From Streptomyces asoensis (GTDB lineage Bacteria; Actinomycetota; Actinomycetes; Streptomycetales; Streptomycetaceae), in NCBI RefSeq assembly GCF_016860545.1, contig NZ_BNEB01000001.1, positions 620,001 through 684,000 on the forward strand: DNA of 64,000 bases, written 5' to 3'. The translations under genes were made by a program, and so were the position numbers. The notes below the pieces were generated by a model, which was not told the DNA's origin, did not search any database, and was given only the letters and a program-made list of their open reading frames with translations. Of this stretch, positions 1-64,000 are shown piece after piece. Numbering within the stretch: the first letter of the stretch is position 1; every line of letters begins with the position of its first letter.

Positions 1-416
1 CCCGCTCCGTCGGCGACCGCGTCACCCGCCTCGACCGCTGGGAGCCGGACCTCAACTCGGCCGAACCGGACCGGATCACGGACATCACGAGCCCGGCCGC
101 GATCGGCCGCACCTACGGCCGGCTCGTCCTCGGCGACGCGCTCGCCGCCGGGGACCGCCGGCGCCTGACCGAGTGGATGCTCGGCACGGTGACCAGCGCC
201 AACCGCTTCCGGACCGGACTCCCTCCGACCTGGACGGTCGCCGACAAGACGGGCGGCGGCTGGTACGGCGCCAACAACGACGCCGGAGTCGCCTGGACCC
301 CGGACGGCGCCCCCGTCGTCCTGGTGGTCCAGCTGACCAAGCCGGACCGGGAGGCGGCCTACGACAACGAACTGATCGTGGAGACGGCGAAGCTGCTGGC
401 GCAGACGCTGGGTTAG
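1..416 (+). CDS. Class A beta-lactamase, 3' part only
   Basis: C-terminal ~137 residues of a serine beta-lactamase that hydrolyses beta-lactam rings in the periplasm or outside the cell. The reading frame is open from base 3. It contains the omega-loop motif RLDRWEPDLN, whose Glu is the general base (Ambler E166), and the KTGGG box (Ambler 234-236) in ADKTGGGWYGANND. The catalytic Ser-x-x-Lys and SDN motifs would lie upstream, outside the window. The TAG stop is at 414-416. The next gene is convergent, with only 9 bases between the stops. The assignment rests on two motifs in the right order and spacing; the gene looks intact over the visible part. Confidence 0.9.
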   Translation, partial: RSVGDRVTRLDRWEPDLNSAEPDRITDITSPAAIGRTYGRLVLGDALAAGDRRRLTEWMLGTVTSANRFRTGLPPTWTVADKTGGGWYGANNDAGVAWTPDGAPVVLVVQLTKPDREAAYDNELIVETAKLLAQTLG

Positions 417-425
417 GGACACCCC

Positions 426-1394
426 CTAGGCGCCGTTGGGCCCGAGCCGGACGCTGTCCGGGGTGCCGTTCGGCGAGGCACCCCGGGCGGCGGCCTCCCA
501 CAGCTGGTCGAAGCGGCGGATCAGCGGCTGGACCTCGTCGGCCCGGGCGTTCACCGTGGTCGACGTGTTCACGCTCAGCTGGTCGGCGTGGATCTCGTAC
601 GTCAGCACGCCGTCGAAGACGATGCAGTCGATCATCTTGCCGCGGCGCAGATAGAGCGGGAGCGCCTCCAGGGCCACCACCTGGACCTGGATGCCCATCT
701 CCCGCTGCTCGGCGCAGATCGGCTCCAGGGCGGCCAGTTCCTCGGGCTGTTTCACGATGAACAGGCGCCGGACGCGGATCTGCCGCTCGAGGATCGCCTC
801 GCGCTGGGCGGTCAGATAGCGTCCGGCCGGTTCGGTGTTCCAGAACCCGTCGTCGACGACGGTGGTGCTGATGGCGTCGATGCTGGTCCGCGCGCACTTG
901 GTGAGCGTGAGGAGCCAGTCGTGGTTCTCGCCCGCGCACTCGGCGCTGAGGTTGGTGAAGTCCTCCATCTGCGCGGCGAGCCGGTCGATCTCCGCGTGGG
1001 CGAACCCGTGCAGGATCTCGGGGCCCATGGAGACGACCTTCGTGGCGTGCTCGGCGAGCCGGGGCACCCCGTCGCCGCGCAGCTTCTCCACCTCGGTGAA
1101 GAGCTTCGTCGCCTCGCCTATGTCGGCGAACCGCTTGTCCACCGACTCCCTGAGTTCGGCCAGCTGGCTCACGAAGGACGCCAGGAACTGGACGATCAGC
1201 ACGATGCCGCCGCACAGCACCGAGAGCACGAGCTGCCACGGACCGTCCTCGTCGGACGGTCCGACGACATTGGTGAGCAGGAAGACGACGCCGCCCGCCA
1301 CCACGGTGATCAGGATCTTCTGCGTCACATGCCGGGCACCCTCGCCGTCGCGGATCCGGTCACCCCGGACGTACGAGTTCGTCGGTGCATTCAT
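426..1394 (-). CDS. Two-TM membrane-anchored protein of unknown function
   Basis: 322 aa. Two hydrophobic segments near the N-terminus (about residues 26-44 and 54-74) would anchor it in the membrane. A charged, probably helical stretch (about 80-150) follows, then a soluble C-terminal domain of about 170 residues. That domain contains the phrase ARTSIDAISTTVVDDGFWN and alternating beta/helix character reminiscent of phospholipase D-like folds, but no HKD catalytic motif is visible, so I assign no activity. It starts 52 bases downstream of the SCO2521-like gene stop and reads in the same direction, so it may be co-transcribed with that cassette. The stop is close to, and convergent with, the beta-lactamase stop. 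Confidence 0.75.
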   Translation of the reverse strand: MNAPTNSYVRGDRIRDGEGARHVTQKILITVVAGGVVFLLTNVVGPSDEDGPWQLVLSVLCGGIVLIVQFLASFVSQLAELRESVDKRFADIGEATKLFTEVEKLRGDGVPRLAEHATKVVSMGPEILHGFAHAEIDRLAAQMEDFTNLSAECAGENHDWLLTLTKCARTSIDAISTTVVDDGFWNTEPAGRYLTAQREAILERQIRVRRLFIVKQPEELAALEPICAEQREMGIQVQVVALEALPLYLRRGKMIDCIVFDGVLTYEIHADQLSVNTSTTVNARADEVQPLIRRFDQLWEAAARGASPNGTPDSVRLGPNGA

Positions 1395-1445
1395 CTCTCT
1401 TTCTCCCCCCGTCGGGATCGTGCGCGAGCAGGTGTAGTGATGCCG

Positions 1446-2408
1446 TCAGGACCGGGCCGGCGCGTCGCCCCGGATGAGGTTCTGGAGGGCCAGCTGGTCC
1501 CGGATGCGCTGTGCCATGGTGTTCCACTGCCTGCTGAACCCGGGGTGCCGCTCCAGCTCCTCCCAGAGCGGGCTCAGGGCGCGGTCCAGGCGCGCCCGGG
1601 GCATCCACAGGTGCAGCAGGTGGTCGACGAGCGGACGCAGGACCTTCAGCGCGGCCGCCTGGTTCTCGGAGCCGGGCGGCAGGCCGTCGAGCTTGTCGCC
1701 GACGGTCGTCAGCAGCCAGTCGTGCAGGGCCAGGTCCTCGCAGAGCGCGGCCGCCGCCAGGGGCGTGGTGCCCCGGGGCAGCCGGAGTTCGGCGATCCGC
1801 AGTCCCGAGCCGAGTTCGGTGAGGAGCGCCGAGGCCGGCTCGCCGTCGCCGGCGGGCGAGGCGGTCCAGCGCAGGCTGGTGTCGGTCGTGGTGAGCGGGG
1901 CGTCGTGGTCCAGGAGGTCGTGGCGGGAGATCCTCGCCAGCAGGCTCTCGGCGATCGAGCCGACGTCCAGCCGGTCCTGCTGGTGTCCGGTCAGGAAGCC
2001 CTCGGTGACCGACTTGCCGGGCAGCCGGCCGACCGGGACCAGAAGCCCGGGCCGGACCAGGTAGTACCCCCAGGGCCGGCGCCGATCGGGCCCCTCGGCC
2101 GGGGCGGAGAAGTACGCGGTCGACTGGAGAACGCGGCCTTCGACGAGCCCCGCGTGGGCCGTCACGGTGCCCACCGCGCGGACCTTGGCCCCGGTGGCGG
2201 TGGGCAGCAGGCAGTCGACGCCGGTGAGGACGCCGGGCGAGCAGGCGTGCCGGTTGGGGCGCCGGGAGGTCCGTACGGGTTCGTCGGCGCGCAGCCCCAG
2301 CAGCCGCACGGCGGTCGGTTCGTCCACCGCCCTGCGGTGGGGCAGCAGGCAGGTGCGCACCTCCCCGCAGGCGAGGACCGGACCGGAGGTCGTGCCCAGG
2401 CCGCCCAT
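1446..2408 (-). CDS. SCO2521-family protein, function unknown
   Basis: 320 aa. I recognise it as the family named after S. coelicolor SCO2521, which has no assigned role. No signal peptide, membrane segment or catalytic motif stands out. The N-terminal half is rich in short beta-like stretches (motif GVDCLLPTATG); the C-terminal half is Leu/Asp-rich and probably helical (HDWLLTTVGDKL, LRPLVDHLLHLWMPRARLD). The ATG at 2408 lies one base past the stop of the SCO2522-like gene, so translation is probably coupled. It is the last member of the five-gene cassette and is followed closely by the two-TM gene. Confidence 0.8.
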   Translation of the reverse strand: MGGLGTTSGPVLACGEVRTCLLPHRRAVDEPTAVRLLGLRADEPVRTSRRPNRHACSPGVLTGVDCLLPTATGAKVRAVGTVTAHAGLVEGRVLQSTAYFSAPAEGPDRRRPWGYYLVRPGLLVPVGRLPGKSVTEGFLTGHQQDRLDVGSIAESLLARISRHDLLDHDAPLTTTDTSLRWTASPAGDGEPASALLTELGSGLRIAELRLPRGTTPLAAAALCEDLALHDWLLTTVGDKLDGLPPGSENQAAALKVLRPLVDHLLHLWMPRARLDRALSPLWEELERHPGFSRQWNTMAQRIRDQLALQNLIRGDAPARS

Positions 2409-2409
2409 G

Positions 2410-3402
2410 TCACAGCCCCGGCGGGAACACGTAGGACGTGCGGTCCACGACGCCCGCGGGCACCGGGAAGCCCTCGCCGGCGGACCGCTCGGCGACCTGC
2501 GCGAGCGCCTCGGCCTCGACGTGGACCTGGTCGAGGATGACGCGTACGGCGTGTTCGACGGGCAGGAACCGGGACGGCAGGACGCTACAGGTGGCGTAGG
2601 CGGTGAAGGGCGTCGCGGAGGGGTTGAGCCGCAGGACCGGCGGCAGCGCGTCCCAGTCCGCGGGGAACGTGCCGTCCTCCCACCGCACGGGGGTCAGCAC
2701 GGCGGCGCCGTTGTGCCGCAGCAGCCCGAGCCGGACGAGCTGCCAGACAGCCGCGAGGAAGGCGCAGGACCAGGTGCGGCCGTCCTCGGGGCCGTTCCAC
2801 AGTTCGACGTCGAGGAAGACGGAGTGGCCGCGGGCCTCGGTCTCGCTGGGCGGCTGCCAGACGCCGGTGGCGTCGAGGGCGGCGGAGGTGCGCTGCGAGG
2901 GCGTGCGGCGGCCGTTGGTGAGCCAGCCGGTGCGGCCGACGGGCGGGCGGAAGCCGTTGCTGCCGGGCGGCGGGGACTCCACCAGCCGGTGCAGGACGGA
3001 CTCGGCGAGCACGGCCCGGTCGCGGTGGCGGGAGCCGTCGGCCGCGGGGCCGGCGCAGCCCGACTCGCGGGCCAGGTAGTCGATGGTCAGCCCGGCCTCG
3101 GCGGCCGCCTCCAGCAGGGGCGGGATCAGTTCGGCGGGGGTGGACAGCCGGGAGAAGTAGTCGTCGATCAGGAAGCAGGTGCTGATCCGGGGCCGGCGGC
3201 CCGGCGCGAGCGGGCCGAGGCCTGCCCGGGCGGCCTCCACCCAGGGCCGTACGGCGGCGAAGTGCCGGCGCAGCCTGGTGGGCCCCTCGGCGAAGTCCTC
3301 CATGTACAAGTGGCCCAATTCCAGGGAGAGATGGGAGAAGGGCACGGATTCGGTGCGCGGGTCGGCGCTGCTCTCCCGGAATGCGGTGCCCGGCCCTTTC
3401 AC
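2410..3402 (-). CDS. SCO2522-family protein, function unknown
   Basis: About 330 aa, matching the Streptomyces family named after SCO2522. The recognisable N-terminal block is SVPFSHLSLELGHLYMEDF, followed by STCFLIDDYF. There are no obvious membrane segments or nucleotide-binding motifs. I chose GTG at 3402 because it overlaps the upstream TGA as GTGA (3399-3402), the same 4-bp coupling used by the next gene up. A second GTG at 3345, just before the conserved block, is an alternative. The frame is open further upstream to 3810, but that part runs antisense to the real frame of the P-loop gene and is a shadow. Confidence 0.8.
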   Translation of the reverse strand: MKGPGTAFRESSADPRTESVPFSHLSLELGHLYMEDFAEGPTRLRRHFAAVRPWVEAARAGLGPLAPGRRPRISTCFLIDDYFSRLSTPAELIPPLLEAAAEAGLTIDYLARESGCAGPAADGSRHRDRAVLAESVLHRLVESPPPGSNGFRPPVGRTGWLTNGRRTPSQRTSAALDATGVWQPPSETEARGHSVFLDVELWNGPEDGRTWSCAFLAAVWQLVRLGLLRHNGAAVLTPVRWEDGTFPADWDALPPVLRLNPSATPFTAYATCSVLPSRFLPVEHAVRVILDQVHVEAEALAQVAERSAGEGFPVPAGVVDRTSYVFPPGL

Positions 3403-4325
3403 AACTGCCCCCAGAACTTGTCGTCGGTCAGCCGCTGCGCGAGGTCTCCGATGGCCTGCCAGGTCTCGTTGTTGGCGATCCGGCGGTCGTGCACGTCCTC
3501 GTCGGTGATGAGGCGTTCCTGCCACTGGAGCACGGGTTCCAGGGGAATGGACGCCAGCACCCTGGTCCTGCCGATGCCCCGGCCGGCCGCGAGTTCCTCG
3601 AGTTCCTTGTCGCACTGCCGCATCCACGCGTATTGCGCGGGCGACACCTGGGACCACAACGGCGACTCCAGATCGGGAACGGCGGCGCGGACGAACCGGA
3701 TGGCGCCGCCGAGCGCGTCCGGCGGGTGTCCGAAGGCCGTACCGGCTTGCACGATGCCCTGTTTGCCGAATACGAGTTCGGCCGCCGCCATGACGTGCTG
3801 GCGGGTCCACCGGTGATAGACGAGCCAGCGGTTCTTCAGGCGGCCGAGCCCGCCGCGCGGTGAGGTGGCGGCGAGGGCCAGGTCCATCGCATAACTGCGT
3901 CCGGCGCTCAGGTCGACGATGATGAGGTCGAATTCGCGTTTCAGCCGCAGCACGAGGTCCACACAGCGGTGCAGGTTCTCCTCGTCGGTGACGAATTCCC
4001 CGCCCGTGCGGTCGCCCGGCAGCAGCACCAGCCGTCCGGAGCCGCTGGGCCGGCCGCGCAGGACCGGGTGTTCGGTGCGCGCCCAGACGTCGACCCGCAG
4101 CGGCTCGCCGGTCTTGCCCTTCAGATAGGAGTGCAGCCCGCGCCCCTCGGCCTCGGAGAGGACGTCGGGCAGGTCGAAGACGGCGGCGGCGGTGGGCGAG
4201 CCGAAGTCGAAGTCCAGGTAGCAGACGTCGTCCCCGTCCAGGGCGCGGTGGTAGGCGAGGTTGGCGCTGGTGACGGAGCGGCCGGTGCCTCCCTTGTCGG
4301 AGGCGGCGAAGACGAGCACCGTCAC
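3399..4325 (-). CDS. SCO2523-family variant P-loop ATPase (ParA/MinD-like)
   Basis: 308 aa, SIMIBI-class P-loop protein. The N-terminus reads MTVLVFAASDKGGTGRSV. This is the deviant Walker A of ParA/MinD/ArsA proteins (KGGxGKS/T), but the usual phosphate-binding Lys before Ser is Arg. Further ParA-like signatures are CYLDFDFGSPT (switch-like Asp) and DLIIVDLSAGRS (Walker B). A MinD-like protein would dimerise on ATP and position or activate partners; here the partners are probably the cassette proteins, which is inference. The GTG at 4325 overlaps the preceding TGA as GTGA (4322-4325). Whether it hydrolyses nucleotide with Arg in the P-loop cannot be read from sequence. Confidence 0.85.
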   Translation of the reverse strand: MTVLVFAASDKGGTGRSVTSANLAYHRALDGDDVCYLDFDFGSPTAAAVFDLPDVLSEAEGRGLHSYLKGKTGEPLRVDVWARTEHPVLRGRPSGSGRLVLLPGDRTGGEFVTDEENLHRCVDLVLRLKREFDLIIVDLSAGRSYAMDLALAATSPRGGLGRLKNRWLVYHRWTRQHVMAAAELVFGKQGIVQAGTAFGHPPDALGGAIRFVRAAVPDLESPLWSQVSPAQYAWMRQCDKELEELAAGRGIGRTRVLASIPLEPVLQWQERLITDEDVHDRRIANNETWQAIGDLAQRLTDDKFWGQL

Positions 4326-6187
4326 ACCCCCAGGGCGTCGGCGCCCCGGGCGCGGGCCAGGGCGTAGAGCCGGGCCAGGACGCCGAGGGCGAGCGCGTGG
4401 GCGGTCCCGGGCTGTTTGTCGAGGAGCTGCCGGGCCCGGCGCAGGTCGGCCTCGATGCCCTTGATCTCCTCTCCCTGGGGGCTCTTGGGCGCGGGGGCGG
4501 GCTGCTCCAGCTGCTCCTTGCCGAAGAGGTGGGCCGCCTCGCTGAGCGCCGCCTGGGCGAGGGAGGTCATCTCCGGGCTGCGGATCGGATCCTGGTTGTA
4601 GAGGCCGTGGGCGGCGACCATGCACTCGGTGACGCGCTCGGTGATGCTCCAGGACAGCGGCCCGGTGCGCACCGGTGATTCCGGGTACACGGCGTGCACG
4701 TTGTCCCACAGGCCGACCCCGTCGCCCTCGCTGATCCGGCGCGCCCAGAGGTGGTCGAGGATGCTCTCGGCGAGGGAGAGCAGCCGGTCCTGGGAGCCGA
4801 TGTTCCGGGACAGGGCGCACAGCTGGATGGTGCGTTTGAGCAGCTGGGCCGAGAAGTCGGCCATCGTCCACTTCATGGCCGGGCCGATCTCCTCGCTGCC
4901 CAGCAGCGGCAGGGTGACTCCGGGGTTGTGCAGCCCGATCGCCGGGTCCTCGCGGGCCGTGCGGCTGGTGATGCGGCCGCGTTCGGCGAGGCGTTCCATG
5001 ACGGCGACGGTGCGGGTGAGGTCGTCGTCGGTGGCCCGGCGGCGCACCAGGTCGTGGACGAGGATCGAGGCCACGGAGAGGGAGAAGTACTCCGACTCCA
5101 GTTGCTGGAGCGTGGTGCGCCAGGGGATCTCCTCCAGCGGCCAGGTGGCGGCGTCGAAGCGGGCGATGCCGGACCAGTACTGCTGGGTGATCTCCCAGCG
5201 CAGCCGTAACGCGTCGGCGAGCCGCTGCTGTTCGGCGGTGAGCAGACCGAGGACGAGGGTGCGCTCGGAGGACAGGTCGGGGATGCCGTCGAGGGCGACG
5301 ACGGTGAAGTACAGGTACGGCACGGCCTTGGCCACGCCCTGGGGCTGTTTGCCGATGTCCTGGGCGGTCTGCGCCTCCACCTCGACCTCGGGGGCGCCCT
5401 TCACCAGGCTCCAGGCCCAGCCGCACTCGAACAGCCGGTTCTCGTTGCGGAGCTGGTCGGCGACGTCGGTGTCCAGACCGAGGGTGACGCTCTCGCTGAT
5501 GAGGGCGCGCAGCGACTTGAACCGTTCCTGGAAGCGCTGGAGGATCTGGCGGTCGGACAGCCTGCCCCGGCCGAGCAGCCGGGCGAGCGCCTGCCCCTGG
5601 TCGGAGCCGATGTCGACGACGTTGACGGTGAAGGAGCGCAGCAGGCTGACCATGGCGGCGGTCAGCCGGGCGCTGGTCGCCTCCCTCAGCTCGTCGATGC
5701 GGGCCAGCGTGCTCGCCCGCTGCGTCTTGCCCCGGTAGACCTTCAGGAAGCCGAGGGTGGCCAGGCACAGAGTGATCGACATGGAGTAGGAGTCGACGAC
5801 CCCGACCTGCTCCTGTTCCTCGGAGAGTTCCAGCTCCGGGTCCTCGGGGGCGAAGTAGTAGCCGCCGGCGAAGGTGGGGCTCTCCTCGCCGCGGTGCCTG
5901 TCCATGAAATCGCCGAGGATCTCCACGAGGTTCATGGGGATCTCGCTGGAGTCGCCCGCGTTCCGCAGGGCCCGTTCCACGTCCAGTTGTGTGGTGTCGG
6001 GGTCGTCCAGACGGAACGGCTCGATTTCCGTGGCGGGGTAGAGAAGGCAGAGCAGGCGCTCGGCGTCGGCGACGCTGCTACGGCCGCCCCATTCTCCCCA
6101 TTCCCATGCCCCGCTGTCGAAGGAATGGCGCGCGATGGCCTGCCACACTTCGAGCAGATTCTGTCTCGGTTTGATCTGCACGCCCAT
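4322..6187 (-). CDS. SCO2524-family protein, function unknown
   Basis: About 621 aa, largely alpha-helical by composition, with no signal peptide and no clear transmembrane helix. It belongs to the family named after SCO2524. Recognisable stretches are RQNLLEVWQAIARHSF near the start and GLHNPGVTLPLLGSEEIG around the middle. No catalytic motif was found. I chose ATG 6187 because GGTGA lies five bases upstream; a GTG at 6196 is possible. The stop overlaps the P-loop gene start by 4 bp, so the two are almost certainly made together. The large helical body would fit a scaffold or partner for the P-loop protein, but that is a guess. Confidence 0.8.
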   Translation of the reverse strand: MGVQIKPRQNLLEVWQAIARHSFDSGAWEWGEWGGRSSVADAERLLCLLYPATEIEPFRLDDPDTTQLDVERALRNAGDSSEIPMNLVEILGDFMDRHRGEESPTFAGGYYFAPEDPELELSEEQEQVGVVDSYSMSITLCLATLGFLKVYRGKTQRASTLARIDELREATSARLTAAMVSLLRSFTVNVVDIGSDQGQALARLLGRGRLSDRQILQRFQERFKSLRALISESVTLGLDTDVADQLRNENRLFECGWAWSLVKGAPEVEVEAQTAQDIGKQPQGVAKAVPYLYFTVVALDGIPDLSSERTLVLGLLTAEQQRLADALRLRWEITQQYWSGIARFDAATWPLEEIPWRTTLQQLESEYFSLSVASILVHDLVRRRATDDDLTRTVAVMERLAERGRITSRTAREDPAIGLHNPGVTLPLLGSEEIGPAMKWTMADFSAQLLKRTIQLCALSRNIGSQDRLLSLAESILDHLWARRISEGDGVGLWDNVHAVYPESPVRTGPLSWSITERVTECMVAAHGLYNQDPIRSPEMTSLAQAALSEAAHLFGKEQLEQPAPAPKSPQGEEIKGIEADLRRARQLLDKQPGTAHALALGVLARLYALARARGADALGV

Positions 6188-6232
6188 CCCCCTCACCCGG
6201 GCCCGTCACCATGGAAAAGTATGTCCGGCAGT

Positions 6233-7018
6233 TCACTCCTCGTGCCGGGCTTTTCGTTTCCCGCAGGCCAGGATCATACCCGTGTAACCGTCCCTCACCA
6301 GCTGCTGCGGATTGGCCGTGCGATGGATCTCGACATCTTCGGCGTATGCGCCGAGAACCGTCCGCACCTCGGATTCGTCGATATCGCGGGCCGGGAACCT
6401 GTGGGCGCCGACCTGATATCCCTCGGAATGCTCCATGAAAGCGGCGGCGAAAGGCGCGCCGGATTTCAGGGCGTTCATGAAACACCCCACGCCGCGCCGG
6501 AACTCGGCGAGGGAGGTGGTGATGGACTCGGCGACGAAGAACATGGTGCCGAGGTCCCAGCGGCGCTCGTCGGCACAGAGATCGAAGAGACTGCCCGGCT
6601 CGGGCTGCCCCACGGCCTCCTTGAACCGGACCCGGGGTGCCATGTCGAGCGTGGCATATGCCTCGTCCTTGCACAGGACGTTCCAGAACTGGTCCCAGTG
6701 GGGGGCGTAGTCCGGGCACTGGCCACGGAGATAGTCCAGATTGCGGGCCGACCGCTCCAGAAGCGTGATCCGGTCGCACCAGGGAAGCATGGCGAGAGCG
6801 GGATAGAGATTGGGCCCGGCCCCGACGTCGATACCGGAAGCGACCCGCCCGCCGCCCCGGAAGTGATCACTGAAGTGATCGCGCACGTGGGAGAGAATCT
6901 CCTCGTCGACAGCCTGCATCTCGAGGTAATTGTGACTGATGTACACACGGGGATCGAAGGCGTCCCACAGCACATCGTCATTCAGCTCTTGGTCAGCGGC
7001 AGGCGGTACCGAGGTCAT
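6233..7018 (-). CDS. SCO2525-family SAM-dependent methyltransferase
   Basis: 261 aa class I methyltransferase of the NNMT/PNMT/TEMT type (small-molecule N- or S-methyltransferases). The SAM-binding motif I is GIDVGAGPNLYPA; motif II-like acidic residue follows in ITLLERS, and DLGTMFFVAESIT resembles the NNMT post-motif helix region. An N-terminal Tyr-rich lid (DPRVYISHNY) is typical of this group. It is the first gene of the cassette. An extended -10-like TACGCT ends five bases before the ATG with no Shine-Dalgarno sequence, so the mRNA may be leaderless. The substrate is unknown; the linked P-loop and SCO2522/2524 proteins suggest a dedicated role. Confidence 0.85.
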   Translation of the reverse strand: MTSVPPAADQELNDDVLWDAFDPRVYISHNYLEMQAVDEEILSHVRDHFSDHFRGGGRVASGIDVGAGPNLYPALAMLPWCDRITLLERSARNLDYLRGQCPDYAPHWDQFWNVLCKDEAYATLDMAPRVRFKEAVGQPEPGSLFDLCADERRWDLGTMFFVAESITTSLAEFRRGVGCFMNALKSGAPFAAAFMEHSEGYQVGAHRFPARDIDESEVRTVLGAYAEDVEIHRTANPQQLVRDGYTGMILACGKRKARHEE

Positions 7019-7139
7019 GATTCAGCGTAGCAGGACGCATGGGTCTTGAAGGAGTGCGTGCACCGGGCAATGATGGAGATCAGATACGCAAATCGCACTG
7101 ACTCCAATTCGATTTGTCGACACTTCACAAGGGGACCGC
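7019..7139. promoter_or_regulatory. Divergent promoter region, methyltransferase cassette versus GNAT gene
   Basis: This 121-bp intergenic region is clearly less GC-rich than its surroundings. On the plus strand TTGAAG (7046-7051) is followed after 17 bases by AATGAT (7069-7074), a plausible housekeeping promoter for the acetyltransferase gene. On the minus strand TACGCT (7024-7029) sits directly before the cassette start at 7018, as expected for a leaderless transcript. Both are motif readings only; no start site is known. Confidence 0.45.
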
Positions 7140-7658
7140 ATGAATCCTCTTCCCGGAGACCGTTCTCCGTCGGGCACCGGTTCGACATTGAGCCAGATGT
7201 CCGGAGAAAGACCCTTACGGATCAGAGCGGTCACCGAGGCGGATCTGCCTCATATCGTGCGGCTCGACGCCGACGCCTTCCCGCACGGTCCCTACCCGTT
7301 CTTCGTCCTGCGCCAACTCCTCACCGCCTGCACCGGCCTCGTCTACGTCGTGGACGACGGCTCGGACCTCTACGGATACGTGCTCGGCACCGCGCCGAAC
7401 GACGCGCAGAGCTGGGTCCTGAGCCTCGCCATCACCCCCCGGCTGCGCGGCAAGGGCTTCGGCCGGGAACTGATGACGAGACTGCTCGGCCAGCTGCGCG
7501 CCAAGGGCGCCCACTCGGTCCGGCTCTCCGTGGAACCGCGCAACGACTCGGCCATCGCGCTCTACCGTTCCCTGGGCTTCGTCGCCGATCCCGGCGGGCC
7601 GCACCCGGACTACTTCGGCCCCGGCGAGGACCGTCTCCTCATGACCCTGGCCCTGTGA
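7140..7658 (+). CDS. GNAT family N-acetyltransferase
   Basis: 172 aa. It transfers acetyl from acetyl-CoA to an amine substrate that is not predictable here. The fold signatures are LSLAITPRLRGKGFGREL (motif A, with the acetyl-CoA pyrophosphate loop RxxGxG/A) and VEPRNDSAIALYRSLGF (motif B, RimI-like). The similarity to RimI suggests protein N-terminal or small-amine acetylation. AGGGG lies five bases before the ATG. A second Met at 7197 begins the conserved domain, so the first ~19 residues are uncertain. The end overlaps the convergent phosphatase-like gene by 20 bp. Confidence 0.85.
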   Translation: MNPLPGDRSPSGTGSTLSQMSGERPLRIRAVTEADLPHIVRLDADAFPHGPYPFFVLRQLLTACTGLVYVVDDGSDLYGYVLGTAPNDAQSWVLSLAITPRLRGKGFGRELMTRLLGQLRAKGAHSVRLSVEPRNDSAIALYRSLGFVADPGGPHPDYFGPGEDRLLMTLAL

Positions 7659-8100
7659 GCCCACCGAAACCGCGTACGTACCGGCGCTGCCAGGGGGTCT
7701 CCACCGCGTGCCGGTCGTAGTGCCGGCGGACGAAGTCCACCGCCTCCTGCGCGGGGACGCCGTCCAGCACCGCCAGACAGGCCAGGGCCGTTCCGGTGCG
7801 GCCGCGGCCGCCGTGGCAGGCGATCTCGACCCGTTCGTCGGCCGCGCGCCGCCATGCCTGCGTGAGGACCTCGCGGGCCCGCGCACGGTCGGCCGGGAGC
7901 CGGAAGTCGGGCCAGCGCAGCCAGTGCGACTCCCACGGCGGGCTCGGGGGCCGCGCGCCGAGCAGGTAGACGCCGAACGCCGGGGCGGGAGCCGCCGGAT
8001 CGAGCGGGCGGCGCAGACCGCGGCCCCGGACCAGGCGGCCCGACGGCAGGACGAGCACCCCGGGCTGCCCGGCGCTCCAGGCCCACGCGTCACTCTTCAT
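7639..8100 (-). CDS. Protein tyrosine / dual-specificity phosphatase-like protein
   Basis: 153 aa cytoplasmic protein with the signature IACHGGRGRTGTA, which matches the Cys-x5-Arg-Thr/Ser P-loop of tyrosine and dual-specificity phosphatases (nucleophile Cys in CHGGRGRTG). The upstream general-acid loop is probably RWPDFRLP. It would remove phosphate from phosphotyrosine or phosphoserine residues by a cysteinyl-phosphate intermediate. It is convergent with the GNAT gene and the two 3' ends overlap. The start at 8100 is supported by GGGGCG upstream, which is a modest ribosome site. The substrate is unknown. Confidence 0.8.
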   Translation of the reverse strand: MKSDAWAWSAGQPGVLVLPSGRLVRGRGLRRPLDPAAPAPAFGVYLLGARPPSPPWESHWLRWPDFRLPADRARAREVLTQAWRRAADERVEIACHGGRGRTGTALACLAVLDGVPAQEAVDFVRRHYDRHAVETPWQRRYVRGFGGLTGPGS

Positions 8101-8131
8101 CGCCCCATTCGAACGCGGTCCCGGCTCCCAG

Positions 8132-8157
8132 GCAACCGATTCCGCCCGACCCGTGGT
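8132..8157 (+). promoter_or_regulatory. Candidate ECF-type promoter of the sigma factor gene
   Basis: GCAACC (8132-8137) and CGTGGT (8152-8157) resemble the AAC-type -35 and CGT-type -10 elements read by ECF sigma factors, and lie just upstream of a sigma factor gene, which would fit autoregulation. The spacing (14 bases between hexamers) is slightly short, so this is tentative. Confidence 0.3.
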
Positions 8158-8180
8158 CCGGAGGGTGAGGAGGGTGCTTG

Positions 8181-8837
8181 ATGCAGGCCGAACTAGAGGA
8201 CCGGTTCCAGGAGTTCGTCAGAGCCCGGTGGTCACGGCTCGTGCGGACCGCGTATCTGCTGACGGGGGACGTCCACCACGCGGAGGACCTGACGCAGACC
8301 GCGCTGGCCAAGGCGTACCGGTCGTGGCGGCGGATATCGCGCAGCGACAACCCCGAGGCGTACGTGCGGCGGATGCTGGTGACGTGCAACAGCGACCGGT
8401 TCCGCAAGCGGCGGGTCACCGAGGCGCTGACCGCGGCGCCGCCGGAGCGGGCCGGACGCGACGAGGGTGCCGGGCGGGTGGAGGAGCGCGGCTCCCTGCT
8501 GGCCGGGCTGGCCGCGCTGCCGCCGAGACAGCGGGCGGTGGTCGTCCTGCGCTACTGGGAGGACCTGTCCGAGGCGGAGGTGGCCGAGGTGCTGGGCTGC
8601 TCCCCCGGCACGGTGAAGAGCCAGGCGTCGAAGGGGCTCGCGAAGCTGCGCGCCTGCCCGGGCCTGACCGCCGGCCGCGACACCGGCGACGGACGAACCC
8701 GGGAACAGGAGGCGGCGCCCGCCCCGGAACCGGGAGCGACATCCGCCTCCGGTCCCGAGCGGGGGCGGGAGCAGGAGCGGGAACAGGGCGCGGGCCCGGT
8801 GCGGGTCCGGGATCAGGTGCGGGGAGGCAGCAGGTGA
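8181..8837 (+). CDS. SigE-family RNA polymerase sigma factor (ECF)
   Basis: 218 aa. Region sigma-2 (about residues 8-75) has the SigE-family signature RTAYLLTGDVHHAEDLTQTA; region sigma-4 (about 105-155) has LPPRQRAVVVLRYWEDL and the helix-turn-helix LGCSPGTVKSQASKGLAKLR. The C-terminal ~55 residues are a low-complexity Glu/Arg/Gly tail with no known role. The ATG at 8181 has GAGGAGGG seven bases upstream. The next gene overlaps its stop as GTGA and encodes a single-TM protein that probably acts as its anti-sigma partner or sensor. It would redirect RNA polymerase to a small, as yet unknown regulon. Confidence 0.9.
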   Translation: MQAELEDRFQEFVRARWSRLVRTAYLLTGDVHHAEDLTQTALAKAYRSWRRISRSDNPEAYVRRMLVTCNSDRFRKRRVTEALTAAPPERAGRDEGAGRVEERGSLLAGLAALPPRQRAVVVLRYWEDLSEAEVAEVLGCSPGTVKSQASKGLAKLRACPGLTAGRDTGDGRTREQEAAPAPEPGATSASGPERGREQEREQGAGPVRVRDQVRGGSR

Positions 8838-9799
8838 ACGGTTCGGGAGAGCGGGCGGACCGGGAGGACTTCGGGTTCGAGGAGCGGATGCGTGAACTGC
8901 TCGCCGAGGACGCGTACGCCGTCAGGCCCTCGCCGGCGCCCTATCCGGCGATCCGGCGGCGCGGACTGGCCGAGCGGCGGCGGCGCGCGGCGGTCGCCGG
9001 GGCGGCGCTGATGACGCTCGCCGCGGTGCCGGTGGGGGCGTACGCCGTGTCCGGGGGAGGCGGGGGGCGGGCCGACACGGCGGTGCCGAGACCGTCGGTG
9101 AGCACCCCGCACGGCCCCACCGGGAGCACCGGCCCGAGCGGCGGGGGCCCGTCGGCCTCGGCGGCGCCGGCGTCACCGGGCGGGCCCGCGCGGCCCGCCA
9201 CGGACGGGCAGTTGCTCGACGGGATCACCTTCGCCCGGGCGGCGGACGGCCTGGCGAAGTGTCTGGACGCCGAGGGCGGGCCGCCCGGGAGCGGCGCCGA
9301 CCTGGGCGAGGCCGGTGACTACCGGATCATCCTGGCGATCGGGAGCACCGGTGACTCCAACGCCCCCGGCGACGGCGTCTACATCGCCGCGGTGAAGGAG
9401 CGGCCCGCGGGCCGCTGGCTGGTCTGCTCCGTCAAGGACGGGGTCGCCTCGGGCATCAGCGCCGGCGCGATCGACGCCTCCGTGCCCGGCACGGGACCGG
9501 TCTCCGTCGACGCCAACAGCGGTGAGCTGTACCAGCAGTCGTACATCGACAAGGGCCACTGGAAGCTGCCGTTCCGGTGGGGGGTGTTCGGCACCGTCGA
9601 GGCGTCGGTGGCCGAGGTGACCGTCTCCTACGGCGACGGCAGTCCGGTGACCGCGACGCTGGACCACGGCTGGTTCGTCGCCGCCGGTCTGCTGGACCGG
9701 CAGGTCACGCTGGCTCCGCACGTCAAGGGCTACGACAAGGCCGGCAAGCAGGTATACGACTCCGACCAGGACCGGACGTACCAGCGCACCCTCCCCTGA
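8834..9799 (+). CDS. Single-TM protein co-encoded with the sigma factor (putative anti-sigma partner)
   Basis: 321 aa. A short N-terminal cytoplasmic part with FEERMRELLAEDAYAV is followed by a basic RRRRAAV stretch and one transmembrane helix (about residues 53-75). A Gly/Ser/Pro linker then leads to an extracytoplasmic domain of about 200 residues. Its GTG start overlaps the sigma stop (8834-8837). The topology (cytoplasmic head, one TM, outer domain) fits an anti-sigma or signal-receiving partner, but no ZAS zinc motif (HxxxCxxC) is present, so the mechanism is unproven. The outer domain has two Cys residues (LAKCLDAE, WLVCSVKD) that could form a disulfide. Confidence 0.75.
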   Translation: MNGSGERADREDFGFEERMRELLAEDAYAVRPSPAPYPAIRRRGLAERRRRAAVAGAALMTLAAVPVGAYAVSGGGGGRADTAVPRPSVSTPHGPTGSTGPSGGGPSASAAPASPGGPARPATDGQLLDGITFARAADGLAKCLDAEGGPPGSGADLGEAGDYRIILAIGSTGDSNAPGDGVYIAAVKERPAGRWLVCSVKDGVASGISAGAIDASVPGTGPVSVDANSGELYQQSYIDKGHWKLPFRWGVFGTVEASVAEVTVSYGDGSPVTATLDHGWFVAAGLLDRQVTLAPHVKGYDKAGKQVYDSDQDRTYQRTLP

Positions 9800-9841
9800 C
9801 CGGACGGAGCCGACCGGGCCCGCCGGGCGGGGGGCGTCAGG
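9795..9841. terminator. Shared hairpin over two convergent stops
   Basis: CCTGAC (9795-9800, containing the upstream TGA) pairs with GTCAGG (9836-9841, containing the TerB gene stop). The GC-rich inner part can fold further (CCCGC/GCGGG). A hairpin embracing both stop codons would serve both directions. Confidence 0.45.
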
Positions 9842-10532
9842 AGGGCGTGCGGGCCGCCACCAGCAGCCGGGTCACCTCGTCCGCGTGGATCGTCAGGGCC
9901 GCGCCGACCGTGGCGAGGACCTCGCGTTCGGCCGGGGTGTAGGGGCCGTCCGCGAGGGCGATCCGGGCCCCCTGGAGCAGGATCGATTCGCGGCCGACCG
10001 CCGCGAGGTGCGGGGCGAGCGGGTCGAGGGCCTCGTGGAGCTCTATGGCCAGGCCCGGACCGTACGCCTCGCCGTGGCTGCTGCCGGTGTCGGAGGCCAG
10101 GGCGGCGACGAGGGCGGCGAGCTGTTCCTCCGTGCAGTCGGCGAACCCTGCCGCGCGCACCGCACCGGCCGCCGTCTCCAGGGACGTACGGGCGCAGGTG
10201 CCGCCCGCGGACAGGACCGCGAGGGCGACGGTGTGCACGGCGTCCCTGAGCATCGCCGAGAAGCGGACGGTGGTCGGGTGGTCGAGGACGTCGGTGCCGT
10301 AGTGGCGGTGGCAGGCCGCGCACTCGACGACCGGGCCGGTCTCACCGCGCGGCACGACCGGCAGGCCGAGGAGCGTGAAGCGGCGGCGGCCGGTCAGCCG
10401 CTGGAAGTTGCGGTCGCCCCCGCAGCCCGGGCAGAAGAACTCGCCGTCCCCCGCGGGCGTCCACGAGGTGCGGGTGCCCAGGATGCGGGCAAGCCCGGTG
10501 GCACGGCCGTCTCGTCCCCGTTCTGGCAGCAC
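9837..10532 (-). CDS. TerB-like protein with N-terminal zinc ribbon
   Basis: 231 aa. The N-terminal ~75 residues carry two CxxC-type pairs (FFCPGCGGDR and ECAACHRHYG), a zinc ribbon. The C-terminal ~130 residues resemble the TerB tellurite-resistance fold (YTPAEREVLATVGAALTI near the end). TerB proteins bind metal and associate with the membrane in stress-response complexes; no other ter genes are nearby. GTG 10532 was chosen over an upstream ATG (10595) because GGAGGT lies six bases before it and the sequence LPERGRDGRATGLARILGTR is the start familiar from Streptomyces homologues. It is monocistronic. Confidence 0.75.
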   Translation of the reverse strand: MLPERGRDGRATGLARILGTRTSWTPAGDGEFFCPGCGGDRNFQRLTGRRRFTLLGLPVVPRGETGPVVECAACHRHYGTDVLDHPTTVRFSAMLRDAVHTVALAVLSAGGTCARTSLETAAGAVRAAGFADCTEEQLAALVAALASDTGSSHGEAYGPGLAIELHEALDPLAPHLAAVGRESILLQGARIALADGPYTPAEREVLATVGAALTIHADEVTRLLVAARTPS

Positions 10533-10663
10533 GTCGCACCTCCGTAACCCCGCGGCAACATCGCCGCGCGCCTCCGTGATGTTAGCCACATCCATGAGGT
10601 GTAGTCAGCACCCAGGACGAGACCTTCCCGTGACCTGCACACCAGGGTGGCCGAGAAACGACG

Positions 10664-10697
10664 GGGCCCTGACCGCCGGAGGAGACGGTCAGGGCCC
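10664..10697 (-). terminator. leuA transcription terminator
   Basis: A perfect 12-bp stem, GGGCCCTGACCG (10664-10675) with CGGTCAGGGCCC (10686-10697), loop of 10 bases. It lies 20 bases after the leuA stop and, read in the leuA direction, is followed by CGTCGTTTCTC. Confidence 0.8.
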
Positions 10698-10717
10698 GAA
10701 GTTCCCGGTCAGGGGGG

Positions 10718-12754
<2,037 letters not shown>

Positions 12755-12805
12755 TCATGGTTGCGGGTGGTGACATCGGCGTCACGCGGTGCAAGGGTGC
12801 CGGGC

Positions 12806-13876
12806 ATGACGACTCACGGGGGCTTCCGGCCCGTCTTCTGCACCGTCGTTCCACCGCACGTCCTCGACCGTCTCGCGCGGAGCGAGGACCCCGCCCTGTC
12901 CGGTCCGGCCCGGCGCACCATCCTGCGCGACAGCGAGCTGCGCGCACTGCGCCAGGTGAACACCGAGTACGGCCTCCTCTCGGCCCCGGCGGCCAAGGCG
13001 CCGTCGGACCAGCCGCTGCGCACCCTCTACGACGCCGGGCACGGTACGTCCCTGCCCGGCACCAAGGTCCGCGCCGAGGGCCAGGAACCCGGCCAGGACG
13101 CCACCGTCAACCGCGCCTACGCGGGGCTCGGCGCCACCTTCGACCTCTACCTCAAGGCCTACCGGCGTCACTCGATCGACGACGACGGTCTGCCCCTGGA
13201 CGCCACCGTCCACTACGACGAGGGCTACAACAACGCCTTCTGGAACGGCGAGCAGATGGTGTTCGGGGACGGCGACGGCGAGATCTTCGTCGACTTCACC
13301 AACTCCATCGACGTCATCGGGCACGAACTCACCCACGGCGTCACGCAGTACACGGCCAACCTGACGTACAACGGCCAGCCCGGGGCCCTCAACGAGTCGA
13401 TGTCCGACGTCTTCGGCTCGCTCATCAAGCAGTACTCCCTCGGCCAGACCGCCGCCGAGGCCGACTGGCTGATCGGCGCGGGCCTGCTCGCCCCCGGCGT
13501 CACCGGCACCGCCCTGCGCTCCATGAAGGCGCCGGGCACCGCGTACGACGACGACGTCCTCGGCAAGGACCCGCAGCCCGCGACGATGGACGAGTACGTC
13601 CGCACCGGCCGGGACAACGGCGGCGTCCACATCAACTCCGGTATCCCCAACCACGCGTTCTACCTCGCCGCCACCGCCCTCGGCGGCCACGCCTGGGAGA
13701 AGGCCGGCCAGATCTGGTACGACGTGCTGACCGGCGGCGAACTCGGCGAGCGGGCCTTCTTCTCCGACTTCGCGAAACTCACCGTGAAGGCCGCGCGCGA
13801 GCGCTTCGGCGACGGCGGGGAGGAGCTCCAGGCCGTGTCGAAGGCGTGGGAACAGGTGGGGGTGCGGATTCTCTGA
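12806..13876 (+). CDS. M4 family (protealysin-like) zinc metalloprotease
   Basis: 356 aa thermolysin-family endopeptidase. The N-terminal ~50 residues resemble the short protealysin propeptide (FCTVVPPHVLDRLA). The zinc motif HELTH is at residues 173-177; the third ligand Glu is in ALNESMSD, about 20 residues later. The transition-state His lies in NGGVHINSG. There is no signal peptide, so like protealysin it may be kept in the cytoplasm or exported by an unusual route. ATG 12806 was chosen; an upstream ATG at 12761 adds an unsupported extension. The next gene encodes an emfourin-like inhibitor 21 bases downstream, so protease and inhibitor are probably made together. Confidence 0.93.
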   Translation: MTTHGGFRPVFCTVVPPHVLDRLARSEDPALSGPARRTILRDSELRALRQVNTEYGLLSAPAAKAPSDQPLRTLYDAGHGTSLPGTKVRAEGQEPGQDATVNRAYAGLGATFDLYLKAYRRHSIDDDGLPLDATVHYDEGYNNAFWNGEQMVFGDGDGEIFVDFTNSIDVIGHELTHGVTQYTANLTYNGQPGALNESMSDVFGSLIKQYSLGQTAAEADWLIGAGLLAPGVTGTALRSMKAPGTAYDDDVLGKDPQPATMDEYVRTGRDNGGVHINSGIPNHAFYLAATALGGHAWEKAGQIWYDVLTGGELGERAFFSDFAKLTVKAARERFGDGGEELQAVSKAWEQVGVRIL

Positions 13877-13897
13877 GTCCGTAATAGACAGGGACCC

Positions 13898-14164
13898 ATG
13901 CGTATCCAGGTGAGTCGCACGGGCGGTTTCGCGGGCATCGAGCGCCGTGCCGAGGTCGACACCTCGGCACGGCCCGACGCGCACGAGTGGCAGGCCCTGG
14001 CCGAGCGGGCGGTCGCCGCCGGCTCGGCCGCGCCCCCGTCCGGCGTGCCGGACGGCTTCGGCTACGAGATCACCGTGGACGGCGAGACGGTGTACGCGGC
14101 CGACCCGGGCCTCACGCCGGAGCAACGGGAACTGGTCTCGCGGGTGCTGAAGGAGGGGGCCTGA
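13898..14164 (+). CDS. Emfourin-like protealysin inhibitor
   Basis: 88 aa. Small proteins of this type (emfourin, the M4 protease inhibitor family) bind the active site of protealysin-like proteases and are commonly encoded next to them. Visible features are the start MRIQVSRTGGFAGIERRAEVD, then a predicted helix (EWQALAERAVAA) and a C-terminal strand-helix DGFGYEITVDGE. It lacks a signal peptide, matching the protease. It lies in the same direction 21 bases after the protease stop. The assignment rests on size, the RTGGFAG-type start and context; a structure or inhibition assay would confirm. Confidence 0.8.
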   Translation: MRIQVSRTGGFAGIERRAEVDTSARPDAHEWQALAERAVAAGSAAPPSGVPDGFGYEITVDGETVYAADPGLTPEQRELVSRVLKEGA

Positions 14165-14209
14165 GCACGCACCCCCGCGCGGTGCGAACGGGCGGTTCAC
14201 GCCCGGGCG

Positions 14210-14246
14210 TTGACTTGCTTACCCATCGGTAAGGATGATCCGGCCC
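14210..14246 (+). promoter_or_regulatory. GH1 promoter with overlapping palindromic operator
   Basis: TTGACT (14210-14215) is followed 16 bases on by AGGATG (14232-14237), placing a start site close to the ATG at 14247 and suggesting a nearly leaderless mRNA. The perfect inverted repeat CTTACC-CATC-GGTAAG (14218-14233) fills the spacer between the two elements, where a bound repressor would block polymerase. The regulator is not identified. Confidence 0.55.
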
Positions 14247-15569
14247 ATGGCGAACGATCCGCGCGACGCAGCGCACCCGATCCCCCGGTTCCCGGACGGC
14301 TTCCTGTGGGGCGTGTCCACCTCCGCACACCAGATCGAGGGCGCGGTGGACGAGCGCGACCCTTCCGTGTGGGACACGTTCACCGCCGAGCCGGGACGGG
14401 TGAAGGACGGCTCCACGGCGGCGGTCGCCTGCGACCACTACCACCGCTACCCCCAGGACGTGGCGCTCCTGGCCGGCCTGGGCGTGGACGCCTACCGCTT
14501 CTCCGTCTCGTGGCCGCGGGTGAACTCGCCCGGCGGCATCGACTTCTACGACCGGCTCGTCGACGAGCTGTGCGCGGCCGGGGTCCGCCCGGTCCCCACC
14601 CTGTTCCACTGGGACCTGCCGGCCGGCCTCGACTGGCTGGAGCGGGACACGGCGTCCCGGTTCGCCGAGTACGTCTCCGTGGTCGCCGCCCGGCTCGGTG
14701 ACCGGGTACAGAAGTGGATCACCATCAACGAGCCGGCCGAGCACACCCTGCTGGGACACGCGCTCGGCACCCACGCCCCCGGCAAGCAGCTCCTGTTCGA
14801 TGCGCTCCCGGTCGCCCACCACCAGCTGCTGGGACACGGTCTCGCCGTCCAGGCGCTGCGCGCGGCCGGCGCCGCCGACATCGGCATCGCCAACTCGCAC
14901 GGCCCGACCTGGCCGGCCTCCCGGGAGCCCGCCGACCTGGAGGCGGCCGCCTTCTACGACGTCCTGCTCAACAGGCTGTTCGCGGAGCCGCTGCTGCTGG
15001 GCGAGTACCCGGAGGGGCTGGGCGAGCTGATGCCCGGTGACGTCGCCGGCGATCTGAAGGTGATCTGCGAGCCGCTCGACTTCTACGGCGTCAACTACTA
15101 CGCCCCGACGAAGGTGGGCGCCCCGCAGGGCACCGAGATCGAGTTCGGCGGCATCACCATGCCGGCCGAACTCCCCTTCTCCGTGCGGCAGATCGAGGAC
15201 GTCCCGGTGACGGACTTCGGCTGGCCGGTCGTCCCGGAGGGCCTCACGGAACTGCTCACCGCCTTCCGCGACCGCTACGGCGACCGGCTGCCCCCGGTCG
15301 TCATCACGGAGAACGGATGCAGCTACGAGGGCCTGGACGACCAGGAACGCATCGCCTACCTCGACGGCCATCTGCGGGCCCTGCACCGGGCCTGCGAGGC
15401 GGGCGTCGACGTGCGCGGGTACTTCGTGTGGTCGCTGCTGGACAACTTCGAGTGGGCGGAGGGCTACGCGCGCCGCTTCGGCCTGGTCCACGTGGACTTC
15501 GAGACCCAGGCCCGCACCCCGAAGGCGTCGTACGCCTGGCTGCGGGACGTCCTGCGGGCGCAGAGATGA
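14247..15569 (+). CDS. Glycoside hydrolase family 1 beta-glucosidase
   Basis: 440 aa (beta/alpha)8-barrel enzyme releasing glucose from beta-glucosides, with retention. The N-terminal signature PDGFLWGVSTSAHQIEGA is diagnostic. The acid/base Glu is in TINEP (E162) and the nucleophile Glu in VVITENGCSY. WSLLDNFEWAEGY near the C-terminus lines the sugar pocket. There is no signal peptide, so it acts in the cytosol on imported disaccharides. The start at 14247 (MANDPRD) is preferred to the ATG at 14235, which overlaps the promoter. The next gene, an MFS transporter, overlaps its stop as ATGA, which suggests that uptake and hydrolysis are coupled. Confidence 0.93.
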   Translation: MANDPRDAAHPIPRFPDGFLWGVSTSAHQIEGAVDERDPSVWDTFTAEPGRVKDGSTAAVACDHYHRYPQDVALLAGLGVDAYRFSVSWPRVNSPGGIDFYDRLVDELCAAGVRPVPTLFHWDLPAGLDWLERDTASRFAEYVSVVAARLGDRVQKWITINEPAEHTLLGHALGTHAPGKQLLFDALPVAHHQLLGHGLAVQALRAAGAADIGIANSHGPTWPASREPADLEAAAFYDVLLNRLFAEPLLLGEYPEGLGELMPGDVAGDLKVICEPLDFYGVNYYAPTKVGAPQGTEIEFGGITMPAELPFSVRQIEDVPVTDFGWPVVPEGLTELLTAFRDRYGDRLPPVVITENGCSYEGLDDQERIAYLDGHLRALHRACEAGVDVRGYFVWSLLDNFEWAEGYARRFGLVHVDFETQARTPKASYAWLRDVLRAQR

Positions 15570-16825
15570 CGACGGCGGACAGGGCCCCGGCGGCCGCCCT
15601 GGCCGAGCCCGTGGAGCGGGTGAGCCGGGGCTGGACGTCGGCCCTGTCCCTCGCCAACGGGGCGATCTGGGTGGGCTGGTACGGCCCCCTCCAGATCCTG
15701 CTGGCCTCCCAGGCCGAGGACTTCGCCCCCGGTTCGGGCATGTCCAAGGAGACGATGCTGGCCTGGGTGACGGGCGTGGGCGCAGTGGTGTCCCTGGCCG
15801 CCAACCCCCTCTTCGGCGCGCTGTCGGACCGCACGACGTCGGCGCGGGGCCGCCGTACGCCGTGGATCGTGGCGGGCACGGCGGGCGGCTCCCTGTCGCT
15901 CCTGCTGCTCGCGGGCGCGGACGGCGTGTGGACCATGGCGCTCGGCTGGTGCCTGGTCCAGCTGACCCTGAACGCCGCCTTCGCCGCGGTGACGGCCGCC
16001 GTGCCCGACCGGGTGCCCCGGCTCCAGCGCGGCTCGGTGGGGGGCTGGCTGGGCGCCGCGCAGATCCTGGGCGTGGTCGGCGGCACGGGCCTCGCGACGG
16101 CCGCCGGGGGCGTCGGGGCGGGGTACGTGGCGTGCGCGGTGTTCACGACGCTGGGCGTCCTGCCGTACGTGCTGCGGTACGAGGACCTGCGGCTGGCCGT
16201 GGCGGACCGGCCGGCCTGGTCCTGGCGGGGCTTCGCGGCCGGCTTCTGGCTGAGTCCGCGCCGCTATCCGGACCTGGCCTGGGCCTGGCTGACCCGCTTC
16301 CTGATGAACCTGAGCAACGCGCTGGTGCTGCTGTACCTCCTCTACTACCTGCGCGACCGGCTGCACCACTCCGACCCCGAGCAGGGCGTGCTGATCCTGA
16401 CGGCGGTCAACGGTCTGACGCTGCTGGCGACCGTGGTCGTCGGGGGCGCCTGGTCGGACCGGGTCGGGCGGCGCAAGCCGTTCGTGATCTGGTCGGGCGT
16501 CCTGATGGCGGTGGCGACGGCGGGCCTCGCGCTCTGGCAGACCTGGCCGGGCGCGGTCGTCGCGGCGGCGGTGCTGGGCGTGGGCTTCGGGGTCTTCACC
16601 TCCGTCGACTTCGCGCTGATGACGGACGTGCTGCCGAAGGCCGGTGACCGGGGCAAGGACCTGGGCGTGATCAACGTGGCCAACGCCCTGCCCCAGGTGG
16701 CGGCGCCCGTGCTGGCCGCCCCCGTCGTGACCTACCTGGGCGGCTACCGGGTGCTGTACCTGGTGGCGGCGGCGGTCGGCCTGGCGGGGGCGGTGCTGGT
16801 GGGCCGGATCAGGTCCGTGGACTGA
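15566..16825 (+). CDS. MFS transporter, probable sugar or glycoside importer
   Basis: 419 aa with about twelve hydrophobic helices. The family loop motif after TM2 is GALSDRTTSARGRRTPWI, and a second copy GAWSDRVGRRKPFVIWSG follows TM8, typical of the major facilitator superfamily and close to the GPH/sucrose-porter style (RTxxxxGRR). Its ATG at 15566 overlaps the beta-glucosidase stop, so the two are translated together. Cellobiose or a related beta-glucoside is the likely cargo, by inference from the partner enzyme. The 3' end is followed by a 59-bp convergent gap with a GC-rich tandem duplication. Confidence 0.88.
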   Translation: MTTADRAPAAALAEPVERVSRGWTSALSLANGAIWVGWYGPLQILLASQAEDFAPGSGMSKETMLAWVTGVGAVVSLAANPLFGALSDRTTSARGRRTPWIVAGTAGGSLSLLLLAGADGVWTMALGWCLVQLTLNAAFAAVTAAVPDRVPRLQRGSVGGWLGAAQILGVVGGTGLATAAGGVGAGYVACAVFTTLGVLPYVLRYEDLRLAVADRPAWSWRGFAAGFWLSPRRYPDLAWAWLTRFLMNLSNALVLLYLLYYLRDRLHHSDPEQGVLILTAVNGLTLLATVVVGGAWSDRVGRRKPFVIWSGVLMAVATAGLALWQTWPGAVVAAAVLGVGFGVFTSVDFALMTDVLPKAGDRGKDLGVINVANALPQVAAPVLAAPVVTYLGGYRVLYLVAAAVGLAGAVLVGRIRSVD

Positions 16826-16845
16826 CCTTCCGGACGTCGGCCCCG

Positions 16846-16884
16846 AGCATGTCCCGGAGTCCCGGGGCCCCGGAGTCCCGGGGC
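16846..16884. terminator. GC palindrome/duplication between convergent genes
   Basis: CCCGGAGTCCCGGGGC occurs twice in tandem here, creating the perfect palindrome CCGGGGCCCCGG. The region sits exactly between the convergent transporter and SDR genes and probably acts as a hairpin terminator for both. Confidence 0.45.
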
Positions 16885-17745
16885 CTACAGGGCGCCGGCC
16901 TCCCGGGCCGCCCAGGCGCTCGGGAACAGCGGGCGGTAGCCCAGCTCGCGGCGGATCCGCTCGGTCGAGACGACCGCGGACCACGGGTCGGGGTCCGTGC
17001 GGGTGTACAGCTCGGCGGGGACCTCGATTCCGTTGAGCCGGTGCAGGTCGACCGCCGTGACGGGGGCGTCGTCCGCGATGTTGTAGATCCGGCCGCCGAT
17101 CCCCGGGGCGTGCAGGAGACGCAGCAGCCCCTGGGCGACGTCCGCGTGGTGGCCCATGTGCAGCATCTGCCCCGCCGCCCAGTGCGCGGCCCACCGCAGG
17201 GACTGGGCGAGGTGCGGATCGCCCTCCCCGTAGACGAAGGGGAGGCGGCCGACGCACACGTCCAGGCCCTCCAGCGCGAGCAGTTCCCGCTCGGCGTGGG
17301 CCTTCGAATCGGTGTAGGCGCCCCACATGGCGCCGCCGGGCCGGCTCTCGTCCTCCTCGGTCAGCGGGCGGCCCCGCCCCAGGCCGTACACCAGCCCCGT
17401 GCTGACCTGCACGAAGCGCCGTACGCCGGAGGCGAGCGCGGCACGGCCCAGTTCGACGGCCGCGTCCCGGTTGACGGCCCACGCCTCCTCGTCCGGCACC
17501 CCCCGGAAGGAGGCCGCCACGTTCACCACGGCGTCCGCCCCGGCCACCGCCTTGCCCAGGGCCTCCGCGTCCCGCAGATCCCCGACCGCCACCTCGGCGC
17601 CCAGCTCCGCGAGGCGTTCCCCCCGGGCGGCGTCCCGCACCAGGACCCGCACCCTCTCTCCCGGCCTGGCCTGCGCCAGCAGCCTCGGCACGAAGCGCCG
17701 TCCCACCTGTCCCGTCGTCCCCGTCACCAGTGTCAGCATCGTCAC
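16885..17745 (-). CDS. NAD(P)-dependent epimerase/SDR family protein
   Basis: 286 aa Rossmann-fold protein of the extended short-chain dehydrogenase/epimerase type. The nucleotide-binding loop is VTGTTGQVG (GxxGxxG) at residues 7-15. The Asp after beta-3 (VGDLRD) and the catalytic YTDSK (YxxxK) are present, with VSTGLVYG supplying the Ser/Thr. It would oxidise/reduce or epimerise a sugar-like or alcohol substrate not identifiable here. The GTG at 17745 has AAGGA eight bases upstream; an ATG at 17739 with GGGAG is equally possible. It is divergent from an XRE regulator gene that probably controls it. Confidence 0.85.
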   Translation of the reverse strand: MTMLTLVTGTTGQVGRRFVPRLLAQARPGERVRVLVRDAARGERLAELGAEVAVGDLRDAEALGKAVAGADAVVNVAASFRGVPDEEAWAVNRDAAVELGRAALASGVRRFVQVSTGLVYGLGRGRPLTEEDESRPGGAMWGAYTDSKAHAERELLALEGLDVCVGRLPFVYGEGDPHLAQSLRWAAHWAAGQMLHMGHHADVAQGLLRLLHAPGIGGRIYNIADDAPVTAVDLHRLNGIEVPAELYTRTDPDPWSAVVSTERIRRELGYRPLFPSAWAAREAGAL

Positions 17746-17850
17746 TCCCGTGTTCCTTCGGTCCGGTGACCCCAGCCTGGGGCGCGGCGGCGGCCGCCGG
17801 GAGAGACCCGTCGATCGGGGGATCGGCAGTCCCTGGATAAGGCGGGCGCG
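17746..17850. promoter_or_regulatory. Divergent control region with CCCCAG-C-CTGGGG palindrome
   Basis: This 105-bp region separates the SDR gene from the XRE regulator. A 13-bp palindrome CCCCAGCCTGGGG (17770-17782) is the only symmetric element and could be the regulator's binding site. No clear -35/-10 pair was seen. Confidence 0.35.
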
Positions 17851-18749
17851 ATGGCGCAGCCTGGAGGGGTGGCAACGAACCGAGCCGAACTCGCCGACTT
17901 CCTGCGCCGCGGCCGCGCCCGCCTCACTCCGCCGGACGTGGGACTCACCGCGGGGGCCAGGCGCCGTACCCCCGGGCTGCGCCGCGAGGAGGTGGCGCAG
18001 CTGGCGGGCATGTCGGCCGACTACTACACGCGCCTGGAACAGTGCCGGGGCCCGCGTCCGTCACGTCAGATGCTGACGGCGCTGGCCCGCGCGCTGCGCC
18101 TCACCGACGACGAACGCGACCACCTGTTCCATCTGACCGGCGAGGAGCCGCCGCGCCGCGAGACGGCGTCGGCCCACGTCCCGCCCGGCCTGATGCTGAT
18201 CCTGGACCGGCTGCACGACACGCCCGCGCAGGTCGTGACCGACTGCGGTGAGGTCCTGGCCCAGAACGCGATGGCGCGGGCGCTGACCGGCGACGTGATG
18301 TCACGCCCCCGGCGCGAACGCAACCTGGTCCGGCTGCACTTCCTGGACCCGGCGGCGCGCGCCCTGTTCCCCGAGGAGGACCGGCCGCATCTCGCCCGCG
18401 CCCATGTGGCGAGTCTGCGCGCGGTGGCCGCGGCCCGCCCCGACGACCCGGAGCCGGCCGCGCTGGTGGCCGGACTGCGCGCCGGCAGCGAGGAGTTCGC
18501 CCGCCTGTGGGACGAACACGAGGTGTCCGTCCGGCACAAGGCGACGAAGCGCTTCCAGCACCCCCTGGTGGGCCTGCTGGACCTGGACTGCGAGGTCATG
18601 CTCAGCCACGACCACCATCAGCTGCTGATCATCCACACGGCCCGCCCCGGCACGGACTCCCACGAGCGGCTCGAGCTGCTGCGGGTGCTCGGCGTGCAGG
18701 ACATGACCCCGCACGACGCGAGCACCCGGCGGGCGGTCCGGCGGGCGGT

Positions 18750-18753
<4 letters not shown>
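17851..18753 (+). CDS. XRE-family transcriptional regulator (MmyB-type)
   Basis: 300 aa. The N-terminal helix-turn-helix (about residues 30-85) contains TPGLRREEVAQLAGMSADYYTRLE, the characteristic start of the large Streptomyces group with a C-terminal MmyB-like ligand domain. That domain, about residues 110-290, has a PAS-like fold (LDRLHDTPAQVVTDCGEVLA, LLDLDCEVMLS) and is thought to bind small molecules. Regulators of this type typically sit divergent to the dehydrogenase gene they repress, exactly the arrangement seen here. ATG 17851 was chosen; GTG 17869 is possible. Its TAG overlaps the era stop as CTAG. Confidence 0.88.
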
Positions 18754-22542
<3,789 letters not shown>

Positions 22543-22678
22543 GGGTGCGGACCCCCGGCGTACGGCGGACGGGCCCGGGCGGTCGGGCCCGGCGGGGCGG
22601 GCAGCGGCGGCTGGGTGGACGGGCGGGTGCGGACCTGTGGGGCGGGCGCCCGGCCACCGGTGGACCTGGTGCGTACGC

Positions 22679-24019
22679 TCAGGTGAGCGTGAGGGTCAGG
22701 ACGCCGGCGTACGTGCCCGGAGGCGTGAACGACGGGACGTCGAGGGAGAGCCGGGCGTCGGCGGTGAACTCGCCGCCGGTGGCCGTGCCGTCGGGCGTGG
22801 ACGCCAGGGTCGCCCCCGAGGCGCCGACGGTGCCCGCCGAACCGGCCTGACAGGTGCTCGGGCTGCCCGCCTTGGTGGCGCACGCGGGCGACCAGCTCAG
22901 CTTGCCGGCGTCGATCTTGGCGCCGGGGCCGCTGAAGTCGGTGACCTTGCCCGTCAGGGACCAGCCCGCGGGGCCGCCGCGGAAGTCCTTGACGGTCACC
23001 GTCTGGAGGGCGCCGGTCGAGGCGCCGCCCTGGCCGAAGTCCACCCCGGACAGCTGGACGGCGTCCCCGGCCTGGGACATCGACAGCGTGCCCGCGCGGA
23101 CCGTGGTGGTCACCTTCTGGCTGCCGTCCGGTACGGGCTGGTCGTCGATGACGACGTACGCGACCGGTCCCGCGCCGAGGTCCGAGCTCCACGCGCCGCC
23201 CTCGTACGCCACGACACCGGTCGTGGTGAGGTCACTGACGGCGAGCGAGCCGGAGATCCCGCCCTGGGCGTTCGCGGTCACGGTCGCCGTGTCCGCGGTC
23301 TGGGTGGTCCCGGAGCGTCCGGCCAGGGTGACCGCCGCGCCCGGGGTGAAGCCGCTGCCCGTGACGGCGACGGTCGCGCCCGGACTCCCGGAGGCCGAAC
23401 CCAGGCTGATGGCACGGGTGTTGGCCGGGGGGTTGTCCGCGGCGGTGACGGTCTCCGACACCGGAGCGGGCGGGTTGGTCACCGTGCAGGGGGTGTCGAG
23501 TTCCAGGATGTAGCTGGTGTGGATGTTGTAGTCGCCGGGCGAGAGGGCGATCGCGCCGGGCGCGGTGACCGTGAAGGTGCCGGTCATGGAGAACGACGGG
23601 AAGGCTCCCTTGCCGGGCACCGGGTCGTTCTTCTTCGGCCCCGTGACGGTGACGCTGCCGGTCTGCGCGCCGGCGAGGGTGACCTTGCCCGTCGGCGTCA
23701 TGATGTCGGCCGGCAGGGCCAGGTCGGTGGGGTTGCTCGCGGCGGGGGTGACCACCGTGTACGTGACGGTGACGGTGTCGCCGACCTTGGGGCTGGTGTT
23801 GTCCACCGTGATCTTCGCGGTGGTGGTGCCGTCGATCGGCGGGAGACCCGCGATCGCCGGCGGGATGCAGTGCGTGGGGTAGTCCACATTGGACGCGGCG
23901 CCGGCCGGGGCCGCGAGCGCCCCGCCGGCGGTGACCGCGAGCGCGGTCGCGCCGAGCAGCGAGGCCCAGCGCCGTCTTCGGGAACCTCGGGTGCTTCCGG
24001 AACTTCGGGGTGAACCCAT
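22679..24019 (-). CDS. Secreted WxL-like / Ig-like surface protein
   Basis: 446 aa. Signal peptide about residues 1-42 (RRRRWASLLGATALAVTAGG, cut near APAGA-AS). An IPT/Ig-like repeat follows (DNTSPKVGDTVTVTYTV), then a second with SPGATVAVTGSGFTPGAAVTL. The C-terminal ~180 residues contain GWSLTGKVTDFSG and KLSWSPAC, which match the two signature regions of Firmicutes WxL domains (Trp-x-Leu then Trp). WxL domains bind peptidoglycan and pair with DUF916 proteins; the DUF916 gene is next downstream, 136 bases on. The ATG at 24019 has GGAGGAGGG upstream. A 15-bp palindrome lies about 105 bases before the start. Confidence 0.75.
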   Translation of the reverse strand: MGSPRSSGSTRGSRRRRWASLLGATALAVTAGGALAAPAGAASNVDYPTHCIPPAIAGLPPIDGTTTAKITVDNTSPKVGDTVTVTYTVVTPAASNPTDLALPADIMTPTGKVTLAGAQTGSVTVTGPKKNDPVPGKGAFPSFSMTGTFTVTAPGAIALSPGDYNIHTSYILELDTPCTVTNPPAPVSETVTAADNPPANTRAISLGSASGSPGATVAVTGSGFTPGAAVTLAGRSGTTQTADTATVTANAQGGISGSLAVSDLTTTGVVAYEGGAWSSDLGAGPVAYVVIDDQPVPDGSQKVTTTVRAGTLSMSQAGDAVQLSGVDFGQGGASTGALQTVTVKDFRGGPAGWSLTGKVTDFSGPGAKIDAGKLSWSPACATKAGSPSTCQAGSAGTVGASGATLASTPDGTATGGEFTADARLSLDVPSFTPPGTYAGVLTLTLT

Positions 24020-24121
24020 GTTGCCCCCTCCTCCAGGGTGCGGGCGCAGCGGCTCTTCTGCGCCGACAGGGGGCATTGATGTGCGGATCGCGTGAGAAGT
24101 CAATGGACATCACGCAGATAC

Positions 24122-24136
24122 CTGATGGACCGTCAG
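24122..24136. promoter_or_regulatory. Palindromic site 1 upstream of the WxL-like gene
   Basis: CTGATGGACCGTCAG, a near-perfect inverted repeat around a central A. Site 2 before the neighbouring secreted-protein gene shares the same sequence within two or three mismatches, at nearly the same distance from its start. This suggests a common regulator. Confidence 0.5.
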
Positions 24137-24190
24137 CTTCCTGCTCGCGCAGAGAAGCCGACGGCCCGTGAGCGAGGTTTCCGACCGCTA

Positions 24191-24667
24191 TCAGCTGAAC
24201 ACGAAGGGACCCGGCGCCTGCGCGGCGTTCGCCGTACAGGTGACGGTGATCCCGAAGACGACCATCTTCAGGGATCCCTTGTAGAAGTCCAGGCTGTCAC
24301 CGGAGGCCACGGTCCCGTTGAGCGGACCGACCGTGATCGGGTCGCCGGTGGCCATGGCGGGGTTCACGGCGCCGCTGAAGACCCGGGCGGCACCGGTCGA
24401 GTTCGCCATCGTGAGCGTGGAATTGATGCTGTTCGCGCCGATCGGGATCGGCGCGGTGATCGCCGTCGACGACAGCTTGAGGGTGGCGGCCGTGCCCGTC
24501 TGGGTGGCCGTGAGGGTGGCTGCGCCGCCTCCGAAGAGACCGCAGTTGGCGGTGACGGTCGCCGTCAGCGGGGTGACGGCGACAGCCGAGGGCGCGAAGG
24601 CCAGCCCGGTGACCGCGAGGGCCCCGGCCAGCATTGCCGCACCTGATCCGATTCGCTTGCCTCTCAT
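24191..24667 (-). CDS. Small secreted protein of unknown function
   Basis: 158 aa. Signal peptide about residues 1-30 (IGSGAAMLAGALAVTGLAF, cut near PSAVA-VT). The mature ~128 residues are Thr/Ala/Gly-rich with beta character and two cysteines (TANCGLFGG and TVTCTANAA), likely one disulfide near both ends. I recognise no named family. It is the first gene of a same-strand trio with the WxL-like and DUF916 proteins, and shares an upstream palindrome with the second. It is therefore presumably a component of the same surface system. The ATG at 24667 has AAGGGAG eight bases upstream. Confidence 0.7.
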   Translation of the reverse strand: MRGKRIGSGAAMLAGALAVTGLAFAPSAVAVTPLTATVTANCGLFGGGAATLTATQTGTAATLKLSSTAITAPIPIGANSINSTLTMANSTGAARVFSGAVNPAMATGDPITVGPLNGTVASGDSLDFYKGSLKMVVFGITVTCTANAAQAPGPFVFS

Positions 24668-24780
24668 GGGATCCGCTCCCTTCCCGAGTACGGGAATCCA
24701 TGTGGGGGGTGGATGGACGGGAGATGCCGACGGACCACCGCCCGGGAGGGATGGGTGCGGGCACCCTGCCCGGAGCGGAT

Positions 24781-24795
24781 CTGACGGTCCGTCGG
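24781..24795. promoter_or_regulatory. Palindromic site 2 upstream of the small secreted protein gene
   Basis: CTGACGGTCCGTCGG, about 114 bases before the start. Read on the minus strand as CCGACGGACCGTCAG, it is almost the same as site 1 at 24122-24136. Between here and the deaminase stop (24941) I see only a small hairpin, CCTGCC-TGTGAC-GGCAGG (24869-24886). Confidence 0.5.
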
Positions 24796-24940
24796 AACTT
24801 GCGGTTCCATTGATGCGTGAGCGATTCGAAAACGGCAAGGTTGAAAACCGGCCTACCTGGAGCCGCCGCCTGCCTGTGACGGCAGGTGACTCCCGGACGC
24901 CCTGGGACGGGAACGCCCCCGCGGGCGGCGCCCTAGGGGG

Positions 24941-25294
24941 TCAGGCCGTGGCGACGGTCAGGCGGACGGTTCCGTCGGGGGCGGCCAGCAGCACCGGGGT
25001 CCCCGGACCCCCGAGGTCGCCCACGGCGGCGAGATCGGCCTCGGCGGCCGCCTCCTCGGTGGTCACCACCGCCGCCGCCTCCAGCGACCGCGCGCCCGAG
25101 GCCACGGCCATCGCCACCGCCGTCTGGAGCGCGGTCAGCCGCAGCGACGGCAGGGCCACCGTCGCCGCGACATACGTACGTCCCGTCTCGTCCCGTACGG
25201 CGGCCCCCTCGGGCACACCGTTACGGGCCCGCGCGGAACGGGCCAGGGTGACGATCTTGCGGTCCTCGGGGTCGAGCGCGTTGCTGTCGGTCAT
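24941..25294 (-). CDS. Cytidine deaminase-like protein lacking zinc ligands
   Basis: 117 aa. Length, the start ALDPEDRKIVTLARSARARNGVPEGAAV and the order of strands match cytidine deaminases, but the catalytic motifs are gone. Where active enzymes have (C/H)-A-E the sequence reads LRLTALQTAVAM, and the later P-C-x-x-C pair is absent; the protein has no cysteine at all. It therefore cannot bind the catalytic zinc in the usual way and is probably not a deaminase; it may be a structural or binding relative. It follows the MmcQ gene by 55 bases in the same direction and is widely mis-labelled from the fold. Confidence 0.75.
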   Translation of the reverse strand: MTDSNALDPEDRKIVTLARSARARNGVPEGAAVRDETGRTYVAATVALPSLRLTALQTAVAMAVASGARSLEAAAVVTTEEAAAEADLAAVGDLGGPGTPVLLAAPDGTVRLTVATA

Positions 25295-25349
25295 GCCCCG
25301 AGCATACGAAGAACCGGCCGGGGCCCGGCGACGCGGCCACGGGGCGGAC

Positions 25350-25709
25350 TCAGGGCCGGTCGAGCCTCAGCCGCTCGGCCCTCGGCAGCCCGGCGACCAC
25401 CAGGTCGTAGGAGTCCTCGACGAGCTCGCGCACCAGCCGCTCGGGAAGCCCCGCGTCGACCGTCACCGTGTTCCAGTGCCGCTTGTTCATGTGGTAGCCG
25501 GGCACGATCAGCCCCTCGTGCTCCCCGCGCAGGCGCACCGCGTCGTCCGGGTCGCACTTGAGGTTCACCGTCAGGGGCCGCGCGTCCAGGGTCGTCAGGG
25601 CGAACAGCTTGCCGCCGACCTTGAAGACCGAGATCTCCGGACGGAAGGGGAAGTCCTCCACCGCCGCGTTGAAGGAGAGGCACAGGGCACGCAGTTGCTG
25701 AGGTGTCAT
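25350..25709 (-). CDS. MmcQ/YjbR family protein
   Basis: 119 aa with the small CyaY-like fold. The N-terminal motif is FPFRPEISVFKVGGKLFAL and the family's second signature is GYHMNKRHWNTVTVD. MmcQ/YjbR proteins have been proposed to bind DNA, but the cellular role is poorly known. It lies between the CNNM gene (22 bases upstream) and the deaminase-like gene, all on one strand, and is probably part of that operon. The start ATG at 25709 opens directly onto the conserved helix TPQQLRALCLSF. Confidence 0.85.
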   Translation of the reverse strand: MTPQQLRALCLSFNAAVEDFPFRPEISVFKVGGKLFALTTLDARPLTVNLKCDPDDAVRLRGEHEGLIVPGYHMNKRHWNTVTVDAGLPERLVRELVEDSYDLVVAGLPRAERLRLDRP

Positions 25710-25731
25710 GGCGTCACTCCCGTCGGCCCGG

Positions 25732-27048
25732 TCATTCCGCTTCCGCCTCTTCCTGCCGCTCGGCCTCCGGTCCGGCCGGGACGACGGGCTCCACCAGCAC
25801 CGTGACGATCTTGTTCCGGCGGCCGGCCGCCGCCTCCGCCGTCAGCCGCAGCCCGCGCCCGTCCGGCAGGTCGACCACGCTCGACGCGCCGGCGATGGGC
25901 ACCCGGCCCAGGGCCTTGGCGAGCAGCCCTCCGACGGTCTCCACGTCCTCGTCGTCGTACTCGTCGAGGCCGTACAGCTCGCCGAGGTCGGTGATGTCGA
26001 GGCGGGCCGTGACCCGGTGGCGGTCGTCTCCGAGTTCCTCCACGGGCGGGAGCTCCCGGTCGTACTCGTCGGTGATCTCGCCGACGATCTCCTCCAGGAT
26101 GTCCTCGATGGTCACGATGCCGGCCGTGCCGCCGTACTCGTCGATGACGACGGCGACGTGGTTGCGGTCCTGCTGCATCTCCCTGAGCAGGTCACCGGCG
26201 TTCTTGGTGTCGGGCACGAACGCGGCGGGCCGCATCGCCGTCGACACCAGCTCGCCCTCGGCGTCCCGGTTGATGTGCGTCTTGCGGACCAGGTCCTTCA
26301 GATACACGATGCCGACGATGTCGTCCTCGTTCTCCCCGGTCACGGGTATGCGGGAGAAGCCGGACCGCAGGGCGAGGGTGAGGGCCTGGCGGATGGTCTT
26401 GTACCGCTCGATGACGACGAGGTCGGTCCGCGGGACCATGACCTCGCGCACGAGGGTGTCGCCGAGCTCGAAGACGGAGTGCACCATGCGGCGCTCGTCG
26501 TCCTCGATCAGGGACTCCTTCTCGGCGAGGTCCACCAGCGCGCGCAGTTCCGCCTCGGAGGCGAAGGGGCCCCGGCGGAAGCCCTTGCCGGGGGTGAGCG
26601 CGTTGCCGATGAGGATCAGCAGCGAGGGGATCGGGCCCATGATCCGCGCCAGCGGGAGGAGCACGTACGCGGCCGCCGTGGCGGTGTTCAGCGGATGCTG
26701 GCGGCCGATGGTGCGCGGGGAGACGCCGACGGCGACGTACGAGACGAGGACCATCACGCCGATCGCCGCGAACAGGGCCCCGGTCGTGCCGTCGATCTCC
26801 TGGAGGCAGGCGTAGGTGACCAGCGCGGCGGCCGCCATCTCGCAGGCGACCCGGACCAGCAGCGCCACGTTCAGGTAGCGGGTGGGGTCGGCGGCGATCT
26901 GCGCGAGCTTGGCGCTGCCCCGCCGCCCGGACCGCACGGCCTCCTCGGCACGGAAACTGGAGACGCGCGCGAGGCCCGCCTCCGCGCAGGCGGCGAGCCA
27001 GGCGACGACGACCAGGGCGATCGCGCCGGCGACGAGCGTCGGGCTCAT
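25732..27048 (-). CDS. CNNM/CorC-type membrane protein (hemolysin family)
   Basis: 438 aa. The N-terminal DUF21/CNNM domain has about four hydrophobic helices (first at residues 5-25) and ends near [12 protein letters not shown]. Two CBS domains follow (around residues 195-310; motifs [11 protein letters not shown] and [29 protein letters not shown]), and a CorC/HlyC C-terminal domain (from about residue 340). CNNM proteins export or regulate magnesium, with CBS domains sensing Mg-ATP. The start overlaps the ybeY stop as ATGA (27045-27048), so the two are coupled, an arrangement conserved in actinobacteria. Confidence 0.9.
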
Positions 27049-27542
27049 GAGACGGTCGGGGCCGGGGACGGGCCGGTGAAGCCCTTCTCGGCACGCCAGC
27101 CGTCGACGATGGCGGCCTGGAGACCGAACATCTCGGCCTTCTCGTCGGCCTCCTCGTGGTCGTACCCGAGGAGGTGGAGCACGCCGTGGACGGTGAGCAG
27201 CTGGAGCTCCTCGTCCATGGAGTGCTCCGTGGGCGCTTCCTTGCCCTGCCGCTCGGCGACCTCGGGACACAGCACGATGTCGCCGAGGAGGCCCTGCGGG
27301 GGCTCGTCGTCGTCCTTCGACGGCGGACGCAGCTCGTCCATCGGGAAGGACATGACGTCCGTCGGCCCCGGCAGGTCCATCCACTGGATGTGCAGCTGCT
27401 CCATGGCGTCGGCGTCCACCACGATCACCGAGAGCTCGGAGAGCGGGTGGATGCGCATCCGTGTGAGCGCGTAGCGGGCGATGTCGAGGATCGCCTGCTC
27501 GTCGACCTCGGTTCCGGACTCGTTGTTGACGTCGATCGACAT
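27045..27542 (-). CDS. ybeY: Endoribonuclease YbeY
   Basis: 165 aa single-strand RNase used in 16S rRNA 3' maturation and ribosome quality control. The zinc-binding signature [13 protein letters not shown] (HGxLHLxGYDH) lies near residue 115-127, with the three histidines intact. Upstream [18 protein letters not shown] is also conserved. It sits between phoH (13 bases upstream) and the CNNM gene (overlapping), the standard actinobacterial order phoH-ybeY-CNNM-era. The ATG at 27542 is supported by the conserved N-terminus IDVNNESG. Confidence 0.95.
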
Positions 27543-27555
27543 GGTGCTGGCTTGT

Positions 27556-28614
<1,059 letters not shown>

Positions 28615-28748
28615 AGACCGGCCCGAAAGCCTCTACGTCCTCCCGGATGCGTCTCGCCTGCCACAAGGGCGGCCTGGCGAGTTCAAGGGTACGCCAGGGG
28701 ACTGACAACGCCGTAGGGCTTTTCCCGGGCGCCAGGGGCCCGGGGGGC

Positions 28749-29951
28749 CTACGCGGAGCGGCCGAAACCGATCGTCGGCACCGCTCTGCGCAACGGCCAC
28801 GGGGTGCCCTCCCCCGCCTCGGGGAGCAGCGCGGGGAGCAGGTCGTCCAGGAAGGCGTACCGGCGCAGCGCCCCGGGGTCCTGGCCCTCGACCGACTGGA
28901 CCCTGCGCCACCAGGCGGCGATCTCGGACCAGCCGGGGGCGGACAGCGAGCCGCCGAACTCCTGCACGGACAGGGCCGCGGTGAGACCGGCGAAGGCGAG
29001 GCGGTCGGCGAGCGGCCAGCCGGCCAGGGTGCCGGTGACGAAGCCGGCGACGAAGACGTCCCCGGCGCCGGTCGGGTCGAGTGCCTCGACGGCGATGGCG
29101 GGGACCTCGGCGGACTCGCCGGAGCGCCGGTCGACGGCGTAGGCGCCCTCGGCGCCGAGGGTCACGACGGCGAGCGGCACGTACGCGGTGAGGGCGTGGG
29201 CGGCGGCGCGGGGGCAGGAGGCGCCGGTGTAGCGCATGGCCTCCTGCGCGTTGGGCAGGAAGGCCTCGCAGTGCGCCAGGTCGGTGAGGCCGGCCAGGTC
29301 CCAGGCACCGGTGTCGTCCCATCCGACGTCGGCGAAGACGCGGGTGCCGCGGGCGGCCGCCCGCTCGATCCAGGGGGCGGGTCTACCGGGGGTGAGGGAG
29401 GCGACGGCGGCGCGGGCGTGCGGGGGGTGTTCCGGCGCGCCCTCCTGGACCAGGGCGGCCTCCAGGGGCGGTTCGTGGCCGTGGGAGACCATGGTCCGTT
29501 CGCCCTCGTAGGCCATGGAGACGGTGACGGGCGAGTGCCAGCCGGGGAGGGAGCGCGAGGGGGTGAGGTCGATGCCCTCGCCCTGTTCCAGGGCGTCCCA
29601 GCAGTACTCGCCGTAGTGGTCGTCACCGAAGGCGGCCGCGAGCGAGGTGCGCAGGCCCAGGCGGGCGAGCGCGGTGGCCATGTTGGCGACGCCCCCGGGG
29701 CTCGACCCCATGCCGCGCGCCCAGGACTCGGTGCCGCGCACCGGGGCGGAGTCCAGCCCGGTGAAGATGATGTCGAGAAAGACGGTGCCGGTGAGGTAGA
29801 CGTCCCACGGCGGATCGGTGGGGCCGCGCAGGGCGGCCAGGGGGTCGACCCGCGCGGCCCGGCGGTCGCCCTGGCCGGTCTGGCCCGTTCGGCCGGTCTG
29901 CCCGGTGTGGCGGTGGTGTCCCTCTCCGGTGGACGCGTTGGACGCGGTCAC
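28749..29951 (-). CDS. PfkB-family carbohydrate kinase
   Basis: 400 aa ribokinase-type sugar or nucleoside kinase, phosphorylating a hydroxymethyl group with ATP. The first PfkB signature is SSPGGVANMATALARLG; the second, DPTGAGDVFVAGFV, holds the catalytic Asp (GAGD). The N-terminal ~35 residues (HTGQTGRTGQTGQGDRRA) are an unusual Thr-Gly-Gln repeat, not part of the fold, so the true start may be later, although no better ribosome site was seen. The C-terminus extends about 60 residues beyond the usual end. The substrate cannot be read from sequence. Confidence 0.85.
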   Translation of the reverse strand: MTASNASTGEGHHRHTGQTGRTGQTGQGDRRAARVDPLAALRGPTDPPWDVYLTGTVFLDIIFTGLDSAPVRGTESWARGMGSSPGGVANMATALARLGLRTSLAAAFGDDHYGEYCWDALEQGEGIDLTPSRSLPGWHSPVTVSMAYEGERTMVSHGHEPPLEAALVQEGAPEHPPHARAAVASLTPGRPAPWIERAAARGTRVFADVGWDDTGAWDLAGLTDLAHCEAFLPNAQEAMRYTGASCPRAAAHALTAYVPLAVVTLGAEGAYAVDRRSGESAEVPAIAVEALDPTGAGDVFVAGFVTGTLAGWPLADRLAFAGLTAALSVQEFGGSLSAPGWSEIAAWWRRVQSVEGQDPGALRRYAFLDDLLPALLPEAGEGTPWPLRRAVPTIGFGRSA

Positions 29952-30069
29952 GGTGCGCTCCCTGACGTGGTGCCGTTGTGGCCAGTGTGCACCACGGCAC
30001 CGACGACACGCCGTCCGTCACGCGCGGCGCCGGGACACCGGTCGCGCCCCGGCTCACGTCCTCACGGGG

Positions 30070-31365
30070 TCACCAGCGGGGGACGGCCGGGGTGACCCAG
30101 GCGGGGTCGGCGATCCGCATGGCCGCCGCGTCGTCGCGCTCGCGCAGGGCGCCGTCGTCGTCGAGCCAGCGCCGGTGCAGGAACCGGAGGCGGTCGTGGT
30201 CGAGTTCGACGCCGAGGCCGGGCGCGTCCGGCACGGTCACCTTCCCGCCGTCGAAGGTCAGGCGTTCGGTGAGGACGTCCTCGGACTGCCACGGGTAGTG
30301 GGAGTCGCAGGCGTGGTGGAGGTCCGCCACGGTGGACGCCACATGGGTCATCGCCGCGAGCGAGATGCCCAGGTGGGTGTTGGAGTGCATGGAGATGCCG
30401 ACGCCGAACGTCCGGCAGATCGCGGCGAGTTCCCTGGTATTGCGCAGGCCGCCCCAGTAGTGGTGGTCGGAGAGGACCACCTGCACGGCGTCGCTCGCGA
30501 ACGCCTCCTCGATCTCGGCGAACGTCGTCACGCACATGTTGGTGGCGAGCGGCACGCCGGTCCGCGCGGCCACCTCGGCCATGGCCGGGGTGCCGAGCGC
30601 GGGGTCCTCCAGGTACTCGAGGAGGCCGCCGATCTCGTCGGCGACCTTCAGCGAGGTCCCGACGGACCAGGCGCCGTTGGGGTCGAGCCGCAGCGGGTGG
30701 CCGGGGAAGGCCTCGGCCAGTGCCCGGACGGCCGCGATCTCCTCCTCCGGCGGGAAGACACCGCCCTTGAGCTTGAAGGAGGTGAACCCGTGCCGTTCCT
30801 TGAAGCGCCGGGCCTGTTCGACGATCCCGGCCGGGTCGACGGCGGCGCCCCAGTCGTCCTTCTCGGCGGGGACGCCCTCGGGGTGGGCGGCCCACTTGTA
30901 GAAGAGGTAGGCGCTGTACTCGACGGCGTCGCGCACCTTGCCGCCGAGCAGGGCGTGCACCGGCAGGCCGAGCGCCTTGCCGAGGGCGTCGAGGCAGGCG
31001 ACCTCGAAGGCGGAGAGGACGGACAGGCGCAGCTTGTCGGCGGTCTGGACGCCGCGCAGTCCGCCGACGTCGACCCGGGCGGAGGTCCGGGAGCTGTCGA
31101 CGGCCACCTCGCCGGCGAGGGCGGTCAGGCCGTTGAGGTCGCTCACCCGGCGGCCGCGCAGCCGCTCGGCGAACGGGCGGGCCAGTTCCAGGTACTTGGT
31201 GTCGCCGTAGGTCTCGCCGACGCCGGTGGTGCCGTCCGCCGTCACGACCTCCACGATCAGCCGGGGGGTGTACGGCTGGTGGACGCCCTGGGTGTTCAGC
31301 AGCGGCGGGTCGGCGACCAGGATCGGGGTCAGCCGGACGTCCGTGACGGTGAGGTCGGGGCTCAC
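30070..31365 (-). CDS. gudD: Glucarate dehydratase family protein
   Basis: 431 aa enolase-superfamily enzyme. Glucarate dehydratases remove water from D-glucarate to give 5-keto-4-deoxyglucarate. The catalytic K-x-K is in FTSFKLKGGVF; metal ligands follow in LRLDPNGAWSV and ALGTP; the His/Asn pair is in GISMHSNTHLGISL. The GTG at 31365 overlaps the kdgD stop as GTGA. With the next enzyme it forms the first two steps of glucarate degradation to 2-oxoglutarate semialdehyde; the final dehydrogenase is not in the window. The pathway would supply carbon from plant sugar acids. Confidence 0.88.
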   Translation of the reverse strand: MSPDLTVTDVRLTPILVADPPLLNTQGVHQPYTPRLIVEVVTADGTTGVGETYGDTKYLELARPFAERLRGRRVSDLNGLTALAGEVAVDSSRTSARVDVGGLRGVQTADKLRLSVLSAFEVACLDALGKALGLPVHALLGGKVRDAVEYSAYLFYKWAAHPEGVPAEKDDWGAAVDPAGIVEQARRFKERHGFTSFKLKGGVFPPEEEIAAVRALAEAFPGHPLRLDPNGAWSVGTSLKVADEIGGLLEYLEDPALGTPAMAEVAARTGVPLATNMCVTTFAEIEEAFASDAVQVVLSDHHYWGGLRNTRELAAICRTFGVGISMHSNTHLGISLAAMTHVASTVADLHHACDSHYPWQSEDVLTERLTFDGGKVTVPDAPGLGVELDHDRLRFLHRRWLDDDGALRERDDAAAMRIADPAWVTPAVPRW

Positions 31366-32300
31366 AGCGCGGCTCCTACGAGGTCGAGGCCGGCGGTCAG
31401 GAGGTCCCTGAGCTCGGCGAGGTCGGCGGGCGAGGGGTCGGTGAGGGGGGCGCGGACGGGGCCGACGGGGCGGCCGCGCAGCCGGGCGGCCGCCTTCACC
31501 AGGGACACGGCGTACCCCGGCACCCGGTCGCGCAGTTCGACGAGCGGGACGTAGAAGTCGCGCAGCAGCCGGTCCACCGTCTTGTCGTCGCCGTCGCGCA
31601 GGGCCGTGAAGAAGGCGTTCGCGATCTCCGGGGCGAAGGCGTGGACGGCGGAGGAGTAGGCGGGGACGCCCACGGCGGCGTAGGCGCGGGCCTGGATCTC
31701 GGCGGTGGCGGCGCCGTTGAAGAAGAGGAAGCCCTCGGGGGCGGCGAGGGTGAGCCGCTGGAGTCGGTCGAGGTCGCTGTGTCCGTCCTTGAGGCCGATG
31801 ACGGAGGGGAGGGCGGCGATGCGTCCGAGCGAGGCGGCGGTGAAGGCGACCTGGCCGCGCTGGTATGCGATGAGCGGCAGCCGGGTGCGGGCGGCGAGCT
31901 GTTCCAGCTGGGCGACGAGGCCGTCCTGCGGGGCGGCGACGAGGTAGTGCGGCAGGACGAGCAGGGCGTCGGCGCCCGCTTCCTGCGCGATCCGCGCGAA
32001 GCGGGCGGCCTGGGCCCAGCCGTAGCCCACCCCGGCGACGACGGGCAGCCGGCCGGCCGCCTCCTCGACGGTGATCGTCACGACCTGCCGGTACTCGTCC
32101 TCGTCGAGGGAGAAGAACTCGCCGGTGCCGCAGGCGGGGAAGACGGCCCCCGGGGCGGTCGCGATCTGTGCCGCGACATGGGCGCGGAACCCGTCGGGGT
32201 CGAGGGAGCCGTCGTCGCGGAAGGCGGTGAGCGGGAAGGACAGCACCCCCCGGGTCATGCCGTCCCGCAGCCGCCGCACCGTTTCGCTGTCGGAGCTCAC
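31362..32300 (-). CDS. kdgD: 5-dehydro-4-deoxyglucarate dehydratase
   Basis: 312 aa DapA/NAL-superfamily TIM-barrel aldolase. It dehydrates and decarboxylates 5-keto-4-deoxyglucarate to 2,5-dioxopentanoate. The Schiff-base Lys is in SVIGLKDGHSD and the catalytic Tyr in PLIAYQRGQV. The family start VLSFPLTAFRDDGSLD and FPACGTGEFFSL match. Length is normal. It is the first gene of the operon, immediately downstream of a promoter, and gudD overlaps its stop. The divergent IclR gene is likely its repressor. Confidence 0.9.
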   Translation of the reverse strand: MSSDSETVRRLRDGMTRGVLSFPLTAFRDDGSLDPDGFRAHVAAQIATAPGAVFPACGTGEFFSLDEDEYRQVVTITVEEAAGRLPVVAGVGYGWAQAARFARIAQEAGADALLVLPHYLVAAPQDGLVAQLEQLAARTRLPLIAYQRGQVAFTAASLGRIAALPSVIGLKDGHSDLDRLQRLTLAAPEGFLFFNGAATAEIQARAYAAVGVPAYSSAVHAFAPEIANAFFTALRDGDDKTVDRLLRDFYVPLVELRDRVPGYAVSLVKAAARLRGRPVGPVRAPLTDPSPADLAELRDLLTAGLDLVGAAL

Positions 32301-32437
32301 CCTCGGTCATCTCCCTACATGGACGCTGTCTATATATGAAGATGAAGATTAGATACGCGAACGGTCATCGTCAATGGGACGGTCCCGGACCCGGCCTCGG
32401 ACGCGCCCGGCCGGACCCGGCGTCCTACGATCGGCCC
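32301..32437. promoter_or_regulatory. gud operon promoter and AT-rich operator region
   Basis: On the minus strand TTGACG (32369-32374) and TAATCT (32346-32351) are 17 bases apart, a good housekeeping promoter for kdgD-gudD. From 32330 to 32355 the DNA is strikingly AT-rich (CTTCATCTTCATATATAGAC on the minus strand) and would overlap the transcription start, a natural site for the divergent IclR repressor. No perfect palindrome is present. Confidence 0.6.
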
Positions 32438-33220
32438 ATGTCGGAGACAGGGGGCGTCCGCGAGGTGAAGTCGGCGGCGCGCACGGTCGAGCTGCTGGAG
32501 CTGCTCGCGGCGCGCGGTGACCGGCCGGCGCGCCTCCAGGAGCTGGCGGACGAGCTGGGCGTGCCGCGCAGCTCGATGTACGCGCTGCTCCAGACCCTGA
32601 TCGGGCGGGGCTGGGTGCGCACGGACGCGACCGGCTCCCTCTACGGCATCGGCATCCACGCCCTGCTGACCGGTACGAGCTACCTCGACTCGGATCCGCG
32701 CGTACGGCTGGTGCGGCCCTGGCTCGACGAGGCGTCCGAGGCGCTGGGCGAGACGATCCACCTGGGGCGGCTGGACGGCCGGGGCGTGGCGTATCTCGCG
32801 ACGCGCGAGTCGCACGAATACCTGCGCACCATCAGCCGGGTCGGCCGGCGGCTCCCGGCGCACGTCGGCGCGCTCGGCAAGGCGCTGCTGGCGCAGCGGC
32901 CCGACGAGGAACTGCCCGAGGGGCCCTACGAGGCGTTCACCCCGCACACCCGCACCAGTCGGCAGGCCCTCCTCGCCGACCTCGGCGAGGTGCGGGCGCG
33001 CGGGTACTCCGTGGACCGCGAGGAGGGCGTCCTCGGCATCGTCGGGTTCGGATTCGCGCTGCGGTACGACACTCCCGCGCAGGACGCGGTGAGCTGCTCG
33101 GTGCCGGTGGCCCGGCTGACCCCGGAGCACGAGGAGCGGATCGTCGCCGTGATGCGGGAGATCAGGGCGAAGATCGAGGCGTCGGCGCCGGGCGCGGGCG
33201 GCGCCCCCGACTGGCGGTAG
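32438..33220 (+). CDS. IclR-family regulator, probable glucarate repressor
   Basis: 260 aa. The N-terminal winged helix has VKSAARTVELLELLAARGDR and ELADELGVPRSSMYALLQTL, the IclR start and recognition helix. The C-terminal effector-binding domain has the IclR signature around VGRRLPAHVGALGKALLA and EGVLGIVGFGFALRYD. It is divergent from kdgD-gudD and most likely represses it until glucarate or a keto-acid intermediate binds. ATG 32438 was chosen; the frame opens further up at 32336 inside the promoter region. Confidence 0.88.
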   Translation: MSETGGVREVKSAARTVELLELLAARGDRPARLQELADELGVPRSSMYALLQTLIGRGWVRTDATGSLYGIGIHALLTGTSYLDSDPRVRLVRPWLDEASEALGETIHLGRLDGRGVAYLATRESHEYLRTISRVGRRLPAHVGALGKALLAQRPDEELPEGPYEAFTPHTRTSRQALLADLGEVRARGYSVDREEGVLGIVGFGFALRYDTPAQDAVSCSVPVARLTPEHEERIVAVMREIRAKIEASAPGAGGAPDWR

Positions 33221-33271
33221 CGGTCGCGAAAGCCCTGGCGCGTACCCGGCATCCGCCGGGCCAAACGCATG

Positions 33272-33285
33272 GTGATCCACATCAC
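33272..33285. promoter_or_regulatory. Crp-like inverted repeat GTGATCCACATCAC
   Basis: GGTGAT-CCAC-ATCACC is a perfect inverted repeat and matches the Crp half-site spacing (GTGA-N6-TCAC). It lies between the IclR gene stop and the MFS transporter start, which is 124 bases downstream. Further along is a CCGTCGACGG palindrome (33344-33353) then seven Ts (33371-33377), unusual in this GC-rich DNA and possibly a terminator for the IclR gene. Confidence 0.4.
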
Positions 33286-33409
33286 CCGCCCCCGTCTTCT
33301 TCTCGCCCCGTGCGCTTGATACAAATTGCCCGCGCGTTCCTGTCCGTCGACGGTCGGCGCCCCACCCCCCTTTTTTTATGCCGTCCCTTCCGCATGCCCT
33401 GGAACGCCC

Positions 33410-34708
33410 GTGCCCGCCCCTCGCTCCACCCTGCCCTGGCCCGTCGTCGCCCTGTTCACGGCCGGGTACCTCGCCCCCTACCTGCTGCCGACCGTGGTCG
33501 GCCGACTGGACGCCGGGCTGCCGCTGTCCGCCACCGAGGCCGGAGCCGTCGGCAGCGCGCTGCTGCTCGGTTCGGCCGCCGCCGGGTTCCTGCTCGCCTC
33601 CCGCGTCGAGCGGATCGGCGCACGGACCCTCGCCCGGACCGGCCTCGCCCTCGCCGTGCTCGGGTACGGCGGTGCCGCCCTCGCCGGTGACGTGCCGGCC
33701 GTGATCGCGGGCGCGGTCCTCGGCGGCCTCGGGTCCGGCACCGTCACCACGGTCGCCGCCACCCGGATCGCCGCCGCGCCCGACCCGCACCGCGTCTCGA
33801 CGGCGGGCCTGCTCGGGGTCTCCGCGCTCGCGGGCGTCGTCTATCTGACGGTGCCGCACCTGGGCCCGGGACACGGACAGCCGCTCGCCGCCATCGCCCT
33901 GACCGCGCTCGCCGTATGGCCGCTGACGGGCCGTCTGCCCGGCCGCACGGCACCCGGTCCGGCGCGCCGCGAGAACCGGGCGCGGCTGCCCCGGCTGCGT
34001 GCCGGGCTCGTGCTGGCCGCCGCCATGCCCTGCTGGTCCCTGGTGCAGAACTCGCTCTGGGGCGTCAGCGGACGCATCGGGCTCGACCAGGCGCACCTCG
34101 GCGAGGCCGGCGTCGGCGCCGTCTTCGCGGTGGCGCTGGGCGCGGGGCTCGCGGGGGTGCTGGGCGCGGGGGTGCTCGGGGCGCGACTCGGGCGCGCGGT
34201 GCCCATCGGCGCCGGGACGGTGCTGATCGCGGGCTGTGTCGTCGCCAGCGCCTCGGCGACCGGACCGGTGAGCTTCGCGGCCGGTGAGATCGCCTGGAAC
34301 ACGCTCTACCCGATCGTGCTGTCGTACCTGATCGGGCTGGCCGCCTCGCTCGACCCGCGCGGGCGCTGGGCGGTGCTCGTCGGATCGGCGTCCTCGCTGG
34401 GCACGGCGGCCGGGCCGCTGACCGGGAGTGTGCTGTCGGCGTGGGCCGGGTTCCCGGTGATGGGGCTGGTCCTCGGCGCCGGACTGCTGGTCGTCGCCGT
34501 GCCGATGACCGCCGTCGCCGTGCGCGCGGGCGGTCCCGCGGGACCGGTCCGGCGGGGCGGCGTCCCCGAGCCGCGGACCGCGGACCTGCCGCCCACGGAG
34601 ATCCCGGTGGTGGAGATCCCGGTCGAGGGTGTGGCCGTGCCCGTGCGGGACGCGTACGGCACGGCGGGTCCCCGGCCCGCGGGCGCCGCGCCGGGGGCCG
34701 GTGACTGA
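33410..34708 (+). CDS. MFS transporter
   Basis: 432 aa with about twelve hydrophobic helices beginning at LPWPVVALFTAGYLAPYLLP. After helix 2 comes the abbreviated MFS loop LLASRVERIGART. The C-terminal ~60 residues are a Pro/Val/Glu-rich cytoplasmic tail (EIPVVEIPVEGVAVPV) with no known role. It is unlike sugar/H+ porters in detail, so the substrate is unknown; proximity to the glucarate genes makes a sugar-acid uptake role possible, but it is separated from the operon by the regulator gene. GTG 33410 was taken as start; the open frame further upstream has no ribosome site. Confidence 0.8.
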   Translation: MPAPRSTLPWPVVALFTAGYLAPYLLPTVVGRLDAGLPLSATEAGAVGSALLLGSAAAGFLLASRVERIGARTLARTGLALAVLGYGGAALAGDVPAVIAGAVLGGLGSGTVTTVAATRIAAAPDPHRVSTAGLLGVSALAGVVYLTVPHLGPGHGQPLAAIALTALAVWPLTGRLPGRTAPGPARRENRARLPRLRAGLVLAAAMPCWSLVQNSLWGVSGRIGLDQAHLGEAGVGAVFAVALGAGLAGVLGAGVLGARLGRAVPIGAGTVLIAGCVVASASATGPVSFAAGEIAWNTLYPIVLSYLIGLAASLDPRGRWAVLVGSASSLGTAAGPLTGSVLSAWAGFPVMGLVLGAGLLVVAVPMTAVAVRAGGPAGPVRRGGVPEPRTADLPPTEIPVVEIPVEGVAVPVRDAYGTAGPRPAGAAPGAGD

Positions 34709-34753
34709 GGGCACCGCCCCGTCGGCGCGCCCCGCACGCCCCGCGCGCGGCCG

Positions 34754-35743
34754 TCAGAACGTGTAGCTGTCGACCTCCGCGAGGTACCTGGCCCGCAGTT
34801 CCTCGTCGTCCTCCAGGAAGGAGGCGACGAAGGAGTTGCGGGCCAGCTCGCGCAGCCGCTCCTCGTCCAGCTTCAGCGCGGCGGCCACCGCGTCGAAGTT
34901 GTCGCCCGCGTACCCGCCGAAGTAGGCGGGGTCGTCGGAGTTGACCGTGCACAGCAGCCCGGCGTCGAGCATGGCGGGCAGCGGATGCGCGGCGAGGACG
35001 TCGACGGTCCGCAGCCGGACGTTGGAGAGCGGGCACAGCGTCAGCGGGATCCGCTCCCGCACCAGCCGTTCGACGAGCCGCGGGTCCTCCATGCACCGGA
35101 GCCCGTGGTCGATGCGCTCCACGCCCAGCAGGTCGAGGGCCTCGGTGATGTACTCCGGTGGGCCCTCCTCGCCGGCGTGCGCGACGCGCCGCAGCCCGAG
35201 GGCGGCCGCCGCCTCGTACACCTCGCGGAACTTCACCGGCGGATGCCCGACCTCGGCGGAGTCCAGGCCGACGCCGGTGATCCGGTCGAGGTACGGCCGC
35301 GCGGCCTCCAGGGTCCGCATCGCGGACGCGGCGGACTCGTCGCGCAGGAAGCACATGATCAGCCGGGTCGAGACGCCGTGGGCGGCCTCGCTGTCGCCGA
35401 GCGCGCGCCACAGCCCCTCCACGACCGTGCCCATCTCCACCCCGCGGGCGAGGTGGGCCTGCGGGTCGAAGAAGATCTCCGCGTGCCGTACGCCCTGCGC
35501 GGCGGCCCGGGCGAGATAGGCGTTCGCGAGGTCCTCGAAGTCGCGCTCGGTGCGCAGCACGGCCATCAGCTCGTAGTACAGGTTCAGGAAGGACTGGAGG
35601 TCCTCGAACCGGTAGGCCTCGCGGAGCTCGTCCGTGCCGGCGTACGGCAGCGCGACCCCGTTGCGGGCGGCCAGCTCGAAAGCGAGCTCGGGCTCCAGGG
35701 TTCCTTCGATGTGCAGGTGCAGTTCAGCTTTGGGGAGGGGCAT
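34754..35743 (-). CDS. Adenine deaminase-type amidohydrolase (ADA superfamily)
   Basis: 329 aa TIM-barrel metal hydrolase. It starts with PKAELHLHIEGTLEPE. This HIEGTLEPE form, GLDSAEVGHPPVKF, HAGEEGPPEYI and NSDDPAYFGGY match bacterial adenine deaminases of the Pseudomonas PA0148 type rather than true adenosine deaminases, which have HLHLDGAL-like starts and DLAGDE-like substrate residues. It should convert adenine to hypoxanthine and ammonia for purine salvage. The metal ligands (HxH, His in HAGEE, Asp in SDDP) are all present. Databases often call this adenosine deaminase. It is monocistronic and convergent with the transporter gene. Confidence 0.85.
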   Translation of the reverse strand: MPLPKAELHLHIEGTLEPELAFELAARNGVALPYAGTDELREAYRFEDLQSFLNLYYELMAVLRTERDFEDLANAYLARAAAQGVRHAEIFFDPQAHLARGVEMGTVVEGLWRALGDSEAAHGVSTRLIMCFLRDESAASAMRTLEAARPYLDRITGVGLDSAEVGHPPVKFREVYEAAAALGLRRVAHAGEEGPPEYITEALDLLGVERIDHGLRCMEDPRLVERLVRERIPLTLCPLSNVRLRTVDVLAAHPLPAMLDAGLLCTVNSDDPAYFGGYAGDNFDAVAAALKLDEERLRELARNSFVASFLEDDEELRARYLAEVDSYTF

Positions 35744-35861
35744 CGAAGCATCGTACGGCCGCTCGGGCTCGGATTTCGCCTTGCACCGTCCGCGCCGGTC
35801 GCCCCCGCGGGCAGCTTCCGCGCCGCCGGTCCGGGGGACGTCGCCCCCCGGCAGGGGCGCG

Positions 35862-36767
35862 CTACCTGCGCTTGGGAACCGGCACCCGCTGGAGGTCGTG
35901 CGCCACGGTCAGCTCGCCCTCGAACCCCGCCGCCCGCGCCTGCCGCTCGAACTCCTCCGGGTCTGCGTAGCGCTGGCTGAAGTGGGTGAGGACCAGGTGC
36001 CGCACCCCCGCGTCACGGGCCGCCCGCGCGGCCTGACCGGCGGTCAGGTGCCCGTGGTCGACGGCGAGCCGCTCGTCCTCGTCGAGGAAGGTCGACTCGA
36101 TGACGAGCAGGTCGGCGCCGTCGGCGAGGGCGTGCACCCCGTCGCACAGCCGGGTGTCCATGACGAACGCGAACCGCTGCCCGCGCCGGACCTCGCTCAC
36201 GTCGTCCAGCGACACCCCGCCGACGGACCCCTCCCGCTGGATGCGGCCGACGTCCGGTCCCGAGACGCCGTGCGCCGCGAGCCGTTCGGGCAGCATGCGG
36301 CGGCCGTCGGGCTCGACGAGCCGGTAGCCGTAGGACTCGACGGGGTGCGAGAGCTTCGCGCTCTCCAGCCGGTAGGACGACGTGGTGGCGAGGACCCCGT
36401 CCGCGTCGACCGGCGCCTCGGTGATGCCGACCGTCTCGCGGTAGGCGGTCGAATGACGCAGCCGCTCGAAGAAGTGGCTTCCGGAGCGCGGGAAGTGGGC
36501 CGTGACCGGGTGCGGCACCTGGTCCAGGTTGATGCGCTGGATGACACCGGCGAGACCGAGGGAGTGGTCGCCGTGGAAGTGCGTGACGCAGATCCGGTTC
36601 AGGTCGTGCGCGGCCACCCCGGCCCGCACCATCTGGCGCTGGGTGCCCTCGCCCGGGTCGAAGAGGATGCCCTCGGCGTCCCAGCGCAGGAAGTAGCCGT
36701 TGTGGTTGCGGTGCCGGGTCGGGACCTGGCTGGCGGTGCCGAGCACCACCAGTTCGCGTACGGACAC
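35862..36767 (-). CDS. rnz: Ribonuclease Z
   Basis: 301 aa short-form tRNA 3' processing endonuclease of the metallo-beta-lactamase fold. The zinc motif [11 protein letters not shown] (HxHxDH) lies around residue 62-68; further ligands are in [21 protein letters not shown] and VLTHFSQRY. The exosite region [14 protein letters not shown] is typical. It removes the 3' trailer from pre-tRNA that lacks an encoded CCA or is read beyond it. The HIT gene lies six bases upstream, so the two are probably co-transcribed. Confidence 0.93.
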
Positions 36768-36773
36768 GGCGGC

Positions 36774-37127
36774 CTATCCGGGGGGCCAGTGCAGGCCGCG
36801 GCCGCCGAGGACGTGCGCGTGGGCGTGCCACACGGTCTGGCCGGCGCCGGTCCCGGTGTTGAAGACGGTGCGGTAGCTCTCCAGCTTGTCCAGCTCGGCG
36901 ACCGCCTGCGTCTCGCGGAGCACGTCGGCGGCGAGTTCGGGTGCGCCGGCGGCCAGGGCGGCGGCGTCCCGGTAGTGCGCCTTCGGGATGACCAGGACGT
37001 GGGTGGGCGCCTGCGGGTTGATGTCCCGGAAGGCGATGGTCGTCTCGGTCTCCCGCACGATCGTCGCCGGGACGGCACCCGCGACGATCCTGCAGAACAG
37101 ACAATCGTCCTGCGCTTCCCCTGCCAT
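36774..37127 (-). CDS. HIT-family nucleotide-binding protein
   Basis: 117 aa. The histidine triad is GQTVWHAHAHVLGGR (HxHxHxx), and the N-terminal zinc-type motif is CLFCRIV. HIT hydrolases cleave nucleoside phosphoramidates or dinucleoside polyphosphates by forming an intermediate on the central His. Such Hint-type proteins are widespread in actinobacteria. It precedes rnz by six bases on the same strand. Start ATG 37127 is standard. It is slightly shorter than E. coli HinT but complete. Confidence 0.92.
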   Translation of the reverse strand: MAGEAQDDCLFCRIVAGAVPATIVRETETTIAFRDINPQAPTHVLVIPKAHYRDAAALAAGAPELAADVLRETQAVAELDKLESYRTVFNTGTGAGQTVWHAHAHVLGGRGLHWPPG

Positions 37128-37242
37128 ACGGGTCCCTCCTCGGACGGTTGATCAGTACGGGGGCATGGTAGCGGGGGCCCGGCCCCGGGGCCCGCCCTGC
37201 GTCCGGGGAGGAGACCCGGGGGCGGGGCGGGGCCCGGGCGGG

Positions 37243-40200
37243 CTAGGAGCCCGGCAAGGGGGGAGGTGTCTTCGCCGGGGTTTCCCGGAGAGCGGCGAGC
37301 GCCAGCGACACGGCCTCGTCCAGCTGGACGTCCCGTCCGGCCGCGTGGTCCTGGGGGGCGCAGACGACCTCGACGTCCGGATCGACGCCGTGGTTCTCCA
37401 CGCCCCACCCCTGACCCTCCAGCCAGAAGGCGTACTTGGGCTGGGTGACGAGCGTGCCGTCGACGAGCCGGTAGCGGCTGTCGATCCCGATCGTCCCGCC
37501 CCAGGTGCGCGTCCCCACCACGGGTCCGATGCCGAGCGCCTTGATCGCCGCGTTGACGATGTCCCCGTCGGACCCGGAGAACTCGTTGGCGACGGCGACG
37601 ACGGGTCCGCGCGGCGCGTCCTCGGGGTAGCTGGACGCCCGCATCCCGCGCGGCAGGTCCCAGCCGACGATGCGCCGGGCGAGCTTCTCGACGACCAGCT
37701 GCGAGGTGTGCCCGCCGCGGTTCTCGCGGACGTCCACGATCAGTCCCTCCCGCGCGACCTCGACCCGCAGGTCCCGGTGGATCTGGGCCCAGCCGGGCGC
37801 CTGCATGTCGGGCACGTGCAGGTAGCCCAGCCGGCCGCCCGAGGCCTCGTGCACATGGGCCCGCCGGTCCGCGACCCACGCGTGGTAGCGCAGTGCCTCC
37901 TCGTCGTCGACGGGCACGACGACGGCATGCCTCGGCTCGCCCCCGCCGGACGGCGAGATCGTCAGCTCGACGACCCGGCCCGCGGTGCCGACGAGCAGCG
38001 GTCCCGGCCCGGTGAGCGGATCCACCGGCTGCCCGCCGACGGCGACGATCGTGTCGCCGGCCCGCACCGCGACCCCGGGCGCGGCGAGCGGGGAGCGCGC
38101 GTCGGGGTCGGAGGTCTCCGAGGGCAGGATCCGGTCGATGCGCCAACTGCCGTCCGTGTGACGGGAGATGTCGGCGCCCAGCAGACCCTGCCGGGCGCCG
38201 CCGGGTCCGCCGCGCGGGGTGACGTAGGCGTGCGAGGTGCCGAGTTCGCCGTGCACCTCCCACAGCAGGTCGACGAGGTCGTCGTGGGTCGCGACCCGCT
38301 CCAGCACGGGCCGGTAGCGGTCGAGGACGCCGTCCCAGTCGACTCCGCCGAGGTCGGGCCGCCAGAAGTTGTCCCGCATGATCCGGCCGGTCTCTTCGTA
38401 CATCTGCCGCCACTCGGCGGCCGGGTCGACGCTGCGGCGGACCCGGCCGAGGTCGACGGTGATGTTGCTGTCGCTGTCCTCGTCACCGGAGGCGCGCCGG
38501 TCGCTCGGGACGACCTTGAGCTTGCCGTCCGTCCACAGCAGCAGCCGCTTGCCGTCGCCGCTGACCTCGTAGCCGTCGGCGTCGGCGGCGAGGTGCTCGA
38601 CACGCTGGTGCGCGAGGTCGTAGCGCTCGAGTTCGGTGTGCGGGTCGGGGTCGTCGGGGGTGGCGCGGGAGGCGCCGAGGACACCGCGCACGGGGTGCCG
38701 AAGCCACAGCACCCCGTCCTTCGCGGCGGCGAGCCCCGAGTAGCGGCCGGCCTCCACCGGGAAGGGGACTATCCGGTCGGCGAGTCCTTCGAGGTCGATC
38801 CGGGTGGCCGGGGTGCCCTCGCTGTCGGGCGTCTCGTCCTTGTCGGGGGCCTCGAAGGGCCTGCCGTGCCGCTGCGGGCCGAAGGGGGACGGCGTGGTCG
38901 CGGCGAGGGTGATCAGGTGCGGGCGGGCCCCCGCCACGAAGGAGAGGTCGAAGACGTGCTCGTCGTAGACCGGGTCGAAGGCGCGGGCGGAGAGGAACGC
39001 GAGGTGTCTGCCGTCGAGGGTGAACGCGGGCGCGTAGTCCCTGAAGCGCAGCGGGGTCGCCTCGGTGACCGACAGGTCGGTGACGTTGGCGAGCTTGAGC
39101 TGGCTGAGCGGGCGCGGCCCGGGGTGCGACCAGGCCAGCCAGGCCGAGTCGGGCGAGAAGACCAGGTCGGACACCTCGCCGTCGGGGCTGCTGTCGACCT
39201 CGCGGACCTCTCCGGACTCCCGCTCGACGAGCAGCAGCCGCCCGTCGTGCGCGGCGACGGCGGCCCGGCTGCCGTCGGGCGCCATGGCGAGTTCCAGGAC
39301 CCGGCCGAGCCGTCCGGCCGCGAGCCGGCGCGGGGTGGCGCCCGGAGCGGGCCCGGTGGCGGGGGCGAACTCCAGCGCGTCCTCCCCCTCGGCGTCCGTC
39401 ACCCACACGACCCACTCCTCGCCCTCCGCGCGGAAGGTGCGGGGCAGCCGGGCCCGGACGCCGGGTTCGGCGGCGAGCGCGCGGGCCGGTCCGCCGCGGT
39501 GGGTCACCCAGTGGACGGCGCCGCGGACCTCGACGGCGCTGCCCCGCGCGGTGTGGTCGGGGGCGGCGGCGCCCAGCCACCGGGCGGCGTTCACCGGGTG
39601 GGGGCGGCGGTCGGCGCGCTGTCCGCCGAGGCGGATGTCGAGCCGGCGCGGCTCGGCGCCGTCGAGGTCGTCGAGCAGCCACAGTTCGCCCGCGGACATG
39701 TAGACGACGCGGGTGCCGTCACCGGCGGCGTGCCGGGCGTAGAAGCCTCCCCCGCTCCCGGCTTCGCCCGCTGGGGAGGTCCCTCCGAGCGGGGTGTGGC
39801 GCCGCAGGTCGGATCCGTCGGCGAGGGAGGAGTACAGGGCGCCCGTACCCTCGTGGTCGGAGAGGAACCCCAGGCGGTCCCCCGCCCACACCGGGTACTC
39901 GATGTTGCCGTCCAGGTCCTCGTGCAGCCGGACGAACTCCCCGTCGCCCTCGCGGTCGATCCACAGCTTGCCCGCCGTGCCGCCCCGGTAGCGCTTCCAG
40001 TGGGCGGCCTCGCGGCCCATCGACGCGGACAGCAGCACGGTGTGCGGGCCGTGGGCGACCGTGCCGACCGGACCGTACGGCAGGGTCGTCGCCGGGCCGC
40101 CGTCGACGGGGACGGCCCGGGCCCAGCTGCGCCGCAGGGTCGCCTGGTCGTGGGTGCTGACGACGAGGACCCGGCCGTCCGGGGTCCAGCCCCGCACCCG

Positions 40201-40482
40201 GGTCTGCCGGCTCCCCCAATAGGTCAGCCGGGTGGAGGGGCCGCCGTCGACCGGGGCGATGTGCACCTCGGGGGCGCCGTCGCGGGTGGAGGTCCAGGCG
40301 ACCGTGGTGCCGTCGGGCGAGATGCGCGGCGCGGTGACCGGCCGGTTGTCGGCGCTGACGCGCCAGGCGCGCCCGCCGTCGAGGGAGGCCAGCCACACGT
40401 CGTCCTCGGCGGTGAAGGTCACCGAGTCGCCGTGCAGGTGGGGGAATCTGAGGTATGCGGCAGGCGTCGCGGGCTGTGTCAC
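37243..40482 (-). CDS. Tricorn protease homologue (S41)
   Basis: 1079 aa, close to the length of Thermoplasma tricorn. The N-terminal half is two beta-propellers (repeats like PRISPDGTTVAWTSTRDG), followed by a helical/PDZ region (about residues 780-860, with VRAGDTIVAVGG) and the S41 catalytic domain. The catalytic residues are His751 in GTSHAYV, Ser971 in NEFSGSDGD and Glu1029 near WGVENHG, all in place. It degrades oligopeptides released by the proteasome, in the cytosol, usually to di- and tripeptides. There is no signal peptide. The gene stands alone with a short 5' gap. Confidence 0.93.
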   Translation of the reverse strand: MTQPATPAAYLRFPHLHGDSVTFTAEDDVWLASLDGGRAWRVSADNRPVTAPRISPDGTTVAWTSTRDGAPEVHIAPVDGGPSTRLTYWGSRQTRVRGWTPDGRVLVVSTHDQATLRRSWARAVPVDGGPATTLPYGPVGTVAHGPHTVLLSASMGREAAHWKRYRGGTAGKLWIDREGDGEFVRLHEDLDGNIEYPVWAGDRLGFLSDHEGTGALYSSLADGSDLRRHTPLGGTSPAGEAGSGGGFYARHAAGDGTRVVYMSAGELWLLDDLDGAEPRRLDIRLGGQRADRRPHPVNAARWLGAAAPDHTARGSAVEVRGAVHWVTHRGGPARALAAEPGVRARLPRTFRAEGEEWVVWVTDAEGEDALEFAPATGPAPGATPRRLAAGRLGRVLELAMAPDGSRAAVAAHDGRLLLVERESGEVREVDSSPDGEVSDLVFSPDSAWLAWSHPGPRPLSQLKLANVTDLSVTEATPLRFRDYAPAFTLDGRHLAFLSARAFDPVYDEHVFDLSFVAGARPHLITLAATTPSPFGPQRHGRPFEAPDKDETPDSEGTPATRIDLEGLADRIVPFPVEAGRYSGLAAAKDGVLWLRHPVRGVLGASRATPDDPDPHTELERYDLAHQRVEHLAADADGYEVSGDGKRLLLWTDGKLKVVPSDRRASGDEDSDSNITVDLGRVRRSVDPAAEWRQMYEETGRIMRDNFWRPDLGGVDWDGVLDRYRPVLERVATHDDLVDLLWEVHGELGTSHAYVTPRGGPGGARQGLLGADISRHTDGSWRIDRILPSETSDPDARSPLAAPGVAVRAGDTIVAVGGQPVDPLTGPGPLLVGTAGRVVELTISPSGGGEPRHAVVVPVDDEEALRYHAWVADRRAHVHEASGGRLGYLHVPDMQAPGWAQIHRDLRVEVAREGLIVDVRENRGGHTSQLVVEKLARRIVGWDLPRGMRASSYPEDAPRGPVVAVANEFSGSDGDIVNAAIKALGIGPVVGTRTWGGTIGIDSRYRLVDGTLVTQPKYAFWLEGQGWGVENHGVDPDVEVVCAPQDHAAGRDVQLDEAVSLALAALRETPAKTPPPLPGS

Positions 40483-40527
40483 CGCATCACTGTATGCAGC
40501 GGCGGGAGCGCTGGTCAGGGGTTTCGA

Positions 40528-41025
40528 TCACTTCCCCGCACCGCCTCCGGCGCCGTTCCCGCGCACCGTCTCGGTGACGGTGACGGTCACGGTGACCGTG
40601 GGGCGGGCGCCGGGCCGGCCGGAGCCGGACGGCTTGACCGGCGAGGGCGTGGCGGACCCGCAGTCACCGAGCCCGCTCACCCGGAACAGCTGCTTCCTGC
40701 CGACGGTCGCGGTGAGGTCGCCCCGGACACAGGATCCGTCGACGGCCCGCGTGACCTGGCCCTGGACCGTGATGTCCCGGCCGTCGGAGGTCTCGCCCTT
40801 GCAGTCCACGGAGGCGATGCTCTCCGTCTTCTCGCGGTCCTTGTACTGGGCCGTGCAGGTCAGCCAGCGCACGTGCACGTCCCGCCGCTGGATCTCCGCC
40901 GTCGCGGCCTGGTCGGTGGTGTAGGCGACGGACATGGTGCTCAGCCCGCCCGGCTCGCACGCCACGAGTGCGGCCACCGCCACGGCCGCCGACGGGAGAA
41001 GCAGTAGACGCCTCGATGCCCCCAT
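40528..41025 (-). CDS. DUF4333-type lipoprotein
   Basis: 165 aa. The signal sequence ends in a lipobox, VAALVACEPG, with Cys23 the lipidated residue, so it is anchored on the outer face of the membrane. The mature part contains AEIQRRDVHVRWLTCTAQY and several cysteines (WLTC, VDCK, GSCV, GDC) that can form disulfides, matching DUF4333 proteins. The C-terminus is low-complexity, with Thr-Val alternation TVTVTVTVTETV. The function is unknown. It sits 45 bases upstream of the tricorn gene on the same strand. Confidence 0.75.
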   Translation of the reverse strand: MGASRRLLLLPSAAVAVAALVACEPGGLSTMSVAYTTDQAATAEIQRRDVHVRWLTCTAQYKDREKTESIASVDCKGETSDGRDITVQGQVTRAVDGSCVRGDLTATVGRKQLFRVSGLGDCGSATPSPVKPSGSGRPGARPTVTVTVTVTETVRGNGAGGGAGK

Positions 41026-41150
41026 GGACGGCAGCGTGCCATCCGGGCGGGCGGGGCGGTAGCCCGTATGCGGTCACGATCGCGCGGGACCCACCGGGAA
41101 CATACGAGCGACGGCGGCCGCCGCGGAACCCACCTCCACCGCCGTCGCGT

Positions 41151-41543
41151 TCAGCCGCGCAGCAGCAGCCACTCCTGGAGTTCCACCAGATTGCCCTCCG
41201 GGTCCTTGAGGTGGGCGACGCGCATCCGGTCGGTCATCGGGGCGGGCCCGTGGACGAGGGTGGCGCCGCGGGCGGTGATCCGGGCGCAGACGGCGTCCAG
41301 GTCGTCGACGCGCAGGGCCACCAGGGAGCGGTGGCCGTCGGCCGGACCGCGCAGTTCGCCGAGCACCTCCGCCATCATCGCGCGGTCCTGGATGGCGATC
41401 CCCGTCGAGCCGGTCGTGGGCGAGAACTTCTCGTACGGCCCGCGCTCGGCCCCCGACTGCGGCTCGAGCCCGAGGACGTCGGCGTAGAAGCGGTAGCAGG
41501 CGGTGAAGTCGGTGACCAGCAGTCTTACTTGGGCGAATTCCAC
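41151..41543 (-). CDS. VOC-family (glyoxalase-like) protein
   Basis: 130 aa, two betaalphabetabetabeta modules of the vicinal oxygen chelate superfamily. The first includes VRLLVTDFTACYRFYADVLGLE, the second VHGPAPMTDRMRVAHLKDPEGNLVELQEW. The terminal Glu in GNLVELQ is a usual metal ligand; the N-terminal ligand position is Gln5 rather than His, so metal binding is uncertain. Members include glyoxalases, dioxygenases and antibiotic-binding proteins, and no substrate can be assigned. It is 27 bases upstream of rsmE on the same strand, and possibly coexpressed. Confidence 0.8.
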   Translation of the reverse strand: MEFAQVRLLVTDFTACYRFYADVLGLEPQSGAERGPYEKFSPTTGSTGIAIQDRAMMAEVLGELRGPADGHRSLVALRVDDLDAVCARITARGATLVHGPAPMTDRMRVAHLKDPEGNLVELQEWLLLRG

Positions 41544-41570
41544 GAGTCCTCCGGTGGACGGCCTACAGGG

Positions 41571-42317
41571 TCAGGACCAGCGGCCGGTCCGGCCCAGGAT
41601 CAGGGACGCGGCCGCCGTGCCGGCGGTCGAGGTGCGCAGGACGCTCCGTCCGAGCCGGTACGCGCGGGCTCCGGCCTCCTCGAAGAGCCTCAGCTCGTCG
41701 GGGGAGACGCCTCCTTCGGGCCCCACGACGAGCACGATCTCGCCCTCGGCGGGGAGTTCGGCGGTGGCGAGGGGGGCGCTGCCGTAGTCGCGGTCCTCGT
41801 GCAGGACGGCGGCGAAGTCGGCCCCGGCGAGCAGCGCGGCCACCTGCCGGGACGTCGCCGCGTCGGCGACCTCGGGGAAACGGACCCGGCGGGACTGCTT
41901 GCCGGCCTCGCGGGCGGTGGCCCGCCACTTGGCGAGCGCCTTGGCACCGCGCTCGCCCTTCCACTGGGTGATGCAGCGCGCGGCCGCCCACGGCACGATC
42001 GCGTCGACGCCGGTCTCGGTCATCGTCTCGACGGCCAGTTCGCCCCGGTCGCCCTTGGGCAGTGCCTGGACGACGGTGATCCGGGGCGACTCGGCCGCCT
42101 CCTCCGTCACCTCGCCGAGGTCCAGCACCAGCCGGTCCTTGCCCTCGGCCGCGACGACCTCGCCCCGGGCCCAGCGTCCGGCGCCGTCGGTCAGGACGAC
42201 CTCCTCGCCGGCCCGCAGCCGCTTCACGGAGACGGCGTGCCGGCCCTCGGGGCCGTCCAGCACGAACGCGGGCCCGGCCGCGGGCAGTGCGTCGACGACG
42301 AAGACGGGGGCGGTCAC
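41571..42317 (-). CDS. rsmE: 16S rRNA m3U1498 methyltransferase
   Basis: 248 aa SPOUT-class enzyme methylating U1498 of 16S rRNA. The N-terminal PUA-like domain (about residues 1-75) includes RHAVSVKRLRAGEEVVLTDG. The knotted SPOUT domain contains LVVGPEGGVSPDEL and the C-terminal VLRTSTAGTAA, both SAM-binding. The GTG at 42317 overlaps the nitronate monooxygenase stop as GTGA (42314-42317). It lies downstream of hrcA-dnaJ in the same direction, the usual actinobacterial order. Confidence 0.93.
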   Translation of the reverse strand: MTAPVFVVDALPAAGPAFVLDGPEGRHAVSVKRLRAGEEVVLTDGAGRWARGEVVAAEGKDRLVLDLGEVTEEAAESPRITVVQALPKGDRGELAVETMTETGVDAIVPWAAARCITQWKGERGAKALAKWRATAREAGKQSRRVRFPEVADAATSRQVAALLAGADFAAVLHEDRDYGSAPLATAELPAEGEIVLVVGPEGGVSPDELRLFEEAGARAYRLGRSVLRTSTAGTAAASLILGRTGRWS

Positions 42318-43402
42318 GAGAGGCCTCCGTCCCCGGCCGGGAACGCCGACAACGCTGTCCGGGCCGCGGCGAGTTCGGACATCAGTATCTCCACCAGCCG
42401 GCCGGCGGGCAGTTCGCGGGCCAGCCGGTGGCCCTGTCCCGCCCACAGCGCCATGCCCTGCGCGTCGCCCGCCTGGGCGGCGGCCTTGCGCAGCGGAGCG
42501 GTGAGGTGGTGGACCTCCGGGTAGGCGGCGGGCGCGTAGGGGCCGTGCTCGCGCAGGAAGCGGTTGACCAGGCCCCGGGCGGGCCGGCCGGAGAAGGCGC
42601 GGGTCAGTTCGGTGCGCGTGAAGAGCGGATCGGTCATCGCCCGCTTGTGCACGGCGTGCGCGCCGGACTCGGACGCGACGAGGAACGCGGTCCCCAGCTG
42701 GGCCGCGCTCGCGCCGGCCGCGAGGACCGCGGCGATCTGGCCGCCGCGCATGATCCCGCCCGCGGCGACGAGCGGCAGGGCGACCGACTCGCGGACCTGG
42801 GCGAGCAGCGCGAGCAGTCCGATGCCCGAGCCGCCGGTCTCCGGGTTGTCCCGGTGGGTGCCCTGGTGTCCGCCGGCCTCCACGCCCTGCACGATCACAC
42901 CGTCCGCGCCGGCCCGCTGCACGGCGAGCGCCTCCTCGGCGGTGGTCGCCGTGACCAGGGTGAACGTTCCGGCGCGGCGCAGGGCCTCCAGGACCTCACC
43001 GCTCGGGATGCCGAAGTGGAACGACACCACCGGCACCGGGTTGTCCAGCAGCACCGCGAGCTTGGCGTCGTACCCGTCGTCGCGGCCGCTGTCCGGGTCG
43101 CCGAGCTCGGTCTCGTACCAGGCGGCCTCGCCGGCCAGCTGGTGGGCGTAGACCTCGACGGCGCCGGTCTCCGCCGAGTCCGGCTGCGGCATGAACAGGT
43201 TCACGCCGAAGGGACGGGCCGTGAGGCTCCGCAGCTGCTTGATCTCCTGGTAGACACCGTCGGCCGTCTTGTACCCGGCGGCCAGGAATCCCAGCCCGCC
43301 GGCCTCACACACGGCGGCCGCCAGACGCGGGACGGAGACACCGCCCGCCATGGGGGCCTGCACGATCGGATGAGGGAAGAGATCGGTCAGTGCGGAGGAC
43401 AT
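42314..43402 (-). CDS. Nitronate monooxygenase (2-nitropropane dioxygenase family)
   Basis: 362 aa FMN-dependent TIM barrel. It starts HPIVQAPMAGGVSVP, the class I/II signature. The catalytic His is in GVEAGGHQGTHRDN, and flavin-binding PLVAAGGIMRGGQ follows. It oxidises alkyl nitronates such as propionate-3-nitronate to carbonyl compounds. Its stop overlaps rsmE. The gene lies between dnaJ (121 bases away) and rsmE, so it may be read as part of that unit. Confidence 0.88.
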   Translation of the reverse strand: MSSALTDLFPHPIVQAPMAGGVSVPRLAAAVCEAGGLGFLAAGYKTADGVYQEIKQLRSLTARPFGVNLFMPQPDSAETGAVEVYAHQLAGEAAWYETELGDPDSGRDDGYDAKLAVLLDNPVPVVSFHFGIPSGEVLEALRRAGTFTLVTATTAEEALAVQRAGADGVIVQGVEAGGHQGTHRDNPETGGSGIGLLALLAQVRESVALPLVAAGGIMRGGQIAAVLAAGASAAQLGTAFLVASESGAHAVHKRAMTDPLFTRTELTRAFSGRPARGLVNRFLREHGPYAPAAYPEVHHLTAPLRKAAAQAGDAQGMALWAGQGHRLARELPAGRLVEILMSELAAARTALSAFPAGDGGLS

Positions 43403-43523
43403 GACGGCATGTTGTCACGTCCTCCGAACAAGTCCGAATCGACCCTTCCCACCGGCACATGCCTCCCGGGGACGGGAGGGGAAGGGGCGGCGGGGACGCG
43501 TGAACGTCCCCGCGCCCGCGCCG

Positions 43524-44660
43524 TCACCGGCCGTTGAAGGCGTCCTTCAAGCGGGAGAACAGACCCTGCTGTCCGGGCTGGAACTGCCCGGTGGGCCGCT
43601 CCTCGCCGCGCAGCTTGGCCAGCTCCCGCAGCACCCGCTCCTGCTCGGGGTCGAGCTTGCTCGGCGTCTGGACCTCGACGTGCACGATGAGGTCGCCGCG
43701 CCCTCCGCCCCGCAGGTGCGTGACGCCCCGGCCGTGCAGCGGGATCGACTGGCCGGACTGGGTGCCGGGCCGGATGTCGACCTCTTCCATCCCGTCCAGC
43801 GTCTCCAGCGGGACCTTGGTGCCGAGCGCCGCCGCCGTCATGGGCAGCGTCACCGTGCAGTGCAGATCGTCGCCGCGCCGCTGGAACATCGCGTGCGGCA
43901 GCTCGTGGATCTCGACGTAGAGGTCACCGGCGGGGCCGCCACCGGGGCCGACCTCGCCCTCGCCCGCCAGCTGGATCCGGGTGCCGTTGTCGACACCGGC
44001 GGGGATCTTCACGGTCAGCGTGCGGCGCGAGCGGACCCGGCCGTCGCCCGCGCACTCGGGGCACGGGGTCGGCACGACGGTGCCGAAGCCCTGGCACTGC
44101 GGGCACGGCCGCGAGGTCATGACCTGGCCCAGGAAGGACCGTGTCACCTGCGACACCTCACCGCGGCCGCGGCACATGTCGCACGTCTGGGCCGTGGTGC
44201 CGGGGGCGGCGCCCTCGCCGCTGCACGTGGAGCAGACGATCGCCGTGTCGACCTGGAGGTCCTTCGTGGTGCCGAAGGCCGCCTCCTCGAGGTCGATCTC
44301 CAGCCGGATCATCGCGTCCTGGCCGCGCCGGGTGCGCGACCGCGGACCGCGCTGCGACGCCGTCCCGAAGAACGCGTCCATGATGTCCGAGAAGTTCCCG
44401 AAGCCACCGGCGCCGAAGCCGCCCGCGCCGCCGCCTCCCGACTGCGACAGCGGGTCGCCGCCGAGGTCGTAGACCTGCTTCTTCTGCGGGTCCGACAACA
44501 CCTCGTAAGCGGCGTTGATCTCCTTGAACCGCTCCTGGGTCTTCGGATCCGGGTTGACGTCCGGGTGCAGCTCGCGTGCGAGCCGCCGGAAGGCCTTCTT
44601 GATCTCTTCCTGCGACGCGTCGCGGCGCACGCCGAGAACGGCGTAGTAGTCCGTGGCCAC
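43524..44660 (-). CDS. dnaJ: Chaperone DnaJ
   Basis: 378 aa full-length Hsp40 (DnaJ2 type in actinobacteria). The J-domain has HPD at residues 32-34; a Gly-rich linker ([15 protein letters not shown]) follows; the zinc region has four repeats, [24 protein letters not shown] and CPECAGDG; a C-terminal substrate-binding domain completes it. It stimulates DnaK ATPase and delivers unfolded substrates. The start lies directly after the hrcA stop with no gap, so the pair is one operon controlled by CIRCE upstream of hrcA. Confidence 0.97.
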
Positions 44661-45677
44661 CTACGACTCCGCCAGGATCTGTCCGACGTACCGTGCCACC
44701 GCTCGTACCGCTCCCATCGTTCCCGGGTAATCCATGCGGGTCGGTCCGACCACGCCCAGCTTGGCGACTGCTTCGCCGCCCGAACCGTAGCCGACCGACA
44801 CCACGGAAGTGGAGTTGAGTCCCTCATAGGCGTTCTCGTGACCGATGCGTACGGTCATGCCCGAATCCCCCGCCTCGCCAAGGAGCTTGAGGAGCACGAC
44901 CTGCTCCTCCAGTGCCTCCAGGACGGGTCGGATGGTGAGGGGAAAGTCATGTCCGAAGCGGGTGAGATTGGCGGTACCGCCGATCATCAGCCGCTCCTCG
45001 TTCTCTTCGACGAGCGTCTCCAGCAGGGTGGAGAGCACCGTCGTGACCGTGCCGCGGTCCTCGGCCTCGAAGGCTTCCGGCAGGTCTTCCACCAGATGCG
45101 GCACGTCGCTGAACCGGCGGCCCGCGACCCGGCTGTTGAGCCGTGCGCGCAGATCCGCCAGGGAGGCCTCCCCGAAGGGCGCGGGACAGTCCACCAGCCG
45201 CTGCTCGACCCGCCCGGTGTCCGTGATCAGCACGAGCATCAGACGGGCGGGCGCGAGCGCGAGGAGCTCCACGTGCCGCACGGTCGAACGGGTCAGCGAC
45301 GGGTACTGCACGACGGCGACCTGCCGGGTGAGCTGCGCGAGCAGCCGTACCGTGCGGGCCACCACGTCGTCGAGGTCGACGGCGCCGTCGAGGAAGTTCT
45401 GGATGGCGCGCCGCTCGGGACCGGTCATCGGCTTGACGCCGGCCAGCTTGTCGACGAACAGCCGGTAGCCCTTGTCCGTGGGGATCCGCCCGGCGCTGGT
45501 GTGCGGCTGGGCGATGTACCCCTCGTCCTCCAGGGCGGCCATGTCGTTGCGGACCGTCGCCGGGGAGACACCGAGGCTGTGCCGCTCCGTGAGCGCCTTC
45601 GACCCGACGGGTTCCTCGGTGCCCACGTAGTCCTGGACGATGGCGCGCAGCACCTGGAGCCTGCGTTCACTCAGCAT
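44661..45677 (-). CDS. hrcA: Heat-inducible transcription repressor HrcA
   Basis: 338 aa. The N-terminal winged helix ([25 protein letters not shown]) reads the CIRCE element; the central GAF-like domain, about residues 110-250, and C-terminal helix follow. GroEL is needed to keep HrcA folded, so misfolded protein load relieves repression. ATG 45677 was chosen because [10 protein letters not shown] is the conserved start; the frame remains open to 45731. Its own operator, CIRCE, lies 48 bases upstream, indicating autoregulation. Confidence 0.96.
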
Positions 45678-45724
45678 CGCGCGCACACCTCCAGCAGTCG
45701 TCCCCAGTCCCCTGGGCGCCTCGC

Positions 45725-45751
45725 CTGGCACTCTTCACATCCGAGTGCCAG
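45725..45751. promoter_or_regulatory. CIRCE element
   Basis: CTGGCACTC (45725-45733), nine bases, then GAGTGCCAG (45743-45751): a perfect inverted repeat matching the CIRCE operator bound by HrcA. It lies between the hrcA start and the divergent MBL gene and should control hrcA-dnaJ. Confidence 0.95.
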
Positions 45752-45836
45752 CATTCCCCGGCCCAGTGTACGGCTGTGGGGTACACCCGGGGCAAGGTCG
45801 GCCCACGGGGCAGCGTCGTAGGGCTAGCGTCGCGGT

Positions 45837-46553
45837 ATGACGGTGACTTGGGAAGAGCTCGGATGGGAGCGGCTCGCGACGGGGGTCGGCAGGGTGCGGC
45901 TGCCGGGCTGGGACTGCACGGCGGGGCTGGTCGTCGGGGCGGGTGCGGCACTCATGATCGACGCGGGGTCGAGCCTGGCGGAGGGCGTGCGGCTGCGGAC
46001 CGAGGCCGAGGAACTCACCGGCTGCCGTGTGACCCATCTCGCGCTCACCCACCCGCACTTCGACCATGTGTTCGGGGCGGGGGCGTTCGCGGGCGCGGAG
46101 GTCTTCGGCGCGGTGGGCGTGGACACCGTGCCGGCCGGGGAACTGCGGGAGGACGCGGTGCGCAACGGTCTCGGGGAGACGGCGGCCACGGAGGCGGCGG
46201 ACACGCTCGTCCGGCCGCGGCACCTCGTCTCCGGCGAGTGGACCCTCGACCTGGGCGGCGGCCGGCAGGTCCTGCTGGCGAACGTCGGCCCCGGCCACAC
46301 CGCGCACGACCTGGTCGTCCTGGTCCCCGGCGACCCCGAGACGGTCTTCTGCGGCGACCTGGTCGAGGAGTCGGGCGAGCCGCAGGCGGGACCCGACGCC
46401 GTACCGTCCCGGTGGCCCGCGGCCCTGGACCGCCTGCTCGGCCTCGGCGGCGAGGACGCGCTGTACGTCCCCGGTCACGGGGCGGTGGTGGACGCGGCCT
46501 TCGTGCGCGCGCAGCGGGACGCGTTGCGCGCGCGTTTCGGCGTGTCGCCGTGA
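45837..46553 (+). CDS. MBL-fold metallo-hydrolase
   Basis: 238 aa of the metallo-beta-lactamase superfamily. The metal motif LTHPHFDHVFG (HxHxDH) is at about residues 72-77, with further ligands in VGPGHTAHDLV and FCGDLVE and the last His in LYVPGHGAVVD. This resembles glyoxalase II/hydrolases more than RNases, and the substrate is unknown. The ATG lies 86 bases past the CIRCE repeat; it is transcribed divergently from hrcA and might share that control region. The next gene follows 31 bases after, so the two may form an operon. Confidence 0.87.
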   Translation: MTVTWEELGWERLATGVGRVRLPGWDCTAGLVVGAGAALMIDAGSSLAEGVRLRTEAEELTGCRVTHLALTHPHFDHVFGAGAFAGAEVFGAVGVDTVPAGELREDAVRNGLGETAATEAADTLVRPRHLVSGEWTLDLGGGRQVLLANVGPGHTAHDLVVLVPGDPETVFCGDLVEESGEPQAGPDAVPSRWPAALDRLLGLGGEDALYVPGHGAVVDAAFVRAQRDALRARFGVSP

Positions 46554-46584
46554 TCGCCCCCGGGCTTCTCCTATCGTCATCCGA

Positions 46585-47448
46585 ATGCGCCCACCCGTCT
46601 CCCACCACCGCCCTTCCGGCGAGGGCCCCACGGGCCCGCGGTCCCGCACGTACTCCCCGGACCTGACCCCCGGCTGGAAGAAGCCGAAGCCGGTCCCCGA
46701 GGTCCCGGCGGAGCCCGGTCTGGTGGTGGAGGAGCCCGGCACCGGCTTCTGCGGGGCGGTGATCCGCTGCGAGGCGGGCACGGTGACCCTGGAGGACCGC
46801 TTCGGCAAGCACCGGGTGTTCCCGCTGGAGCCCCGCGGGTTCCTGCTGGAGGGGAAGGCCGTGACCCTCGTACGGCCCGCGTCCGGCGGTCCCGTGCGAC
46901 CTGCCAGGACCGCGTCGGGGTCCGTCGCCGTCCCCGGCGCCCGCGCGCGGGTCGCCCGGGCCGGCCGCATCTACGTCGAGGGCCGGCACGACGCCGAGCT
47001 GGTCGAGAAGGTGTGGGGGGACGACCTGCGCGTCGAGGGCGTGGTCGTGGAGTACCTGGAGGGCGTGGACGACCTGCCGTCGATCGTCGACGGGTTCGCG
47101 CCCGGCCCCGACGCGAAGCTGGGCGTCCTCGTGGACCACCTCGTCCCGGGCACCAAGGAGTGGCGCATCGCGCAGTCCGTGACCAGTGAACACGCCCTGG
47201 TCGTCGGTCACCCGTACATCGACATCTGGGAGGCCGTGAAGCCGTCCTCCGTCGGCATCGCGGCCTGGCCCCGGGTGCCGCACGGCCAGGACTGGAAGAC
47301 GGGCGTGTGCCGCGCCCTGGGCTGGCCGGAGAACACGGGCGCGGTCTGGCAGGCCATCCTGAAACGCGTGACCTCCTACCGCGACCTCGAACCGGAACTC
47401 CTGGGCCGCGTCGAGGAACTGATCGACTTCGTCACCGTGACCCCGTAG
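46585..47448 (+). CDS. DUF3097 family protein
   Basis: 287 aa. Actinobacterial family of unknown function. The N-terminal ~110 residues have an SH3-like barrel character (GTGFCGAVIRCEAGTVTLEDRF). From about residue 130 there is GRIYVEGRHDAELVEKVWG and VVEYLEGVDDLP, which resembles the Toprim fold (Glu in the first strand, acidic pair later) found in primases and topoisomerase-like nucleases. GWPENTGAVWQAI is the C-terminal conserved piece. No activity has been assigned. ATG 46585 was chosen; a longer open frame starting at 46066 is a shadow of the MBL gene. Confidence 0.8.
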   Translation: MRPPVSHHRPSGEGPTGPRSRTYSPDLTPGWKKPKPVPEVPAEPGLVVEEPGTGFCGAVIRCEAGTVTLEDRFGKHRVFPLEPRGFLLEGKAVTLVRPASGGPVRPARTASGSVAVPGARARVARAGRIYVEGRHDAELVEKVWGDDLRVEGVVVEYLEGVDDLPSIVDGFAPGPDAKLGVLVDHLVPGTKEWRIAQSVTSEHALVVGHPYIDIWEAVKPSSVGIAAWPRVPHGQDWKTGVCRALGWPENTGAVWQAILKRVTSYRDLEPELLGRVEELIDFVTVTP

Positions 47449-47689
47449 GCCCACCACCGCGGGCCCGCGAGTCGGCGAGCCGTGTCCGGGGAGGGGATCC
47501 GTGTCCGGGGGTTGCGGGGCCAGGGCCTGAATACCCGTGACCGGCACGGCCGCGGCGGCGGCGGCCGTCATGGCGCTGCCGCGGCAGCGGTGGGCCGGGG
47601 CGCCCTGGCGCCCGAAGCCCATGAGCCCGTGGGCGGGGTGGCTGCGGCGGCCGTGAGGCCCCGGGCCGGGTCCGGGTGACCACTGGCGC

Positions 47690-48575
47690 ATGGGCCGGTG
47701 GCCGGGATACCCGCAGCGGCCGGGACCGTGATGCCGCTACCGCGGCGGCCTTGAGGCCAGGGCCCGCGGCCGGGACGGCCGCGAGACCGGGCGGGACAGC
47801 CGCGGGACCGGGCGGGACAGCCGCCAGGCCGAGACCCGTGGCCGGGGCGGCCGCCAGGCCCAGACCCGTGGCCGCGAGACCGGGGCGGCGCGGGACGGCC
47901 GCGAGACCGGGCGCGGGACAGCCGCGAGACCGGGCGGGGGACAGCCGCGAGACCGGGCGGGGGGCAGCCGCCAGGCCGAGACCCGTGGCCGGGACGGCCG
48001 CCAGGCCCAGACCCGTGGCCGCGAGACCGGGGCGGCGCGGGACGGCCGCGAGACCGGGCGCGGGACAGCCGCGAGACCGGGCGCGGGACAGCCGCGAGAC
48101 CGGGCGGGGGGCAGCCGCCAGGCCGAGACCCGTGGCCGGGACGGCCGCCAGGCCGAGACCCGTGGCCGGGACGGCCGCCAGGCCCAGACCCGTGGCCGCG
48201 AGGCCGGGGCGGGACAGCCGCGGGACCGGGCGGGACAGCCGCGGGACCGGGCGGGACAGCCGCCAGGCCGAGACCCGTGGCCGGGGCGGCCGCCAGGCCC
48301 AGACCCGTGGCCGCGAGACCGGGGCGGCGCGGGACAGCCGCGAGGCCAGGGCCGGGGGGGGCAGCCGCCAGGCCGAGACCCGTGGCCGGGACGGCCGCGA
48401 GGCCCAGACCCGTGGCCGCGAGACCGGGGCAGCGCGGGACGGCCGCGAGGCCGGGGCGGGACAGCAGCGAGACCGGGCGGGTGCAGCCGCCAGGCCGAGC
48501 CCCGTGGCCGCGAGACCGGGGCAGCGCGGGGCAGCTGCGAGAGCGGGGCCCTTGGCCGGGGCGGCCGGCAGGCCG
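47690..48575. repeat. Nested minisatellite between convergent genes
   Basis: About 885 bp of GC-rich tandem repeats occupy most of the gap between the DUF3097 and hemW stops. The core AGACCCGTGGCC occurs eleven times exactly (47832, 47862, 47979, 48009, 48126, 48156, 48186, 48271, 48301, 48376, 48406). Copies come in pairs 30 bp apart, and the pairs repeat every 147, 147, 145 and 105 bp, a higher-order structure. Between pairs are 21- or 23-bp modules of the type GCCGCGAGACCGGGCGGGAC. The 21/23 mixture and 145-bp step shift any reading frame. Open frames on both strands are therefore probably chance. Confidence 0.85.
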
Positions 48576-48579
48576 GGGG

Positions 48580-49812
48580 TCAGTCGACCAGGTCGCGGAC
48601 CACCGCGTCGGCCAGCAGTCGGCCGCGCAGGGTGAGCACGGCGCGGCCGCCGTCGTAGGGGCCGCCGTCGAGCAGCCCGTCCGTCAGGGCGCGGCGCGAC
48701 GCCGCGAGTCCCTGCGGCCGCAGCAGGTCGAGCGGCACGCCGTCGCGCAGCCGCAGCTCCAGCAGGATCCGCTCCACGCGCCGGTCCTCGTCCGTCAGGA
48801 GCTCGCGTCCGGCCCCCGGCGACCGCCCCGCCGCCAGGGCCCCCGCGTACGCCCCCGGGTGCTTGACGTTCCACCAGCGCACGCCGCCCACGTGCGAGTG
48901 CGCGCCCGGCCCGGCGCCCCACCAGTCGGCGCCCCGCCAGTACAGCTCGTTGTGCAGGCAGCGGCCCGCCTCCGAGGTCGCCCAGTTCGACACCTCGTAC
49001 CAGTCGTAACCCGCCGCCGAGAGGGTCTCCTCGGCGATCAGGTACCGGTCGGCGTGGACGTCGTCGTCGGTCATCGGCACCTCGCCGCGCCGGATGCGGC
49101 GCGCGAGCTGCGTGCCCTCCTCGACGATCAGGGCGTACGCCGACACATGGTCCGGACGGGCGCCCAGGGCCGCGTCCAGCGAGGCCCGCCAGTCGTCGTC
49201 CGACTCGCCCGGGGTGCCGTAGATCAGGTCCAGGTTGACGTGGTCGAAGCCCGCCTCCCTGGCCTCGGCCACGCACCGCTCGGGCCGGCCGGGGGTGTGC
49301 GTGCGGTCGAGCACCTTCAGCACGTGCTGCCGGGCGCTCTGCATGCCGAAGGAGATCCGGTTGAAGCCGCCCCGCCGGAGCGTGTCCAGATAGGCCGGGT
49401 CGACGGACTCCGGGTTGGCCTCCGTCGTCACCTCCGCGTCCGGCGCGAGACCGAACTCGTCACGGATCGCGCCCAGCATCCGGACGAGGTCGGAGGCGGC
49501 GAGCAGGGTCGGCGTGCCGCCGCCGACGAAGACCGTGCGGACCTCGCGCGGGTCGTCGCCGAGGACCTTGCGGGCCAGCCGGACCTCGTCGATCAGGGTG
49601 TCGGCGTAGTTGTCGCGGGAGGCGAGCACCCCACCGGTGCCCCGCAGCTCGGTCGCCGTGTAGGTGTTGAAGTCGCAGTACCCGCAGCGGGTCGCGCAGT
49701 ACGGGACGTGCAGGTAGAACCCGAGGGGGCGGTCGGCGGCCCCGGCGAGCGCGTGCGCGGGGAGTGCGCCGTCGTCGGGGACCGGCTCACCGTCGGGAAG
49801 TGCGGAAGGCAT
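48580..49812 (-). CDS. hemW: Radical SAM protein HemW
   Basis: 410 aa, related to oxygen-independent coproporphyrinogen oxidase but acting in heme trafficking. The radical SAM cluster is CATRCGYCDFN (CxxxCxxC), and HVPYC precedes it. VFVGGGTPTLL, GMQSARQHVLKVLDRTH and the C-terminal HemN domain (VSNWATSEAGRCLHN) follow. HemW-type proteins bind heme and do not oxidise coproporphyrinogen. ATG 49812 was chosen; an ATG at 49821 adds MGG. It is preceded by a DyP gene on the same strand. Confidence 0.92.
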   Translation of the reverse strand: MPSALPDGEPVPDDGALPAHALAGAADRPLGFYLHVPYCATRCGYCDFNTYTATELRGTGGVLASRDNYADTLIDEVRLARKVLGDDPREVRTVFVGGGTPTLLAASDLVRMLGAIRDEFGLAPDAEVTTEANPESVDPAYLDTLRRGGFNRISFGMQSARQHVLKVLDRTHTPGRPERCVAEAREAGFDHVNLDLIYGTPGESDDDWRASLDAALGARPDHVSAYALIVEEGTQLARRIRRGEVPMTDDDVHADRYLIAEETLSAAGYDWYEVSNWATSEAGRCLHNELYWRGADWWGAGPGAHSHVGGVRWWNVKHPGAYAGALAAGRSPGAGRELLTDEDRRVERILLELRLRDGVPLDLLRPQGLAASRRALTDGLLDGGPYDGGRAVLTLRGRLLADAVVRDLVD

Positions 49813-49882
49813 ACCGCCCATTGTCCCGCACACCGGCACCCCTCCCGGCGCCCCGGCCCCCACCCCCACGGGCCCGCTCCCG

Positions 49883-51022
49883 TCAGCCCAGCAGGTCCGC
49901 GCCCAGCGGACGCCCCGGACGGGCCCCCGGCAGGACGTGGGCCACCGCGGAGCCCCGGGCCTCCATGAAGCCGCTCAGCTCGTCCTGGGCGGCCATCCTG
50001 CGCTGCACCCGGGCGAACAGCGCGGGGTCCCGCATGAACGCGAGGAACAGCATCCCCTGGTCGGTGGGGCTGTCGGCGTAGGAGTAGGCGCGGCGCAGCA
50101 TCCGGGCACCGCCGTCGAGAGCGGGGTCGACCGCCCGCGCGTGGGAGCGGACGGGGGCGCCGTGCGCGTCCCGCGCGGTCCCGGACGGGAGGCCGGCCCC
50201 GGCGCTCCCGGCCGCCGCGTTCCCGGAGCCGCCGTCCAGCGGGCCGCCGGTCGAGCGGCGGCGGCCGACGATCTCCTCCTGCCGGTGTTCGGCGAGCCGC
50301 GCGAAGTCCTCGATCCGCAGGTGGACACGGCGTACGACGAGACAGGTGGCGTTGCCCGACCACACCCAGCGCTCGCACTCCTCGGGGGTGAGTCCCGAGG
50401 GCGCGTCCCGGAAGCCGAGCAGGTCGCGCGGGGCGCCGCCGTCGGACGCCGGGGGCAGGAAGCCGTCCTGCCGCCAGCGCGCGTGCAGGGCGTCCCCCGC
50501 CAGCCGGGTCAGGGTCTCGCCGGTCGCCTCGGTGGCGTCCGTGCTGTCGGCGCAGAGCTGTACGAGCACGTCGCCGCCGGACCCGGCGGGGTCGAGCCGG
50601 TCACCGGGGAACGGCGGCAGGCCGCGCAGGGCGGCCGGTGCGCGCAGCCCCAGGCGGGCCGGGAGGCCGGGGCCGATGCCGACGGTGGCGGTGAGGCGCG
50701 CGGCACGTGAGGCGTCCGACCCCGTCGTCCGCGCGAGGGCGTCCGTCCACGCCTCGAACACCGCCTTCAGGGCACGCGCGCCCGCCGCGCCCCGCAGGCC
50801 GGGATCGAGGTCGTACGACAGGAGCAGCACGGTGGCCTGGCGCGGGGTGGTCACCCCGGCCTGACGCGGACCGTGGAAACCGGGCCCGCGGGCGTCCTCG
50901 GGCGGCTCGGCGTCCCGGGCACAGGCGGTGACGGTGGTCAGCCCGATCCCGGCGCCGGCGCCGGCGATCAGCACCCGTCGGCGGGTGGGCGACCCGGATG
51001 CGGCATTCTTCGCCTTCAGCAC
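49883..51022 (-). CDS. Tat-exported DyP-type peroxidase
   Basis: 379 aa heme peroxidase with a Tat-like leader SPTRRRVLIAGAGAG followed by TVTAC, which could also be a lipobox (Cys34). The family's GxxDG motif reads LLGFRDAPSG, with Ala in place of Gly after the catalytic Asp. The proximal His is in RSHARAVDP and the distal Arg region in MLRRAYSYADS. Such EfeB-like enzymes are exported with their heme folded in and use peroxide to oxidise dyes or release iron from heme. No efeO or efeU gene is adjacent. The gene stands 70 bases upstream of hemW. Confidence 0.88.
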   Translation of the reverse strand: MLKAKNAASGSPTRRRVLIAGAGAGIGLTTVTACARDAEPPEDARGPGFHGPRQAGVTTPRQATVLLLSYDLDPGLRGAAGARALKAVFEAWTDALARTTGSDASRAARLTATVGIGPGLPARLGLRAPAALRGLPPFPGDRLDPAGSGGDVLVQLCADSTDATEATGETLTRLAGDALHARWRQDGFLPPASDGGAPRDLLGFRDAPSGLTPEECERWVWSGNATCLVVRRVHLRIEDFARLAEHRQEEIVGRRRSTGGPLDGGSGNAAAGSAGAGLPSGTARDAHGAPVRSHARAVDPALDGGARMLRRAYSYADSPTDQGMLFLAFMRDPALFARVQRRMAAQDELSGFMEARGSAVAHVLPGARPGRPLGADLLG

Positions 51023-51097
51023 AAACCGGACGATACATCGGCGGTTCCGTCCCCCCGGTCTCCCCCGCCCGCCCGGCGCGGGCCGGCCCTGGGGGGC

Positions 51098-53137
51098 CTA
51101 CTCCGCCTGGAGCACCAGCAGTGCCAGGTCGTCCTCGGGCGGCTGTGCGCCGAAGTCGTGCACCAGGTGCCGGATGCGCTCGGCGATCAGCTGCGCGTCC
51201 AGGCCGACGCAGCCCGCCAACGCGGCGGCGAGGCCGTCGTCGTCGTCGAACTGCCGGGAGCCCGAGCGTCGTTCCGTGACGCCGTCGGTGACGCAGAGCA
51301 GGCTGTCGCCGGCTCTCAGCTCCAGGCTGTCGCAGGTGTAGCTGACGTCCTCGATGACCCCGAGGAGGGTCTGCGGGCGCCCGGCCGTCGCCACCGAGCC
51401 GTCGGGAGCGAGCAGCAGAGGCAGCGGGTGCCCGGCGGAGGCGAGCGTGCAGCGGACCCCTCCCTCGAAGGGCGCCAGTTCGCCGTAGAGGAGGGACAGG
51501 AAACGGGTCTGCGGACCCTCGCCCGGCCCGGTGGGGCCGACGAAGGCGCGGGCCGCGGCGTCGGCGGCCTCCGTCGCGTCGTCCAGGAGCAGTTGGTTGA
51601 GCCGGTCCAGGACGTCCGCCACGCCGTACCCCTCGCGGGCCAGCAGCCGCAGCCAGGGCCGGGCGAGCCCGATGACGACCGCCGCCTCCGGCCCCTTGCC
51701 CTGCACGTCGCCCACCGCGAAGCACCAGCGGCCGTCTCCCGCCGGGAACAGGTCGTAGAAGTCCCCGCTCGGTCCGCCCTGTTCACGGGGCTCGTACACC
51801 AGGGCGCTGCGCACCCCGGGGATCTCGGCGACCGCGCCGGGCAGCAGCCCTCGTTGCAGCACGGCGCTGATGGTGGCCTGGCGGGCGTACTGACGGGCCG
51901 CGCCGATCGCCAGCGCCACCCGGCGCCCGAGGTCCTCGACGAGCCCGGTGACCTCGTCGGGGAACGCGTGCGGTCCGGCCTGTCCGATGACCAGCGTGCC
52001 CAGCGGCCGGCCGCCCGCGATGAGCCGGTAGGCGAGGGCCGCGCCCGGCGGGCCGAGCACCGCGCCGGGCCAGGGGAAGGGCTCGGGCCCCGAACGCGGG
52101 CCGCCGTCCGGCGGGCACGGCGGGTCCTTCTCCAGGGCCCGGCGCAGTTCCTCCACCCGGCCCTCGCAGCCGTGCCAGACCCGGGCCAGCCGCGGCCCGG
52201 GGCCGCCGGCCCACTCACCGCGCCCGCTCACCTCGTCCTCCAGCCACACCGCGCACCAGTCGGCGAGCCGGGGCACGAGCAGCTGGCCGGTCAGGGCGGC
52301 CACCAGGTCCTCGTCGAGCTGCCCGGCGAGCAGGTCGGACGCCTCGGCGAGGAAGGAGAGCGCGCCGCGGTTGAGCCATTCCCGGTCCCGTCCCCCGACC
52401 GGCCGCGGTGCGGGGGCCAGGGCCTCGAGCAGCCCCGGCGCGCAGCCGTGGGCGGGGCCGTGCGCGGGTCCCCGGGGCGCGTCGGGCCCCCGGCCGGGGC
52501 GGGCGGCGAGGACCGGCCCGTCGGGCTCGGCCGGCCGCCGGTGCTCCGCGGACCCGGCGCGGTCCTCGATCCGCCCCGGCTCGCCGAGCTCGCCGGGTTC
52601 GTCGGGCTCCTCGGGGTCGGCGGGCGTCGGCAGCAGCCTGGCCCAGACCGTCTTCGCCCCCTTGCGGTACGTCACGCCCCAGGCGTCGGAGAGCGCCGCG
52701 ACCAGGCGCAGGCCGCGCCCGTACTCCGGCGTGCCGTACGACGGCTCCAGGGCACCGTCACGCGGGGCGCGCGAGGGGTGGTGGTCGCAGACCTCGACGA
52801 CGACCGCGCGACAGCCGCCGCCCGGGGGACCGGGCCGATCCGGTGCCTCTTCGAGCCGGCATTCCAGGCCGACGTCGGTTCCGGCGTGCACGACGGCGTT
52901 GGTGACGAGTTCGCTGACGACGAGCGTCACGTCCTGCGCGAGGCGCTCCCCCGGCTCCTCGCCGCCGAGCAGGCCGAGGCCGGCCCATTCCGCCAGGGTG
53001 GTGCGCACCAGTGCGCGGGCGGCGCCGGGTGAGAGGGGGCCGCCGGTCAGGGTCGTACGGGCCGGGAGCGGATGCGGGGACGCGGGCACGCCGTGGGCAC
53101 GGGAGGCGGTCTCCCGTTGCGTCGGAATGGCCCCCAT
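51098..53137 (-). CDS. PP2C-type (SpoIIE) phosphatase with ATPase and GAF domains
   Basis: 679 aa. The N-terminal ~170 residues form an RsbW-like HATPase domain (DVTLVVSELVTNAVVHAGT, then YGRGLRLVAALSDAWG). A GAF-like region covers about 245-420 (RGALSFLAEASDLLAGQLDEDLV). The SpoIIE/RsbU phosphatase domain covers about 430-675, with SGDFYDLFPAGDGRWCFAVGDVQGKG and DSLLCVTDGVTERR giving the metal-binding Asp residues. Combining a kinase-like and phosphatase domain, it probably controls an anti-anti-sigma switch in Streptomyces stress or developmental signalling. No anti-sigma antagonist gene is adjacent. It is common in streptomycetes. Confidence 0.88.
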   Translation of the reverse strand: MGAIPTQRETASRAHGVPASPHPLPARTTLTGGPLSPGAARALVRTTLAEWAGLGLLGGEEPGERLAQDVTLVVSELVTNAVVHAGTDVGLECRLEEAPDRPGPPGGGCRAVVVEVCDHHPSRAPRDGALEPSYGTPEYGRGLRLVAALSDAWGVTYRKGAKTVWARLLPTPADPEEPDEPGELGEPGRIEDRAGSAEHRRPAEPDGPVLAARPGRGPDAPRGPAHGPAHGCAPGLLEALAPAPRPVGGRDREWLNRGALSFLAEASDLLAGQLDEDLVAALTGQLLVPRLADWCAVWLEDEVSGRGEWAGGPGPRLARVWHGCEGRVEELRRALEKDPPCPPDGGPRSGPEPFPWPGAVLGPPGAALAYRLIAGGRPLGTLVIGQAGPHAFPDEVTGLVEDLGRRVALAIGAARQYARQATISAVLQRGLLPGAVAEIPGVRSALVYEPREQGGPSGDFYDLFPAGDGRWCFAVGDVQGKGPEAAVVIGLARPWLRLLAREGYGVADVLDRLNQLLLDDATEAADAAARAFVGPTGPGEGPQTRFLSLLYGELAPFEGGVRCTLASAGHPLPLLLAPDGSVATAGRPQTLLGVIEDVSYTCDSLELRAGDSLLCVTDGVTERRSGSRQFDDDDGLAAALAGCVGLDAQLIAERIRHLVHDFGAQPPEDDLALLVLQAE

Positions 53138-53687
53138 GCGCAGCTCCCCGGACGGTTCGGATGCCCACAGGGTGACAGACCGGTCCCGCCCGTGAGCGGT
53201 GGGTTACCGAAGTGGGCCGTCCTTGCCGGGAACCGTGCTGTGCATGTGCACGCGCGTGTTCGATGACGCACGCTTGAGGGGCGTAATCCGAGCGTTCGCG
53301 CTTCGCCCACGCCCCGCGCGACCCACGCGTGTGCACGCCCCGCACCACCCCTGCACGCCACAGCGCACCCCGCCGCGCCCTGTCCGTCGGCCGTGACACC
53401 ACCGTCGCCGCACCGGCCCCCGCGGACGGCGACGGCCTCCGCGCACGCTTGCCCGCCGCCCGCCGCGCCCGACAGCCCTTGTCACGTCCTGCCCGAGCCC
53501 GACGCGTGATGGCAGCCTCTGGCGCGACGGCGGCAGCGCCCGCAGCCACCGTGACTGCGCCTCCCGCCGCCGATACTGCGTCTCCCGCCGCCATGGCTGC
53601 GTCTGACACACCGCGCCGGAGCCCGCCGCGCAACCGCTCACGTGACAGCGCCCGCGACCGCCGTGGCTGCGCCCTCCGCCAAGCCGG
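53138..53687. other. Intergenic region without recognisable gene
   Basis: Between the PP2C phosphatase start and the terminator hairpins of the acyl-CoA ligase gene there are about 550 bases with no convincing coding frame. It is Ala/Arg/Pro-biased if translated and contains loose repeats around GCGTCTCCCGCCGCCATGGC. It presumably carries the phosphatase promoter, but I cannot identify it. Confidence 0.6.
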
Positions 53688-53769
53688 ATGCCCCCGGCGC
53701 GCGCCGGGGGCATCGTGGTGTGCCCGCGTGCTCGGGCCCGCGCGGGGCGGACGTCCCCGCGCGGGCCCG
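53688..53769 (-). terminator. Two strong hairpins ending the acyl-CoA ligase transcript
   Basis: ATGCCCCCGGCGC/GCGCCGGGGGCAT is a 26-bp perfect palindrome (53688-53713). Nearby, a 15-bp stem GGGCCCGCGCGGGG with loop CGGACGT pairs 53733-53747 with 53755-53769. Both lie just after the ligase stop (53799) and have no U-tract, as is common for Streptomyces terminators. Confidence 0.7.
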
Positions 53770-53798
53770 GGCCCCGCCTCACGCTCCGTGCGAACCGC

Positions 53799-55673
53799 TC
53801 ACGCCTCGCGCGATCCCGCGTACATCTCGTCGATGAGGTGCTTGTACTCCCGCTCGACGACGGGCCGCTTCAGCTTCAGGCTGGGCGTGATCTCGCCGTG
53901 CTCGACGTCCAGGTCGCGGGGCAGCAGCCGGAACTTCTTGATGGTCTGCCAGCGCTGGAGACCCTCGTTGAGCTGCTTGACGTAGCCGTCGACGAGCTCC
54001 ACGGTGACGGGCGCGGCGACGACCTCCGCGTACGACTTCCCCTCCAGCCCGTTGTCCTTCGCCCAGTCGAGGAGGGAGACCTCGTCGAGGGCGATGAGCG
54101 CCGTGCAGAAGTTCCGGTCGGCGCCGTGCACCAGGATGTTGGAGACGTACGGGCACACCGCCTTGAACTGTCCCTCGACCTCGGCGGGCGCGATGTACTT
54201 GCCGCCGGACGTTTTGATGAGGTCCTTCTTGCGGTCGGTGATGCGCAGGTACCCGTCGGGCGACAGCTCGCCGATGTCGCCGGTGTGGAACCAGCCGTCG
54301 GCCTCCAGGACCTCGGCGGTCTTCTCGGGGAGCCCGTGGTAGCCCTCCATGATGCCGGGGCCGCGCAGCAGGATCTCGCCGTCCTCGGCGATGCGCACCT
54401 CGGTGCCGGGCAGCGGCTTGCCGACCGTGCCGGTGCGGTAGGCCTCGCCCGGGTTGACGAAGGAGGCCGCGGAGGACTCCGTCAGGCCGTAGCCCTCGAG
54501 GATGTGGATGTCGGCGCCGGCGAAGAAGTAGCCGATCTCCGGCGCGAGGGCCGCCGATCCGGAGACGCAGGCCCGCAGGTTGCCGCCGAAGGCCTCACGG
54601 ATCTTGGCGAAGACGAGCGCGTCGGCGATCTTGTGCCTGGCGCCGAGCCCGAACGGGACGGCGACGGTCCCGGTGCGCCGGAAGTTGTCCTGCGCGGCCT
54701 TGGCGTACTCGCGGGAGACCTCGGCGGCCCACTGGAAGATCTTGTACTTGGCGCCGCCGCCCGCGCGGGCCTTGGCGGCGACCCCGTTGTAGACCTTCTC
54801 GAAGATGCGCGGGACGGCCGCCATGTACGTCGGGCGGACGACGGGCAGGTTCTCAATGATCTTGTCGACGCGTCCGTCCACGGCGGTGACGTGCCCGACC
54901 TCGATCTGACCCGAGGTGAGGACCTTGCCGAAGACGTGCGCGAGCGGAAGCCACAGGTACTGCACGTCGTCGGGACCGACCAGGCCCGTCGCGGCGATCG
55001 CCTTCGCCATGTACGACCAGTTGTCGTGCGGCAGCCGGACGCCCTTGGGGCGGCCCGTGGTGCCGGAGGTGTAGATGAGGGTGGCGAGCTGGTCCCTGGT
55101 GATCGCGCCGACCCGCTCCTTGATCAGCGCCGCTTCCTTCTCCAGCCGGGCGGCGCCGCGCTTCTCGAGGTCGTCGAGGGTGAGGATCCAGTCGGCGGTC
55201 TCGACACCGGCCGGGTCGATCACGACCACATGGGTGAGGGCGGGCAGCTCGGCGCGCTTCTCGACCGCCTTGGCGACCTGGGCCGCGTCCTCGGCGATCA
55301 GCACCCGGCTCTCGGAGTCCGACAGGATGAACGCCGACTCGTCGGCGTTGGTCTGCGGGTAGACCGTGGTCGTGGCGGCGCCGGCGCACATGATGCCGAG
55401 GTCGGCGAGGATCCACTCGAGCCGGGTGGAGGAGGCGAGCGCCACCCGCTGCTCGGCCCGCACACCCAGCTCGATGAGGCCCGCCGCGATCGCGTAGACC
55501 CGTTCGGCGGCCTGCGCCCAGGTCAGCGACTTCCAGTCGTCGGGGCCCGACCCGGACGCGGCGGGGACCGGGTACCGGTACGCCTCCGCGTCGGGCGTGG
55601 CCGCCACGCGCTCCAGGAAGAGGCCCGCGACGGACGGCGGACGGTTCTCGATCAGTGTCTGTGTGTCGCTCAC
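53799..55673 (-). CDS. Long-chain fatty acid--CoA ligase (AMP-binding)
   Basis: 624 aa, FadD/Faa-like adenylate-forming enzyme. The AMP-binding signature is LIYTSGTTGRPKGVRLPH; EGYGLTESSA, DGWFHTGDIGEL (adenine-binding) and RKKDLIKTSGGKYIAPAEVE, with the C-terminal hinge and catalytic Lys region, are all present. It activates fatty acids to acyl-AMP and then acyl-CoA for degradation or lipid synthesis. Length suits the long-chain Faa1-like group. It is monocistronic, flanked by terminators, and has an ACTC/GAGT inverted motif before its start that could bind a lipid-responsive repressor. Confidence 0.9.
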   Translation of the reverse strand: MSDTQTLIENRPPSVAGLFLERVAATPDAEAYRYPVPAASGSGPDDWKSLTWAQAAERVYAIAAGLIELGVRAEQRVALASSTRLEWILADLGIMCAGAATTTVYPQTNADESAFILSDSESRVLIAEDAAQVAKAVEKRAELPALTHVVVIDPAGVETADWILTLDDLEKRGAARLEKEAALIKERVGAITRDQLATLIYTSGTTGRPKGVRLPHDNWSYMAKAIAATGLVGPDDVQYLWLPLAHVFGKVLTSGQIEVGHVTAVDGRVDKIIENLPVVRPTYMAAVPRIFEKVYNGVAAKARAGGGAKYKIFQWAAEVSREYAKAAQDNFRRTGTVAVPFGLGARHKIADALVFAKIREAFGGNLRACVSGSAALAPEIGYFFAGADIHILEGYGLTESSAASFVNPGEAYRTGTVGKPLPGTEVRIAEDGEILLRGPGIMEGYHGLPEKTAEVLEADGWFHTGDIGELSPDGYLRITDRKKDLIKTSGGKYIAPAEVEGQFKAVCPYVSNILVHGADRNFCTALIALDEVSLLDWAKDNGLEGKSYAEVVAAPVTVELVDGYVKQLNEGLQRWQTIKKFRLLPRDLDVEHGEITPSLKLKRPVVEREYKHLIDEMYAGSREA

Positions 55674-55754
55674 GACATCCTCCGGGACCCGCGACGGTGC
55701 GGCTGGCTCGTTGCGGCGTCGTACGACGCGCGGCTGTGTTGACGGCGGCTGTTG

Positions 55755-55773
55755 TTTAACTCACGAGTAACTA
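55755..55773. promoter_or_regulatory. ACTCACGAGT motif upstream of the acyl-CoA ligase
   Basis: TTTAACTCACGAGTAACTA contains the inverted halves ACTC and GAGT and is AT-rich for this genome. It lies 80 to 100 bases before the ligase start in its promoter region, where a TetR-type fatty-acid regulator could bind. Tentative. Confidence 0.35.
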
Positions 55774-55850
55774 CCGAGCAGGGATCAGAGTAAAGGGCGA
55801 CTGGCCAGCGCGTAAGGGGCCCCGGGCGGTCACTTTCTCCTGAGTACAGC

Positions 55851-55888
55851 CCCGGGGCCCGCCGCGCCACAGCGCGACGGGCCCCGGG
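55851..55888 (-). terminator. lepA terminator
   Basis: CCCGGGGCCCG (55851-55861) pairs perfectly with CGGGCCCCGGG (55878-55888) around a 16-base loop, 30 bases beyond the lepA stop. A further related copy, GGGGCCCCGGGCGG, lies at 55816-55829. Confidence 0.75.
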
Positions 55889-55918
55889 TGTGCCCTGAAT
55901 TACCGGCCTCGGCCGTGG

Positions 55919-57787
<1,869 letters not shown>

Positions 57788-57876
57788 GCAGGGTCCTGTC
57801 TCTTGAGGCGCCTTGTGCCTCGGGTCGGATCGATACGTAGGCTCCATGGTCCCACGGGCGGCGACCGGGGACCGGT

Positions 57877-57906
57877 TTGGGCCACTCGCGGAGCCACTGG
57901 TAGTCT
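57877..57906 (+). promoter_or_regulatory. rpsT promoter
   Basis: TTGGGC (57877-57882) and TAGTCT (57901-57906), 18 bases apart, form a plausible promoter. The transcript would have a 5' leader of about 145 bases that contains the direct repeat CTCGGAGAAC twice (around 57954-57976) and hairpin TACGGGACCCGTA, hinting at feedback control. Confidence 0.5.
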
Positions 57907-58058
57907 GGGCAGCTGTGTCTCATGCCCTCTCAGCACGAGGCACTCCTCCTCGGAGAACCTCTCGGAGAACACTCTTCCGGAGATCTCCGCGGGCATCTCG
58001 GAAACTCATCGGTACGGGACCCGTAAGGGCTCGTGCCTGAACCTGAAAAGGCTCATTC

Positions 58059-58325
58059 GTGGCGAACATCAAGTCCCAGATCAAGCGGATCAAGACCAAC
58101 GAGAAGGCTCGGCTGCGCAACAAGGCCGTCAAGTCCTCCCTGAAGACCGCGATCCGCAAGGCCCGCGAGGCCGCTGCCGCGGGTGACGTCGAGAAGGCCA
58201 CCGAGTACCAGCGCGCCGCGGCGCGTCAGCTCGACAAGGCCGTCTCGAAGGGCGTCATCCACAAGAACCAGGCCGCCAACAAGAAGTCGGCGCTTGCTTC
58301 GAAGGTCGAGACCCTCAAGGGCTGA
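58059..58325 (+). CDS. rpsT: 30S ribosomal protein S20
   Basis: 88 aa, basic, Lys/Ala-rich helical protein that binds the 5' domain of 16S rRNA. The family start [18 protein letters not shown] is clear, and the C-terminal [15 protein letters not shown] is typical. It uses a GTG start at 58059. It is monocistronic and divergent from lepA, the usual order lepA/rpsT/holA. A long leader precedes it. A strong hairpin lies 138 bases beyond the stop. Confidence 0.97.
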
Positions 58326-58463
58326 ACCCCTTATCTGATCTGACCGCCGGAAGGACCAGAGCGGGCCCTCTCTCATCCGCTCCCGTCCGGCATCCCGAGC
58401 CTGTACGCGGCCTGCGTTCGCCACGCGGGTACGGGCTCACCAGCTTGATCGAAGTGAACCGTG

Positions 58464-58506
58464 AGGCCCCGGCCGCCGCCCTTCCCCAGGGCGCCGGCCG
58501 GGGCCT
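58464..58506. terminator. Bidirectional hairpin between rpsT and the NTF2-like gene
   Basis: AGGCCCCGGCCG (58464-58475) pairs with CGGCCGGGGCCT (58495-58506), with inner GCCC/GGGC pairing. It is the strongest fold between these convergent genes. Beyond it, TTCCGGCTG is repeated four times up to 58565. Confidence 0.6.
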
Positions 58507-58579
58507 TCCGGCTGCCAGGAGCTATTCCGGCTGCGTCTTCCGGCTGTGGGGGACCCTTCCGGCTGCCGGGAGCCGCCGA

Positions 58580-58975
58580 TCACGCCCAGAAGGCGTCGCT
58601 GGTGTCGATGTCCGCGACGCACTCGTCGAGGTCGCTGATCTTGTCGCCGACGATCCGGAAGACGATGCCCCCGTCGTCCTCCAGGTGCTTGCCGTTGCGG
58701 TCGGCGGTGACGCGGTGCAGGGAGACGGCGTGCCCGCGGCCGTCGACGAGCACGGTGCGCAGGTCCACGCGCAACGACCCACCGGTCTCCGAGAACAGCT
58801 TGCCGTACATCTCCATCACGGCGTCGAGGCCCTTGAAGTCCCCCGAGAGCATGTGGGAACCGGGCACGTGATGCGTGCAGTCCCCCGTCATCATGCCGCG
58901 CAGGGCGTCCATGTCCCCGCGGGTGAAGGCCTCGTACCCCCTGCGGACGAGAGCCGCGTGCGGGTGTTCAGCCAT
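58580..58975 (-). CDS. NTF2-like / SnoaL-type protein
   Basis: 131 aa with the cone-shaped NTF2 fold. It begins HAALVRRGYEAFTRGDMDALRGMM, the common start, and holds GDCTHHVPGSHMLSGDFKG. NTF2-like proteins include polyketide cyclases, isomerases and binding proteins; the pocket residues are not informative. It is a minus-strand gene downstream of holA, separated by a minisatellite. ATG 58975 is chosen because AAGGTGG lies eight bases upstream; two in-frame ATGs upstream (58996, 59062) are less likely. Confidence 0.75.
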   Translation of the reverse strand: MAEHPHAALVRRGYEAFTRGDMDALRGMMTGDCTHHVPGSHMLSGDFKGLDAVMEMYGKLFSETGGSLRVDLRTVLVDGRGHAVSLHRVTADRNGKHLEDDGGIVFRIVGDKISDLDECVADIDTSDAFWA

Positions 58976-59097
58976 GTCGATCGCCACCTTTCGCATACGC
59001 CGGCGATGTGCGGCTGGTACGTCCGATTCTCCTCCGCGCGGGGGGAACGGCGACTGGATCACGCCACGGATTCACAGCGGACGCCCGTCCCGGCGCC

Positions 59098-59380
59098 GAG
59101 CGGAGGCGGGCTCGCGGCGGTGATCGGAAGGTGGGCCTCCGGCACCGAGGGGAAGCGGGCTCGCGGGGACGAGCCGACGAGGGCTCCGGGCGCCCAGCGG
59201 AGGCGGGCCCGCGGCGACGCGCCGACGAAGGCTCCGGGCGCTGAGCGGAAACGGGCTCGCGGCGACGAGCCGAGGAGGGCTCCCGGCGACGAGCGGAAGC
59301 GGGCCCGCGGCGGTGATCGGAAGGTGGGCTTCCGGCGCCGAGCCGACGAGGGCTCCGGGCACTGAGCGGAAGCGAACCCG
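59098..59380. repeat. 48-bp tandem repeat (minisatellite)
   Basis: The gap between the NTF2-like gene and holA contains a tandem repeat. The anchor GGCTCC occurs at 59182, 59230 and 59278 (48 bp apart) and again at 59351. A second type of unit with CGGTGATCGGAAGGTGGGC occurs at 59118 and 59311. The 48-bp unit keeps frame; translated on the plus strand it gives ARGDEPTRAPGA-like 16-mers, but there is no start or ribosome site and I treat it as non-coding. Confidence 0.75.
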
Positions 59381-59400
59381 CGGGTGTCTGGCGGGCGTGG

Positions 59401-60390
59401 TCAGCCGCGTCCTCCGGACCTCGCCGCCCGCGCGACGGCCACGACGGCCTTCTCCAGGGCGTACTCGGGATCGTCACCGCCGCCCTTGACTCCCGCGTCC
59501 GCCTCGGCCACGGCCCGCAGGGCGACGGCCACGCCGTCGGGGGTCCAGCCGCGCATCTGCTGACGCACCCGGTCGATCTTCCAGGGCGGCATGCCCAGCT
59601 CCCGGGCCAGATCGGCCGGCCGGCCACCTCGCGCCGACGACAGCTTGCCGATGGCCCGCACCCCCTGGGCGAGCGCACTGGTGATCAGGACCGGCGCGAC
59701 CCCGGTCGACAGCGACCAGCGCAGCGCCTCCAGCGCCTCGGCCGCCCGTCCCTCCACCGCCCGGTCGGCGACGGTGAAGCTGGAGGCCTCGGCCCGCCCC
59801 GTGTAGTACCGCCCGACGACCGCGTCGTCGATGGTCCCTTCGACATCGGCGACCAACTGGGACACCGCCGACGCCAACTCCCGGAGATCACTGCCGATGG
59901 CGTCGACGAGCGCCTGGCACGCCTCGGGCGTCGCCGACCGCCCGGTGACCCGGAACTCCTGACGCACGAAGGCCAGCCGGTCGGCCGGCTTGGTCATCTT
60001 CGGACAGGCCACCTCCCGCGCCCCGGACTTGCGCGCGGCGTCCAGCAAGCCCTTGCCCTTGGCCCCGCCCGCGTGCAGCAGCACGAGGGTGATCTCCTCG
60101 GCCGGCGACCCCAGATACGACTTGACGTCCTTGACCGTGTCCGCCGACAGGTCGTGCGCGTTGCGGACGATCACGACCTTGCGCTCGGCGAACAGCGAGG
60201 GGCTGGTCAGCTCGGCGAGCGTGCCGGGCTGCACCTGGTCGGAGGTCAGGTCGCGTACGTCCGTGTCGGCGTCGGCGGCCCGGGCGGCCGCCACCACCTC
60301 CTGGACGGCACGGTCGAGCAGCAGGTCCTCCTGGCCCACCGCCAGCGTCACCGGGGCGAGCAGATCGTCGTTCGCAGTCTTCCTGGCCAT
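59401..60390 (-). CDS. holA: DNA polymerase III subunit delta
   Basis: 329 aa clamp-loader subunit that opens the beta clamp. The family pattern begins LAPVTLAVGQEDLLLDRAV; AERKVVIVRNAHDLS and EVACPKMTKPADRL are conserved, as is LRWSLSTGVAPVLIT near the C-terminal clamp-loader domain. Length is normal. ATG 60390 (MARKTANDD) was chosen; the frame extends to 60420. It follows the comEC side genes on the same strand, the standard order comEA-comEC-holA. Confidence 0.92.
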   Translation of the reverse strand: MARKTANDDLLAPVTLAVGQEDLLLDRAVQEVVAAARAADADTDVRDLTSDQVQPGTLAELTSPSLFAERKVVIVRNAHDLSADTVKDVKSYLGSPAEEITLVLLHAGGAKGKGLLDAARKSGAREVACPKMTKPADRLAFVRQEFRVTGRSATPEACQALVDAIGSDLRELASAVSQLVADVEGTIDDAVVGRYYTGRAEASSFTVADRAVEGRAAEALEALRWSLSTGVAPVLITSALAQGVRAIGKLSSARGGRPADLARELGMPPWKIDRVRQQMRGWTPDGVAVALRAVAEADAGVKGGGDDPEYALEKAVVAVARAARSGGRG

Positions 60391-60530
60391 CTCGCAAAGC
60401 ATCCCACGCCCCACTGACATCCCACCCCGGGGTCAGGGGGCCGCGGGGGCGCCGGGCCACCGGGGGCGAGGGATCGCCGGGTCAGGGAGGCGAGGGGGGC
60501 GCCGGGGCGCCGGGGCGCCGGGGCGCCGGG

Positions 60531-60785
60531 TCAGGGTTCCTCCCGCCAGCCTTCCCATTCGCCCGCGAACTCGTCCAGCGCCGCCGCGTCGAGCCGCTCC
60601 TCCTCGTCCCGCAGCAGGACGAGCCACTGCGCGTCCTCCGCGTCGTCCTCCCCCGCCAGCGCGTCCCGGACGATCCTCGGCTCCTCGCGCACCCCGAACC
60701 GCTCACCGAGCGCCTGGGCCGCCTCCTCCGCGGCGTCGCGGTCGGGCAGCACCAGCACATGTCTCACATCGCTCACGGGGACCAT
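60531..60785 (-). CDS. Small conserved hypothetical protein
   Basis: 84 aa acidic protein (about 81 aa if GTG 60776 is used). The core DVRHVLVLPDRDAAEEAAQALGERF has a ferredoxin-like beta-alpha-beta start; the second half is Asp/Glu-rich (EEPRIVRDALAGEDDAEDAQW). No family is recognised. It lies between holA and comEC on the same strand, with gaps of 140 and 70 bases. The better ribosome site (GGAAGATGG) favours GTG 60776. Confidence 0.6.
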   Translation of the reverse strand: MVPVSDVRHVLVLPDRDAAEEAAQALGERFGVREEPRIVRDALAGEDDAEDAQWLVLLRDEEERLDAAALDEFAGEWEGWREEP

Positions 60786-60855
60786 CTTCCGGCACGCGCC
60801 CACGGCCCTGTTCAGGGGGCGCCGACCCGGCAGCCGACCGGACACACGGAGGGCC

Positions 60856-63666
60856 TCAGCCGCGCGTCACCCTCAGCTCACCGTCGGTCCCGGTGCCCAC
60901 CGCCAGCGCCCCGTCCCGGTCCGTGCGCAGCACCCGCGCCCCTCCCGCCCGCAGCGCCGCGACCGTACCGGGCGCGGGATGTCCGTACGGGTTGTCCGCG
61001 CCGCACGAGATCAGCGCCAGGCGTGGCGCCACGGCCCGTATCAGCTCGGGGTCCTGGTAGGCCGAGCCGTGATGGGCGACCTTGAGCACGTCCACGTTTT
61101 GCACCAGCGGTGCCGCCGCGGACCGCGACAGCGCCTGCTGCGCCGGTGGTTCGAGGTCCCCCAGCAGCAGCATCCGCAGCCCGCCCACCCGCACGAGCAG
61201 CGTGACGCTCGCGTCGTTGGGCCCCTCCGGTCGCGGCGCCGGGTCCGGGGGCGGCCACAGCACCTCCCAGTCGAGGGCGCCGAGCCGCCGCCGCTCCCCG
61301 GCCACGGCCCGCGCCAACGGGACACCTCGCGCCTGCGCCGCCTTCCGCACGAACGTGACCTGGTCCGCCGGCTCCTCGAACCCGGTCGTCTGGATCGCCC
61401 CCACCGCACGGCCCCGCAGCACCCCCGGCAGCCCGGCCACATGGTCGGCGTGGAAGTGGGTGAGCACCACGAGCGGGACCCGGGTGATCCCGAGCTCACG
61501 CAGACACCGGTCGACCAGCACCGGATCCGGCCCGGCGTCCACGACGACGCCCGCGCCGTCCCCCGCAGCGAGGACGGTCGCGTCCCCCTGCCCCACGTCG
61601 CACATCGCAAGCCGCCAGCCCGGCGGCGGCCAGCCCGTGAGCACCCGGGTCAGCGGCGGCGGTCGCACCACCGCGAGCAGAAGCAGCACCCCGCAGACCG
61701 CGCACAGCCACGGGTGCCTCGACAGCCGCCGCCCCAGCAGCACCAGTCCGCCCGTGAGGAGAGCCAGCAGGAACGCGCCGCCCCAGCTCCCCGGCCAGTC
61801 CACTCCCCCGCCGGGCAGCGCCGCCCCGGCCCGCGCCACGGCGGCGATCCACCCGGCCGGCCAACTCGCGCACCACGCCAGCGCCTCGGCCGCCGGCGAC
61901 GCCACGGGCGCCGTGACCAGCACCGCGAAGCCCAGCGCCGTCGCCGGCGCGAGCGCGAACTCCACCAGGAGGTTGCACGGCACCGCCACCAGACTGACCC
62001 GCGCCGACAGCATCGCCACGACCGGCGCGCACACGGCCTGCGCGGCCGCCGCGGCCGCCAGGGCCTCCGCGAGCCTCGGGGGCACCCGGCGCCGCCGCAG
62101 CGCCGCGCTCCACCGTGGCGCCAGAGTCAGCAGCGCCCCGGTGGCCAGCACCGACAGCAGGAACCCGTAACTGCGGGCCAGCCAGGGGTCGTAGAGCACC
62201 AGGAGCAGCACCGCGCAGGCCAGTGCCGGGATCAGGGACCTGCGGCGGCCCGTCGCCAGGGCGAGGAGCACGATCGCTCCGCAGGCCGCCGCGCGCAGCA
62301 CACTCGGATCGGGCCGGCACACCACCACGAACCCGAGCGTGAGCGCTCCGCCGAGCAGCGCGGTCGCCCGCAGCGGCACGCCGAGACGGGGTGCCAGCCC
62401 GCGGCGTTCGACGTGCTGGGCCAGTCCCGGCGGGCCGAGCAGCAGGGCGAGGACGATGGTGAGGTTGCTGCCCGAGACGGCGAGGGTGTGGGCGAGATCC
62501 GTCGCCTTGAACGCCTCGTCCAGTTCCGGTGTGATCCGCGAGGTGTCCCCGACGACCAGCCCGGGCAGCAGCGCCCGCGCGTCCGCCGGGAGCCCGTCGG
62601 TCGCCGACCGCAGACCGGCCCGCAACCGCCCCGCCAGCCGCTGTGCGCCCGACGCCTCCCCGACGACCGGCGGCCCCGCACGGTCCCGCACCCGCAGCAC
62701 GGCCGCGATGCGGTCCCCGTCCGACAGCGGGGGCACCAGCCGCCCGGTCACCCGCAGCCGGGTGGACGGCAACAACCCGAGCCACGAGGCCCCGGACGCG
62801 GACCGTCCCCAGGACGCCGACGCACCGCCGGGTGCCCGCCGACCGGGCACCTGCCGGGCCCCGGGTCCGGCCGGTTTCCCGTCCCTGCCCTTGCTGCCGC
62901 GCGAGCCCACAGTGACGAGCATCAGCACCGGGGTCCGCGTCGCCACGGCGGCCCGGCCCGCCCCCTCGACCCTGCGTACCTCGGCGTCGATCAGGACGGA
63001 ATCCGGCGTCACGCGGTCTCCTCTGACCCGGGGCCGGGTCGGTCGGGGGTCGGAGGTGAGCTCGACCTCGGCCGTGACGGTCGCGTACTCCCGCGCGAGC
63101 TCCGGCACCGGCCCCCGGCGCAGATCGGCCCCGTGCAGCCCCGCGGAAGCGGCGGCCGCGGCGACGCAGAGCAACGAGGCGGCGGCGGTGGCCCGCCCCC
63201 GGCGCCCACCAGCGCGCCCCGCCTGCCGACGACCCGTGATCAGCAGGGCGCCGACTGCCAGCAGGCATACGGCCACGAGGCCGACCACCCGACCCGGTGA
63301 CGCGACCGTCGTCAGCGCAGCCGTCGCCCAGGCCGCGAGCGCGGGTGGCACGAGCCGTAGGTCCACCGGCCCTTCCTGCCTCGGATTGGCGGCGCCCAGC
63401 CGCTTCCCGGAGGCCGCGTGCACGGCCGGCCGGACGGACGGGCGCACAGCCGGACCGGGCTCGAAGCGGTCGGGCTCGGCCAACCCCGGTCCCGTCAGAC
63501 CGGGCTCGGTGAGGTCGGGTCCGGTCAGGCCGGGTCCGGTCAGGCCGGGTCCGGTCGGGCCGGGCGCAGAGGCACCGCGCCCAGGCCGACCGGGCGCGGG
63601 GTCGCCGTGTCCGGACAGCACGGGTCCGGACCGAGGACGGCCCGCCCCACCCTCGTGGCCGGTCAT
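60856..63666 (-). CDS. comEC: ComEC/Rec2-family DNA uptake membrane protein
   Basis: 936 aa. After a ~90-residue low-complexity N-terminus come several hydrophobic helices. The OB-like domain (about 180-330) is followed by the competence channel domain, starting about ADARALLPGLVVGDTSRITPELDEAFKATDLAHTLAVSGSN, which I quote only as positions ~365-405. The C-terminal beta-lactamase-like domain begins near CDVGQGDATVLAAGDGAGVVVD and has VVLTHFHADHVAGLPG (HxHxDH). ComEC forms the channel for single-strand DNA import in competent bacteria; the role in Streptomyces is unclear. The start overlaps the comEA stop as ATGA. The N-terminus includes GPGLT repeats. Confidence 0.9.
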   Translation of the reverse strand: MTGHEGGAGRPRSGPVLSGHGDPAPGRPGRGASAPGPTGPGLTGPGLTGPDLTEPGLTGPGLAEPDRFEPGPAVRPSVRPAVHAASGKRLGAANPRQEGPVDLRLVPPALAAWATAALTTVASPGRVVGLVAVCLLAVGALLITGRRQAGRAGGRRGRATAAASLLCVAAAAASAGLHGADLRRGPVPELAREYATVTAEVELTSDPRPTRPRVRGDRVTPDSVLIDAEVRRVEGAGRAAVATRTPVLMLVTVGSRGSKGRDGKPAGPGARQVPGRRAPGGASASWGRSASGASWLGLLPSTRLRVTGRLVPPLSDGDRIAAVLRVRDRAGPPVVGEASGAQRLAGRLRAGLRSATDGLPADARALLPGLVVGDTSRITPELDEAFKATDLAHTLAVSGSNLTIVLALLLGPPGLAQHVERRGLAPRLGVPLRATALLGGALTLGFVVVCRPDPSVLRAAACGAIVLLALATGRRRSLIPALACAVLLLVLYDPWLARSYGFLLSVLATGALLTLAPRWSAALRRRRVPPRLAEALAAAAAAQAVCAPVVAMLSARVSLVAVPCNLLVEFALAPATALGFAVLVTAPVASPAAEALAWCASWPAGWIAAVARAGAALPGGGVDWPGSWGGAFLLALLTGGLVLLGRRLSRHPWLCAVCGVLLLLAVVRPPPLTRVLTGWPPPGWRLAMCDVGQGDATVLAAGDGAGVVVDAGPDPVLVDRCLRELGITRVPLVVLTHFHADHVAGLPGVLRGRAVGAIQTTGFEEPADQVTFVRKAAQARGVPLARAVAGERRRLGALDWEVLWPPPDPAPRPEGPNDASVTLLVRVGGLRMLLLGDLEPPAQQALSRSAAAPLVQNVDVLKVAHHGSAYQDPELIRAVAPRLALISCGADNPYGHPAPGTVAALRAGGARVLRTDRDGALAVGTGTDGELRVTRG

Positions 63667-64000
63667 GGCCGCACGAGGTTCCGCAGGTCGGCGAAGCGTC
63701 GCTCGCCGATGCCGTTCACTTCGCGGAGTTCGTCCGCCGAGCGGAAACCGCCGTGTCGGGTGCGGTAGTCGACGATGTGCTGCGCCAGCACCGGGCCCAC
63801 GCCGGGCAGCGTGTCCAGTTGGTCCACGGTGGCCGTGTTGAGGGAGACGGGGGCCTGGGGTCCGGCGCCCGGACCCGCGCCGCCGCCGGAACCCGCCGTT
63901 CGCGGACCCGCACCCGACCCGGCGACCCCGGCCTGCGGATCGGGAACGCCCACGACGACCTGCTCACCGTCCACGAGGAAGCGCGCGTGGTTGAGACCGT
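63663..64000 (-). CDS. comEA: ComEA-type DNA-binding protein, partial
   Basis: The C-terminal ~112 residues are visible, read in frame to the window edge; the start is outside. A short SLBB-like piece (HARFLVDGEQVVVGVPD) leads through a Gly/Ala linker to the helix-hairpin-helix pair LNTATVDQLDTLPGVGPVLAQHIVDYR and NGIGERRFADLRNL that binds double-stranded DNA; I quote parts only. ComEA receives DNA at the surface and passes it to ComEC. The stop overlaps the comEC start, so they are translated together. Confidence 0.93.
   Translation of the reverse strand, partial: GLNHARFLVDGEQVVVGVPDPQAGVAGSGAGPRTAGSGGGAGPGAGPQAPVSLNTATVDQLDTLPGVGPVLAQHIVDYRTRHGGFRSADELREVNGIGERRFADLRNLVRP

Follow-up and report, generated by a model that had tools for sequence, protein, structure and literature searches.

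A four-family gene core with alternative membrane partners in actinobacteria, possibly part of a conflict-type response

The cassette described here from Streptomyces asoensis is one instance of a real and widespread multi-protein system, which consists of a core of four families (SCO2521 to SCO2524), an adjoining membrane protein gene and, usually, genes for a methyltransferase and a GNAT-family acetyltransferase. Regarding its function, we tentatively favor a membrane-linked conflict-type response complex, likely acting in defense against invaders such as phages, and give this reading a little less than even weight. It is preferred because modules are shared with conflict systems, the membrane partners occur on an either/or basis, and the distribution is patchy; this weight applies to the conflict response as a whole, and the assignment of a sensor within it is weaker.

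Results

The window, i.e., the whole stretch that was analyzed, comprises 64,000 nucleotides (NZ_BNEB01000001.1, positions 620,001 to 684,000). Six minus-strand genes are present as originally predicted, with the methyltransferase gene first. This SCO2525-family gene (6233–7018) is followed by that for the large SCO2524-family protein (4322–6187), which starts with ATG at 6187 or GTG at 6181, leaving a spacing of 45 or 51 bases, respectively. The gene for the SCO2523-family variant P-loop protein, with the motif KGGTGRS (3399–4325), is joined by GTGA overlaps to the SCO2524-like gene (4322–4325) and to the SCO2522-like gene (2410–3402; overlap at 3399–3402), and the SCO2521-like gene (1446–2408) follows after a gap of one base, again as claimed. 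The gap to the membrane protein gene (426–1394) is 51 bases, not 52 as first given. All five curated NCBIfam cut-offs were passed, with scores of 321.7 bits against 240 for SCO2525 (NF040568), 878.6 against 300 for SCO2524 (NF040567), 468.6 against 200 for SCO2523 (NF040564), 453.6 against 200 for SCO2522 (NF040566), and 377.1 against 150 for SCO2521 (NF040565). The window proteins are thereby members of these families, the descriptions of which are limited to a family name (with variant P-loop or methyltransferase for two of them) and contain no system, membrane partner, GNAT protein, or mechanism.

Although all six genes are present, the unit as first delimited was incomplete, since a divergently oriented GNAT-family gene (7140–7658, plus strand) is linked to it across genera. 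Its product passed the gathering cut-off of PF00583 (60.3 bits against 20.7), and the true start may fall inside the listed ORF. The methyltransferase is of the NNMT/PNMT/TEMT type; it exceeded the gathering cut-off of PF01234 (49.5 bits against 25), and its best sequence match in the PDB was PNMT (E 0.0018). A likely −10 element of the leaderless type, TACGCT, is located five bases 5' of its ATG (7024–7031, minus strand). Of 75 regions upstream of SCO2525, 49 have this pattern next to the ATG, compared with a mean of 0.67 in mononucleotide shuffles, a comparison to be read in the light of a pattern written after reading the upstream sequences and of 75 loci that are related. Two or more TGCGCCC-type repeats were also observed upstream of SCO2525 in 28 of the 75 loci, and none were seen in the window (7019–7178). 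At the other end, positions 3–416 (plus strand) encode the C-terminal part of a serine hydrolase, which we take to be beta-lactamase-like from a KTGG string; a homologue of 292 aa is present in locus L197.

The four core families were almost always found together. Among 197 genomes of the order, SCO2524 was detected in 58, SCO2521 and SCO2522 in 59 each, and SCO2523 over its cut-off in 57, with 29 more having weak P-loop matches only. A comparison of these lists showed all four families in 57 of the 59 genomes holding any of them, including one (G198) in which SCO2524 is in pieces. The two exceptions were G133, in which SCO2523 was not found and the core is split over contigs, and G234, in which other genes occupy the place of the absent SCO2523 and SCO2524. 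SCO2525 was found in 47 genomes (E ≤ 1e-60), every one of which also holds core families, and all five families co-occur in 45 of the 59 core-holding genomes, one of which, G045, has its SCO2525 copy far away from the core. In 79 loci collected by SCO2523 similarity, mostly from Streptomyces, every locus contained SCO2521, SCO2522, and SCO2524; 78 also had the membrane gene, and 74 had SCO2525. The nearest relatives of SCO2523 (97 percent) came from Streptomyces or other actinobacteria. When 296 genomes from across the class were screened with SCO2521 as the sole criterion, 29 were positive; the same core was present in 19 of the 20 regions outside the own genus, which are all such regions in the sample, and the twentieth is a 5.4-kb contig. 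The dedicated complex proposed originally is, therefore, well supported as a dedicated unit, the families being seldom apart in the 197 genomes, but this is qualified by partial extra copies in Catenulispora-family genomes (L091, L092, and L104).

For further counts, we used 107 core loci, namely the 111 examined minus one duplicate (L191, identical to L083) and three with an incomplete core (L091, L092, and L194). Two-cassette loci were entered once, and since the loci share descent, they do not represent 107 independent events. The GNAT gene was detected in 89 of the 107 and not in the remaining 18 (L047, L071, L073, L081, L082, L084–L088, L096, L176–L180, L186, and L189), of which L084–L088 are from Actinomadura. 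Where SCO2525 is missing (L070, L072, and L075), the GNAT gene is relocated yet still linked, on the same strand downstream, and it also adjoins Catenulispora-family cassettes. A single-sequence query (E ≤ 1e-20) found it in 48 of the 197 genomes, and 43 of the 45 positive genomes of the own genus carry SCO2524, the other two being G107 and G144.

Several loci depart from the common arrangement. At L090, L094, L098, L144, and L145 in the Catenulispora family, the core cassette is present in two diverged copies, which are oppositely oriented and either converge or diverge. A decaying cassette on one contig of G198 (L075 and L100) has SCO2524 in pieces, a remnant of the membrane gene, and no SCO2525. 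The order SCO2524-SCO2523-SCO2524, without SCO2521 or SCO2522 and with the P-loop QGGVGTT, was seen at L092:9418-14035, where it converges with genes for a 1432-aa AAA-WD40 protein and an LCAT-like hydrolase. A module of an FAD-dependent oxidase and a GNAT protein lies between SCO2523 and SCO2522 at L071:11035-13255, and a two-gene module of this type, with its families scanned in L071 only, replaces SCO2524-SCO2523 at L105:5356-7579. A SCO2525-family methyltransferase gene is also found far from the core cassette at L141:9431-10156 (G045).

The protein encoded at 426–1394 has two hydrophobic segments by hydropathy (residues 23–41 and 55–73), in agreement with the two transmembrane helices expected, followed by a linker and a DUF6879-like C-terminal domain. 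The window protein itself scored 20.3 bits against DUF6879 (PF21806), under the cut-off of 23.9, and the domain was matched by 33 of 36 members of its family (E ≤ 0.1; best 3.8e-11). The position of the gene varies: in Streptomyces it is located 3' of SCO2521, in Frankia and some other cases it separates SCO2523 from SCO2522, and in Actinomadura it lies upstream in divergent orientation. A different membrane protein, unrelated to the first and hydrophobic in its C-terminal region, takes its place in the majority of Catenulispora-family loci and at three further loci. The first kind was present in 94 of the 107 core loci (L075 being counted on an 84-bit remnant only), the second in 10, both in none, and neither in three (L071, L096, and L186). 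The gene initially regarded as an extra is thus indeed linked, but it is a partner with an unrelated alternative and not an addition. A single-sequence search found the first kind in 42 of 44 SCO2524-positive genomes of the own genus, the exceptions being G139 and G198; at L023, L028, L053, and L069, it is duplicated in tandem. By hydropathy, two of three proteins of the second kind have one helix and the third has two overlapping segments. Their C-terminal region presumably resembles a K+-channel pore loop; because searches of Pfam and of PDB sequences yielded nothing in favor of an ion channel, we do not claim this identity.

SCO2523 resembles MinD/ParA ATPases over its first 40–140 residues and shares with them, and with the KGGVGR-motif variant AAA family NF047398, the KGG signature and a MinD-like N-terminal region. 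It differs from both in that it remained under their cut-offs (36.9 bits against 90 for NF047398) and in that the P-loop lysine is replaced, by arginine or by glutamine or threonine, in all 122 distinct ORFs. The variants were KGGTGRS (118), KGGACRS, KGGAGRT, KGGAGQT, and QGGVGTT (one each), and the deviant Walker A motif with both lysines, KGGxGK[ST], was found in 0 of the 122 (0 of 133 including duplicates). Ordinary ATPase cycling is not expected after the loss of this lysine, and the MinD/ParA-like switch initially suggested is accordingly doubtful.

The predicted structure of SCO2522 (pLDDT 75.6, pTM 0.78) resembled a class I aminoacyl-tRNA-synthetase-like fold by VIA-align, and SCO2522 probably represents a derived form of this fold, although a Foldseek search gave no match at E ≤ 0.001. 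It differs from the class I aminoacyl-tRNA synthetases, MshC, and the cyclodipeptide synthases in that neither a HIGH nor a KMSKS motif was found in any of 38 SCO2522 sequences and in the lack of MshC profile support. The string nearest to HIGH, ELGH (E27–H30), was rejected because it lies within the first predicted strand. A profile comparison with nine MshC-type sequences returned a probability of 1 percent in an unrelated region. The SCO2521 model (pLDDT 90.9) has a beta-rich N-terminal part and a helical C-terminal part, with no clear fold match found, and SCO2524 had no sequence relative in the PDB under E 0.02.

With SCO2524 as the query, tblastn found nothing in plasmid and phage collections, which does not favor a mobile element. 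In PADLOC-DB (2023), six of the seven window proteins had no match at E ≤ 0.01, and SCO2523 gave a weak P-loop match (20.1 bits over 38 residues); we did not, therefore, assign the cassette to a known defense system. The GNAT gene has a neighbor, called phosphatase-like on our own judgment rather than by a family search, in 43 of 61 genomes of the own genus. In G107 (L142:9350-17542), the cassette-linked GNAT gene occupies the same chromosomal site but precedes another operon, which encodes a DNA-methylase-like protein, a PLP aminotransferase, a 2-hydroxyacid dehydrogenase, and a 1427-aa WD40 protein. Among 14 regions around the phosphatase-like neighbor, the contexts of which were judged by eye, L197 carries the cassette; L196, L198, and L202 have the flank seen at L142 with other genes instead of the cassette; L199, L201, L203, and L205–L207 have the neighbor in another context; and in L200, L204, L208, and L209 the neighbor was not called by the script. 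This comparison, an inspection rather than a count, suggests that the cassette site is a variable chromosomal interval rather than a mobile element.

A link to VMAP conflict loci, which like the GNAT gene and the synthetase-like fold of SCO2522 was no part of the original proposal, came from a small number of loci whose copies are diverged, namely L091, L104, L140, and a single cluster from metagenomes. At L104, in a Catenulispora genome (G051), a SAV_2336 N-terminal protein (375 bits) carries a SCO2521 domain (228 bits, residues 739–1031) as a C-terminal fusion, and the fusion gene lies directly 3' of genes for a trypsin/VMAP-M8/VMAP-C protein and an AAA protein. Among long proteins searched for the SCO2521 domain, three clusters had this fusion, all over both cut-offs (SAV_2336, 339–371 bits; SCO2521, 209–229 bits). 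Two of them are the G051 and G050 proteins from Catenulispora and the third is from metagenomes, so that the fusion is rare, yet not one assembly error. At L091 (G038), genes for caspase/VMAP-C, AAA, and SAV_2336/CHAT proteins precede a pair of SCO2523 and SCO2521 genes. In both loci the VMAP-C and AAA proteins are present by model, while the MoxR type and the vWA component are assigned from gene order; at L104, the AAA protein would be the MoxR component and the third gene the vWA component.

In the published description of VMAP-ternary systems, the MoxR gene precedes that for the vWA component, effectors are fused to the latter or lie beside it, and inactive MinD/ParA-like domains are among the effectors (Kaur et al., 2020, PMC7159879). 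The place of the effector in these and related NTP-dependent conflict systems corresponds to the site of the SCO2521 domain at L104, and relatives of SCO2521 and SCO2523 stand inside such loci at L104 and L091. The two kinds of system, therefore, share effector modules, i.e., the SAV_2336-SCO2521 fusion and the SCO2523-SCO2521 pair. The strings "SCO25" and "KGG" have 0 occurrences in the main text of that paper. None of the six window proteins matched the VMAP, MoxR, or vWA families; the cassette is, thus, not a member of the VMAP-ternary systems, and only modules are shared.

Discussion

In the conflict-type response that we favor, SCO2524, SCO2523, SCO2522, and SCO2521 would form one complex, which may hold a membrane effector inactive until a cue of infection or stress is sensed. 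SCO2523 would bind a nucleotide, hydrolyze it poorly, and act as a conformational latch, and the synthetase-like SCO2522 may bind an adenylated or tRNA-like ligand; that SCO2522 is itself the sensor of the cue is a doubtful assignment. The membrane protein would be the output, and the threshold may be set by the methyltransferase and the GNAT protein, which would modify an amine group of a component or of a ligand. The patchy distribution is seen in the presence of SCO2524 in nine of 37 own-genus genomes of one sample and in the other operon that stands behind the GNAT gene at L142. Against this reading stand the lack of VMAP, MoxR, and vWA matches among the six window proteins, the near-empty PADLOC-DB result, the lack of SCO2524 matches in the plasmid and phage collections, the small number of loci behind the VMAP link, and a SCO2522 fold match that comes from structure, with no support from Foldseek at E ≤ 0.001 or from the MshC profile. 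A bolder version, to which we attach little confidence, is that the cassette represents a new class of self-limiting defense machine in actinobacteria, in which a nucleotide-latched core with a repurposed tRNA-synthetase fold reads the tRNA or adenylate state of the cell and frees either of two membrane effectors that can stand in for each other, the threshold being set by methyl and acetyl transfer.

The named carriers, Streptomyces, Kitasatospora, Actinacidiphila, Frankia, Actinomadura, and Thermocatellispora, are mycelial, which is consistent with the strongest alternative, a complex that controls development or growth. The core and its membrane protein would then serve hyphal growth or differentiation, and a protein or metabolite of that pathway would be the target of the methyltransferase. 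Published data also point in this direction: SCO2525 is stated to be required for normal growth (PMC11472566), is described as a HrdB target with a morphogenetic role (PMC6344877), and was the subject of a mutagenesis study by Gehring et al. (2004), cited by PMC3017869. In PMC11472566, the operon sco2521-sco2526 is listed in a HupS-only expression cluster of the transcriptome, in agreement with the co-expression that the original prediction had anticipated; from gene order, SCO2526 would be the GNAT gene. The term function-less, applied to the cassette at the outset, was too strong in view of the cited phenotype. On the other hand, 28 of 37 genomes of the own genus in one sample are without SCO2524 (nine have it), SCO2525 is absent from 21 of the 107 core loci, and the 18 loci without GNAT also argue against a developmental role. 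We consider this alternative possible but rather unlikely, and both the phenotype cited for SCO2525 and the regulons of HupS and HrdB fit it as much as they fit a conflict response.

Mycothiol biosynthesis employs a synthetase paralogue, MshC, together with a GNAT protein, MshD, and by the same logic SCO2522 may be a synthetase-derived ligase in a small-molecule pathway, the product of which would be acetylated by the GNAT protein, N-methylated by SCO2525, and exported or sensed by the membrane protein. The synthetase-like model of SCO2522, the PNMT/NNMT-like nature of SCO2525, and the presence of GNAT in 77 of 86 SCO2525-positive core loci are consistent with this. However, HIGH and KMSKS are absent from 38 of 38 SCO2522 sequences and no profile link to MshC was obtained, nine of the 107 core loci are without both SCO2525 and GNAT, and no further biosynthetic enzyme recurs in the neighborhoods read, all of which makes such a pathway improbable. 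Positioning of a membrane protein by a ParA/MinD-like system, suggested by the sub-threshold N-terminal similarity of SCO2523 and the link between the core and membrane proteins, is the least probable, as the P-loop lysine is gone in every distinct ORF.

We found no description of this multi-protein system in the open-license papers searched, and its five families, which occur in many actinobacteria, have only locus-tag names. With the present results, what was an operon with no name becomes a system that can be tested, made up of four core proteins, one of two membrane partners and, often, a methyltransferase and a GNAT protein. The probable synthetase fold of SCO2522, the lysine-less P-loop of SCO2523, and the occurrence of SCO2521 and SCO2523 as modules of VMAP loci add to what may be tested, and the cassette provides a context in which the SCO2525 mutant phenotype cited in the literature may be revisited.
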